Virus record (IMG/VR): IMGVR_UViG_3300048008_000051
Span: 1 to 37,876 of that record
Origin: a virus
DNA length: 37,876 nucleotides
Reading direction: 5' to 3' (one strand)
The translations under genes and the position numbers were made by a program. Below, piece after piece: positions 1 to 37,876 of the stretch. A model generated the notes under the pieces. It saw only the letters and a list, made by a program, of their open reading frames with translations. It had not been told where the DNA came from and did no database searches. Position 1 is the stretch's first letter. Every line of letters starts with the position of its first letter.

Positions 1-86
1 AGCACCACCTCCAAGTCCTCATACTCATCATGCTCGTCCATACTAGTAACGATAGCAATGTCATGCTCGAACTCAACACTATACAT
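1..86 (-). CDS. Partial hypothetical protein cut by left edge
   Basis: An open leftward frame starts at ATG 86 (residues MYSVEFEHDIAIVTSMDEHD...) and runs off the left edge without a stop; 28 codons are visible. It overlaps the end of the upstream 40-residue gene by 8 bp, the same kind of translational coupling as elsewhere in this operon. The visible part is acidic (many Asp and Glu). I do not recognise it. It shows that the leftward operon continues beyond the window. Confidence 0.55.
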   Translation of the reverse strand, partial: MYSVEFEHDIAIVTSMDEHDEYEDLEVV

Positions 87-201
87 CTGACTGCTCCGCT
101 ACAAGAATGTTGACGTGTGCTACGTTACCCTCAACACGGGTGATGACATACTCTAGCCCCGCCTTAGTGAGTAACAACCTTAGTTGACCTACAGGTATCA
201 T
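79..201 (-). CDS. Small hypothetical protein, 40 aa
   Basis: This short leftward frame begins MIPVGQLRLLLTKAG and ends TAG at 79-81. Its ATG (199-201) overlaps the TGA of the DUF3310 gene as ATGA, and its end overlaps the next start by 8 bp. That tight coupling on both sides is the main support for it being a gene. The N-terminal half could form a helix; no family is recognised. Confidence 0.5.
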   Translation of the reverse strand: MIPVGQLRLLLTKAGLEYVITRVEGNVAHVNILVAEQSDV

Positions 202-509
202 AGCTTATCCTCTCCATTAAGTTGATTGATACGCATCTGACAATAGCGTTGGACTTTCTCTAAGTCAATGATCTCGCTTTGCACCTGCGTCTTACCCTCG
301 TACATCTTGTAGCCTGCACGGCTGGCATACTTAACAATGTTGCCACGCCAGAACTCAAAGCTATTACGCATGATATATGTGATAGGCTCAATAGCCCACC
401 GTGCGTAGTGCTTAGGTTCATTCACGATGTCTGCCCCATGCTCTGACAATACACTCTCCTTAAAGTCTTCACGTTCTTTTATTAGTCGATTCCATTCACT
501 CTTTATCAT
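198..509 (-). CDS. DUF3310 domain protein
   Basis: The 103-residue product contains a pattern typical of the DUF3310 family in phages: V-N-x-P-x-H-Y near residue 29, followed by I-E-P-I-x-Y-I, then F-x-x-G-N-I-V-K-Y-x-x-R-A-G and a C-terminal helix with DLEKVQRYC. The family is widespread in phage replication or nucleotide-metabolism clusters and is sometimes annotated as nucleotide-kinase-like, but its activity is not established. The gene follows thyX and a 41-residue frame in the same operon, consistent with a nucleotide-related role. The start overlaps the preceding small gene by 14 bp. Confidence 0.85.
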   Translation of the reverse strand: MIKSEWNRLIKEREDFKESVLSEHGADIVNEPKHYARWAIEPITYIMRNSFEFWRGNIVKYASRAGYKMYEGKTQVQSEIIDLEKVQRYCQMRINQLNGEDKL

Positions 510-621
510 TGCTCTTCACTCCATTCTTTGCGTCACGTTCTTGAGCAGCCTTGCGCTCCTCTGGTGTCATTGGTCTAACGTCTGTGAAGTCTGCCTCTAA
601 GGGCCACTCATTATCAGTCAT
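496..621 (-). CDS. Small charged hypothetical protein, about 41 aa
   Basis: A short leftward frame fills the gap between thyX and the DUF3310 gene. Three consecutive in-frame ATGs exist (625-627, 622-624, 619-621); the last gives MTDNEWPLEADFTDVRPMTP. The start lies inside the thyX stop region and the end overlaps the DUF3310 start by 14 bp. The C-terminal half is very charged (EERKAAQERDAKNG). No family is recognised; support comes from position and coupling. Confidence 0.5.
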   Translation of the reverse strand: MTDNEWPLEADFTDVRPMTPEERKAAQERDAKNGVKSNDKE

Positions 622-1267
622 CATCATCCTCCGTCAGCGCATCCCAAGATACAGGAAATAGTTCGATCATCAGGTGGTCAATCTGCCGTGCTACCACTCG
701 TGTCTCTGCTTGTGTGTCAGTCTTACAGCGTAGGTTACACATGTCAGCAAAGGCATCCAGGCTACCGCTCCAGTACCACTCAGTCATAGTGCTTTGAGGT
801 AGCATCATACGTGCTTGCTCCGGTGCTACACCATCTTCCAGCATATCCTTATACACCCGTAAGGCTGTGTGATTTACAAACTCAGGATCAGCATCAGTGT
901 GGACAGCACCTTCACTGCCTTGCTTCTTATCAGCACTACGTCCACGCCACACTGAAGGCTCATAGAACTCAGGCTCACTATCCACATACCTACGGCTGAT
1001 CTCATTCCAACGTAGGAACTTATGCTTCACGAGTTGTCGAGCCACAAAGATCGGAGCCTTAACGTGGAAGCTAGCAAAGCAGTGACCAAATGGACTGATG
1101 TGTTTGTGCTTAGCTAAGTAGCGGATCAGCTTATCGTCTTTAGCTTTGAGTACTGGTGGCCCCCAAGGGTCATCCTCCATCTCGCTTTTCTTTCCAAAGG
1201 ATACACGAGCTGCATTGGCTACAGTTAAGTCACTACCCATATGTTCAATGTATGTTGCTCTAATCAT
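614..1267 (-). CDS. thyX: Flavin-dependent thymidylate synthase ThyX
   Basis: The 217-residue product matches ThyX, which makes dTMP from dUMP using methylenetetrahydrofolate, NADPH and FAD. The signature region is KHKFLRWNEISRRY at residues 81-94, aligning with RHRxxSxNExSxRY. The first two arginines are lysines here, the first serine is Arg86, and the second serine (Ser91, equivalent to Ser88 of Thermotoga maritima ThyX) is kept. ISPFGH at 57-62 and PQSTMTEWYWSGSL towards the C-terminus also fit the family. Length is normal. The start overlaps the primase end by 8 bp. Phages carry thyX to supply dTMP for replication. Confidence 0.95.
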   Translation of the reverse strand: MIRATYIEHMGSDLTVANAARVSFGKKSEMEDDPWGPPVLKAKDDKLIRYLAKHKHISPFGHCFASFHVKAPIFVARQLVKHKFLRWNEISRRYVDSEPEFYEPSVWRGRSADKKQGSEGAVHTDADPEFVNHTALRVYKDMLEDGVAPEQARMMLPQSTMTEWYWSGSLDAFADMCNLRCKTDTQAETRVVARQIDHLMIELFPVSWDALTEDDDD

Positions 1268-2051
1268 ATACCATCTCCTTAAGTCTAATTATATCTTCCT
1301 GTACACCATACTTGATGTCATCGTCAAGTAGTAAAGCCTTGGTGGGTAACCCTGTCCAAAGCTCTACCTCTCGTTTGTATTGCAAGGTCTTGTGTACTGC
1401 GTCCCTGTCTAACGCTACGATCACCTTATTGAATTCTCCTAGCTGTTGCATAATTGTCACACCTATAGATGTACCAAGGATAGCAAACCCTACTGCGCTG
1501 GGCATGAAGTGTGCCACCTTTATAGCACTGATGACATCCTCAACTACCACAGCCACGTCAGCCTTGGAGTTGTTACGCTTAGTGAAGTAGTCAGCCTTGC
1601 CACTGTAGCGATACCACTTAGGTATAGCACCATCAAGCGCACGGCCTACAGCATCAATGAGTTTACCCTTGTAGTGTATAGGAAACACAGCCCGTCTATC
1701 CTTTACATCGTACATCAAACCCTCATGTTGTAGGTCATACCTATCAATAAAAGCCTGTAACAAAACGTGATCTGAGGTAGGCTGCACTACATATTCTGGA
1801 TAAACTAGTGCTTCTATCTCTTTGTTCTTAATAGGTTCTACCTTACTCATGCGTAACTTAATCTCTGCTGCTGTCATGTTAGTACTGTATGCACCACGCA
1901 AACCACAGCTTAACTTGAAGCAGTTGTACACGTAGTCACCGCCATCCTTGAAGCACGAGAAGGTGTTACGTGAGCGGCACGATGGGCAGTCCATACGAAC
2001 TGAGTCACCGTCACCTATGTCTAGTCCATCTAGGTAATCACGTATGTTCAT
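1260..2051 (-). CDS. DNA primase (zinc-binding and TOPRIM domains, no helicase)
   Basis: The 263-residue product has an N-terminal zinc-binding site with Cys22, Cys25, Cys44 and Cys49, then a TOPRIM-type core: acidic Glu171 in VVVEDVISAIK and the DxD pair Asp215/Asp217 in IVALDRD. This is the layout of the primase half of T7 gp4 and of stand-alone phage primases. The C-terminal RecA-like helicase of gp4 is absent, so a separate helicase should be encoded elsewhere. It synthesises RNA primers at the replication fork. It is coupled to the integrase gene upstream (4-bp ATGA overlap) and to thyX downstream. Confidence 0.88.
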   Translation of the reverse strand: MNIRDYLDGLDIGDGDSVRMDCPSCRSRNTFSCFKDGGDYVYNCFKLSCGLRGAYSTNMTAAEIKLRMSKVEPIKNKEIEALVYPEYVVQPTSDHVLLQAFIDRYDLQHEGLMYDVKDRRAVFPIHYKGKLIDAVGRALDGAIPKWYRYSGKADYFTKRNNSKADVAVVVEDVISAIKVAHFMPSAVGFAILGTSIGVTIMQQLGEFNKVIVALDRDAVHKTLQYKREVELWTGLPTKALLLDDDIKYGVQEDIIRLKEMVYD

Positions 2052-2980
2052 TCGTTACCCTTCCTCTTAGATAGTGCAGCTGATGCACCACTGAACGTAT
2101 TGACTAGGTAAGGCTTAACGCTGTTAGGGTTCTGGTGTCCACTCACCTGCATGATACCTACAAGATCCACCCCAGCCTCAGCCATCTCAGTGATAGCAGT
2201 ACGGCGTAGGTCTCTAGCTTGTAGCTTAGGGTCAAGGCCAGCCTTAGCTTTGATGTTGTTGACCTGTGTGTGTATCTCAATGGCAGTGTAAGGGCTGTAC
2301 CCACTATGGTTAGGCTTGACACGTGGGGCTACATAATCCTGGAAGCCAAAGTCTACACGCTGTGCCTCAAGCATAGCTAACAGTTCATCTGGTACGGGAA
2401 GGTGTACCTCTGCGCCACGCTTAGACTGTGTGATGTCAACACGCTGCGACTCAAAGTCAATGTCCTCCCACTTGAGTAGGCGCATGTCACCTATCCGTTG
2501 ACCCCACTCGTATGCCATGTGCAGTATCAAGCCTATGCTACGCCAGCGCCACTCAGAGTATGCCGTAGTAAGGAAAGACTTAACGTCATCCTTGGACCAC
2601 TTAACCCTGCGAGGCTTCTCTGTCTTACGCTGTAGCTGTGACACAGGGTTAGCCAGTATAGCTTCGTGACGTATAGCTGTGTTGAGTACAATGCTCAGGC
2701 ATGTAGCCATGTAGTTAGCTGCAGATGGGCCATTGTTATCAGACCATCTATCGTAGGCATACGTTACATGCTTGAACCTGATGTCACTCAGCTTAATGTT
2801 ACCTAACTCAGCGCCGTTCTGTACCTTGGTAGCACACACACGTTGCAGTGTACTGTCATACTTAGCTTGCACTGCACCAGATAGTTGAGCGAACTTAGAA
2901 CTACGGGTGTACTGCGACACAGCATCACGTAGCTTAGTGTTAGGCTTAAGGTCTACCTTGTCGTGTCGCATTACAATCAT
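2048..2980 (-). CDS. int: Tyrosine recombinase / phage integrase
   Basis: The 310-residue product has an N-terminal SAM-like DNA-binding region (about residues 15-120) and a C-terminal catalytic domain. Visible catalytic residues: Arg162 in GQRIGDMR, Lys188 in the beta hairpin, Arg259 in RDLRRTAITEMAEAG, His282 in SGHQN and the nucleophile Tyr291. The usual His of the HxxR box is Arg256 here, a known kind of variation. It would catalyse site-specific integration or resolution. It is embedded between replication genes rather than next to an attachment site, and I found no tRNA-like attP sequence near it. Confidence 0.92.
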   Translation of the reverse strand: MIVMRHDKVDLKPNTKLRDAVSQYTRSSKFAQLSGAVQAKYDSTLQRVCATKVQNGAELGNIKLSDIRFKHVTYAYDRWSDNNGPSAANYMATCLSIVLNTAIRHEAILANPVSQLQRKTEKPRRVKWSKDDVKSFLTTAYSEWRWRSIGLILHMAYEWGQRIGDMRLLKWEDIDFESQRVDITQSKRGAEVHLPVPDELLAMLEAQRVDFGFQDYVAPRVKPNHSGYSPYTAIEIHTQVNNIKAKAGLDPKLQARDLRRTAITEMAEAGVDLVGIMQVSGHQNPNSVKPYLVNTFSGASAALSKRKGNE

Positions 2981-3216
2981 CTCCTACCTCTCCAATCTAT
3001 CCAGAGTTTAACACTATGACAATCTCCATAGATAAAGTCAAGTAGCCAAACTAAGTTTAACTTGTTATCCCTCATCCTTTGTAGGTTTCTTGCTGCGATT
3101 GTCTGGTAACTGTGGCCTCCCAGCAACACGTTCACTAGGATGCTCATCGCCAGTGCCACTCGACTCAGGTAGTTTACCAACCCAACCCGTGACATCATCA
3201 TGCGGATCTTCCTCAT
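2977..3216 (-). CDS. Small hydrophobic and basic phage protein, 79 aa
   Basis: The product starts MRKIRMMMSRVGLVNYLSRV and has a hydrophobic stretch (LAMSILVNVLLGG) followed by a basic, aromatic C-terminus ending in DWRGRR. I recall small phage proteins with a similar NVLLGG segment followed by an AxR motif, but no established function. The hydrophobic segment could be an amphipathic or membrane helix. The gene overlaps the integrase start by 4 bp, and its ATG directly follows the TGA of the 25-residue frame before it. Confidence 0.7.
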   Translation of the reverse strand: MRKIRMMMSRVGLVNYLSRVALAMSILVNVLLGGHSYQTIAARNLQRMRDNKLNLVWLLDFIYGDCHSVKLWIDWRGRR

Positions 3217-3294
3217 TCATAATACTCCTGTCCCAACTCCAACTACTACAAGTGCAATTACTATCATAGCTGCACCTTTAAAAACGTGGAACAT
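3217..3294 (-). CDS. Very small membrane peptide, 25 aa
   Basis: This frame encodes MFHVFKGAAMIVIALVVVGV plus five residues. Nearly all of it from residue 8 is one transmembrane helix rich in Val, Ile, Ala and Gly. It begins 17 bp inside the end of the preceding gene and its TGA abuts the next ATG at 3216, so it fits the coupled operon. An internal ATG at 3268-3270 would give an even shorter helix. Whether it is translated is unproven. Confidence 0.4.
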   Translation of the reverse strand: MFHVFKGAAMIVIALVVVGVGTGVL

Positions 3295-3472
3295 ATAGAT
3301 CTCCCTCTGCTTTGAGTGCGTCAATGTGGCGTAGCTCTTCACGGTGGAAGTCAGCCATCAAGTACTCACCCTCCCACTCATAGTCATCTACTGCCTTGGA
3401 CACACGGTTATACTCCTCATTGATAGGTAGCAAGTGCTCTGCAAGGAATAGGTCTCGCTCTTCCTGGGTCAT
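3278..3472 (-). CDS. Hypothetical acidic protein, 64 aa
   Basis: The product begins MTQEERDLFLAEHLLPINEE and is predicted mostly helical and acidic, ending DLYVPRF. No family is recognised. Its ATG shares one base with the TAA of the upstream 91-residue gene (TAATG type junction). A helical, charged small protein of this kind is typical of early phage modulators, but nothing in the sequence points to a target. Confidence 0.65.
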   Translation of the reverse strand: MTQEERDLFLAEHLLPINEEYNRVSKAVDDYEWEGEYLMADFHREELRHIDALKAEGDLYVPRF

Positions 3473-3747
3473 TAGCTGTCTCCTTCATAGTAGTACCAAG
3501 CTGTACTATCGTCAGGTAATACATATGGTTTGTAGTGGTTAGGATTACCGCCCTCATTTACAGGAGGACGAAAGTTAAACATATTCTTTAATGCATAAGA
3601 CTTATCACGCAGGTCACTGAGTTGTGACATTCGTACATCCATCATCTCCATTGTGTCATCTATCATGCTGTCCATACAGTTGTAGACTTCAAGCAATATG
3701 AGTACTTCGTCACGGGTCAGTTCTGTTTTGATTGTCTTCTTGTTCAT
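3472..3747 (-). CDS. Hypothetical protein, 91 aa
   Basis: Residues 8-55 look like a long helix or coiled coil (LTRDEVLILLEVYNCMDSM followed by a Met- and Asp-rich stretch), and the C-terminus is Pro/Tyr-rich and probably extended (GNPNHYKPYVLPDD). No known motif is present. The gene overlaps its neighbours by 1 bp and 4 bp, in line with translational coupling through this small-gene run. Confidence 0.7.
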   Translation of the reverse strand: MNKKTIKTELTRDEVLILLEVYNCMDSMIDDTMEMMDVRMSQLSDLRDKSYALKNMFNFRPPVNEGGNPNHYKPYVLPDDSTAWYYYEGDS

Positions 3748-3917
3748 GTGCTTAGCTCCTGTTGTATGCGTACTAATACTTTAGCACGGTCAGCGTAAAA
3801 CTGCATTAGCTCTGGGTCAGAGTAATCAATCTCACTCCAGCCTGTGCTTTCTATGTCTGATTCCAACAGATCCTTTAGCATCAGTATTTCATCGGGCCAT
3901 AGCTCTAGTGTATGCAT
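3744..3917 (-). CDS. Small acidic hypothetical protein, 57 aa
   Basis: The frame starts MHTLELWPDEILMLKDLLES and ends at TGA 3744-3746, overlapping the next ATG as ATGA. Two helices are likely: residues 8-22 and the C-terminal LMQFYADRAKVLVRIQQEL. The continuous frame and overlaps on both sides support a real gene. Function unknown. Confidence 0.6.
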   Translation of the reverse strand: MHTLELWPDEILMLKDLLESDIESTGWSEIDYSDPELMQFYADRAKVLVRIQQELST

Positions 3918-4060
3918 TACTTTGCCTCCTCTCTGGCCTCAAGGTATGACTTGTATAGAATATTACATAAGTTATCCCGCATACCTTCAGGGACTTCAAC
4001 GTACTCCTCTACGATAGCCAATATCTTATCCTTTGTAGCCTTGTCAAGTTTCTTAGTCAT
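3917..4060 (-). CDS. Small helical hypothetical protein, 47 aa
   Basis: The product starts MTKKLDKATKDKILAIVEEY and ends SYLEAREEAK. It is charged and helical, with a Lys-rich N-terminus. A GAGG-type Shine-Dalgarno sequence precedes its ATG within the end of the previous gene. It is joined by TAATG-type one-base overlaps to the genes on both sides. No family recognised. Confidence 0.6.
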   Translation of the reverse strand: MTKKLDKATKDKILAIVEEYVEVPEGMRDNLCNILYKSYLEAREEAK

Positions 4061-4203
4061 TACGCCATCTCCTCTTCTACTATTACATTGGTGAACTTAA
4101 TGTATACACCACCTTCACCGTCATCGTCAAGTAACTCTTCATAGTCTACGTCAGTGAACTTGAGCATCTGCCATAGGGCATCAAAGAATTCTTCTCGTGT
4201 CAT
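4060..4203 (-). CDS. Small acidic hypothetical protein, 47 aa
   Basis: The product begins MTREEFFDALWQMLKFTDVD and is strongly acidic (a run of three Asp after EELL), ending VIVEEEMA. It has the same coupling pattern as its neighbours (one-base TAATG overlap at both ends). It shares no obvious sequence with the acidic protein before it, so these are probably independent small proteins. Function unknown. Confidence 0.6.
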   Translation of the reverse strand: MTREEFFDALWQMLKFTDVDYEELLDDDGEGGVYIKFTNVIVEEEMA

Positions 4204-4403
4204 TACGCAACCTCCTCTTCTATCTCATCCAAAGTTATCTCAGTGTCTAGTGTATGCTTATTACACATCTCATCAAACACAGAATCGGGACACTCTTTAA
4301 AGAGGTGTTCATAGATGTCCTCATCTTCTACATGGTCAGGCACTTCATACTCTGGATACCAAGTATCAGTGCGTGTAAGTACAAGTTTTATTGTCCTAGG
4401 CAT
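4203..4403 (-). CDS. Acidic hypothetical protein, 66 aa
   Basis: The product opens with a basic strand-like segment (MPRTIKLVLTRTDTWYPEYE), then becomes very acidic (VPDHVEDEDIYEHLF and the C-terminal DEIEEEVA). High negative charge over a small domain can indicate DNA mimicry, but that is speculation. A GGAGATA sequence lies just upstream of the start. No family recognised. Confidence 0.65.
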   Translation of the reverse strand: MPRTIKLVLTRTDTWYPEYEVPDHVEDEDIYEHLFKECPDSVFDEMCNKHTLDTEITLDEIEEEVA

Positions 4404-4453
4404 TGTCTATCTCCTATACACCGTGCCAGCTTTATTACTAAAAGTATCACTAG

Positions 4454-4678
4454 CTACCCAGCGAAGTGACGTACACGGCGTGAGCCTAGCTTGTTGAGTG
4501 TCTTCTCAAGGTACACGCTGCGCTTGCCAAGGTGCAAGGCTGTCATGCAAGAGCCACGCTGTACACCGTAGCGCTTCTTAGACTGACGCTTACGGGTCAG
4601 ACCTTTGAAGCCTACAAGGTTGAAGCGGAAGCCACGAGTGCCATCATTGAGCGGTTTGGTTGCGATACATACGAACAT
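4454..4678 (-). CDS. Small basic hypothetical protein, 74 aa
   Basis: The product is rich in Arg and Lys (GLTRKRQSKKRYGVQRG and NKLGSRRVRHFAG), in clear contrast to its acidic neighbours, and could bind nucleic acid. No zinc site is apparent from its two cysteines (Cys4, Cys44). It follows the 42-residue gene with a 1-bp gap. About 50 bp separate its end from the next start, the widest spacing in this part of the operon. Confidence 0.65.
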   Translation of the reverse strand: MFVCIATKPLNDGTRGFRFNLVGFKGLTRKRQSKKRYGVQRGSCMTALHLGKRSVYLEKTLNKLGSRRVRHFAG

Positions 4679-4679
4679 A

Positions 4680-4808
4680 TTATTTAGTCTCCAGTTGGTT
4701 GCGAATCTCTGATAGTAAGGATATTAGTTCTTTGTTGTTCTTCATCTTGGTGTCAGGTAAGATCTTCTCACACATACTTAAGATCTTCAAGTTAAGTGCA
4801 TTAGTCAT
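4680..4808 (-). CDS. Small hypothetical protein, 42 aa
   Basis: The frame starts MTNALNLKILSMCEKILPDT and ends SEIRNQLETK with a TAA at 4680-4682. It is predicted helical. It fills exactly the gap between two longer genes (4 bp after one, 1 bp before the next). Support is positional; no family is recognised. Confidence 0.5.
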   Translation of the reverse strand: MTNALNLKILSMCEKILPDTKMKNNKELISLLSEIRNQLETK

Positions 4809-4812
4809 AGCA

Positions 4813-5166
4813 TTATAATCCTAGCTTTTGCAATAGGGCATCATCTTCTTGCGTAAAGGTATCAGTATCTACCTTGGTGTAGTTACTATCCCAGTACTGT
4901 TCTTTATACAAGGGGTCAGCCCATGTCAAGGTCAACCCATAGGTAGCCTCACTTATGTAGCTATCGCCTAGCTCGAATGAACCATAGGTCATGTCTGTCT
5001 TAACAGCAATGAACCAACGTGCATACTTGTTAGACTTCTCTTTATCAGGGCGCTGGTATGTCTTGAGTAAGCGCATCTCTGTCTCACCGAAGGGGCCATG
5101 CCCTTTGAATACAGCGTAGGGTTTATCTTGTGGGCGGGACTTACCTAGTAGGTTCTTAGTTGTCAT
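4813..5166 (-). CDS. Hypothetical protein, 117 aa
   Basis: The start MTTKNLLGKSRPQDKPYAVF at 5166 is preferred over an ATG 18 bp upstream because a perfect GGAGG lies 7-8 bases before it. The product has mixed strands and aromatic residues (NKYARWFIAVKTDMTYGSF) and an acidic C-terminus. It overlaps the upstream gene by 11 bp. A copy of the palindromic repeat lies 114 bp upstream of this start, inside the preceding gene, so this gene may be separately regulated. No family recognised. Confidence 0.7.
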   Translation of the reverse strand: MTTKNLLGKSRPQDKPYAVFKGHGPFGETEMRLLKTYQRPDKEKSNKYARWFIAVKTDMTYGSFELGDSYISEATYGLTLTWADPLYKEQYWDSNYTKVDTDTFTQEDDALLQKLGL

Positions 5167-5446
5167 TGTCTTTACCTCCATCAATTACAATTAGCTTGGC
5201 CTTGGGTCGTTTGGTAGGCCGTAGTATGTCTAACCTATAAGCATAGAATGTCTCATAGTCAACCTCATCAAGTCTTAGTATCGGACGATCCGAGACTAGA
5301 TCGAACCAAGCCATAGGGTATGTGCTCTCAAGTATACCCAGCATGAGCTTGCCACTATACTCAGAGGTGGTGGCAGTAATCAAGTGCCACTCACCGTTCA
5401 CATTCTCGCATAGATAACGAGTGTCTGCATCTACTTCTGTCATCAT
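5156..5446 (-). CDS. Hypothetical protein, 96 aa
   Basis: The product begins MMTEVDADTRYLCENVNGEW and has a small alpha/beta look (GEWHLITATTSEYSGKLMLG, then FDLVSDRPILRL). The segment SDRP is encoded by a copy of the palindromic repeat at 5281-5293, so the repeat is accommodated inside a coding sequence here. The end is Lys/Asp-rich (IDGGKDNDN) and overlaps the next gene. Function unknown. Confidence 0.7.
   Translation of the reverse strand: MMTEVDADTRYLCENVNGEWHLITATTSEYSGKLMLGILESTYPMAWFDLVSDRPILRLDEVDYETFYAYRLDILRPTKRPKAKLIVIDGGKDNDN
5278..5297 (-). repeat. Palindromic repeat copy A (long-spacing type)
   Basis: The core TCGGACGATCCGA is at 5281-5293, inside the 96-residue gene. With its flank CTTAGTA it resembles copy E. 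It lies about 114 bp upstream of the start codon at 5166. Confidence 0.7.
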
Positions 5447-5808
5447 AGTAAAGCCCTCATAGTTGTACCTTCATCAGAGTTAGTTGATAGCACAGCTATT
5501 TGTGCATTGTCAATAGTCTCTTCAGTGTGCTTATTTACGAAGCTACTATACTTGTATGGGTTGTAGGTTACATCTGTGTACAACTCAGGTGAATATGACA
5601 TGTCTTCATATCCCATAAGCTCACCCCTAACGAAAGCATGTACGTTCTTCTTACGTTCACGCAGTACCCGTAAACGCCCAGCCTTACGCACTACGAACTT
5701 AGGATTGTATACAGTGACATCATTGGTGTGCTTAACTACACGTCCTGTGTAACAGTCACGCACACTGAATAGTTTTTTGTGTAGGTTAAAATATACTTCT
5801 ACTCTCAT
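5443..5808 (-). CDS. Conserved phage hypothetical protein, 121 aa
   Basis: The N-terminal 75 residues (MRVEVYFNLHKKLFSVRDCY, then VRKAGRLRVLRERKKNVHAF) match a pattern I recall from many phages of varied hosts, with a core of R-V-E-V-Y-x-N-L-H-K and K-N-V-H-A-[FY]-V-x-G-E. No function is established for it. The basic middle suggests nucleic-acid contact. The C-terminal 45 residues look like an added, less conserved tail. Overlaps of 4 bp at both ends fit the operon. Confidence 0.78.
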   Translation of the reverse strand: MRVEVYFNLHKKLFSVRDCYTGRVVKHTNDVTVYNPKFVVRKAGRLRVLRERKKNVHAFVRGELMGYEDMSYSPELYTDVTYNPYKYSSFVNKHTEETIDNAQIAVLSTNSDEGTTMRALL

Positions 5809-5993
5809 TCGTTTATCTCCTGTTTCACTAACTCTTCAACATAATCATAGTGCACATTGAATACGTCTTGCGCTTCATCAGAGTATGACACATCACCATT
5901 AGGTTGTGTAACGTATGGATAACCATCAAAGGTGCACTCCACAACGTAATCTGCTAGGTGCGCTGCTAGACTTAGCACTTGTTCATGTGTCAT
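5805..5993 (-). CDS. Small acidic hypothetical protein, 62 aa
   Basis: The product starts MTHEQVLSLAAHLADYVVEC and has two likely helices separated by a Tyr/Pro-rich loop (FDGYPYVTQPNGDVSY), ending YVEELVKQEINE. It overlaps the following gene by 4 bp. No known family. Confidence 0.65.
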   Translation of the reverse strand: MTHEQVLSLAAHLADYVVECTFDGYPYVTQPNGDVSYSDEAQDVFNVHYDYVEELVKQEINE

Positions 5994-5996
5994 CTG

Positions 5997-6302
5997 TTAC
6001 TCTCCTTCTTTAGGTTGGGCATCTGATATAGCTGACATCCATGCAGTTATTAGTGGCATGTAATGAGCTTCAGTGTTAACGAACACAAAGCCAGATGTCA
6101 AGCCACCCATTCTCCACTTACCCTGCCAGCCTAGCTTGTTGAGTAACAGCTGCGCTGCATGTGTGTGGTTGCCTTCTACGTTCAAGCTGTGATCCCACCC
6201 AACAGTATAGGTGGAACCTTTATGACCGCTGGATGTCATAGCTTTGATGCGTGAACCCAGCGTGTTTGTTGCAGGTAGATATTTTGTGATGATAGTTTGC
6301 AT
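5997..6302 (-). CDS. Conserved phage hypothetical protein, 101 aa
   Basis: The product begins MQTIITKYLPATNTLGSRIK, a pattern I recall from other phages as a small protein with conserved KYLPATNxxGSRIKA near the start, W-D-H-x-L-x-x-x-x-N-H-x-x-A-A in the middle and G-F-V-F-V near the end. Function is not known. It lies 2 bp after the helix-hairpin-helix gene, so the two are probably co-expressed. Confidence 0.72.
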   Translation of the reverse strand: MQTIITKYLPATNTLGSRIKAMTSSGHKGSTYTVGWDHSLNVEGNHTHAAQLLLNKLGWQGKWRMGGLTSGFVFVNTEAHYMPLITAWMSAISDAQPKEGE

Positions 6303-6304
6303 AG

Positions 6305-6922
6305 TTATTCTCCCATAATTACTGCTGCTACATGATACTTAGAGACAGCATCACCAGTTGGCAAGGACTTATTTATGCCGCCCTTCTCAGCTACATAGTT
6401 GCACCATGTATTCCACCAATACTCAGCACCCTTGCGGCGGCATAGCTTGACGTAGTTGCGGATCTTGCTACGGCGTAGCTCAGGCTTGACCTTCTTGTTC
6501 AAGAGCAGGGCAGTCTCAGGCAAGCCAAGCATACGGATGTTATGACGATCAAGGCAAGCCACCTCAAAGCCACACATCTGTGCAATGAAGCCAGCCTTCA
6601 CCATGCCTATAGAGGGTATAGACACAAAGAGATCCACTGCCTCTTGCGCACCATCTATAGTGTCCTTGCCATGTAGCTCAGCTATGGCGTTGATCTCTGC
6701 ATGTAAGCGCTGGGCGTTAGCCTTAGCGTACTCTATGCCCAGCGCCTTAGTGGATGACACCCACTTAGACTGTACACCCTCAGCCTTGATGGACACACGC
6801 TGTTGTATGACACGGGAGATAGGCATGTTGATGGTGCATAAAGTGAATTCAACTATGTCATACAACCCATCAGGTGTAGACATGGCGTGTTGTGTGATTA
6901 ATGTGCAGTCACGTTGATACAT
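6305..6922 (-). CDS. Helix-hairpin-helix (HhH-GPD-like) DNA repair or modification protein
   Basis: The 205-residue product contains IPSIGMVKAGFI at about residues 101-112, an HhH motif, followed by CLDRHNIRMLGL, which matches the V-D-x-H-x-x-R segment carrying the catalytic Asp of HhH-GPD DNA glycosylases. The lysine of bifunctional enzymes (EndoIII Lys120) is not in register, so a monofunctional glycosylase is more likely than an AP lyase. No iron-sulfur cysteine cluster is seen. The C-terminal half is basic (KKVKPELRRSKIRNYVKLC). A palindromic repeat lies 26 bp upstream of its start and a GGAG Shine-Dalgarno precedes the ATG. Substrate unknown. Confidence 0.65.
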   Translation of the reverse strand: MYQRDCTLITQHAMSTPDGLYDIVEFTLCTINMPISRVIQQRVSIKAEGVQSKWVSSTKALGIEYAKANAQRLHAEINAIAELHGKDTIDGAQEAVDLFVSIPSIGMVKAGFIAQMCGFEVACLDRHNIRMLGLPETALLLNKKVKPELRRSKIRNYVKLCRRKGAEYWWNTWCNYVAEKGGINKSLPTGDAVSKYHVAAVIMGE

Positions 6923-6940
6923 TGTGAAGTCTCCTATAAG

Positions 6941-6975
6941 TTTTAGTCACGGACGATCCGAGAGTAGGGTTTCAG
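6941..6975 (-). repeat. Palindromic repeat copy B (short-spacing type)
   Basis: The core CGGACGATCCG is at 6950-6960 with the shared flanks TTTAGTC and GAGTAGGGTTTCAG. It lies 26 bp upstream of the start codon at 6922 and covers the stop of the gene before it. Confidence 0.78.
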
Positions 6976-7195
6976 CATTTATGTTAGCCTTGATGATAGC
7001 ATCCATATCTTCAATAGCTTTGTCAATCTCATTTCTTTTGTACTTAACGCCACTAATCTCACCAGCCTTAGCCATCAGCTTAGTCTTTGTAATGTTACGG
7101 GCAGGCTTAAGCCCTATGCGTACCATCTTAAGCGCTGCCTTAACGAAGATCGCTTGTACTTCAGGGCGTCCAGGGTTTTCAATAACGTATGACAT
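6947..7195 (-). CDS. Small basic hypothetical protein, 82 aa
   Basis: The product starts MSYVIENPGRPEVQAIFVKA, is basic in the middle (LKPARNITKTKLMAKAG) and helical at the end. The last four codons (SDRP) and the stop at 6947-6949 are within a copy of the palindromic repeat, so the repeat serves both as coding end and as the upstream region of the next gene. No family recognised. Confidence 0.7.
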   Translation of the reverse strand: MSYVIENPGRPEVQAIFVKAALKMVRIGLKPARNITKTKLMAKAGEISGVKYKRNEIDKAIEDMDAIIKANINAETLLSDRP

Positions 7196-7199
7196 GTGC

Positions 7200-7397
7200 T
7201 TACCTCTCTACTATACGGGATGACTTGAAGTCATTATCTATATGAACAAACTTAACTGTACCATCTATGCCATCATCATCATAGACATGCTCTTCGAACA
7301 AACGAAACGACTCAGCTGCATCCTCTGTGCCTACCTCATCCACATAGGTAGTATGCTCACCATCGTTATATACGAGTACGATAACTTGTATTAACAT
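7200..7397 (-). CDS. Small acidic hypothetical protein, 65 aa
   Basis: The product begins MLIQVIVLVYNDGEHTTYVD, with a strand-helix-strand pattern (EDAAESFRLFEEHVYDDDG then VKFVHIDNDF). Such a small ferredoxin-like fold is plausible but unproven. A palindromic repeat lies 25 bp upstream of its ATG, and AGGAA serves as ribosome binding site. This is the first gene after the repeat copy at 7422-7436. Confidence 0.65.
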   Translation of the reverse strand: MLIQVIVLVYNDGEHTTYVDEVGTEDAAESFRLFEEHVYDDDGIDGTVKFVHIDNDFKSSRIVER

Positions 7398-7400
7398 GTG

Positions 7401-7592
7401 TTATTCCTTTCTAGGTTTAGTCTCGGACGATCCGAGGGTAGAAACTGAAACGCTATCAATCTCTTGCGTATATATAGAAGACCCCATAGCAGAACGATTG
7501 TCAACACCCCATTTTGAGGTGCTGAACCATTGCGATGCGTGATGCCATAGATACTTGTCAGGCCTAAGCCTCGTGCGCTTGCGCTTAGACAT
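7401..7592 (-). CDS. Hypothetical protein, 63 aa, C-terminus encoded by the repeat
   Basis: The start MSKRKRTRLRPDKYLWHHAS at 7592 is preferred because an upstream ATG at 7655 would overlap the membrane-protein gene by 58 bp. The N-terminus is very basic. The final residues SVSTLGSSETKPRKE are read from the 36-bp repeat at 7415-7450, so the coding end, repeat and the next ribosome binding site all overlap. The repeat may have been inserted into the gene end. Whether the protein is functional is uncertain. Confidence 0.5.
   Translation of the reverse strand: MSKRKRTRLRPDKYLWHHASQWFSTSKWGVDNRSAMGSSIYTQEIDSVSVSTLGSSETKPRKE
7415..7450 (-). repeat. Palindromic repeat copy C (36 bp, short-spacing type)
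   Basis: The palindrome CTCGGACGATCCGAG is at 7422-7436 and is followed by GGTAGAAACTGAAA. All 36 bp match copy D except two central bases. It lies 25 bp upstream of the start at 7397. Confidence 0.85.
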
Positions 7593-7597
7593 GTATC

Positions 7598-7720
7598 TCA
7601 CAGCAAGCCCTGCCCTACCGCATAGCCAAAGAAATAGCCTAAGCCTATCAGGCATAGCACGTTGAGCGTCATTGTTATTTTAAAGATTAGATTATATCGT
7701 TGTTCTCTTTTGCGTGTCAT
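7598..7720 (-). CDS. Small single-span membrane protein, 40 aa
   Basis: The product starts MTRKREQRYNLIFKITMTLN, a basic N-terminus, followed by one transmembrane helix (VLCLIGLGYFFGYAVGQGLL). The start at 7720 has AGGAAC about 7 bases upstream and a palindromic repeat 25 bp upstream. A longer reading from 7882 would have to pass through the terminator and the upstream gene and is not credible. Charge distribution suggests an N-in orientation. It could be an early membrane-acting peptide; function unknown. Confidence 0.6.
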   Translation of the reverse strand: MTRKREQRYNLIFKITMTLNVLCLIGLGYFFGYAVGQGLL

Positions 7721-7737
7721 TACGTTGTTCCTTTGTG

Positions 7738-7773
7738 GTTTAGTCTCGGACAGTCCGAGGGTAGAAACTGAAA
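7738..7773 (-). repeat. Palindromic repeat copy D (36 bp, perfect palindrome)
   Basis: CTCGGACAGTCCGAG at 7745-7759 is a perfect 15-bp dyad with one central base. It lies 25 bp upstream of the start at 7720 and immediately after the leftward terminator, as expected for a control element of the next transcription unit. Confidence 0.87.
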
Positions 7774-7801
7774 AGCAAAGAGGCTTCCCGAAGGAAGCCC
7801 C
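7771..7801 (-). terminator. Rho-independent terminator after the first leftward gene
   Basis: Read leftward, GGGGCTTCC and GGAAGCCTC pair over nine positions (one G-U) around a UUCG tetraloop, followed by TTTGCTTTT. It lies 14 bp after the stop of the 178-residue gene, so that gene is likely a separate transcription unit. Confidence 0.88.
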
Positions 7802-7814
7802 TGCCCTGCCCCGC

Positions 7815-8351
7815 TTAGGCTGAGGCCTTGGCTGCGGCGTTGAAGGCCTTGCGGAATGCGGCGACGGTGATGCCAGCTTCACTCAGCTGCTGCATAACCG
7901 CTTGAGCCATTGCCTCAGGTGTCACTTGCTCAGGCTGTGCCTCTGCAGGCTTGGCCTTGCCTTTGGATGTGTTACCTGCAGCGCTTGCCTTCTTGACCCG
8001 TTTCCGAACCGCTGAAGCGCCGAGTGAATTAAGTTCACCGTTTTTGTTTAGCTTCGCTACCTTGTCCCAGTTAGAGGCAACGAACATGGCGTCATTACGA
8101 TCTTGCATAGACCGCTTACCTAAAGGTGTAGCTTTGATAGCAGCACCGTATTGCTTATCGCTTTTGTATACGCTGCGGAGTGTGAGCAGCCATTCGCCAA
8201 TGTCACGGGTTTGCAAGAGCACAAGCTCAGCTGTGTCATCACGCTTGTCGAACATGTGAGCTACATGGTCACAGGCTTGGCTGAATGTGTGGGTCTGACC
8301 GTCGAATGTGACCGTTGCGTCGATGTGTGATTTTGCGATTGCGTTTGTCAT
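7815..8351 (-). CDS. Head gene of the leftward region, putative DNA-binding or regulatory protein, 178 aa
   Basis: The start MTNAIAKSHIDATVTFDGQT at 8351 has AGGAA upstream; an ATG at 8396 is possible but lacks this. Residues 40-115 appear to be a compact helical domain (TRDIGEWLLTLRSVYKSDKQ, then LNSLGASAVRKRVKKA with an HTH-like look). A Lys/Ala/Pro linker leads to a C-terminal helix (EAMAQAVMQQLSEAGITVAA). The basic segments suggest DNA or RNA binding. It is the gene nearest the control region and has its own promoter candidate, palindrome copy and terminator, as expected of a regulator or an abundant early DNA-binding protein. No family recognised. Confidence 0.6.
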   Translation of the reverse strand: MTNAIAKSHIDATVTFDGQTHTFSQACDHVAHMFDKRDDTAELVLLQTRDIGEWLLTLRSVYKSDKQYGAAIKATPLGKRSMQDRNDAMFVASNWDKVAKLNKNGELNSLGASAVRKRVKKASAAGNTSKGKAKPAEAQPEQVTPEAMAQAVMQQLSEAGITVAAFRKAFNAAAKASA

Positions 8352-8398
8352 TTGGGTATTCCTTTCGGGTTGTGGCATGATTGCCGGTTGATGCATTC

Positions 8399-8427
8399 AA
8401 ATTGACCGATAACGCCGAGACTGTCAA
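8399..8427 (-). promoter_or_regulatory. Candidate leftward sigma70-type promoter
   Basis: Read leftward, a perfect TTGACA (8422-8427) is followed after 17 bases by CAATTT (8399-8404). The -35 is ideal but the -10 is weak (two to three matches), so an activator may be needed. It would start transcription about 40 bp before the 178-residue gene; palindrome copy E is just upstream. Confidence 0.45.
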
Positions 8428-8456
8428 ACGCTTTTTTTACCCCTTTAGGGGTAGAT

Positions 8457-8490
8457 CTTAGTATCGGACTGTCCGAGGGTAGGAATTAGG
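8457..8490 (-). repeat. Palindromic repeat copy E (long-spacing type)
   Basis: The core TCGGACTGTCCGA at 8464-8476 is followed by GGGTAGGAATTAG. It lies 112 bp upstream of the start at 8351 and about 37 bp upstream of the candidate leftward promoter. Confidence 0.8.
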
Positions 8491-8800
8491 GCAAAACGAA
8501 TCACTTTGACCGAGTGGAACGAATTAGCAACATTGCCTCGTGTGATGCGCCTGAGTGCCTGCATGATGTGCCTGCCTGGGTGTGATGCGTGAGTAGGTGT
8601 GCATCAGGCGTGATGGGGTGGGGGTGTGCTTGTGTGCAAGTGCTACAGGGGGGTGTGGGTATTACATGCATGAATGCCTGCATTGTGCACGTGTGCGTGT
8701 AAGTCCGTGTAAACATGGGAAAAAGCGCTGCGTGACATACTCAATAACTATAAAAAGCATTACATTCCAACGACATAGCCTTGCATGATGCACGCAAACG
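8490..8800. other. Non-coding GT-rich control region with possible G-quadruplex
   Basis: The top strand is rich in GTG and TGC words and contains short direct repeats (GTGTGATGCG twice near 8540 and 8580; TGCCTGCAT twice). G-runs at 8615-8618, 8620-8624, 8648-8653 and 8657-8659 could form a quadruplex whose long middle loop contains the hairpin CTTG-TGTG-CAAG. Frames here on either strand give repetitive Cys/His/Thr peptides and are not credible genes. A replication origin or regulatory role is possible but unproven. Confidence 0.45.
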
Positions 8801-8806
8801 CACCTA

Positions 8807-8843
8807 CCCCCGCCTGAGTAGGGGGGCGCATGGGCCACCCCCC
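8807..8843. promoter_or_regulatory. Mutually exclusive C-run/G-run/C-run hairpins
   Basis: CCCCC (8807-8811), GGGGGG (8821-8826) and CCCCCC (8838-8843) are spaced so the central G-run can pair with either C-run, not both. This is an attenuator-like or strand-switch arrangement. No U-tract follows, so a simple terminator is not supported. Confidence 0.45.
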
Positions 8844-8852
8844 ACCTATACG

Positions 8853-8864
8853 ATATACGTATAT
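8853..8864. repeat. 12-bp perfect palindrome ATATACGTATAT
   Basis: A perfect palindrome lies 9 bp after the C/G-run structure in the control region. It could be a protein-binding site; nothing more can be said. Confidence 0.4.
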
Positions 8865-8951
8865 GTACTCTGCAACACACGGGGATTTTGAAACGCCCTA
8901 TATGTACACCTACACGCACAACCTCTGTCGTATACCTCTCTAAAGAAAGAC

Positions 8952-8977
8952 GTTACATTGTAACACTAGTATAGTGT
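8952..8977. promoter_or_regulatory. Two adjacent perfect dyads
   Basis: GTTAC-ATT-GTAAC (8952-8964) is followed with a two-base overlap by ACACTA-GTA-TAGTGT (8963-8977). Both are perfect odd-length dyads of the size used by small HTH dimers. They lie about 55 bp before the first rightward promoter candidate. Confidence 0.45.
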
Positions 8978-9030
8978 GTGCTTATTGCAACACTTCTAAA
9001 CTATCTTACCTCGACTACAGATTTATGGGC

Positions 9031-9059
9031 TTGACAAGTACCCCCTTTTTATGTACAAC
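9031..9059 (+). promoter_or_regulatory. Rightward promoter candidate 1
   Basis: TTGACA (9031-9036), a 17-base spacer and TACAAC (9054-9059, four of six) form a reasonable sigma70-type promoter pointing at the late genes. The spacer contains C and T runs. Confidence 0.5.
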
Positions 9060-9077
9060 TGTGGGGGTAAGGGGGCT

Positions 9078-9230
9078 TAGTTAAACTATAAAGTAATAAA
9101 ACTTAGATATAGTATAACTATAATAGTTTGAACTTAAGAAAATAGCTTGACACAATAGTTAAACTATACTATCATTACTTAATAAGTAGTTTAAACTTAG
9201 ATATAGTTAGAACTACATAGTTATACTATA
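9078..9230 (+). repeat. Array of six TAGTT-NN-AACT dyads
   Basis: Copies at 9078-9090, 9124-9136, 9156-9168, 9187-9199, 9204-9216 and 9218-9230 follow TAGTT-NN-[AT]ACT-N-[AC]. The copies at 9078 and 9156 are identical (TAGTTAAACTATA). In addition AAACTTAGATATAGT occurs twice (9099-9113, 9193-9207). The array covers the rightward promoter and looks like an operator or iteron cluster. Confidence 0.72.
9147..9175 (+). promoter_or_regulatory. Main rightward (late) promoter
   Basis: TTGACA (9147-9152), a 17-base spacer and TATCAT (9170-9175, five of six) give a strong sigma70-type promoter. One dyad of the array (9156-9168) sits inside the spacer, so a bound protein would directly block or remodel it. 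Confidence 0.72.
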
Positions 9231-9278
9231 ACACATATAACTATTAACACTTGTATCGTAATAAAGTACTTGACACCC

Positions 9279-9539
9279 ATGCAAAAAAGAGTAAAACTAT
9301 ATGCATCAGAAGATGTATTAACTGAGTTCTATTTAGCTTTAGCTGATAATGACTCCCGTAGATTACGTCAAGTACACATTCCTAAGTCTGACGTATTCTA
9401 TGTCCGTACTGCTATTCATAACGATACAGGTGTGTGGTACACACTTGACCACGTAGAACGAGCGATGTACTTAGAGGGTCACTTAAGTCGGAATGAAGTG
9501 TTAGATCCAGATAGAGAGCGAGAGTATTGCCGTGGCTAA
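9279..9539 (+). CDS. First rightward gene, hypothetical protein, about 86 aa
   Basis: ATG 9279 gives MQKRVKLYASEDVLTEFYLA; an in-frame TTG at 9270 would add three residues. Neither has a clear Shine-Dalgarno. The middle part YVRTAIHNDTGVWYTLDHVE followed by RAMYLEGHL is a pattern I recall in marine phage genomes next to lysis genes, without a known function. It overlaps the following GTG start by 8 bp. A third TTGACA (9270-9275) overlaps the start and might be part of another promoter. Confidence 0.7.
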   Translation: MQKRVKLYASEDVLTEFYLALADNDSRRLRQVHIPKSDVFYVRTAIHNDTGVWYTLDHVERAMYLEGHLSRNEVLDPDREREYCRG

Positions 9540-9777
9540 GACAGTATTAGACGATTGGAAGGTACTACCCAGGCTTATGATGCTTGCGGTTACTGTATTG
9601 ACTTACCAAGCAGTGCATTGGTTTATGTCACTGCCAGATCCAAGTGTAGCACAGTCAGGACTTGTATCAGTCTGTATGGGTGCTTTAACTGGTTGCTTTG
9701 GCATCTGGATGGGCAAAGAGTCTAAGACTACTGTAACCCCTACACGTGTAGTACACGAGGAGAGTTATAACAAATGA
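9532..9777 (+). CDS. Two-span membrane protein, possible antiholin or second holin, 81 aa
   Basis: The start is GTG (MAKTVLDDWKVLPRLMMLAV). Two transmembrane helices are visible: about residues 13-33 (LPRLMMLAVTVLTYQAVHWF) and 42-60 (GLVSVCMGALTGCFGIWMG), with a hydrophilic C-terminus. Size and topology fit class II holins or antiholins. It is directly upstream of and overlaps by 4 bp a GTA-type holin, then an endolysin, so a lysis role is likely by context. Confidence 0.65.
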   Translation: MAKTVLDDWKVLPRLMMLAVTVLTYQAVHWFMSLPDPSVAQSGLVSVCMGALTGCFGIWMGKESKTTVTPTRVVHEESYNK

Positions 9778-10130
9778 TAGGTCAGATCATAGGTGCAGTA
9801 GGTGGCTTAGCTTCGTCTTACTTAGATGGTAAGGTAGCAGTACAGAAGGCTAACGCAGAGATCCGTGTAAAGCAAGCCACAGGTGAGCTTGACTGGGACA
9901 TAGCTGCAATGAACAGCACTCAGAATAGCTGGAAGGATGAGTGGATTACTTTACTGTTTAGTATCCCTCTTATCTTAGCTTTCTGTGGTGAGTGGGGTAA
10001 CCAGATAGTACAAGCTGGGTTTACTGCTCTTGAGTCTATGCCTACGTGGTATCAGTACTCACTTGGTGGTATCGTTAGTGCTAGCATTGGTATGAGATCC
10101 GTATCTAAATTCTTTACAGGTAGAAAGTAA
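9774..10130 (+). CDS. Holin, GTA 3-TM type
   Basis: The 118-residue product has an N-terminal hydrophobic segment (MIGQIIGAVGGLASSYLDGK), the motif SWKDEWITLLFSIPLILAF and a third helix (LGGIVSASIGMRSVSKF). This matches the 'holin of 3TMs' family (GTA_holin_3TM) known from Rhodobacter-type gene transfer agents and alphaproteobacterial phages. It would form inner-membrane holes to release the endolysin encoded next. A strong GGAGAG Shine-Dalgarno lies before the ATG. Confidence 0.85.
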   Translation: MIGQIIGAVGGLASSYLDGKVAVQKANAEIRVKQATGELDWDIAAMNSTQNSWKDEWITLLFSIPLILAFCGEWGNQIVQAGFTALESMPTWYQYSLGGIVSASIGMRSVSKFFTGRK

Positions 10131-10131
10131 C

Positions 10132-10584
10132 ATGGCATATAAACTATCAAGTCGTAGCTTAGCTAAGATGGATGGCGTAGATGATAGTCTCGTGTCTGTA
10201 GTTAAACGAGCTATTGAACTAACCAAGGTAGACTTTGGGGTTATCTATGGTCTACGTACAGTAGAAGAGCAAGAGAAGCTTGTAGCTGCAGGTAAGTCTC
10301 AGACTATGAAGTCTAAGCACCTAGAGGGCCGTGCAGTAGACCTTATGGCTTACGTGGATGGCAAGGGTTGCTGGGAGTTGAATGTATACGATGACCTCTG
10401 TGATGCAATGAAAGAGGCAGCTAAGGAACTTGGTGTAGCTATCAAGTGGGGTGCAGCTTGGTCAGAGGGTGACATCCGTACTTATGAAGGTACGGCTGAG
10501 GATGCTATGATGGCATACGTAGATTTACGCCGTAGTCAAGGGCGCAGACCCTTTATTGATGGCCCTCATTTTGAGTTGATGTAG
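10132..10584 (+). CDS. Endolysin, M15 family L-alanyl-D-glutamate (VanY-like) peptidase
   Basis: The 150-residue product has the M15 signature SKHLEGRAVDLM with zinc ligands His63 and Asp70, and the C-terminal GPHFEL with His146. The segment YGLRTVEEQEKLVAAGKSQT is also typical. These enzymes cut peptide cross-links of peptidoglycan. There is no signal peptide, so export depends on the holin encoded 2 bp upstream. Length is normal for a single-domain enzyme. Confidence 0.92.
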   Translation: MAYKLSSRSLAKMDGVDDSLVSVVKRAIELTKVDFGVIYGLRTVEEQEKLVAAGKSQTMKSKHLEGRAVDLMAYVDGKGCWELNVYDDLCDAMKEAAKELGVAIKWGAAWSEGDIRTYEGTAEDAMMAYVDLRRSQGRRPFIDGPHFELM

Positions 10585-10586
10585 AT

Positions 10587-10871
10587 ATGGCGACAACTAA
10601 AGACGTAGAGCGTTTACCTAGTGGTAAGTTGAAGTACCGGGGTGAGACATACCCTGGGTACAACAAACCTAAGAAGACTCCAGGTGGGTCTAAGAAGAGT
10701 GCTGTCTTGGCTAAGAAGGGTGACCAAGTAAAGGTTGTACGGTTCGGTGACCCTAACATGTCTATCAAGAAGGACAACCCAGAGCGCCGTAAGAACTTCA
10801 GAGCTAGACACAGTTGTGATACAGCTACAGATAAGTTCACTGCACGTTACTGGTCATGTAAGGCTTGGTAG
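10587..10871 (+). CDS. Small basic phage protein with RFGDPNM motif, 94 aa
   Basis: The product contains VVRFGDPNMSIKKDNPERRK and NFRARHSCDTATDKFTARYW plus SCKAW. This combination is one I recall from a conserved family in marine and other phages, placed next to packaging or capsid genes, with no established function. The two cysteines and basic residues might form a nucleic-acid-binding fold. The N-terminus is Lys/Gly/Pro-rich. Start ATG lies 2 bp after the endolysin stop. Confidence 0.78.
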   Translation: MATTKDVERLPSGKLKYRGETYPGYNKPKKTPGGSKKSAVLAKKGDQVKVVRFGDPNMSIKKDNPERRKNFRARHSCDTATDKFTARYWSCKAW

Positions 10872-10872
10872 G

Positions 10873-11061
10873 GTGTGGTTAGCTATAGTAATGGTTTGTA
10901 ATAACCCTAGTGTATCTTCGTGTGAGGTGTTCGTTAACACCCAGCGCATGTACAACTACGAAAGTAAGTGCAGAGAAGAAGTTGCTGAGGTGTCTAACTA
11001 TTACATTAGGATGGGTTCTTACACTAAAGGCTCATGCGTTAAGATGGGAGAGGAAGCCTAA
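10873..11061 (+). CDS. Small Cys-containing protein with hydrophobic N-terminus, 62 aa
   Basis: A GTG at 10873 gives MWLAIVMVCNNPSVSSCEVF; an ATG at 10891 would remove the hydrophobic start. The preceding AAGG and short spacing favour the GTG. The rest contains two further cysteines (KCREEV, KGSCVKMGEE). With the GTG start it resembles a small exported protein with a minimal signal sequence. It overlaps the next gene by 1 bp (TAATG). Function unknown. Confidence 0.5.
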   Translation: MWLAIVMVCNNPSVSSCEVFVNTQRMYNYESKCREEVAEVSNYYIRMGSYTKGSCVKMGEEA

Positions 11062-11243
11062 TGGCTAAGTCTAAGTCAACAGTTAATGCTGCAGGTAACT
11101 ACACTAAGCCTACTATGCGTAAGAACCTCGTAGCTAAAGTAAAAGCTGGTAGTAAGGGCGGTAAGCCTGGACAGTGGTCAGCACGTAAGGCTCAGATGGT
11201 AGCTAAGCAGTACAAAGCTAAGGGTGGAGGCTATAAGTCGTAA
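11061..11243 (+). CDS. Small very basic phage protein, 60 aa
   Basis: The product is Lys/Gly/Ala-rich: MAKSKSTVNAAGNYTKPTMR and GSKGGKPGQWSARKAQMVAK, ending YKAKGGGYKS. I recall the same pattern (AAGNYTKPxMRK, KPGQWSARKAQ) from many marine phages, where it appears near packaging genes. It is probably a DNA-associated or virion-packaged small protein; function is not established. One-base overlaps link it to both neighbours. Confidence 0.75.
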   Translation: MAKSKSTVNAAGNYTKPTMRKNLVAKVKAGSKGGKPGQWSARKAQMVAKQYKAKGGGYKS

Positions 11244-11491
11244 TGAAAGCACCACAGAAATCACTTAAGAAGTGGGGCGATGAGAAGTGGGGTACTAAGT
11301 CAGGTAAGCCCTCTACTCAAGGTAAGAAAGCTACAGGTGAGCGTTACCTCCCTAAGAAAGCTAGAGATGCCTTAACCCCTGCTGAGTATAAAGCTACAAG
11401 TGCTGCCAAGCGTAAAGGTACTAAGGCAGGTAAACAATTTGTAGCTCAGCCAAAGAAGATAGCTAAGAAGACAGCCAAGTACAGAAAGTGA
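11243..11491 (+). CDS. DUF5872-like basic protein, 82 aa
   Basis: The N-terminal pattern SLKKWGDEKWGTKSGKPSTQ, then GERYLPKKARDALTPAEYKA and KRKGTKAGKQFVAQPKK, fits what I recall of the DUF5872 family, found in phages and large algal viruses. It is extremely Lys-rich and probably binds DNA. No enzymatic motif is visible. It is coupled to the preceding basic gene. Confidence 0.72.
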   Translation: MKAPQKSLKKWGDEKWGTKSGKPSTQGKKATGERYLPKKARDALTPAEYKATSAAKRKGTKAGKQFVAQPKKIAKKTAKYRK

Positions 11492-11495
11492 TACT

Positions 11496-11810
11496 ATGAT
11501 GATGGGTATGAGTTTAATGCTAGGGGAGCCACCAGAGGTAGACCCTAAGAACCGTGACCGTGCAGAGACCTACTGGATGTATGGTTCTTCTGCAGAGGAA
11601 CTAGGTAAAGCTTGGGATAAAACTACAAAGATGGCTAAGCTAAAGACCTGTAGTAACTGTGATTACTTTGACAACCGTGCTCGTACTTTGAAGTCGTTAA
11701 ACATTGAGTCAGGCTTAGGTGCGTGTACTAAATTTGAGTTTGTATGTAGCCAAGAGAAGTCCTGCCAAGGTTGGGACTGTAAAGATTCAATTATGATGGA
11801 AGAGGAATAA
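11496..11810 (+). CDS. Cys-rich putative metal-binding protein, about 104 aa
   Basis: Cysteines occur as TCSNCDYF, GACTKFEFVC and SCQGWDC, a CxxC...C...C...C...C arrangement that could hold zinc or an iron-sulfur cluster. The overall pattern (CxNCxYF, then CxKFxFxC, then CxxWxC) is one I recall in small phage proteins. Several ATGs are possible at the start (11496, 11499, 11502, 11508); the Met-rich beginning MMMGMSLMLG may not all be translated. Function unknown. Confidence 0.7.
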   Translation: MMMGMSLMLGEPPEVDPKNRDRAETYWMYGSSAEELGKAWDKTTKMAKLKTCSNCDYFDNRARTLKSLNIESGLGACTKFEFVCSQEKSCQGWDCKDSIMMEEE

Positions 11811-11814
11811 TACT

Positions 11815-11976
11815 ATGATGAACAAAGGCATGAAAGCACTTAAGAAAGAAGCACCTGAAGTAGCTAAGAAGATGGGCTACATGAAGGGTGGTATGACTAA
11901 GAAGATGGGTTACAACAAGGGTGGTATGTGTGGTGCATCTAATCCTGCAGAGCGTCCCGTTAAGAGTAGCAACTAA
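11815..11976 (+). CDS. Small basic protein with tandem KKMGYxKGGM motif, 53 aa
   Basis: The product begins MMNKGMKALKKEAPEVAKKM and contains two adjacent copies of K-K-M-G-Y-x-K-G-G-M, then CGASNPAERPVKSSN. The KGG motif resembles segments in the large proteins encoded at 17390, 19523 and 33871. Its ATG follows the previous stop by 4 bp and its TAA overlaps the next ATG. I recall similar Lys/Gly/Met peptides in marine phages; no function is known. Confidence 0.65.
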   Translation: MMNKGMKALKKEAPEVAKKMGYMKGGMTKKMGYNKGGMCGASNPAERPVKSSN

Positions 11977-12332
11977 TGAAGTATTATCACAAATACCAAG
12001 AAGCTCTTGAGGCTGCAGGTTATCGTGTAGATGAGCACGGCTACGTGTGGGACTCTATGGGTAATCAGTCAGCTGGTGAAGATAATTATGGTAACGTACA
12101 AAGTAAGGACGCTAACGTAAATGAGATCTGTCGTATAGCTGAAGCTTCTCCTGCCCCTAAAACTAAACCAGCTAAGAAGAAAGCTAAAAAGGTAGAGGCT
12201 AAAGATGAGGATCTGGAAGTGGTACGAGCACGTGATGAAAATGGACATTTCATTGCTGACAACCCCGATACTCCTGATGTAAATGAGGCTTGGGTAGTTA
12301 AGACAGTTAAGAAGGCTACTAAAAAGAAATGA
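11976..12332 (+). CDS. Hypothetical protein with Lys/Ala linker, 118 aa
   Basis: Residues 1-55 form a small domain (MKYYHKYQEALEAAGYRVDE, YVWDSMGNQSAGEDNYGNVQ), followed by a Pro/Lys/Ala linker (PAPKTKPAKKKAKK) and a C-terminal segment VRARDENGHFIADNPDTPDV then NEAWVVK. The last segment is a short motif I recall at the C-termini of other phage proteins. It overlaps the next gene by 4 bp. Function unknown. Confidence 0.68.
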   Translation: MKYYHKYQEALEAAGYRVDEHGYVWDSMGNQSAGEDNYGNVQSKDANVNEICRIAEASPAPKTKPAKKKAKKVEAKDEDLEVVRARDENGHFIADNPDTPDVNEAWVVKTVKKATKKK

Positions 12333-12688
12333 GTTTATTCAACCAAGGTAAAGCCTCACGTATGCGTTCTGTGTATGGTCACAATAGTGGCACTACTACA
12401 GAGGTAGTATATACGTGTCCAGCTAACTGTGTAGCAGAGCTTACCTTTGTACATATAGTAAACGGTGGAGGTAGTACTAACTCTATAGACGTTGAGTGGT
12501 ACGTAGCTGCAGATGACTACACTTCACACTTCTTATCTGGTAAGAGTCTAGGAGCAGGCGATAACACTACATTTATTAACATAGACTTAGTACTTCAGCC
12601 GGGTGACAAGATACAAGTAACCCCAGTAAGCGCTGGACATATTGACACCATTCTTACTGTAACAGAGACCTTTGTTCCTGTTGGTTAG
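12329..12688 (+). CDS. Putative small virion protein, beta-rich, 119 aa
   Basis: The product has alternating strands (TTEVVYTCPANCVAELTFVH, SIDVEWYVAADDYTSHFLSG, NTTFINIDLVLQPGDKIQVT) and looks like a jelly-roll or Ig-like sandwich. The phrase LQPGDKIQVT is common in small phage head-decoration or tail-associated proteins. It may decorate the virion; this is inference from composition and from sitting ahead of packaging genes. Confidence 0.65.
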   Translation: MSLFNQGKASRMRSVYGHNSGTTTEVVYTCPANCVAELTFVHIVNGGGSTNSIDVEWYVAADDYTSHFLSGKSLGAGDNTTFINIDLVLQPGDKIQVTPVSAGHIDTILTVTETFVPVG

Positions 12689-12777
12689 CGGGTATTCCAA
12701 CATAGCAGTTCTAATTAGCACCATAATGTAGTATAACTGTAGTTGCCAATAAAGGCATAACACAGGAGACTACACTA

Positions 12778-13017
12778 ATGTACTTAACATACGACTACCC
12801 AAGCCAACTTAAAATCGCAGTAACTACCTCTATCAAACGTACCTTTAAAGCAGTAACTAAGTTCCTTGCCTCTATTGGTACTTCACTTGCAAAAGCACAG
12901 CAGATGAGAGCTGACTTCTGGTTACTTAACAATATGAGTGACCAACAACTAAAAGACATCGGTATTACCCGTGGTGAAATTAAACAACGGTTCTACGGTA
13001 CAGATAGTCAAACATAA
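12778..13017 (+). CDS. DUF1127 (YjiS-like) protein, 79 aa
   Basis: The C-terminal half contains FWLLNNMSDQQLKDIGITRG then EIKQRF, which fits the DUF1127 pattern L-x-x-M-[ST]-D-x-x-L-x-D-[IL]-G-[IL]-x-R-x-E-I, an arginine-rich-type small-protein family abundant in Alphaproteobacteria. The N-terminal 45 residues are helical and basic (SIKRTFKAVTKFLASIGTSL). Members are linked to stress, phosphate and RNA metabolism. GGAG precedes the start, and an 89-bp gap with a possible TATAAC -10 lies upstream. A host-derived regulator is likely. Confidence 0.82.
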   Translation: MYLTYDYPSQLKIAVTTSIKRTFKAVTKFLASIGTSLAKAQQMRADFWLLNNMSDQQLKDIGITRGEIKQRFYGTDSQT

Positions 13018-13029
13018 GAAAGTAGTGTA

Positions 13030-13404
13030 ATGGCACGACAACTTACAGAGAATCAAGTTAAGTTCTTAGAGGTACTCTTCGATGAGGCTGGCGGTGACGT
13101 AGTGAAAGCTAAGAAACTTGCTGGCTACAGTGATAACACGCCTACAAGACTTATCATTGATTCTCTTAAGGATGAGATCTTTGATGGCACTAAGACGTAC
13201 ATGGCACGTATTGGTCCTAAGGCAGCTGTAGCTTTTGGTCAGGCTCTTGTAGATCCTACAGAGCTTGGCGTAAAAGAGAAGATGTCTGCAGCTAAAGAAG
13301 TACTTGATCGTGCAGGTATTGTAAAGACAGAGCGAGTAGAAGTGCAAGCCTCAGGTGGTTTGTTCATTTTACCACCTAAAGAGCAAGATGCAACGACTGA
13401 CTAA
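13030..13404 (+). CDS. Terminase small subunit (TerS-like)
   Basis: The 124-residue product starts with an HTH-type region (LTENQVKFLEVLFDEAGGDV, VKAKKLAGYSDNTPTRLI) and has a helical middle, then LDRAGIVKTERVEVQA, a C-terminal pattern typical of phage small terminases. It would recognise phage DNA and load the large subunit. Position two genes before the large subunit agrees. It overlaps the next gene by 17 bp. Confidence 0.78.
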   Translation: MARQLTENQVKFLEVLFDEAGGDVVKAKKLAGYSDNTPTRLIIDSLKDEIFDGTKTYMARIGPKAAVAFGQALVDPTELGVKEKMSAAKEVLDRAGIVKTERVEVQASGGLFILPPKEQDATTD

Positions 13405-13843
13405 GACGAAAGAACGTGAGAGCATAGGCTACTGGATGTTGCCTAAGCCTGACTTTAAAGTAAAAAGATGGGAGAGAATCCCACGATTATCGCCTCAAGT
13501 TCCGTTTGGTTACGAGATAGACCCAGATGATGAGGACTGGCTAAAACCTATAACTAAAGAATTAGAGCTTTTAGTACTTGCAAAGAAGCACCTAAAGCAG
13601 TATAGTTACAGGGAAGTCAGTGCTTGGCTATCAACACAGTCAGGCAGGTATATCTCACATATGGGGTTGAAAAAGCGTATAGATGTCGAACGAAAACGTA
13701 AGTCACTTGCTTCAATTAAACGCAAGCTTGCCCAGCGGCTCGAAAAAGCGCTCAGGCAGTACGAGATCCTCGAAAAAGAAAGGCTCGGCTACTACACCTA
13801 CGAAGAAGAAGACGAGCAAGACAACAGTTCCAGCACAGGTTAA
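13388..13843 (+). CDS. HTH-like protein upstream of and overlapping TerL, 151 aa
   Basis: ATG 13388 gives MQRLTKTKERESIGYWMLPK. Residues 60-100 (YSYREVSAWLSTQSGRYISH, then MGLKKRIDVERKRK) look like a winged or homeodomain-like HTH, followed by a charged coiled coil. I recall this region as an N-terminal extension of some marine phage large terminases. Here it is a separate frame that overlaps the TerL frame by 161 bp, so it may be joined by +1 frameshifting or may act as a split terminase component. Confidence 0.68.
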   Translation: MQRLTKTKERESIGYWMLPKPDFKVKRWERIPRLSPQVPFGYEIDPDDEDWLKPITKELELLVLAKKHLKQYSYREVSAWLSTQSGRYISHMGLKKRIDVERKRKSLASIKRKLAQRLEKALRQYEILEKERLGYYTYEEEDEQDNSSSTG

Positions 13844-15266
13844 GCCTGCAGAGTTTGACCCAATAGCTGCACAAGAGGTAGTATTTCAGCCTAACCCAGG
13901 CCCACAGACACAATATCTAGCGTCTAGTGAGAGAGAAGTACTATATGGTGGGGCAGCTGGTGGAGGTAAGAGCTACGCCACGCTAGCAGATCCACTACGT
14001 GATTTGAACAACCCAGACTTTAGTGGCCTGCTTGTACGTCACACAACAGAAGAACTTAGGGAACTAATACAGAAAAGCCAAGACCTGTACCCTAAAGCAA
14101 TACCCGGTATAAAGTGGTCAGAACGTAAATCTCAGTGGACCACTCCCAGAGGGGGACGTCTTTGGATGTCCTACCTCGACAAAGACACAGACGTTATGCG
14201 CTACCAAGGGCAGGCGTTTAACTACGTAGCATTCGATGAGCTTACTCAATGGCAATCACCTTACGGGTGGAACTACATGAGATCTCGATTACGTAGTAGT
14301 TCTAAGGAGTTAGGCCTCTACATGAGGGCTACAACCAACCCTGGTGGTCCCGGTCACTCTTGGGTTAAGAAGATGTTTATTGACCCTGCCCCGGCTAACA
14401 CCCCTTTCTGGGCTACAGACATTGAGACAGGTGAAACTCTAACTTACCCTCAAGGTCACAGTAGATCTGGTGAGCCACTGTTTAAGCGTAGGTTTATACC
14501 TGCTAGTCTATTTGATAACCCTCACCTAGCTGAGAGTGGCGACTACGAAGCAATGCTTCTGTCGTTACCTGAGCACCAAAAGAAACAACTACTTGAGGGT
14601 AACTGGGACGTTAACGAAGGTGCAGCGTTTCCTGAGTTTAACAGGAATATACATGTTGTTGAACCTTTTGAGATACCCGACTCGTGGACTAAGTTCAGAG
14701 CGTGTGACTACGGTTACGGTTCATTCACTGGGGTTGTATGGTTAGCAGTAACCCCGTCAGAGCAACTCATAGTTTACAGGGAGCTATACTGCTCTAAGGT
14801 CACGGCTACAGACCTAGCTGATATGATCCTAGAAGCTGAAGCTAAAGATGGAACTATACGTTATGGAGTACTTGACTCCTCTCTGTGGCATAATCGTGGT
14901 GATACTGGTCCGTCACTAGCTGAGCAAATGAACATGAAGGGGTGTCGCTGGCGTCCCTCTGATAGATCAAAAGGCTCACGCATATCAGGAAAGAACGAAT
15001 TACACCGCCGACTGCAGGTAGATGAATACACAGAAGATCCTAGACTAGTGTTCTTTTCTACTTGTACAAACGTAATAGCACAGCTACCGTCTATACCTTT
15101 GGACAAAAGAAATCCAGAAGATGTAGATACAAATGCAGAAGACCACTTGTATGATGCGTTACGTTATGGTATAATGACAAGACCACGTAGTTCTCTATGG
15201 GATTACAATCCAGCTAAAGATCAACGCTCTGGATTTCAAGCTTCAGACTCAACATTCGGGTATTAA
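13683..15266 (+). CDS. Terminase large subunit
   Basis: The ATPase domain has Walker A GGAAGGGKSYA (Lys96), Walker B YVAFDELTQW (Asp185, Glu186) and coupling motif TTNPGG (218-223). The nuclease domain has Asp342 in ACDYGYGSFTGVVW, GVLDSSLWHN and DHLYDALRYG with further acidic residues. It cuts and pumps DNA into the prohead. The first 50 residues (Ser/Lys/Thr-rich) are read out of frame over the end of the previous gene, have no clear ribosome binding site, and a TAG immediately precedes the ATG, so the true start is uncertain; conserved sequence begins near 13830. Confidence 0.93.
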   Translation: MSNENVSHLLQLNASLPSGSKKRSGSTRSSKKKGSATTPTKKKTSKTTVPAQVKPAEFDPIAAQEVVFQPNPGPQTQYLASSEREVLYGGAAGGGKSYATLADPLRDLNNPDFSGLLVRHTTEELRELIQKSQDLYPKAIPGIKWSERKSQWTTPRGGRLWMSYLDKDTDVMRYQGQAFNYVAFDELTQWQSPYGWNYMRSRLRSSSKELGLYMRATTNPGGPGHSWVKKMFIDPAPANTPFWATDIETGETLTYPQGHSRSGEPLFKRRFIPASLFDNPHLAESGDYEAMLLSLPEHQKKQLLEGNWDVNEGAAFPEFNRNIHVVEPFEIPDSWTKFRACDYGYGSFTGVVWLAVTPSEQLIVYRELYCSKVTATDLADMILEAEAKDGTIRYGVLDSSLWHNRGDTGPSLAEQMNMKGCRWRPSDRSKGSRISGKNELHRRLQVDEYTEDPRLVFFSTCTNVIAQLPSIPLDKRNPEDVDTNAEDHLYDALRYGIMTRPRSSLWDYNPAKDQRSGFQASDSTFGY

Positions 15267-15269
15267 AAT

Positions 15270-17390
15270 ATGGCAGACATAGAAGACGTAAACTTCGATA
15301 CAGATGAAGTAGTAGCTGCAGAAGACGGTAGCGATAAACTATTTGAATCCGTTAACAGTGTAGTTAGCTTCGTTAAGGATCGCTTCGGACGTGCAGAGGA
15401 TGCTCGACTTGTAGATGAAGAGCGTTGGCTACGTGCATACCGTAACTACCGTGGCTTGTATAGCTCAGACGTACAGTTCACAGACACAGAGAAATCACGT
15501 GTATTCGTTAAGGTAACTAAGACTAAAACACTTGCAGCCTACGGTCAGATCGTAGACGTACTGTTCGGTAACAACAAGTTCCCTCTTGCAGTAGATCCTA
15601 CCGTACTACCAGACGGTGTAGCAGATGCGGTACACATTAACGTAGATCCTAACGCAGATAAGGCTGGTCAAGAGGGGAGGGCTGTCACAGAGAACGTAGC
15701 GGCCCCTACAGCGCTGTTAGGCGATGACGGTAAGCTACTACCCGGTGAAACGATCATTGATCTACAGGAGCGCTTAGCGGGTCTCAAGACTAAGTTGTCC
15801 CCTGTCAGCGATAAGATCATCGAAGGTGATGGTACTACTCCAACTACTGTGTCCTTCCACCCTGCGATGGTAGCAGCTAAGAAGATGGAAAAGAAGATCC
15901 ACGATCAGCTTAATGAGAGTGGTGCATCTAAGCACCTACGCTCTATGGCTTTCGAGATGGCTCTACTTGGTACAGGCGTAATGAAAGGCCCATTCGCTGT
16001 AGATAAAGAGTACCCTAGCTGGAGTGAAGAGGGTGAGTACTCGCCTCTAGTTAAGACTGTACCTGAGTGTAACCACGTATCAGTGTGGAACTTCTACCCA
16101 GACCCAGAGTCTACATCAATGGATGACGCTGAGTATGTAGTAGAACGTCATAAGATGTCACGTAATCAACTGCGTTCCCTCAAGGGGCGTCCTTACTTCC
16201 GTGATGAGTCTATCGAAAACGCCATTGCTCAAAGCCCAGACTACGTGCGTAAGCACTGGGAAATGAAGATGGAAGACGATGACATCTCTGCTCAGTCTGA
16301 GCGCTGGGAGGTTATGGAGTTCTGGGGCTACGTTGACGTTGACATTCTTGAAGAGAACGGCGTAAAGCTCCCTAAAGAGCTACGTGATCTAAACGAAGTA
16401 AGCTGTAATATCTGGGTATGTAACGGTGAAGTACTACGTATGGTTCTTAACCCCTTCAAGCCTGCACGTATTCCTTACTACTCCACTCCTTACGAGCACA
16501 ACCCGTACAGCTTCTTTGGTGTAGGTATCGCTGAGAATATGGACGATACACAGACATTAATGAATGGCTTTATGCGTATGGCTATTGACAATGCTGCACT
16601 TTCTGGTAACCTTATTATGGAAGTCGATGAGACTAACCTTGTACCAGGACAAGACATGAGTGTGTACCCTGGCAAGATCTTTAGACGCCAAGGAGGTGCT
16701 CCAGGTCAGGCTATATTCGGGACTAAGTTCCCTAACGTAGCACAGGAGAACATGCAACTCTTTGACAAGGCTCGTGTTCTTGCTGATGAGAGTACTGGCT
16801 TCCCTAGCTTCGCACACGGTCAGACGGGTGTTAGTGGCGTAGGTCGTACAGCTTCTGGTATCTCTATGCTTATGTCTGCAGCTAACGGTAGTATCCGTAG
16901 TGTAGTTAAGAACGTAGATGACTATCTGCTAGGCCCACTAGGCAAAGCTTTCTTCTCTTTTAACATGCAGTTTGACTACGATGAAACTATCAAGGGTGAC
17001 TTGGAAGTTAAAGCGTCAGGTACTGAAAGCTTGATGTCTAACGAGGTACGCTCTCAACGTCTGATGCAGTTCTTGCAGGTAGCGTCTAATCCTAACCTTG
17101 CACCCTTCGCTAAGATGGATTACGTCATCCGTGAGATCGCTAAGTCTATGGACCTTGACCCAGACAAAGTAACTAACTCTATGCAAGATGCAGCTATCCA
17201 AGCTGAGCTATTCAAGAAGTTCCAAGAGCAGAACCCACAGCCCCCACAACCAGGCCCAGCGCCGGGTCCAGAAGGTCAAGCACCAGCGGGAGCTAACGTA
17301 CAAGACACTACAGGTTCAGGTGGAGCGCAGATGGGTACAGGCACAGCGCCACAACCCGGTGAGCAAGGATTTAGTGGGAATGTAGCCTAA
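15270..17390 (+). CDS. Portal protein
   Basis: The 706-residue product lies directly after TerL and has the portal-like order: N-terminal helical region (about 20-75 with WLRAYRNYRGLYS), a core with HVSVWNFYPDPESTSMDDAE and VVERHKMSRNQLRSLKG, the clip and stem region with NPYSFFGVGIAENMDDTQTL and the GRTASGISMLMSAANGSIRS segment, then a Pro/Gln/Gly-rich C-terminal tail. Its size is close to P22-type or N4-type portals rather than T7-type. It forms the dodecameric DNA channel. It overlaps the next gene by one base (TAATG). Confidence 0.9.
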   Translation: MADIEDVNFDTDEVVAAEDGSDKLFESVNSVVSFVKDRFGRAEDARLVDEERWLRAYRNYRGLYSSDVQFTDTEKSRVFVKVTKTKTLAAYGQIVDVLFGNNKFPLAVDPTVLPDGVADAVHINVDPNADKAGQEGRAVTENVAAPTALLGDDGKLLPGETIIDLQERLAGLKTKLSPVSDKIIEGDGTTPTTVSFHPAMVAAKKMEKKIHDQLNESGASKHLRSMAFEMALLGTGVMKGPFAVDKEYPSWSEEGEYSPLVKTVPECNHVSVWNFYPDPESTSMDDAEYVVERHKMSRNQLRSLKGRPYFRDESIENAIAQSPDYVRKHWEMKMEDDDISAQSERWEVMEFWGYVDVDILEENGVKLPKELRDLNEVSCNIWVCNGEVLRMVLNPFKPARIPYYSTPYEHNPYSFFGVGIAENMDDTQTLMNGFMRMAIDNAALSGNLIMEVDETNLVPGQDMSVYPGKIFRRQGGAPGQAIFGTKFPNVAQENMQLFDKARVLADESTGFPSFAHGQTGVSGVGRTASGISMLMSAANGSIRSVVKNVDDYLLGPLGKAFFSFNMQFDYDETIKGDLEVKASGTESLMSNEVRSQRLMQFLQVASNPNLAPFAKMDYVIREIAKSMDLDPDKVTNSMQDAAIQAELFKKFQEQNPQPPQPGPAPGPEGQAPAGANVQDTTGSGGAQMGTGTAPQPGEQGFSGNVA

Positions 17391-19339
17391 TGAGTGGTAT
17401 CACTAGACTGTTAGCTAAAGAGCTTAGCTCTGCGCTGGGCATTACGGATAACCCTAAGTTCAATCCTATGTTCAAGCAGACTGATGAGGTTATGACTGAC
17501 GTAGCTGATCCTAGTGATCCTACTGTAGCTAGATTCTATAGTCCTCTTGAGAGTGCTCTTGATGAAGCGCCCATTGGTAAAGAAGGTACACGTGGTGAGA
17601 ACGTAGAAGCGTTTGTACGTAAACGTGCCCCTAAGGTAAGTAAAGCTGAGATGGAGTTCCGTGGCTTAAAATTAGAGCCTGGTGAGTTATACACTGCTGA
17701 GAGCGCTAAGGAAAGCCTTGGTGCATTAGAAGTGAAGGCCATTAAACAAATCCCAACACGGTATCGTACTGGTCCTGCTAGCCAAAGGCAGACTCTTTTA
17801 GTTGATGAAGAGTTAGACTACACTGAGCTAGGTTTAGATGCATCTGAAGACCTAGGGTACACTACACATTTTGGTAGTTCTAATTTAGCTCATACTCGTT
17901 ATAGTGTAAGAAAACCAGAAGCTCCTGAAGAAATGGGGAACTCTCTCTTCAGTAGTGATGCGATAGCTGTAGCTAAGAAACAAAATGATAAATCAAGAGA
18001 AATACTAGTTTATATGCCTATCAATGACTTCTTAAAGGCTGCTAAAAGTATAGCTGGAGAGCCTCTTGAAGCCTCACAGACAAAACTAAAAAACACTATG
18101 GGTTTACTAGAAAGCAATACTCCCTTTAGCTCTATACCTTCCTTGACCTTTAAGAACAAAGGTGATGGAACTGGTAAAGTTGTAGGACACGAAGGTAGAC
18201 ATAGAGCTATGGCTATTAACGCATTAGGGTTAAATGAGAGAGGTACATCACAGATACCCGTTATACTAAGAAGTGAGGCGGGTGAGGGTCCGTCTATTCG
18301 TTGGGGTCAACAGAGCAACCCAGATAGTTTTGATTATGTAGATAATCTTCCTACTAAATTAATATCAGAAGAAGGTAAGGGTACTATACCTATGCCTTCT
18401 CATGCTAGACCTGAAATCGTTAGAGGCAAAGATAAGCCATACATTCTAATTGAAGAACTACAGTCTGACCCTATACAGAACGTAGTTGAAGATCTAACTG
18501 CATTTAAAGCTGAAAAGAAAAAAGAGCTAGCTAAAACATTAGACTATGATTTTAAAGCTATTGAGTATCTAATTGAATCTGATGGCAGTGGCTTCCCTGA
18601 TGTTCCTATCAATAAAGTTAAATCTTATATTAATGACGTAGTTATTCCTACAAGATTGAATAAAAAGCTCAGTAGAGATGAGCGTGTATCTATATTTAAA
18701 GAGGCAGCAAAAGAGCGTGGCGTTAACGAAGAGTTAGTTTTTGGTGACAAAGGCAGTATTCCTAACGTATCTTTTGAAATTTTATATGATGAAGTAGGCA
18801 GAGCAACAGATGAATTGGCTGAATTATCAGATAAGATGTACGAAAGAGTATTAATACATATAGATGAACTTCAAGCTACTACTAGTAAAGAAAAACTACC
18901 CGTTAATCGTATAACAGATAGTATTCGTATGTCACTACAAGCTATCATTACAGACGCTAAGTCTAAAGGTATTAATGAAATTGTCTTACCTCCTGTAGAG
19001 AAGCTTGCAGAGCAACGCTTTACTAGCAAGGAAGTATCTTCTAAGATAGCTAAGGGATCAGCCTTTTATAATACTTATGTAGCTTCGTACAATAAGGTAC
19101 TTAAGCAATTAGTTTCTGAATTAGGTAATCAAATTAAGATAGGTAAAAAGCCTTTGAAGTACCGTATCCCCAGTGGAAAAGTCAGCGCACGTACAGCTAA
19201 GGGTAAGGTCTTAAATGTACCAGATAAATATGAAACAGTACAAGGTACGCTCCTAGATATTTCTAACTTGACTATAGACCCTAAAAACACTAAACTACGT
19301 TTCAACACAGGTGGGTTAGTACAGAGGCGAACTAAATGA
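17390..19339 (+). CDS. Large polyvalent-type protein with ParB-like motif, 649 aa
   Basis: Around residues 265-295 the product has VVGHEGRHRAMAINALG followed by QIPVILRS, matching the G-H-E-G-R-H-R-A pattern of ParB-like nuclease or substrate-binding domains found in phage large polyvalent proteins. Residues 350-365 (YILIEELQSDPIQNVVEDL) and a long helical region (480-600) follow; the C-terminus is FNTGGLVQRRTK. Such proteins are often packaged and injected. Its base composition is more A/T-rich than the portal gene. It sits between portal and scaffold, consistent with a virion-associated role. Exact activity unknown. Confidence 0.6.
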   Translation: MSGITRLLAKELSSALGITDNPKFNPMFKQTDEVMTDVADPSDPTVARFYSPLESALDEAPIGKEGTRGENVEAFVRKRAPKVSKAEMEFRGLKLEPGELYTAESAKESLGALEVKAIKQIPTRYRTGPASQRQTLLVDEELDYTELGLDASEDLGYTTHFGSSNLAHTRYSVRKPEAPEEMGNSLFSSDAIAVAKKQNDKSREILVYMPINDFLKAAKSIAGEPLEASQTKLKNTMGLLESNTPFSSIPSLTFKNKGDGTGKVVGHEGRHRAMAINALGLNERGTSQIPVILRSEAGEGPSIRWGQQSNPDSFDYVDNLPTKLISEEGKGTIPMPSHARPEIVRGKDKPYILIEELQSDPIQNVVEDLTAFKAEKKKELAKTLDYDFKAIEYLIESDGSGFPDVPINKVKSYINDVVIPTRLNKKLSRDERVSIFKEAAKERGVNEELVFGDKGSIPNVSFEILYDEVGRATDELAELSDKMYERVLIHIDELQATTSKEKLPVNRITDSIRMSLQAIITDAKSKGINEIVLPPVEKLAEQRFTSKEVSSKIAKGSAFYNTYVASYNKVLKQLVSELGNQIKIGKKPLKYRIPSGKVSARTAKGKVLNVPDKYETVQGTLLDISNLTIDPKNTKLRFNTGGLVQRRTK

Positions 19340-19536
19340 ATGGCGCACTAAAGAAGCTAGTCAACGATAAGCAACTATGGGACGCTTACGTAGAGTACAT
19401 AGAAGATAAGATACACGCTGCACACAAGAGACTAGAACAAGAGAATCAACCTGATAACATGTACAGGGTTCAAGGCGAGATCGCCTCACTACGTAGACTT
19501 AAATATATGAGGGACGAAATCAATGGAAGCCAATGA
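19336..19536 (+). CDS. Small helical hypothetical protein, 66 aa
   Basis: The product begins MNGALKKLVNDKQLWDAYVE and is almost entirely helical and charged (DKIHAAHKRLEQENQPDNMY, ASLRRLKYMRDEI). I recall similar small proteins in this place in marine phage genomes. It overlaps both neighbours (4 and 14 bp). It could be a small head component or a chaperone; no evidence decides this. Confidence 0.7.
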   Translation: MNGALKKLVNDKQLWDAYVEYIEDKIHAAHKRLEQENQPDNMYRVQGEIASLRRLKYMRDEINGSQ

Positions 19537-20941
19537 AGCAAAACAAATGGAGATGCTACTTCAAGAGGGTGGTATCGCTGACGATGGTACTACTGTAGAC
19601 CCTGTAAGTGGCAATGAAGTACCTCCCGGCTCAATGGCAGAAGAGGTACGTGATGATGTCCCTGCTCAGTTGAGTGAAGGCGAGTACGTTGTACCTGCAG
19701 ATGTTACACGCTACTACGGTGTTAAGTTCTTTGAGGATCTACGTACTGAAGCTAAGCGTGGCCTGGGTCAGATGGAAGAAAATGGACGTATCGGTGGCGA
19801 ACCAGTAAGTCAAACTATGGACAACCAAGCAGGCGGTGCTCTTACCCCAGAAGAGCTTGCAATGCTACAAGAGATGGGCATGGCTGTAGGCGGTATGGTC
19901 CCACCTCCTCAAGCGGTAGGTAATACAGGTGAGTACAACAAAGGTGGTCAAGTCTTGTATGCACAGGATGGTGTAGATGTTTCTGCTGCCAACGCTTCCT
20001 CGTCAAGCGTAAATCCTTACCAAGCTCAGTTCACACAAGGTATGGGTTCAGCCTTTGCTCCAGGTTACCTAAGCCAACAGATCATTGAGGATTACAGTGC
20101 ATCACAGGCTCCACAGACTACTATAGTTATGCTCTACTCTCCAGACGGTATTGCGGTGTCTGTGACACTACCCGCAGAACAAGCTAAGTATGACCAGCTT
20201 ATAGCTGAGGGCTACACTACTGAGCCTGTAGCTACAACTACAGAGACTGCAGTAAGTACTGGTAATGACGATCCACCACCACCTGAGACAGCTAAGCCAG
20301 TTGATTATACGGGTATGAGTGAGACAGAACTACAAAAAGCTTACTCACAGAACCAGACTGCAATGGCTTTGATGGCAGGTCTAGGTGTTATTAATCCTAT
20401 ATTTGGTGCGTTTGGAGCGTGGGCTACTAATAGTACTAAAAAGAAAATCGAAGCTGAAATGAAGCGACAAAACTTTACTGTACCTGAAGGCGGTGGTATA
20501 TTTGACCTTTCCCTTGGTGGTATTGTTGATGGCATTAAAGACCTACTAGGACTAAGCGATGAAGAGACCGCAACGGTTGTAGCTACAGTAGGTAATGGAG
20601 CAACAAGTACGGCTGATAGCCTGTACTCTGAACCTACACCAGAGCAGGAAGCTGCGTTTTCTACTGCAAACGAACAAGCCGCTACGATAGCAGAGCAATA
20701 TACTGACGATGGTGATAGTAGTCAATCTGCTATAGATAGACACAGAGAGATCTTTGATAAGGCTGTTGAGGGGGGTGCATCAGCAGGGGTTGCAGGTTCA
20801 GCTGCTGCTAAGGTAGTAACTTCAGGCTTATCTGATACAGAATTACAAGGTGGTAAAGAACTAGATATAGCCTATGGTATCTCAGGGCTAAATGCAGGTG
20901 GCTTCGTATCTAAACGATCCAAGAAGAAGAAAAAGAAGTAA
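19523..20941 (+). CDS. Putative virion or ejection protein with GG-x-V motifs, 472 aa
   Basis: The N-terminus GGIADDGTTVDPVSGNEVPP followed by DDVPAQLSEGEYVVPADVTR and YYGVKFFEDLR is a pattern I recall in marine phage structural proteins. Residues 138-154 read YNKGGQVLYAQDGVDVS. A hydrophobic segment (MALMAGLGVINPIFGAFGAW) is near residues 280-300, and the protein ends GGFVSKRS followed by seven lysines. The motif YAxDGVDVS is shared with the 1109-residue protein at 33871, suggesting both belong to the same virion compartment, possibly ejected with DNA. Confidence 0.62.
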   Translation: MEANEAKQMEMLLQEGGIADDGTTVDPVSGNEVPPGSMAEEVRDDVPAQLSEGEYVVPADVTRYYGVKFFEDLRTEAKRGLGQMEENGRIGGEPVSQTMDNQAGGALTPEELAMLQEMGMAVGGMVPPPQAVGNTGEYNKGGQVLYAQDGVDVSAANASSSSVNPYQAQFTQGMGSAFAPGYLSQQIIEDYSASQAPQTTIVMLYSPDGIAVSVTLPAEQAKYDQLIAEGYTTEPVATTTETAVSTGNDDPPPPETAKPVDYTGMSETELQKAYSQNQTAMALMAGLGVINPIFGAFGAWATNSTKKKIEAEMKRQNFTVPEGGGIFDLSLGGIVDGIKDLLGLSDEETATVVATVGNGATSTADSLYSEPTPEQEAAFSTANEQAATIAEQYTDDGDSSQSAIDRHREIFDKAVEGGASAGVAGSAAAKVVTSGLSDTELQGGKELDIAYGISGLNAGGFVSKRSKKKKKK

Positions 20942-20952
20942 CTACTAGACTA

Positions 20953-20998
20953 CCAACATAACTATAAGGCTACCCAGCTACGGCTGGCCCCAACATAA
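20953..20998 (+). repeat. Hairpin flanked by direct repeats before the scaffold gene
   Basis: CCAGC-TACG-GCTGG (20974-20987) is flanked by two copies of CCAACATAA (20953-20961 and 20990-20998). No U-tract follows, so it is not a clear terminator; an mRNA processing or protection element is possible. Confidence 0.4.
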
Positions 20999-21011
20999 GA
21001 AAGACTAAACT

Positions 21012-21956
21012 ATGTCAGCAGAAGCACAAACTATCCAAACGGACTCCGTATCACACAAGCGTAACTTATCCCGTGTAGAGCGGGATGAGGCAGAACTAAA
21101 AGAACTGCTCAAGCAAGCAGGGGTTACACGAGATGAACAAGAACAAGAAGAGCCCCCACAAGCGGAACCCGATAGCACACAGCCTAGCGAACCCCCAGTT
21201 CAGGCAGAGAGTACTACCGAACAAAAAGAAGAGCCAGAAGCCAAAGCACAAGAAGCTACTACTGAGCTAAGCTCTGAAGAAAAGACGTTCAAGCAACGCT
21301 ACTCCGACATTAGACGCCACATGCAAGACAAAGAGCAAGAGTGGAAGATTAAGTTTGAGAAGCTAGAGCAACAACTAAATGCTGCAGCTAAAAACGAGTT
21401 GGTACTGCCTAAGTCTGACCAAGAGATCGAAGCTTGGGCTAAGAAGTACCCTGATGTAGCTGGTATTGTAGAAGCTATCGCAGACAAGAAATCACGTGAG
21501 CGCTCAAATGAGTTAGACAGTAGACTCAAAGAGATCGAAGGTATGCGTATCCAAGCTCAGCGACAACGTGCTGAAGCTGAACTACTAAGTCTACACCCAG
21601 ACTTTGAAAATATCCGTAGTGATGACTCCTTCCACGATTGGGCAGAAGAACAGCCTAAGTGGGTACAAGATGCACTGTACGAGAACTCAGAAGATGCCAA
21701 GTCAGTAGCACGTGTTATTGATTTATACAAGAGTGACAATGGTATAAAGCCTTCTAAAGGTGCAAGCTCTGATAAGTCAGCTGCCTCTTCAGTGAGGACT
21801 AAACGAAACACTACGCCTAGCGAAGATAGCTCTGCAAACTACTTGAGTGAATCCAAGGTAGCCAAGATGTCTATTAAAGAGTACGAAAAGCGCTCAGAAG
21901 AGATCTTTGAAGCTCAACGTCAAGGTAAGTTTATTTACGATATGTCAAAGAAATAG
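21012..21956 (+). CDS. Scaffolding protein
   Basis: The 314-residue product is hydrophilic, Glu/Gln-rich and helical: a disordered Pro/Glu segment (EQEEPPQAEPDSTQPSEPPV) is followed by a coiled-coil-like core (HMQDKEQEWKIKFEKLEQQL). A C-terminal charged helix (VAKMSIKEYEKRSEEIFEAQ) could be the coat-binding end. Position between portal and major capsid genes is the usual one for a scaffold. It would direct capsid assembly and leave before or during packaging. Confidence 0.82.
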   Translation: MSAEAQTIQTDSVSHKRNLSRVERDEAELKELLKQAGVTRDEQEQEEPPQAEPDSTQPSEPPVQAESTTEQKEEPEAKAQEATTELSSEEKTFKQRYSDIRRHMQDKEQEWKIKFEKLEQQLNAAAKNELVLPKSDQEIEAWAKKYPDVAGIVEAIADKKSRERSNELDSRLKEIEGMRIQAQRQRAEAELLSLHPDFENIRSDDSFHDWAEEQPKWVQDALYENSEDAKSVARVIDLYKSDNGIKPSKGASSDKSAASSVRTKRNTTPSEDSSANYLSESKVAKMSIKEYEKRSEEIFEAQRQGKFIYDMSKK

Positions 21957-21957
21957 A

Positions 21958-21985
21958 TTGACATTACTTTAATTGTAAGTAAAAC
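21958..21985 (+). promoter_or_regulatory. Candidate promoter immediately before a terminator
   Basis: TTGACA (21958-21963), a 16-base spacer and TAAAAC (21980-21985, four of six), followed by TATAGG. The same arrangement (TTGACA, 16 bases, TAAAACTATA) occurs at 9270-9301. The terminator starts 6 bp later, so a very short transcript or attenuation is implied if both work. Confidence 0.35.
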
Positions 21986-21990
21986 TATAG

Positions 21991-22031
21991 GCATGTACAT
22001 TATCAGGCAACAACTGATAGTACATGCTTTT
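21991..22031 (+). terminator. Intrinsic terminator between scaffold and capsid genes
   Basis: GCATGTAC pairs with GTACATGC and, after a two-base bulge, TATCAG pairs with CTGATA around the loop GCAACAA; TTTT follows. The 14-bp stem is long. It would limit readthrough into the capsid gene unless transcription restarts or is antiterminated. Confidence 0.8.
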
Positions 22032-22193
22032 AACTAAGCACTAGCCACACGAAGAACTACCTCTAAGTATAGGCCCAGCGCTTGAAGGATGGCCCTCCTG
22101 ATAGCAACGCTGACTACCCTAGAACAAAGAGCCTCTTTTAATGTGGATATGTAGTGTCTAAATCTCACGCCATATCTATAAAGGAGAATTATT
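22032..22193 (+). promoter_or_regulatory. Structured leader of the capsid gene
   Basis: This 160-bp stretch has no credible frame. CAGCG and CGCTG near 22078 and 22110 can pair, with AGGA/TCCT inside. It ends with AAGGAG seven bases before the capsid ATG, one of the strongest ribosome binding sites here. No clear -35/-10 pair was found. Confidence 0.4.
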
Positions 22194-23243
22194 ATGGCTA
22201 TTGGAACCGCTGGTGGTGGATTTGACGGGAACTTCTCCCCGATTATTTACTCCAAACAAGCACAGATCGCACTGCGCCGCTCTGCTGTTACTAACGCAAT
22301 CACCAACAACTCTTACTTCGGTGAGATTGCAAACCAAGGCGACACTGTTCGCATTCAAAAAGAGCCAGACGTAACCGTCAACGCTCTGCAGCGTCACACA
22401 GGTATCTCAGTAGAGAAGCTTGATGACTCTGACTTCTCGCTCACCATTGACCAAGCTAACTACTTTGCTTTCAAAATGGATGACATTGAAGAGCAGTTTG
22501 CAAACGTAGACTTCACCTCTTTGGCCGCTGATCGTGCTGCCTATAAGATGGCTGATGCTATGGACACAGACGTACTTTCGTACCTCTCAGGTCACACAAC
22601 TGCAGGTGCTTTCATCACTACTTCTGCTGGCGACAAGCAAACTGCTTTGACAGCTACTGGTGAATACATCACTGCAAACCACTTGGACGCAACTGACTTC
22701 GGTAACTTGACCATCTCTGGTTCAGCTACTGCAGGTGATTCCGTACCATTGGCTCCACGTTTGCCAGGTGCAACTGCCCTGTCAGCTACAACTGTTTCCC
22801 CATTGACCGTACTTGCACGTATGGCTCGTAAGATGGACCAAGCAAATGTAGAATCACGTGGTCGTTGGGTTGTCCTTGATCCAGTATTCATTGAGATGCT
22901 GAAAGATGAAGACTCACGTATGCTGAACGGCGACTTCGGTGGTGCTGGCCTGCAAAACGGTCTGGTATTGAACAACATTCACGGCTTCCGTGTTTATCAG
23001 TCCAATGCTCTTCCTGCTGCGGGTACAGGTGCTGGTACTTCGGGTACAACTGCACAGTCCACTAACTACGGTGTTATCGTAGCTGGTCAGGACGATGCTG
23101 TTGCTTCTGCTGAGCAGATCAACAAAGTTGAGAACTATCGTGACCCAGACAGCTTTGCTGACATTGTGCGTGGTATGCACCTCTATGGCCGCAAGATTCT
23201 GCGCCCAGAGGCACTCCTCACAGCACGTTACAACGCTGCCTAA
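22194..23243 (+). CDS. Major capsid protein
   Basis: The 349-residue product starts MAIGTAGGGFDGNFSPIIYS and has the order of an HK97-fold coat: an N-terminal arm with GEIANQGDTVRIQKEPDVTV, a spine helix region (DIEEQFANVDFTSLAADRAA, YKMADAMDTDVLSYL), a central P-domain and insertion, and RGRWVVLDPVFIEMLKDEDS then YGRKILRPEALLTARYNAA at the end. Codon use shifts towards C-ending codons compared with its neighbours, as expected of a highly expressed gene, and a very strong Shine-Dalgarno is present. It follows the scaffold gene. Confidence 0.9.
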   Translation: MAIGTAGGGFDGNFSPIIYSKQAQIALRRSAVTNAITNNSYFGEIANQGDTVRIQKEPDVTVNALQRHTGISVEKLDDSDFSLTIDQANYFAFKMDDIEEQFANVDFTSLAADRAAYKMADAMDTDVLSYLSGHTTAGAFITTSAGDKQTALTATGEYITANHLDATDFGNLTISGSATAGDSVPLAPRLPGATALSATTVSPLTVLARMARKMDQANVESRGRWVVLDPVFIEMLKDEDSRMLNGDFGGAGLQNGLVLNNIHGFRVYQSNALPAAGTGAGTSGTTAQSTNYGVIVAGQDDAVASAEQINKVENYRDPDSFADIVRGMHLYGRKILRPEALLTARYNAA

Positions 23244-23258
23244 ATCACTTAGTCTGTC

Positions 23259-23286
23259 GGGCTGGTCTCTTACGAGGCTGGCCCTT
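23259..23286 (+). terminator. Hairpin after the capsid gene (attenuator or weak terminator)
   Basis: GGGCTGGTCTC (23259-23269) and GAGGCTGGCCC (23274-23284) pair fully over 11 positions (three G-U) around TTAC. Only TT follows, so it is probably a partial terminator or an mRNA 3'-end stabiliser. Confidence 0.6.
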
Positions 23287-23313
23287 CAGCATACTTAACG
23301 GTAGGATAACTCT

Positions 23314-24039
23314 ATGGCTACTTACGTATCGCTAGTTAATGAATTACTAAGACGCATGAATGAAGTCACACTTGATACTGCAGGTGATGGCTTTGACACT
23401 GTGCGTAATGTTCAAGCTCTAGCTAAGGATGCAGTTAATAGTAGCATTAGACTTATTCTACAGAACGGTCAAGAGTGGCCCTTCCTTAAGACTACCTATA
23501 CACAGACGTTAGCAGTTGGTACACGCCAGTATGCCTTCCCTGCTGACTACTCAAGTGTAGACTGGGACACGTTCTACATCAAGAAGCTGGAGTCAGAGCA
23601 GAACGGCCCTCGCCGCTTGAAGGCTATCTCTTACGAAGACTACATTCAGAACTATAGATCGTCTGACGATAGCGGTGATACAGTAAACGGTGAGTCTGCT
23701 CCCTCTGTAGTGTATCAGACTTATGGTGAATCTTTTGGTGTTACGCCTGTGCCTAACGCTGCATATGAAATAGAGTATGTCTACTGGTCTTTCCCTGCTG
23801 ACCTCACTGTGTACAATGACGTAGCGGTTATACCGGATCGCTTCAAGCATGTACTCATTGATGGCGCTATGATGTTTATGATGCGCTTCCGTAGTAATGA
23901 ACAGAGTGCTGCAATGCACCAGAATAACTTTGAGGATGGTATTAAGTCTATGCGCCGTGTCTTGATGGATGATGCCATTGAGATTAGATCTACTGTAGTG
24001 TCACGTGGTGGTACTTCTTCTTTTAGTGGCGGGTACTAA
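23314..24039 (+). CDS. Head-tail adaptor / tail accessory protein, 241 aa
   Basis: The product starts MATYVSLVNELLRRMNEVTL, then helical VQALAKDAVNSSIRLILQNG and QEWPFLKTTYTQTLAVGTRQ followed by YAFPADYSSVDWDTFYI. The 'G-x-R-x-Y-x-L/F-P-x-D' turn and the final helical region with FKHVLIDGAMMFMMRFR are typical of connector proteins encoded between coat and tail-hub genes in short-tailed phages (roles like P22 gp4 or T7 gp11). Assignment rests on pattern and position. It overlaps the next gene by one base. Confidence 0.72.
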   Translation: MATYVSLVNELLRRMNEVTLDTAGDGFDTVRNVQALAKDAVNSSIRLILQNGQEWPFLKTTYTQTLAVGTRQYAFPADYSSVDWDTFYIKKLESEQNGPRRLKAISYEDYIQNYRSSDDSGDTVNGESAPSVVYQTYGESFGVTPVPNAAYEIEYVYWSFPADLTVYNDVAVIPDRFKHVLIDGAMMFMMRFRSNEQSAAMHQNNFEDGIKSMRRVLMDDAIEIRSTVVSRGGTSSFSGGY

Positions 24040-25577
24040 TGGCTGATAATCTAGCCTCCTTTAAAGTATTCTGCCAAGGCGGTCTAAACACCAGTCGTGA
24101 TGTGCTATCACAAGGTGAGACACAGCCGGGTTCAGCTATCTCGTTGATTAACTACGAGCCTGCTGTTACTGGTGGCTATCGTAAGATGAGTGGCTATAGC
24201 AATGACTATAATACTGTACCAGGCTTCGGTAATGTTTTAGGCGTCTGTGTAGCTAATGGTGTGAATGATGGTATCCTTGCCGCACGGTATGATACAGGAA
24301 GCACTGACTATCTGTACTACTGGAATACTTCTACATCTGCTTGGGTAACTATTACTACACCAGCCACTGTTGATGTTTCCACTTATCCCAAGGTACGCTT
24401 CTCTCGTTACAACTGGGGTACATCTAAGGTAGTTATTACTGATGGTGTGAATCCTGCTGCAACATATGACGGTTCAACTTACACGCAGATTACTAATACC
24501 AATGCGCCCAGCGCACCTAAAGTATCTCATATATTTAAGAACCATCTATTCTTAGCGGGTGATGCTACGGAGTCCACTAGCTTGTGGTTTTCAGCGCCCT
24601 ACAGCGAGACTGACTTTGATCCTGCAGACGGTGCTGGTGTTATCAACGTAGGCTTTCCTATTGTCGCAATAAAGTCCTTTCGTGATGCACTCTACATCTT
24701 TGGATCAAACAATGTTCGTAAGCTTGTAGGTAACAACATAGCCGACTTTGTACTTGAGGAAGTTACAGATGACTTGGGCTGTGTAGCTACAGATAGTATT
24801 ATTGAAATTGGTGGTGATCTACTATTCTTATCTCAAGACGGTTTGCGTCCCATTTCAGGTACTGATAAAATCGGTGACGTTAATCTTGAAACAGTCTCTA
24901 AAGATATTCAGTCTATCTTTACTGATGTTGTGTTTGATGTAGACCTAGAGAAGCTAGACGCTGTAGTTATCAGACAGAAGACACAGTTTCGTTTCTTCCT
25001 TGGTGCAGCTGATGGACAGGGTATCATTGGTGGCTTTAGACAGACACCTAACGGCTTGCAGTTTGAGTATGGTCAGATGCTAGGCGTATTTACTACCTGT
25101 GCTACCAGTGGTTACATTGGTCAGAATGAGTTTGTAATACATGGTGATAGCAACGGTAAAGTACACCGCCAAGAGCAAGGCAATAGCTTTGATGGTGAAG
25201 ACATATTTAGTGTATTTCAGACGCCTTTCTTTCACATGCAAGACCCTGAGCAACGCAAGGTGTTCTACACTGTAGCTACTTACTTACGCTCTGAGGGTGA
25301 CAATGAACTTATCATGTCTGCTCTTTACGACTACGAAGACGTAGACACTTTGCGTCCTACAAACTTCACCTTAACAACACAGGGCGCAGCTGCATACTAT
25401 AACGAAGCCTTGTATAACAGCACAGCAATCTTTGACGGTAACCCTGCCCCTGTACGGCGCACTAACATTTCAGGTTCAGGTATGTCAGCATCATTTAAAT
25501 ACGTAACCAATGACACTAACGCCTCTCACAGTATACAAGGCATCGTGGTGACATTCGGAGTAGGAGACAGGTTATAA
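24039..25577 (+). CDS. Tail hub / nozzle protein (P22 gp10-like), 512 aa
   Basis: The 512-residue product is beta-rich with repeated strand pairs: QGGLNTSRDVLSQGETQPGS, ALYIFGSNNVRKLVGNNIAD, GGDLLFLSQDGLRPISGTDK. The 'G-G-x-x-x-x-x-D-x-x-x-x-x-x-G' beginning and the DxLYIFGxxxVRxL segment match the beta-propeller hub family that includes P22 gp10 (packaged DNA stabilisation protein). It would close the portal and carry the fibres. Neighbouring genes (adaptor before, fibre after) support this. Confidence 0.75.
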   Translation: MADNLASFKVFCQGGLNTSRDVLSQGETQPGSAISLINYEPAVTGGYRKMSGYSNDYNTVPGFGNVLGVCVANGVNDGILAARYDTGSTDYLYYWNTSTSAWVTITTPATVDVSTYPKVRFSRYNWGTSKVVITDGVNPAATYDGSTYTQITNTNAPSAPKVSHIFKNHLFLAGDATESTSLWFSAPYSETDFDPADGAGVINVGFPIVAIKSFRDALYIFGSNNVRKLVGNNIADFVLEEVTDDLGCVATDSIIEIGGDLLFLSQDGLRPISGTDKIGDVNLETVSKDIQSIFTDVVFDVDLEKLDAVVIRQKTQFRFFLGAADGQGIIGGFRQTPNGLQFEYGQMLGVFTTCATSGYIGQNEFVIHGDSNGKVHRQEQGNSFDGEDIFSVFQTPFFHMQDPEQRKVFYTVATYLRSEGDNELIMSALYDYEDVDTLRPTNFTLTTQGAAAYYNEALYNSTAIFDGNPAPVRRTNISGSGMSASFKYVTNDTNASHSIQGIVVTFGVGDRL

Positions 25578-25578
25578 C

Positions 25579-27816
25579 ATGGCAGGTTACACTAGACAGT
25601 CAGTAGCAGACATTATCGCTAATGCGGTTATCAAAGCTGCACCAGTAAACGCTGAGTTTAACGCTATTCGTGATGCTTTTAATAACAGCACGGGTCACAA
25701 GCATGACGGTACATCTTCTGAGGGTACATATGTTCCGCTCATTGCAGACCTTGATGCTAATAACAAAGTAGTCGTAGACACAGCCAACAATCGTGTTAGT
25801 TTTTACTCAGAGGTAGGTGGTTCTGCAGTAGAGCAAGTACGCATTCAAGACGGTGCTATTGTTCCTGTAACGGACAACGACATTGACCTTGGCTCTCCTT
25901 CTTTAAAGTTTAAAAACTTATACGTTAATGGTATTGGTGTGCTTAATTCTGTCACTATCCTTGGTGGTACTATTGATGGTACAGTCATTGGTGGGACTAC
26001 TCCTGCCGCTGGTGACTTCACTAGTGTAGGTCTTACAGGTAACCTGACTGTAGCTGGTACTTCCGATCTTGTTGGCACTACTACCATTACGTCTGCTGAC
26101 ATCAACTCTGGTGCGATGGACAACACGGTTATTGGCAATACTACACCTGTTGCAATCACAGGTACTACTATTACAGGTACGTCCCTTGTTGGCCCCCTCA
26201 CAGGAAATGTTACTGGAGATGTCACTGGTGACGTAACAGGCGATGTTACAGGAGACCTTACAGGTAATGTAACAGGGAATGTAACGGGTAACTTAAATGG
26301 TATTATTGGTGCTACTACCCCTGCTGCTGGTAGCTTTACAACTGTATCGACATCTGGACAAGCAACCTTGGCGACTGTTGATATTAACGGCGGTAGCATT
26401 GACGGTACTATTATTGGAGCAACAACTGCTGCAGCTATAACTGGTACTACCATCACAGGTACAAGTCTTGTAGGGCCGCTTACAGGAAATGTAACAGGTA
26501 ACGTAACGGGTAATGTTACAGGAGATGTAACTGGTGATCTCACAGGTAACGTCACTGCATCATCTGGCTCTTCTACCTTTAACAATGTTGTGATTGACGG
26601 TACACTGAATATGAATGCTGGAACTACAGCTACTATTCAGAACCTTACTGCACCGACAAATGACCTTGACGCAGCCACGAAAAAGTATGTGGACGATGAA
26701 GTAGCTGGTCTTGTGGACTCTGCCCCTGGTACACTGGACACACTAAACGAACTAGCTGCTGCGCTGGGAGATGATCCAGACTTTGCTACTACTATAACAA
26801 CAAGCATTGCTACTAAGTTACCACTGGCAGGTGGTACAATGACTGGCCCTATCGCTATGGGTACGTCTAAGATTACTGGACTAGGTGATCCTACTGCAGC
26901 ACAGGACGCAGCAAGTAAAAATTATGCTGACACTACTTTCTTAGCTCTTACTGGCGGTACACTTACTGGTGCTATCGACATGGGTAGTGCTAAGGTTACT
27001 ACTACTTATACACCTACTAATGGTCCTGATCTCACTAACAAAACATATGTAGATGCAATCCTTGGCTCTGCTACTGCTGCAGCTACAAGTGCTACCAATG
27101 CTGCTACCTCAGAGACTAACGCCGCAACAAGTGCAACTAACGCATCTAACTCTGCAAGTGCTGCTGCTACCAGTGAAGCTAATGCAGCCGCATCATACGA
27201 TGACTTTGATGATCGTTACTTGGGTGCTAAGTCTTCTGCTCCTGCGCTAGACAATGATGGTGATGCTCTTGTAGTAGGTGCTTTGTATTTCAACACTACA
27301 ACTGACATCATGTACGTCTACGGTGGTTCAGGATGGCAAGCTGCTGGTTCCTCTGTTAATGGTACATCTGACAGACAAACGTACACTGCTACTTCTGGTC
27401 AGACTACCTTTGCCGCTACATATGATGTTGGTTATGTAGATGTGTATCTCAACGGTGTAAAGCTTATTAGTGGTACAGATTTTACAGCTACATCAGGTAC
27501 ATCTATAGCATTGACTACGGGTGCTACTGCAGGTGATAGCATTGACATCGTAGCTTACGGTACATTTGTAGTAGCTGATACTTATACTAAGTCACAGGCG
27601 GATGCACGGTACGAACCTATTGATGCTACTATCCTTAAGGATGCTGACATTGGTGTAACTGTACAAGGTTACGATGCTAACTTACCCGCATGGCCTTCGT
27701 CTGTTGATGCTACAGAAGTAGGTTATCTTAATGGAGTGACATCCTCAATTCAGACCCAGTTAGATTCTAAAGCTGGTACTGGTAAAGCCATCGCTATGGC
27801 AATCGTGTTTGGCTAA
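25579..27816 (+). CDS. Tail fibre protein with GNVTGDVTG repeats, 745 aa
   Basis: The N-terminus (RQSVADIIANAVIKAAPVNA, FNAIRDAFNNSTGHKHDG) looks like a virion-attachment region. The centre has two long internal repeats with VTGNVTG/VTGDVTG units that suit an elongated beta-helix, then LDAATKKYVDDEV and LTNKTYVDA fibre motifs, an Ala/Thr/Asn coiled-coil stretch near residue 500 and a globular distal end with DVGYVDVYLNGVKLISGTDF and ADARYEP. It probably forms a trimeric side fibre. It starts 1 bp after the hub stop. Confidence 0.85.
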   Translation: MAGYTRQSVADIIANAVIKAAPVNAEFNAIRDAFNNSTGHKHDGTSSEGTYVPLIADLDANNKVVVDTANNRVSFYSEVGGSAVEQVRIQDGAIVPVTDNDIDLGSPSLKFKNLYVNGIGVLNSVTILGGTIDGTVIGGTTPAAGDFTSVGLTGNLTVAGTSDLVGTTTITSADINSGAMDNTVIGNTTPVAITGTTITGTSLVGPLTGNVTGDVTGDVTGDVTGDLTGNVTGNVTGNLNGIIGATTPAAGSFTTVSTSGQATLATVDINGGSIDGTIIGATTAAAITGTTITGTSLVGPLTGNVTGNVTGNVTGDVTGDLTGNVTASSGSSTFNNVVIDGTLNMNAGTTATIQNLTAPTNDLDAATKKYVDDEVAGLVDSAPGTLDTLNELAAALGDDPDFATTITTSIATKLPLAGGTMTGPIAMGTSKITGLGDPTAAQDAASKNYADTTFLALTGGTLTGAIDMGSAKVTTTYTPTNGPDLTNKTYVDAILGSATAAATSATNAATSETNAATSATNASNSASAAATSEANAAASYDDFDDRYLGAKSSAPALDNDGDALVVGALYFNTTTDIMYVYGGSGWQAAGSSVNGTSDRQTYTATSGQTTFAATYDVGYVDVYLNGVKLISGTDFTATSGTSIALTTGATAGDSIDIVAYGTFVVADTYTKSQADARYEPIDATILKDADIGVTVQGYDANLPAWPSSVDATEVGYLNGVTSSIQTQLDSKAGTGKAIAMAIVFG
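26095..26556 (+). repeat. Two-unit internal repeat inside the tail fibre gene
   Basis: Units starting at 26095 and 26377 (offset 282 bp, 94 codons) both encode [AV]DIN-G..-TxIG.TT..AITGTTITG followed by TSLVGPLTGNVTG and a run of GNVTG or GDVTG pentapeptides. Copy number of the pentapeptide differs, as expected from slippage or recombination. Confidence 0.8.
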
Positions 27817-27828
27817 GGAGAAAATTAA

Positions 27829-28203
27829 ATGGCTGCACCTAATATCGTAAATGTAACAAGTATTATCGGTAAGACAGATAGTATCAGTTTAACCTCAACA
27901 TCTGCAACTGCTATTGCTAGTAATGCCGCATCTTCTGGCAAAGTATTTAAAATTAATATGATTCAAGTTGCCAATGTTGATGGTACAACAGCTGCCAATA
28001 TAACCATAAGTCTTTACAGTCAAGATGATATTGGCGGAACAGCAACAGAAATGGTATCTACTGTTTCTGTACCTGCAGACTCCTCTCTTGTAGCTCTCGA
28101 CAAAAACACTGCTATATACTTAGAGGAGGATCGTTCAATAGGTGCTACAGCAAGTGCTGCAAATGATTTAAAAGTAACCATAAGTTACGAAGAGATTAGC
28201 TAA
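27829..28203 (+). CDS. Small fibre-associated structural protein, 124 aa
   Basis: The product begins MAAPNIVNVTSIIGKTDSIS and is a beta-rich, Thr/Ser/Ala-rich protein with AANITISLYSQDDIGG and KNTAIYLEEDRSIGATASAA. I recall similar proteins among marine phage tail clusters, often annotated as structural. An AAGGAG Shine-Dalgarno precedes the ATG. Role unknown, probably part of the fibre or its tip. Confidence 0.7.
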   Translation: MAAPNIVNVTSIIGKTDSISLTSTSATAIASNAASSGKVFKINMIQVANVDGTTAANITISLYSQDDIGGTATEMVSTVSVPADSSLVALDKNTAIYLEEDRSIGATASAANDLKVTISYEEIS

Positions 28204-28215
28204 TAGGAGCTTTTT

Positions 28216-29148
28216 ATGTCTAAGTACTTAGGTAACAGTATTACGGATAGTCCCACAGAGCCTAGTGGACAATACGACACTGATAGTGCGTCAGGTGTTT
28301 GGTCTTTAACAGACGCACTTATTTACACTAAAAAACTGCTATGGCCTACTGGAGGAAATATTTACGTAGCACCAAGCGTTGACTATCTTATAGTAGGCGG
28401 TGGTGGTGGCGGTGGACATGATGCTGGCGCTGGTGGTGGTGCTGGCGGTTTTTTAACTAGCACTAATTTAATTATAACTTTAGGTACGGCCTATACCGTT
28501 TCTGTCGGATCAGGCGGCAGCAGATCAAATACGTCAAATGTAAGGGGTTCTAACGGCGGTAATTCCTCTTTTAGTGGCTCTGGTATTTCTACTATTACCG
28601 CTTTAGGTGGTGGTGGAGGTGGCTCTGGTACTCAGGCTCCTGCAACCTCTGGTTCAGATGGGGGTTCAGGTGGTGGTGCTAGGAGAAATCAAGGTATTCC
28701 GGGTGCAGGTTCAGTAGGGCAAGGTAATAACGGCGGCACTGGTGACTCTGATCTTTCGGGCGGTGGTGGTGGTGCTGGTCAAGCAGGCGACACTAACGGA
28801 ACAGGTCGTGGCGGTGATGGTTTATCTAGCTCAATTACTGGTACAGCAACATATTACGCAGGTGGTGGTGGTGGCTCTCACGATGTTTCAGGCGGCTTAG
28901 GTGCTAATGGTGGCTTAGGTGGTGGAGGCGATGGCGACGATAAAAACAATCACAACGGTTCTGCTGGTACCGCAAATACTGGCGGCGGTGGCGGTGGTGG
29001 TAATGGTTCTGGAGGACACAACGGTGGCTCAGGTGTTATTATCCTTCGTACTCTCCTTACTGCGACAACCGTTTCTGGTGCTAATTTAACTGTAGACGGT
29101 TCTCACAACGTGTATACGTTTGTAAGCCCTGGAAGCATAACCTTCTAA
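28216..29148 (+). CDS. Glycine-rich tail adhesin, 310 aa
   Basis: After a 60-residue N-terminal domain (DALIYTKKLLWPTGGNIYVA), the phrase VDYLIVGGGGGGGHDAGAGG starts a glycine-rich region that fills residues 64-280 with blocks such as ALGGGGGGSGTQ and SGGGGGAGQAGDT. It ends with a strand-rich cap (DGSHNVYTFVSPGSITF). Glycine-rich receptor-binding domains of this kind form polyglycine-helix sandwiches in phage adhesins and vary in loop sequence to change host range. Confidence 0.83.
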   Translation: MSKYLGNSITDSPTEPSGQYDTDSASGVWSLTDALIYTKKLLWPTGGNIYVAPSVDYLIVGGGGGGGHDAGAGGGAGGFLTSTNLIITLGTAYTVSVGSGGSRSNTSNVRGSNGGNSSFSGSGISTITALGGGGGGSGTQAPATSGSDGGSGGGARRNQGIPGAGSVGQGNNGGTGDSDLSGGGGGAGQAGDTNGTGRGGDGLSSSITGTATYYAGGGGGSHDVSGGLGANGGLGGGGDGDDKNNHNGSAGTANTGGGGGGGNGSGGHNGGSGVIILRTLLTATTVSGANLTVDGSHNVYTFVSPGSITF

Positions 29149-29175
29149 GCTCTGACACAGGAAAGAGATATTATA

Positions 29176-29982
29176 ATGACAAAAGCAAGAGACTTAGCAG
29201 ACCTAATCGCAGCGGGTAATCCTCTGGCTGATGGGGCTATTGCATACTCAGAGGTTACTGGTACACCTACGCTGGGAACCGCTGCCGCTTCTGCCACTGG
29301 TGATTTCGCTACGGCTGCTCAAGGTACAAAAGCTGATGCTGCGCTCCCAAAGGCTGGTGGTGCAGTTACTGGCGATGTAACCTTCGGCGACAACGACAAG
29401 GCCATCTTTGGTGCTGGCAGTGATTTGCAGATTTATCACAATGCGGGGACTTCGTTTATTACTGAGAGTGGCCCTAGCAACTTAAAGATTGGCGGTGAAA
29501 ACTTATACCTACAAAACACCGCACACAATGAAAGCTACTTAGCGGCAATAGCCAACCAAGGCGTTACTATTTACTACAATAACGCAGCCAAACTCACCAC
29601 CACCGCCACAGGTATTGACGTAACTGGCGAACTTATAGCCGACAGCTACAACGAGACCTACTCTGCGGTTACATCGTCCAGCAACGCCACAACGGTCAAC
29701 TGTCACAACGGCAACAGCTTCAGCCACACGCTAACAGAGAACACCACGTTTACGTTCAGCAACCCACCAGCAAGCGGTACGTCATACACGTTCAGCATTG
29801 AGATCATCCAAGATGCTTCAGCTTCTGGCTTCACAGTTACTTGGCCCTCAAGTGTTGACTGGCCTGCTGCTAGTGCTCCTACTCTGACAGCAACAGCTTC
29901 AGCTAAGGACATCTTCGTGTTCACTACTCGTGACGGTGGGACTAACTGGTATGGGTTCACAGCTGGTCAGGCTCTAGCATAA
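29176..29982 (+). CDS. Tail fibre-like protein, 268 aa
   Basis: The product starts MTKARDLADLIAAGNPLADG, then AALPKAGGAVTGDVTFGDND and SDLQIYHNAGTSFITESGPS, a fibre shaft pattern common in marine phages. The C-terminal 110 residues (HNGNSFSHTLTENTTFTFSN, GFTVTWPSSVDWPAASAP) form a beta domain found on several fibre-type proteins. It is a likely alternative or additional fibre tip. Codon use in 29540-29800 favours C-ending codons more than the flanks, which may indicate a recombined segment. Confidence 0.78.
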   Translation: MTKARDLADLIAAGNPLADGAIAYSEVTGTPTLGTAAASATGDFATAAQGTKADAALPKAGGAVTGDVTFGDNDKAIFGAGSDLQIYHNAGTSFITESGPSNLKIGGENLYLQNTAHNESYLAAIANQGVTIYYNNAAKLTTTATGIDVTGELIADSYNETYSAVTSSSNATTVNCHNGNSFSHTLTENTTFTFSNPPASGTSYTFSIEIIQDASASGFTVTWPSSVDWPAASAPTLTATASAKDIFVFTTRDGGTNWYGFTAGQALA

Positions 29983-29994
29983 GGAGTTTGAATA

Positions 29995-31959
29995 ATGGCT
30001 ACTAAGAAAAAGATGCTACAGGCTGCGGCTGGTAATGCTGGTGGTGCTGGACTTGATATTACTGAGGTGTTCAGCACTTTTGTATATGAGGGGGATGGAT
30101 CAGCTAGAAGTATCACTAACGGCATTGACCTTGCTGGTGAAGGTGGTTTAGTTTGGAGTAAGTCAAGGTCATCTGGTGTTGGCGTAGGAGATAACTATCA
30201 TTATTTATTTGATACAGAGCGTGGCACAGATAAGTATATCTTCTCCAATGTTCCCAATGCGGAAGTAACAAGCAGCCTACTATTAAGTTCTTTCAATTCA
30301 GACGGGTATTCAATAGGCACTAGAAACGCTAACAACCAAAACGGCGAAGACTACGTCTCTTGGACATTCCGCAAAGCTCCTAAGTTCTTCGATGTGGTGA
30401 CATACACTGGGGATGGCACAAACAACAGAAGTATTGCGCATAACTTAGGCTCTGTTCCAGGCTGCATTATTACTAAGCTGACAAGTGGGCAAAAAGATTG
30501 GAAGGTTTACCATCGTGGGTTGGATGCGTCTAATCCTGAAAATTACAAAATACATTTAAATGATACCGACGATAGGTCAGATGGTAGTACACTATTTGAC
30601 GCCCCTACGGACACTCATTTTATTCTTGATAGCAACGACGATGTTAATGGTAATGGTGACACATACGTTGCCTACCTATTCGCCCACAACGATGGTGACG
30701 GTGGGTTCGGCCCTAGTGGTGATAAAGACATTATCAAGTGTGGTCGTTATACTGGCAATAATTCTACTAATGGGCCTGAGATTGACTTGGGGTTTGAGCC
30801 ACAGTGGATAATGATAAAAAACGCTACTGCATCACAGTCTTGGTGGATGCACGATACTATGCGTGGTCTTGTTACCAGCTCGAATGGGTCAGATGATGCT
30901 AGGTTAAAGGCGAATGCAACCACTGCCGAAGATACGAACAACCATTTACATGTAACGCCAACGGGATTTAAGATAACATCTTCTATTTCTGGCGTAAACG
31001 AGTCAGCAGACTACATCTATATGGCCATCCGCCGTGGCCCTCTTTCCCCACCTGAGAGTGCGACTGAGGTGTTTGAGCCAGCCATAACTTACGATGAAAA
31101 TAACGATCCGGGTTATAATAGTGGTTTTGTTACAGATATGCTTTGGTATAGACACCCTGGAAATCAATACGTTACAAGTGATGAAATGAGGGTTACAACA
31201 AGGTTAACTCAAGGCAAGCTGCTTCGCGCAGACACAACTATTGCCGAGATTGGTAATACCAGCGCCTTTGATTTCAATAATGGGGCTGACGCTCCTGTGA
31301 ACGAAGACTACAAGGGCTGGCTTTGGAAACGTGCGCCTAACTTCTTCGATGTTGTAGCCTACACGGGTTCTGGTGCTAACACAGTTATAAATCACAACTT
31401 AGACGCCATCCCTGAGATGGTTTGGGTAAAAAACCGTGGAAGGTCGCAGAACTGGAATGTTTACCATAAAGACCTTGAGCTTAATGGTGACCCTGCCTCA
31501 GAATGTCGTTTGTTTTTAAATACTACTTCTGCTGTCAGTAGTGGTGCGGTATTCTGGGGAACGCATACCGATACTACTTTTACAATGACAGTACAAAACT
31601 TTCAGACCAACTATCCTGGCGATACATACATAGCCTTCCTCTTCGCTACACTACCCGGCGTATCCAAGGTAGGTAGCTACACGGGTAATGGCTCAAGTCA
31701 GACTATCAACTGTGGCTTTACGTCAGGCGCTAGGTTTATTCTTATTAAAAAGGCTATCGGGGGAATTGGTAACTGGTATATCTTTGACAGCGTGAGAGGT
31801 ATTATTGCTGGTAATGATCCAAACCTACGGTTAGATAATACAGGTGCTGAACAGGCCTTAGCCGATATTGTTGACCCCCATAACAGTGGTTTTATTGTAA
31901 ACAGTGCAGGCGGGCTTAATGCTTCGGGTTCAACTTACATCTTCTACGCAATCGCATAA
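29995..31959 (+). CDS. Tail spike or fibre protein with duplicated domain, 654 aa
   Basis: The product contains two copies of a domain: RKAPKFFDVVTYTGDGTNNR...DWKVYHRGLD and KRAPNFFDVVAYTGSGANTV...NWNVYHKDLE, both followed by TDTHF or THTDTTF and GDTYVAYLF or GDTYIAFLF. Similar units (GLVWSKSRSS, HYLFDTERG) occur near the N-terminus and at the end (FILIKKAIGGIGNWYIFDS, VRGI). I associate these with the DUF7483 type of marine phage tail protein. It probably binds cell-surface ligands. Strong AAGGAG site before the ATG. Confidence 0.78.
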   Translation: MATKKKMLQAAAGNAGGAGLDITEVFSTFVYEGDGSARSITNGIDLAGEGGLVWSKSRSSGVGVGDNYHYLFDTERGTDKYIFSNVPNAEVTSSLLLSSFNSDGYSIGTRNANNQNGEDYVSWTFRKAPKFFDVVTYTGDGTNNRSIAHNLGSVPGCIITKLTSGQKDWKVYHRGLDASNPENYKIHLNDTDDRSDGSTLFDAPTDTHFILDSNDDVNGNGDTYVAYLFAHNDGDGGFGPSGDKDIIKCGRYTGNNSTNGPEIDLGFEPQWIMIKNATASQSWWMHDTMRGLVTSSNGSDDARLKANATTAEDTNNHLHVTPTGFKITSSISGVNESADYIYMAIRRGPLSPPESATEVFEPAITYDENNDPGYNSGFVTDMLWYRHPGNQYVTSDEMRVTTRLTQGKLLRADTTIAEIGNTSAFDFNNGADAPVNEDYKGWLWKRAPNFFDVVAYTGSGANTVINHNLDAIPEMVWVKNRGRSQNWNVYHKDLELNGDPASECRLFLNTTSAVSSGAVFWGTHTDTTFTMTVQNFQTNYPGDTYIAFLFATLPGVSKVGSYTGNGSSQTINCGFTSGARFILIKKAIGGIGNWYIFDSVRGIIAGNDPNLRLDNTGAEQALADIVDPHNSGFIVNSAGGLNASGSTYIFYAIA

Positions 31960-32003
31960 CTGCATACTAAATATAATCAAGGTCATACAAGGAGTATCAA
32001 CTA

Positions 32004-32507
32004 ATGGCTGAATATCGTGATCGCACAACTGGTGAGGTTAAATCTCAAGGTCAGTTACGCAAAGAAAACCCTAACATGTCCATGCCTAAAGTGTGGACTA
32101 GCAATGTGTTTGACGCACTCAATGTAGACCCTGTGCTACGTGCTCCTAAACCTACGGATGGCATTGGGGCATACCAATCAGTACGCCGCAATGGTGTAGT
32201 ACAGGATGCACTAAACAACTGGGTTGAGGCATGGGAAGTTGCTGACATGTTCAGTGATACCACAGAAGATGGTGTAACAACCACTAAGGCTGAACATGAG
32301 GCAGCGTACCAGCAAGACTTAGATGATAATGCAGCGGAGAGTAACCGGTCACAGCGTGATCGTTTGATTGGTGAAACTGACTGGTGGGCATCTTCTGACT
32401 TGACTATGACTGCTGAACAAACAGCATATCGCCAAGCTTTACGTGACATTACTAGTCATGCGAACTGGCCTCACCTTGAAGATGCTGACTGGCCTACTAA
32501 GCCATAA
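32004..32507 (+). CDS. Tail fibre assembly chaperone-like protein, 167 aa
   Basis: The C-terminal half has RDRLIGETDWWASSDLTMTA, YRQALRDITSHANWPHLEDA and the ending DWPTKP, which is the hallmark of phage tail (fibre) assembly chaperone domains: [RL]-x-x-T-D-W near the middle and Y-R-x-x-L-R-D...W-P-x-x-P at the end. The N-terminal part (GEVKSQGQLRKENPNMSMPK) resembles DUF4376-type sequences. It follows the fibre genes, as expected, and may also be a fibre component. Confidence 0.83.
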   Translation: MAEYRDRTTGEVKSQGQLRKENPNMSMPKVWTSNVFDALNVDPVLRAPKPTDGIGAYQSVRRNGVVQDALNNWVEAWEVADMFSDTTEDGVTTTKAEHEAAYQQDLDDNAAESNRSQRDRLIGETDWWASSDLTMTAEQTAYRQALRDITSHANWPHLEDADWPTKP

Positions 32508-32511
32508 TGTA

Positions 32512-32685
32512 ATGCTCTGTGTCCTTGCATTTATTTCGTTTAACCATGCTTGGACACAGAGTGGCAACCAACTGTTTCAGTATTGTTACTACGACTGTGG
32601 ATTAACTAAGAACGGTACATGGTACGACAGGGTGTACAGAGTGAGTTATAACTACGTATGTCCTGTAGAAATTAAGTTTAAGTAG
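32512..32685 (+). CDS. Small exported Cys-rich protein, 57 aa
   Basis: ATG 32512 gives MLCVLAFISFNHAWTQSGNQ, a short signal-peptide-like start with possible cleavage after HAW or WTQ. The rest has CYYDCGLTKNGTWYDRVYRV and YNYVCPVEIKFK, with three cysteines and many tyrosines. It resembles small periplasmic proteins made by phages late in infection. Its start lies 5 bp after the chaperone stop. Function unknown. Confidence 0.6.
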   Translation: MLCVLAFISFNHAWTQSGNQLFQYCYYDCGLTKNGTWYDRVYRVSYNYVCPVEIKFK

Positions 32686-32699
32686 AGGCTAGTGTAGCT

Positions 32700-33047
32700 A
32701 TGGAAAACATAAAACTTCCTATTGCTCTTGTTGCAGCTATGGCTGTTCAGCTTGCAGGTGGTGTATGGTGGGTGTCTCAGCAGGCTGCAACCATTGCAAG
32801 CTTAGAGGAAACTGTTAGTCAGCTAGGCTCACGTATGGCTATTGAGGATAATATTAACCTTAAGCGTGACGTTGAAGGTAATGGCATAGAAATACAGTAC
32901 GTATGGAGTGACATAGAAGAGTTATGGGACGAACTTGCATCTATGACCTTAGCTATCAATGAGATTAACAAGATAAAACAACGTGTAGCCGTTATGGAAA
33001 GTGAACTACGATACATCAACAGAGATCACAGGGACATGACTAAGTAA
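32700..33047 (+). CDS. Membrane-anchored coiled-coil protein (spanin-like topology), 115 aa
   Basis: One N-terminal transmembrane helix (IKLPIALVAAMAVQLAGGVW) is followed by a long coiled coil (TIASLEETVSQLGSRMAIED and IKQRVAVMESELRYI). This is the topology of inner-membrane spanins, which help disrupt the outer membrane during lysis, but no partner lipoprotein is recognised. It may instead be a virion-linked protein because it is far from the holin and endolysin genes. Confidence 0.62.
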   Translation: MENIKLPIALVAAMAVQLAGGVWWVSQQAATIASLEETVSQLGSRMAIEDNINLKRDVEGNGIEIQYVWSDIEELWDELASMTLAINEINKIKQRVAVMESELRYINRDHRDMTK

Positions 33048-33048
33048 G

Positions 33049-33522
33049 ATGATTGAAGTATTAGCTCTTGCAAGTGCAGTAAGTACAGTCGCTGGTAGTA
33101 TCAGTAGTGCGGTAAAAGCGGGTAAAGATGTAAACAGTCTTATGCCTGCTTTTGGTAAGCTTGCTAATCTTGAAGCAGAGATTGGTGTTGCAGAGAAGGG
33201 TAGACACAAAGGACCACTAGGCCGTTTGACATCTACAGAAGAAGAAGGCTTTGCAATTGCTCAAGCAAAGATGAAGCATAAAGAAGTTACGGATGAACTC
33301 CGCTCTATATGTCAGCTATATGGACCACCGGGTATGTGGGAGAGTGTAGTACATGAGCAATCACGAGCACGTAAAAGACGCAAGGATGCACTTGAAGCTG
33401 AGGCTGCAAAGAGAGATAAGATATTCTATGCACTTACAATAGTAGCTGCTATTGTTATCTTTGCCTTCGGTGCTGCAGGTCTAATCTGGGGTGCTGCACT
33501 ACTAGCACAAGAAGTAAGATAG
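33049..33522 (+). CDS. Conserved phage protein with C-terminal membrane helix, 157 aa
   Basis: The N-terminus (MIEVLALASAVSTVAGSISS) is amphipathic, followed by a charged helical core (GRLTSTEEEGFAIAQAKMKH, SRARKRRKDALEAEAAKRDK) and a transmembrane helix near residues 125-150 (IFYALTIVAAIVIFAFGAAG). I recall this arrangement from pelagic phage genomes near the ejection-protein genes. It might be a virion membrane-interacting protein. Function unknown. Confidence 0.68.
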   Translation: MIEVLALASAVSTVAGSISSAVKAGKDVNSLMPAFGKLANLEAEIGVAEKGRHKGPLGRLTSTEEEGFAIAQAKMKHKEVTDELRSICQLYGPPGMWESVVHEQSRARKRRKDALEAEAAKRDKIFYALTIVAAIVIFAFGAAGLIWGAALLAQEVR

Positions 33523-33535
33523 ACTACACTAAGTC

Positions 33536-33564
33536 TTGACAACTACGCTAAGAGATGTTATAAC
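33536..33564 (+). promoter_or_regulatory. Internal late promoter before ejection genes
   Basis: TTGACA (33536-33541), a 17-base spacer and TATAAC (33559-33564, five of six) make one of the best promoters in the window. It lies 14 bp after the previous stop and about 40 bp before the next ATG. Confidence 0.72.
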
Positions 33565-33604
33565 TTAACTATCCTTTACTCACTAACTACAGGTACTAAA
33601 GAGC

Positions 33605-33859
33605 ATGGGTCAAACAACAATCACAAATGAAGAACTTGAAGCTATGCTTGACCGTGCAGCCCGTAAAGGTGCGAAGGAAGCATTGGCTTCTATTGGCTTG
33701 CTTGATGACTCAGCACAGAAAGATATTACTGAGATGCGTAGTTTATTAGAGGCATGGCGTGACACTCGTAAGTCCATCTGGAACACAGTAACAAAAGTAA
33801 TAACAGTCTCTATACTCACCTTTATAGCAGGTGCAGTGTGGATGAACTTGAATAAGTAA
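33605..33859 (+). CDS. DUF6127-like membrane protein, 84 aa
   Basis: The N-terminal part NEELEAMLDRAARKGAKEAL then ASIGLLDDSAQKDITEMRSL fits what I recall of DUF6127 (R-A-A-x-x-G-A-x-x-A-L-x-x-x-G-L-x-D-x-x-A). A C-terminal transmembrane helix (VITVSILTFIAGAVWMNL) follows LLEAWRDTRKSIWNTV. The family occurs in alphaproteobacteria and their phages, with unknown role. It is the first gene after the internal promoter. Confidence 0.72.
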   Translation: MGQTTITNEELEAMLDRAARKGAKEALASIGLLDDSAQKDITEMRSLLEAWRDTRKSIWNTVTKVITVSILTFIAGAVWMNLNK

Positions 33860-33870
33860 GGACATAAAAG

Positions 33871-36800
33871 ATGGCTAGCGAATTAAACAACGTAGAGAAA
33901 TTACTTGTCAGTTCACATGGATTTACAGATAATGGGGACGGTACAGTAAGTGCTCCTAATGGAGCCTTGTACGATGGAGATCAAGGTGGCTATTTCACTG
34001 AAACGGGTGCGGCACCAGTAAATACTACGAGTACAGCTACGGTTGTTGATGCGCAGGGCGCAGGTACAAAGTACTTAAAGACGGAGGGGGCACTTACATA
34101 TGGTGCTCTTAATATATCAGATCTCCCTGCAGCTGAAAGGAATGCTATTTCAGGTAGTGATAGACACACAATACTAGAAGATGGGACTATTACCTTTGAA
34201 GACACAGACGGTAGTATTCAATTAGTACCACAGGGTACTACTCAAGCATCAGTAGACCTATCTATGGTTGATACAAATGCAATACAAGAACTGGCAGATT
34301 TAAAGTTTCTAGCCCAAAATACGGGTGTTTCTTCCTATGAACTTAATAAAGCCTACGAGGCTATTGGACTAGACGCCTCTGACAATATGGCTTTTGTAAA
34401 GGCAGATAGAATCCTTACAGAAGCGGGGTACACACCAGGTGATAATGCTGGTTTCTACGGTAACAACCAAGCTGTTGATGAGGGTGCTAAGATACTCGCT
34501 GAGCGTTGGAAACAAGCTCCTACTGAAGAGCAGATGATAGAAGCAGGTCTCGATCCAGCTAATGTAATTGTAAGTAATAATAGCTTAGCAAACAGTGTTT
34601 ACTTGCAAGAACAACTAGCAGCTAAAGGTCTGAATTCAACTGCTACCTCTGCACGTATCTCCGGCGACACTGCTGAACGACTCGCTTCATCTAAGGAAGA
34701 CTATTCGACACGGCTTGCTAATAACGCTTACTGGGGGGAGAAGATTAAAGCTACAGGTTCATACGATAACGCTACCCTTGATATGACTGAGTGGGATCTT
34801 ATTAAGAAGAAAAAACCTATAGTCTCTGATACCTACCAAAAAGAATCTACTACTGCACTACCCGCTAATACAGGTGTTTTTGACTATGCCGCTGGTGAAA
34901 ACGTCCCAGTACAGGCTGTACCTCAAACCGTCACGCAACAAGTAACACCTCCTAGCTACTACAATCAGCCTGTACCTACTGCAACTAAAAGCATTACAGA
35001 TGAGCAGGCAGGTACTTTCAGTAAGCAACTACAGACAGCTGGACTTAGCGCTGTACCTACTACCGCTACATATAAGACACACTATGCGGGTACACCTAGC
35101 TTGGTAGATCCTACTTTGTATGCACCTGTAGGTGGCGGAACTGGACCTCAACAAGTTATCTACGAGAATAACTTAGGACAACGTATGACCATTACAGAAG
35201 TTAATGGTGCTCCAACTACATACGTACCTCCTGGGTTTGTACGTAAAGGTACAATGCAGGAGATTATGCAACAACAATCAACCAATATGGCTCAGGGTGG
35301 TGCTGTACGTGGTTATGCTGACGGTGGAGATGTTGCCCTTATCAAGCTAGCTAAAATGAATGGCTTTAAGGGTGATGATATAGCTACTGCACGATCCTTT
35401 ATGAATGCCTCTGAGGGACTACGTAACAAAGTCAAAGCTATGGGTGCTCTTAAGAAGCCGGGAACGGTCTATGCAGACGATGGTGTAGACGTAAGTGAAG
35501 GTATGGACGCAGAGGAAGAAAATCAAGACCCCTTTACCGTACAGCAAGCACAGCGTACTCAGAACTTAATTACCCAGACTATGCAGCCCATGCAGGCTCC
35601 TGTGTCGTACCAACAACCTGTAGCTGCAGACTTCATTCCTGTAGACGCTGGACAGGCTACACCTATTGCACCCTATGCTGAGGCTGCTACAGTTGGCACT
35701 GTACAACAGGCTACTCAACAAGACACCCCCACTGCACAGACTTATGACTTCGCCCCCGCTTACACACAAGTACAAGCTGAGACAGCTGGACTCCAGCCTG
35801 CACAGGGTGTAGTATCGGATCAAGCACAGGTAGCTGCACAACAACAAACTACCTCAGCTGTAACTGGTATGCAAGCCGCACAGGGTGTATCTACTGATGT
35901 TGTAGCCCCTGCTCCCAGAGACTTACAAACAGGTGAACTTATTGATCCTGTAGCCAATGCTGCTAGTGCCGCTGCCTTCACTGAGCAAGTACAAGCTGCA
36001 ACAGCAACGCCCAGCGCACAGGCTACTGTACAGGGACAACTAGAAGGTCTTATGCAGCAGTTTGAGGGTGGTGAAACACCTGCATGGGCTGCAGGCTCTA
36101 TGCGTACAGCTATGGCTACACTCTCTGCTCGTGGCTTAGGTGCGTCTAGCCTTGCTGGTCAGGCTGTTATCCAAGCTACAATGGAAGCTGCACTGCCTAT
36201 CGCCCAGATGGATGCACAAGTACAGGCTCAGTTTGAGTCTCAGAACTTGACAAACCGTCAGCAACGTGCTATGCTCTCCGCACAACAACGTGCTACTTTC
36301 CTTGGCATGGAGTTTGACCAAGCATTCCAAGCTCGTGTACAGAACTCAGCACGTATTGGTGATATAGCTAACATGAACTTCTCAGCTGAGCAAAACATTG
36401 CTCTTGAGAATGCACGTGCAGCTAACACGATGAACCTCAACAACCTATCTAATCGTCAAGCTATGGTGATGGCAGAGGCAGCTGCTTTGTCTAACTTAGA
36501 CATGGCTAACCTCAACAATCGTCAACAGGCTGCAGTACAGAACGCACAGAGCTTCTTGCAGATGGACATGACTAACCTGTCTAACGATCAACAGACAGCT
36601 ATGTTTAAGTCACAACAGAACATCCAAGCTTTGTTCACAGATCAGGCTGCAGAAAACGCCGCTGAGCAGTTCAACGCTACAAGCCAGAACCAGACAGATC
36701 AGTACTTCGCTAACCTGCGTAGTCAGACTTCACAGTTTAACGCCTCACAGCAGAACGCTATGGATCAATTCAATGTTAACTCTGTGAATGCATTACGTGA

Positions 36801-37200
36801 GTTTAACTCTGAGGTCCAGCAACAGCGTGACTTGTTTAACGCACAGAACGGTCTCCTTATTGCTCAATCTAATGCACAGTGGCGTCAGACTGTATCTACA
36901 GCTAACAGTGCAGCGCAGAACGAAAGCAACATGAACTTCGCTAAGACTATTAATGCTCTGACTGCTACCAACCTGGATGCTTACTGGCAGAGAGAGCGTG
37001 ACGTTATGAGCTTTGCTTACGCTTCAGGTGAGAGTGCTGCAGATCGTGTTGCTACTATCCTTCAGACAGAGCTTGAGGCTGAACTAAAAGCACAGTATCA
37101 AGATGCAGCGGGTAAAGGTAATTTATTTGCTACTCTCCTTAAGGGTGGTCTAAACTATATGGGTCTTAGCTCCAGTGCAAAAAGCACACTAGTAGGATAG
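33871..37200 (+). CDS. Putative internal virion (ejection) protein, 1109 aa
   Basis: Residues 1-460 are mixed and contain NGDGTVSAPNGALYDGDQGG. The middle has QGGAVRGYADGGDVALIKLA (475-494) and GTVYADDGVDVSEGMD (531-546). From about residue 550 the protein is Gln/Ala/Asn-rich and helical, with degenerate repeats such as MNLNNLSNRQAMVMAEAAAL, MANLNNRQQAAVQNAQ and MTNLSNDQQTAMFKSQQ. This composition fits large internal or ejection proteins of podoviruses that extend the tail across the envelope. The next gene encodes a virion lysozyme, as in such modules. Confidence 0.7.
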   Translation: MASELNNVEKLLVSSHGFTDNGDGTVSAPNGALYDGDQGGYFTETGAAPVNTTSTATVVDAQGAGTKYLKTEGALTYGALNISDLPAAERNAISGSDRHTILEDGTITFEDTDGSIQLVPQGTTQASVDLSMVDTNAIQELADLKFLAQNTGVSSYELNKAYEAIGLDASDNMAFVKADRILTEAGYTPGDNAGFYGNNQAVDEGAKILAERWKQAPTEEQMIEAGLDPANVIVSNNSLANSVYLQEQLAAKGLNSTATSARISGDTAERLASSKEDYSTRLANNAYWGEKIKATGSYDNATLDMTEWDLIKKKKPIVSDTYQKESTTALPANTGVFDYAAGENVPVQAVPQTVTQQVTPPSYYNQPVPTATKSITDEQAGTFSKQLQTAGLSAVPTTATYKTHYAGTPSLVDPTLYAPVGGGTGPQQVIYENNLGQRMTITEVNGAPTTYVPPGFVRKGTMQEIMQQQSTNMAQGGAVRGYADGGDVALIKLAKMNGFKGDDIATARSFMNASEGLRNKVKAMGALKKPGTVYADDGVDVSEGMDAEEENQDPFTVQQAQRTQNLITQTMQPMQAPVSYQQPVAADFIPVDAGQATPIAPYAEAATVGTVQQATQQDTPTAQTYDFAPAYTQVQAETAGLQPAQGVVSDQAQVAAQQQTTSAVTGMQAAQGVSTDVVAPAPRDLQTGELIDPVANAASAAAFTEQVQAATATPSAQATVQGQLEGLMQQFEGGETPAWAAGSMRTAMATLSARGLGASSLAGQAVIQATMEAALPIAQMDAQVQAQFESQNLTNRQQRAMLSAQQRATFLGMEFDQAFQARVQNSARIGDIANMNFSAEQNIALENARAANTMNLNNLSNRQAMVMAEAAALSNLDMANLNNRQQAAVQNAQSFLQMDMTNLSNDQQTAMFKSQQNIQALFTDQAAENAAEQFNATSQNQTDQYFANLRSQTSQFNASQQNAMDQFNVNSVNALREFNSEVQQQRDLFNAQNGLLIAQSNAQWRQTVSTANSAAQNESNMNFAKTINALTATNLDAYWQRERDVMSFAYASGESAADRVATILQTELEAELKAQYQDAAGKGNLFATLLKGGLNYMGLSSSAKSTLVG
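36355..36860 (+). repeat. Degenerate Asn/Gln-rich coding repeats in the ejection protein
   Basis: The encoded segment has at least six imperfect units of roughly 25-30 residues around the core [MF]-x-x-[NL]-x-x-x-Q-x-x-A-[MV], e.g. MNLNNLSNRQAMV, ANLNNRQQAAV, TNLSNDQQTAM, QFNASQQNAMDQF. It suggests a long repeated helix. Confidence 0.6.
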
Positions 37201-37219
37201 TAGATAAGAAAGAAAAGAC

Positions 37220-37876
37220 ATGGCAGAGATTAGCTTAGCAGACGAGATAGTAAAGAGAGCTACAGAGATACCTAGCATAAGTGGGCGTAGTAAGAGTGCT
37301 AGTGGTATTATGTCTCGTAAAGTCATTGATGCTGGCGCTGAGGACTACGACATACAAAGCTACATTGGTGATTACCTAGCTACTATACGTGAAGAGCGTA
37401 CCCCTATGACGTTTGATGCTTATGAAGCTGAGGATATTGATGCACGGGTAGATGCTATGGATGCACAGTCCCAGCGTAGTGAACTATCTGAGCTTACGGG
37501 GGCAACTTACTACCAAGAGAATGGTTCCATAGAACAGGGAAGCTATTATGATGTAGCTACTCGTCTGTCTAATGACCTTATGAATGACTTTGATCTCACT
37601 AAAGAACAGGCAGCAGGTCTTGTGGGTAATCTGGCGTATGAGACTGGTAACTTTAAGTACGCCCAAGAGATTGCTCCTACCGTAAAGGGTAGCCGTGGTG
37701 GTTATGGTATAGCTCAATGGACTGGACCTAGACGAGAGGCTTTTGAAAGCTGGGCAACTAGCCAAGGCTTAGACCTCTCTTCTTATGAAGCTAACTACGG
37801 GTATCTTAAGAAGGAACTAAGTAGTAAGGATGCTGTCATTGGTGACATAGGCATGAACACTATCGCTAAACTAAAA
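37220..37876 (+). CDS. Virion tail-lysozyme protein, cut by right edge
   Basis: The frame starts MAEISLADEIVKRATEIPSI and is open for 219 codons to the window end. Residues 122-180 (DLTKEQAAGLVGNLAYETGN, GGYGIAQWTGPRREAFESWA) match the phage tail lysozyme domain (Phage_lysozyme2), with Glu141 in the GNLxxETG motif as the probable catalytic acid. It would digest peptidoglycan during DNA entry. It follows the 1109-residue ejection protein by 19 bp. The C-terminal part, probably large, is outside the window. Confidence 0.85.
   Translation, partial: MAEISLADEIVKRATEIPSISGRSKSASGIMSRKVIDAGAEDYDIQSYIGDYLATIREERTPMTFDAYEAEDIDARVDAMDAQSQRSELSELTGATYYQENGSIEQGSYYDVATRLSNDLMNDFDLTKEQAAGLVGNLAYETGNFKYAQEIAPTVKGSRGGYGIAQWTGPRREAFESWATSQGLDLSSYEANYGYLKKELSSKDAVIGDIGMNTIAKLK

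Follow-up and report, generated by a model that had tools for sequence, protein, structure and literature searches.

A candidate phage-encoded regulator and its probable dispersed dyad operators in the early operon of an HMO-2011-type marine phage

Why would one short palindrome be repeated around the early genes of a phage, and which molecule would read it? The question is raised by the window, the whole stretch of DNA analysed here, which is a 37.9-kb phage fragment with Roseobacter phage CRP-2 as its closest relative among named phages by portal, coat and terminase. Carriers of the palindrome are bacteriophages of a group that is abundant in the sea. The early operon of the window starts at 8351 and is read leftward; its first gene encodes a 178-aa protein (7815-8351, minus strand), and genes for integrase, primase and ThyX (thymidylate synthase) are among the others. 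The phage of the window was assigned to the HMO-2011 type following published descriptions (PMC6918029, PMC9038755).

The dyad WCGGANNNTCCGW was present at 5281, 6949, 7423, 7746 and 8464 and at no other place in the window; in 100 dinucleotide shuffles it averaged 0.01 copies, with never more than 1. All five positions in the preliminary description were therefore exact, without any further copy and far beyond the shuffle expectation, and its distances to the start codons were also correct (26, 25 and 25 bp to 6922, 7397 and 7720; 114 and 112 bp to 5166 and 8351). The sites and the signals around them are listed below.

8459..8481 (core 8464-8476), minus strand: O1, dyad copy 1, upstream of early promoter P1
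8432..8453, minus strand: TACCCCTAAAGGGGTA dyad with an A-tract after it, in the interval from O1 to the P1 -35, read from the sequence
8422..8427, minus strand: predicted -35 TTGACA of P1, promoter of the 178-aa gene, exact in 22 of the 22 loci compared
7779..7802, minus strand: T1, intrinsic-terminator-like hairpin whose tail is rich in T, following the 178-aa gene and preceding O2
7741..7763 (core 7746-7758), minus strand: O2, dyad copy 2, beyond T1; distance to the start at 7720, 25 bp
7499..7504, minus strand: predicted -35 TTGACA of P2, second early promoter, conserved upstream of O3
7418..7440 (core 7423-7435), minus strand: O3, dyad copy 3, downstream of P2; distance to the start at 7397, 25 bp
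6944..6966 (core 6949-6961), minus strand: O4, dyad copy 4, 26 bp before the start at 6922, its outer-arm change being the TGA stop of the upstream gene
5276..5298 (core 5281-5293), minus strand: O5, dyad copy 5, within the coding sequence 5156-5446

A total of 36 related IMG/VR loci were gathered by a DNA pattern search and by a search with the 205-aa protein (6305-6922). The same core was identified at corresponding places in loci of 66-98% identity, with 5-8 sites per record, mainly in the early operon, and the distant, near-complete genomes G019, G020 and G021 had five copies inside about 4 kb. O1 was followed by an exact TTGACA at a distance of 31-45 bp in 22 of 22 loci, and the end of its core was 109-136 bp from the gene start in the 22 loci. 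For O3, an exact TTGACA was found 53-73 bp upstream in all groups, so O3 would lie about 20-40 bp downstream of the presumed P2 transcription start. Both promoters were called from the conservation of TTGACA, with weak -10 boxes. As read from the sequence, the arms of the TACCCCTAAAGGGGTA dyad co-varied in the relatives, and hairpins similar to T1 stood at the same place.

In the relatives, the distance from the end of a start-proximal copy to the ATG was 13-46 bp, with modes at 24-27 and 33. The remaining copies were at gene starts, some of them overlapping the end of the upstream gene, or within genes, and group B had intragenic extras in the 205-aa gene and in a structural gene about 17 kb off. 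The arm at 6949, which had been remarked for its A/T change, is changed because the stop codon of the upstream gene occupies it: on the coding strand it reads CCG TGA, the TGA ending gene 6947-7195, and in group B it reads CCG TAA. The core codons of O5 (TCG-GAY-CGT-CCG) hardly varied across ten loci, and the next two codons changed amino acid. Of the earlier expectation about relatives one part was borne out, uncultured HMO-2011-type relatives carrying the dyad, and another failed, the spacing to start codons being variable. The two fixed spacing classes were not kept, given the range of 13-46 bp; the two "long-distance" copies do not make one class, the copy at 8464 being upstream of a promoter and that at 5281 inside the gene 5156-5446; and the CTTAGTATCGG subtype that these two copies have in common was not retained at the same sites in relatives. 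There were multiple copies of one site, beyond chance and at regulatory positions, as is expected of a dispersed operator.

Half-site statistics were calculated from 86 distinct 23-mers. The combinations at ±6 were T..A (63), A..A (13), T..T (9) and A..T (1), and those at ±1 were C..G (53), T..G (25), C..A (8) and T..A (0). On the coding strand TNG was more frequent than CNA (25 vs 8), a bias which a symmetric site does not need. Outside the core, ±7, ±10 and ±11 were symmetric and ±8 and ±9 asymmetric, so that the symmetric dyad, TA-NNN-WCGGAYNRTCCGW-NNN-TA, covers 23 bp with a core of 13 bp, and this pattern is the signature of a putative dimer site on DNA. In a paired RNA stem, A..T and T..A should be preferred to the mismatches; the counts differ from this, which argues for a DNA dimer site, and the independent substitutions in the two half-sites likewise argue against an RNA stem. 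A promoter for a phage RNA polymerase was also considered and ruled out, the site being symmetric and no RNA polymerase gene being noticed in the window.

The preliminary description had offered a 5'-UTR hairpin as the other choice. In this reading an element of the early mRNAs would act on translation, stability or processing, perhaps with the 178-aa protein bound to the RNA. A stem of 5-6 base pairs with a three-base loop could form, most copies stand on the coding strand 13-46 nt before start codons, TNG is in excess over CNA on this strand, and the 4-bp spacer observed in L104/L105 at the copies read would be easy for an RNA loop. However, in every locus compared O1 preceded the -35 of P1, and some copies were within coding sequences. 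At ±6 the combinations A..A and T..T were common and the pairing A..T was rare, at ±1 C..A was seen and T..A never, and ±9 was unpaired, so that the substitutions were independent instead of compensatory. RNA folding of the five sites was no better than that of shuffles (z -0.92 to +0.70), and a search of Rfam gave no match for the dyad element; neither the compensatory changes nor the excess folding stability of a structured 5'-UTR RNA was found. The hairpin is therefore regarded as improbable.

With the 178-aa protein as the sole query, 49 loci were obtained, the most distant at 34% identity. Those examined that had enough flanking sequence showed the dyad, or a variant, in the same architecture. 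Among the variants, L104/L105 had the longer spacer already mentioned, and outer dyad letters were changed in L123 and L125. In L045, one of the loci of the first searches, the altered form TTGGAATTTCCAA stood in the corresponding position; a search for this form matched the contig of L045 itself and two others, and nothing else. The dyad was not found in G014/G015 (57% identity), nor in the cultured phages CRP-2, CRP-9, CRP-13 and CRP-207. Comparison of gene content gave the matching picture, as the 178-aa gene was present in dyad groups A-D and absent from the dyad-less G014, CRP-2, CRP-9 and CRP-207. In the distant dyad phages, the homologue of the 178-aa protein was the only one of the 20 early proteins of the window to be present in 11 of 11 loci; other regulator candidates (the 96-aa protein, the 205-aa protein and others) were missing from these phages. 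Searches of GTDB genomes, cultured phages and plasmids gave no homologue.

The 5-bp flanks of the sites were concerted among the copies in one phage and different between phages, with a flank distance of 0.159 within genomes and 0.554 between genomes (permutation p about 0.0002). Flanks of copy 1 resembled those of the paralogues in its own genome (0.152) and not those of its orthologues (0.580). Such concerted flanks within genomes point to a trans-acting reader. In an unbiased scan of all columns of the 178-aa protein, column 82 came first for ±7 (AMI 0.73) and column 66 came first for ±10/11 (AMI 0.93). Genomes with R or K at residue 82 had G at ±7 in every half-site scored, A went mainly with T, M mainly with C, and F with A or C; at residue 66, K corresponded to TA at ±10/11, V to AT, I to CG, and R (L103) to AT. 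The protein of the window has K66 and M82 as its proposed specificity residues. One off-type site was observed in L119.

A maximum-likelihood tree of the 178-aa family was built without columns 66 and 82. On this tree 4 of 4 changes of residue 66 coincided with 4 of 4 changes of ±10/11, none being left over, which was unique among the columns, and column 82 was the best for ±7. Close pairs gave the same hint: L098 and L026 are 92% identical and have M82 with C and A82 with T, respectively, L098 being convergent with the clade of the window, while L118 and L121 are 88% identical and have K82 with G and F82 with A or C. Independent changes of residue and base amounted to 2-4 pairs, all in the expected direction, and a sign test fell short of significance because these events were too few. 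Distance between whole proteins was not correlated with flank distance (Mantel 0.13, p 0.15), as expected where few residues decide. Computationally, then, a phage-encoded protein co-varies with its site, and the residue-base links together with the coinciding changes on the tree make the 178-aa protein very probably the direct reader, as a dimer. The earlier suggestion of this protein as the binder has thus gained in weight, since by co-occurrence and residue-base code it is the best candidate.

The protein itself gave few hints of its fold. Nothing significant was obtained for it in Pfam, PHROGs, PDB sequences, Foldseek (PDB, BFVD) or VIA-align, and no repressor family of Pfam or PHROGs matched; the structure searches used two AF2 models with pLDDT of 78-79 and pTM of 0.5. 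No DNA-binding fold was therefore recognised. In the models, helices are predicted at 65-73 and 82-93, and residues 66 and 82 fall at their starts or close by. KorA was a weak, non-significant fold match. Two DUF3102 proteins were weak structural matches in BFVD (probability 0.63 and 0.47), and the PF11300 (DUF3102) profile, run with a cutoff of E 10 on nine genomes that have the dyad, matched none of their proteins.

The model that best accounts for these results is an autoregulated early repressor with dispersed operators or roadblocks. The 178-aa protein would form a homodimer in which each subunit occupies one half-site, contacting the near-invariant CGGA core, ±7 through residue 82 and ±10/11 through residue 66. 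It would be made first, from P1, its own gene being closed by the terminator. At O1, upstream of P1, it could regulate its own synthesis, at O3, just past P2, it could close P2 and the early operon, and at the copies in gene junctions and genes (O2, O4 and O5) initiation may be repressed or elongation blocked; the purpose would be timing of the lytic cycle or lysogenic immunity. From the computed sites, their conservation, the co-occurrence, the residue-base code and the promoter positions we infer physical binding, dimerisation, the direction of the effect (repression or roadblock) and the role in early shut-off or lysogenic immunity. Direct binding of the dyads by the protein is highly probable, and binding combined with repression or roadblock is somewhat less so: that the five dyads are operators for the 178-aa homodimer, through which the early operon is repressed or its elongation blocked, is given a probability of about 0.7. 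The preliminary idea of a dispersed operator controlling early genes is in this way strongly supported by site statistics, co-occurrence and the residue-base code.

The same protein might instead be an activator or a dual regulator, switching the operon on from O1 and other sites. The position of O1, 31-45 bp upstream of the -35, is a typical place for an activator, so that the role of O1 could equally be activation, and several early transcription units begin beside such sites. But the -35 boxes of P1 and P2 are the consensus TTGACA, which is seldom activator-dependent, the distance from O1 to the -35 is unphased, O3 is downstream of P2, and O5 and the extra copies of group B are intragenic, where activators do not act. 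Activation is accordingly a minority reading, though the likeliest of the alternatives. A quite different function, DNA maintenance, with the dyads as a parS-like centromere or a replication or packaging mark and the 178-aa protein as the binding factor, would suit the many copies of one palindrome, the dedicated binding protein and the extras inside coding sequences; it is very unlikely in view of copies that keep to promoters and gene starts even among highly divergent phages and are confined to about 4 kb in the near-complete genomes, and no ParA-type partner was noticed. Slightly less credible still is a host factor that binds the dyads, with the 178-aa gene simply travelling along in the module. 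The protein indeed has neither a fold nor a family that speaks for DNA binding, but the flanks vary by phage, without a single host motif, and match residues 66 and 82.

If operators for the 178-aa protein are the correct reading, the result is a candidate regulator with its sites and a testable residue-to-base code for these phages, derived from metagenomic sequence alone and for phages without a cultured member. Cross-regulation between these phages would become predictable, and the protein would represent a new family of sequence-specific DNA-binding proteins. An integrase was present in several dyad genomes, some HMO-2011-type phages are known to carry one, and CRP-3 was shown to integrate (PMC6918029, PMC9038755); a repressor is mentioned in neither of these two papers. 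Tentatively, and with the odds rather against it, the protein may belong to a family of phage DNA-binding regulators not described before, whose flank specificity is set by residues 66 and 82 and which is the missing immunity or lysis-lysogeny switch of the integrase-bearing HMO-2011-type marine phages. No paper with this motif in phages was found in a literature search.

Several known systems resemble the one proposed. KorA and KorB of IncP plasmids (PMC4889941) are a likeness in that a small dedicated dimeric repressor serves several palindromic operators per replicon; unlike them, the setting here is a phage early operon, and no sequence relation to them was found. The SAS elements of cluster K mycobacteriophages lie over the ribosome binding site, at 3-7 bp from the start codon, and the ESAS have 17-bp arms 4-13 bp apart (PMC3203893). 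As with SAS/ESAS, the dyad is tied to the starts of non-structural genes and kept while gene content changes, and as with ESAS it consists of inverted repeats whose consensus differs between subgroups. Unlike SAS, no GGGATAGGAGCCC-type repeat stands 3-7 bp from the start, the dyad core being upstream of the SD and ending 13-46 bp short of the ATG; unlike both, the dyad also occurs upstream of a promoter and within genes, and a candidate protein can be named. Stoperators, with which the dyads had been compared from the beginning, lack symmetry: they are 13-mers, each bound by a monomer, that number 20-30 across the genome and are oriented with transcription (PMC6550527, PMC9283540), and the bound protein blocks elongation there. 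The comparison holds for the layout and not for symmetry or copy number (5-7 copies here, with 5-8 sites per record), as the dyad is symmetric in the core and at ±7, ±10 and ±11 and lies mainly in the early operon. The L5-type repressor has an N-terminal HTH and a C-terminal domain; for the 178-aa protein, whose gene is the first of the operon, the Pfam and PHROG searches gave no repressor family and no relation to known repressors was seen. What the system shares with cluster A stoperators and the L5-type repressor is a short site repeated in early-region promoters, gene junctions and genes, with a phage-specific sequence that goes along with a protein of about 180 aa encoded by that phage. 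The dyad system would thus be a phage regulator with dispersed operators, which is a known kind, built on a protein family that appears to be undescribed.

Some relatives carried altered forms of the dyad. In two related loci, L104 (3865, 4674 and 4915) and L105 (7832 and 8898), the CGGA half-sites were 4 bp apart, not 3, at every copy found. In a third, L045, the dyad upstream of the 205-aa gene was replaced by TTGGA-ATT-TCCAA (555-567) in a context otherwise of group D, one of the dyad-bearing groups. This variant possibly represents a switched specificity; the L045 contig stops short of the gene for the 178-aa protein, the proposed reader of the dyads. The 65-aa gene (7200-7397 in the window) is an insertion between O3, the third dyad copy, and the next gene. 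L005, L006, L008 and L010 were without it, and there O3 lies about 25 bp ahead of the following gene.

A short dyad followed by an A-tract, TACCCCTAAAGGGGTA-AAAAAA (8432-8453), adjoins the -35 of the predicted early promoter P1 on its upstream side, and its arms covary among relatives (TACCC/GGGTA, TATCC/GGATA, TACC/GGTA). A terminator was ruled out here for both directions. Three further elements were observed:

ACGAATCA/TGATTCGT repeats: window 8496-8503; L058 14224-14411; L029 3134-3248
GCATAATGC/GCATTATGC element: L034, L037, L039 and L118-L126, near the first dyad copy
GTTTAA-N2-TTAAAC array: L052/L055 (CRP-9) and L059/L060 (CRP-13)

The ACGAATCA (or TGATTCGT) repeats surround the early promoter in the window, in group B and in cultured phage CRP-207, and a second operator or origin repeat is possible. 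GCATAATGC or GCATTATGC, inside CTTTTCC...GGAAAAG/CCAAAAG arms, is a further regulatory dyad with shifting position: groups C and D have it downstream of O1, the first dyad copy, whereas the distant groups have it upstream. The GTTTAA-N2-TTAAAC palindromes belong to dyad-less relatives, with 3-4 copies in the intergenic region ahead of the early genes, and are perhaps operators of another regulator. Tandem repeats, 15/30-bp units of ACCTTAGGGGTG type and 33-bp units of GGCACCCTTGTGGAA, occupy 4207-5460 of L048, also dyad-less.

The divergent early and late operons are separated by a non-coding, GT-rich stretch (8530-8640) with many GCATCA/TGATGC, resembled by a stretch in relatives, which could possibly be an origin. 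In group D phage G005 (L072), an in-frame TAG was present within the integrase reading frame (23521-24441).

The product of 5443-5808, from this relative of marine roseophages, matched Pfam PF25735 (E 1.6e-34), the family of mycobacteriophage L5 gp82.

Follow-up and report, generated by a model that had tools for sequence, protein, structure and literature searches.

Multi-operator regions of temperate phages, such as OR/OL of lambda and the early operators of Mu, hold several similar dyads together with tandem promoters, and the binding to them is probably cooperative. A comparable array of dyads lies in the DNA analysed here, a virus record of 37,876 bases (the window). I propose that a phage regulator acting in trans uses these dyads as its operators and, most likely, represses the late promoters through them, a reading that comparison with related sequences makes probable.

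By gene content and order the window is of HMO-2011 type, a group of marine, roseophage-like phages with genomes of about 54 kb; the contig is incomplete. It has the first late gene, the integrase, the primase, ThyX and the late module that mark the group. ThyX, primase and a tyrosine integrase (2048-2980) belong to an early module that runs leftward, and the rightward late module has its close relatives in Roseobacter phages CRP-2, CRP-13 and others. Between the two modules is a non-coding gap, about 8397-9278, whose right part holds the dyad array (9078-9228), the 150 bp of lowest GC in the window (20% vs 45%). The same control region also contains the lowest-GC stretch of HMO-2011, CRP-4 and CRP-5. 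Repeats resembling TGCATG/GTGTGATGCG occur in the left part of the gap (8500-8720), which is G/T-rich. Neither "promoter" nor "intergenic" appears as a word in the paper on HMO-2011-type phages (PMC8528129), and a search of open-access papers for promoters, repressors, operators or inverted repeats of HMO-2011, roseophages and pelagiphages turned up no account of such an array. The features of the region are these:

7815-8396, minus strand: gp193, 193 aa, divergent first gene of the leftward module, a candidate ligand of the array
9031-9059, plus strand: P1, TTGACA-17-TACAAC, upstream of the array; consensus match only
9078-9088, no strand: dyad 1, TAGTTAAACTA, 11 bp, perfect
9099-9113, no strand: 15-bp direct repeat, copy 1, AAACTTAGATATAGT
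9110-9120, no strand: dyad 2, TAGTATAACTA, 11 bp, 1 mismatch
9124-9135, no strand: dyad 3, TAGTTTGAACTT, 12 bp, 1 mismatch
9147-9175, plus strand: P2, TTGACA-17-TATCAT, 11 of 12 consensus positions, inside the array; consensus match only
9156-9166, no strand: dyad 4, TAGTTAAACTA, 11 bp, perfect, inside the P2 spacer
9176-9188, no strand: related palindrome TACTTAATAAGTA, with the half-site type of other lineages (ACTTAATAAGT)
9187-9198, no strand: dyad 5, TAGTTTAAACTT, 12 bp, 1 mismatch
9193-9207, no strand: 15-bp direct repeat, copy 2, AAACTTAGATATAGT
9204-9215, no strand: dyad 6, TAGTTAGAACTA, 12 bp, perfect
9218-9228, no strand: dyad 7, TAGTTATACTA, 11 bp, 1 mismatch
9270-9297, plus strand: P3, TTGACA-16-TAAAAC, which overlaps the first late gene's start codon; consensus match only
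9279-9539, plus strand: first rightward (late) gene, 86 aa from its ATG, present in all HMO-2011-type relatives examined

The seven dyads come in two forms, 11-bp TAGTT-N-AACTA and 12-bp TAGTT-NN-AACTA. The first-pass annotation had counted six copies of a single 13-bp form, TAGTT-NN-AACT. All six sites are there, with start-to-start steps of 46, 32, 31, 17 and 14, and the 15-bp direct repeat it reported does occur twice, but form and number had to be revised, dyad 2 having been overlooked. When all 1024 5-mer half-sites are scanned, TAGTT is the best, with 7 dyads, while in 1000 dinucleotide shuffles the best half-site never exceeds 5. Across the whole 37.9 kb, 300-bp windows with more than 5 dyads are found only at the array, and the next separate peak has 4. 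The array is real and its count is beyond chance. Arms of 5 bp around loops of 1-2 nt are too tight for RNA hairpins, and Rfam gave no match; the dyads would therefore act as DNA.

The three promoter-like sequences all point rightward, and several related dyads overlap or abut them. The claim that one dyad sits in the spacer of a TTGACA/TATCAT promoter holds: it is dyad 4, in the 17-bp spacer of P2. P2 is invariant among the contigs that share the array, but these were retrieved with the P2 pattern; in the independent loci L129, L131 and L151 TTGAC[AT] is kept and a dyad lies in the P2 spacer. The spacer dyad has degenerated in two groups, those of L144 and L155. P1 has a counterpart at the same place in relatives (TTGACA-17-TATAAC/TACAAC/CATAAC), and CRP-1, CRP-2, CRP-207, CRP-345, CRP-603 and HMO-2011 have the TTGACA of P3 either at the start codon or immediately upstream of it. 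The -35 of P3 is strong and its -10 weak.

The centres of the dyads are 32, 14.5, 31.5, 31.5, 17 and 13.5 bp apart, near multiples of 15.5. They fit a grid of about 15.5 bp in which some slots are empty; for the window alone p = 0.003 when the best period anywhere between 12.5 and 40 is taken. Combined with L131 and L151, none of 500 simulations did as well, though the main arrays of these lineages are related by descent and so the tests are not fully independent. Since 15.5 bp is 1.5 helical turns, alternate sites lie on the same face of the DNA. The shrinking spacing described earlier gives way to this grid, having arisen because the site at 9110 was missed and starts were measured instead of centres. 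Related arrays gain and lose sites, so that site positions differ, while the grid is roughly kept; the two indels seen, about 33 bp inserted and about 46 bp deleted, each come near a whole number of grid steps. Compared with its sister contigs the window itself has lost about 46 bp, including one dyad, the deletion running between TAGTT repeats with its junction at dyad 6 (9204).

A motif search in relatives, named beforehand as the check that could overturn the array, found the dyads kept and less diverged than their surroundings. The array is nearly unchanged in contigs retrieved with the P2 pattern, a retrieval not independent of the array. Among the loci retrieved by the 86-aa gene alone, thirteen (L129, L130, L131, L144, L145, L150, L151, L154, L155, L158, L162, L164 and L182) have TAGTT as the top of the 1024 half-sites, with 5-10 dyads. 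In close contigs dyad positions have diverged by 2.3%, the DNA between dyads by 5.4% and the flank by 12.8%; against L129/L130 the values are 9.6% for dyad positions and 23.9% for the DNA between them. Elsewhere in the window, a DUF1127 protein (Pfam PF06568) is encoded at 12778-13017, with TAGTATAACTG at 12729, and L208-L210 have one TAGTTATACTA just upstream of the DUF1127 gene, a site that may be only a -10 element.

Other lineages have arrays in the same position with a different half-site. For TACTT there are 11 loci in which it tops or nearly tops the scan; they have 4-7 dyads each, most of them more than the shuffles give, and in CRP-4 it makes 4 dyads in the top window of that genome. 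TACTA leads in CRP-9 and L029 and is near the top in CRP-13. CACTT (HMO-2011, CRP-1 and CRP-345, 2-3 dyads) and AACAT/ATGTT (the CRP-2 group) were suggested by eye, and their counts, only 2-4, are within the shuffle range where shuffles were run. Strain FZCC0023 was the isolation host of CRP-1, CRP-2, CRP-4, CRP-9 and CRP-13 alike, yet their control regions differ. A host-encoded ligand is disfavoured by such differences in dyad among phages of one host strain, and the ligand is therefore probably encoded by the phage. The argument is strongest for CRP-4 (TACTT) against CRP-9 (TACTA).

A further element occurs upstream of the first late gene in L083, L105, L106, L133, L152, L160 and L173: a CT-rich stretch (TCTCCTCCTCCC, anti-Shine-Dalgarno-like) flanked by the arms of a long inverted repeat. 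To the eye the arms seem to co-vary, as in CRP-2 (ACGTGCTGC/GCAGCACGT) and L160 (ACGTGTGTAG/CTACACACGT). As a conserved structured leader the CRP-2-type inverted repeat gave no pairs in RNAalifold and no match in Rfam, and neither it nor the CT-rich stretch is present in the window's gap.

Then there are second arrays at other promoters. In CRP-13 (3426-3533) and CRP-9 (about 5188-5270) a smaller TACTA array lies in an early gap after a promoter-like site. L211/L212 have a second array, in the genome's own dyad form, before tRNA-Arg and the integrase. In the L030 and L022 contigs TACTTAAAGTA and TACTTTAAGTA come after a promoter-like site and before tRNA-Arg, behind which an integrase-like frame begins; one copy in L022 has a mismatch. 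L043, L044 and L007 have copies of the 10-bp TACTTAAGTA before tRNA-Arg, a form that L043 and L044 also use in their main arrays. When one genome has such sites at two of its promoters, a regulator acting in trans is indicated. The 37.9 kb of the incomplete window showed no second array, and TAGTT records showed none clearly, so for the window's own regulator this argument is carried over from relatives. The tRNA-Arg(TCT) gene in the early region of L030, L043, L044 and L007, in L030 directly before the integrase-like frame, is possibly an attP-related copy of a host tRNA. Integrase arm sites of an attP were considered for the dyads and rejected: the window's integrase (2048-2980) is 6 kb from the array, and the CRP-9 and CRP-13 records annotate no integrase while the arrays are present.

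As for the protein, the window proteins examined gave no significant match to a DNA-binding regulator. The candidate gp193 accompanies TAGTT arrays in many loci but could be placed in no family of Pfam or PHROG. Structure comparison with its model (pLDDT 71) gave nothing convincing: the best match has Z 5.9, and the DNA-binding domain of a ParB scores Z 4.8 (rmsd 3.9, 94 aligned). It is not required, the arrays of L119 and L125 being intact without it, and was rejected as the ligand. In these two loci a 208-aa protein resembling CRP-13 gp01 has replaced the first leftward gene beside a nearly identical array. The 86-aa first late gene is the only array-adjacent gene in all relatives, but it was rejected as an autoregulator: its model (pLDDT 80) resembles nothing convincing in the PDB, and the gene has no DNA-binding signature. 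A prophage search gave 6 hits, all MAG contigs of unlikely hosts and probably misbinned phage; the MAGs that contain these contigs (L198-L203) bear the names Blastopirellula, Bacteroidetes, Neomarinimicrobiota and Flavobacteriales.

It is unlikely that the region is instead a replication origin, with the dyads as iteron-like sites for a phage initiator beside an AT-rich unwinding region and P1 providing activating transcription. Repeated sites and an AT-rich island at the boundary of the replication and late modules do recall ori-lambda and the iteron plasmids; P1 reads into that island, which is the window's GC minimum as it is in three relatives, and cumulative GC skew turns near the array. 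The skew turn is confounded, however, by genes diverging at the same point. Unlike iterons, which are asymmetric direct repeats, the sites are two-fold symmetric; one lies within the P2 spacer, and no initiator gene was recognised. The first-pass annotation had offered a repressor or activator on the one hand and iterons on the other, and the recurrence of the dyads at a second promoter in other lineages (CRP-9, CRP-13, L030, L043, L044, L007) favours a regulator of transcription.

That the regulator is an activator, bound upstream of P3 and turning on late transcription from it, perhaps with simultaneous repression of P1 and P2, seems quite improbable. The array is upstream of P3, whose strong -35 and weak -10 would suit activation, and many TAGTT loci retain a final dyad of TAGTTATACTA type at some 40-52 bp upstream of the P3 -35, counted by eye. 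But no helical phase is apparent in the varying distance to P3, and the first dyad of TACTT relatives comes directly after the P1 -10, the position of a repressor. Chance or AT-rich mutation bias without function is hardly credible: AT-rich palindromes are expected in AT-rich DNA and the CACTT and AACAT/ATGTT arrays are weak, but the shuffles, the genome-wide uniqueness, the grid and the dyad-specific conservation contradict it, and the array was recovered again in loci retrieved by the neighbouring gene.

Under the preferred reading, operators of a late repressor, dimers of a phage-encoded DNA-binding protein acting in trans would bind the 11-12-bp TAGTT-n-AACTA dyads about every 1.5 helical turns, every second dimer on the same face of the DNA. 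They would fill an AT-rich stretch of about 160 bp from P1 to P3 and occupy the spacer between the -35 and -10 of P2. The rightward promoters for lysis, packaging and structural genes would most likely be repressed in this way until needed, P1 and P2 by the dimers on the grid, with P3 or later events perhaps taking over. A protein of this kind would have a further promoter under its control in TACTT and TACTA relatives; in TACTT phages it is that of tRNA-Arg and integrase. What was first noticed as a putative protein-binding array over a promoter into lysis and structural genes stands on these terms. More tentatively, the protein may belong to a DNA-binding family without a known signature, which forms a filament of dimers every 1.5 turns at late promoters and, in some lineages, integrase promoters, and whose half-site radiates (TAGTT, TACTT, TACTA, CACTT) between phages that share a host, leading to separate immunity-like groups.

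The array provides a sequence-defined handle on the late-gene switch of these phages. With bait DNA in hand for each of the three half-site classes that are well supported (TAGTT, TACTT and TACTA), and with a single cultured host strain having yielded several relatives, operator specificity and cross-regulation are directly testable.

The closest described systems remain lambda OR/OL and the early operators of Mu, in which similar dyads likewise recur across tandem promoters and divergent control DNA, with one of the dyads inside a promoter; cooperativity is probable for the array as well. The array differs from them in that no repressor gene was recognised, in its seven to eleven sites on a 15.5-bp grid, in its position at late rather than early genes, and in a half-site that varies between related phages of one host.
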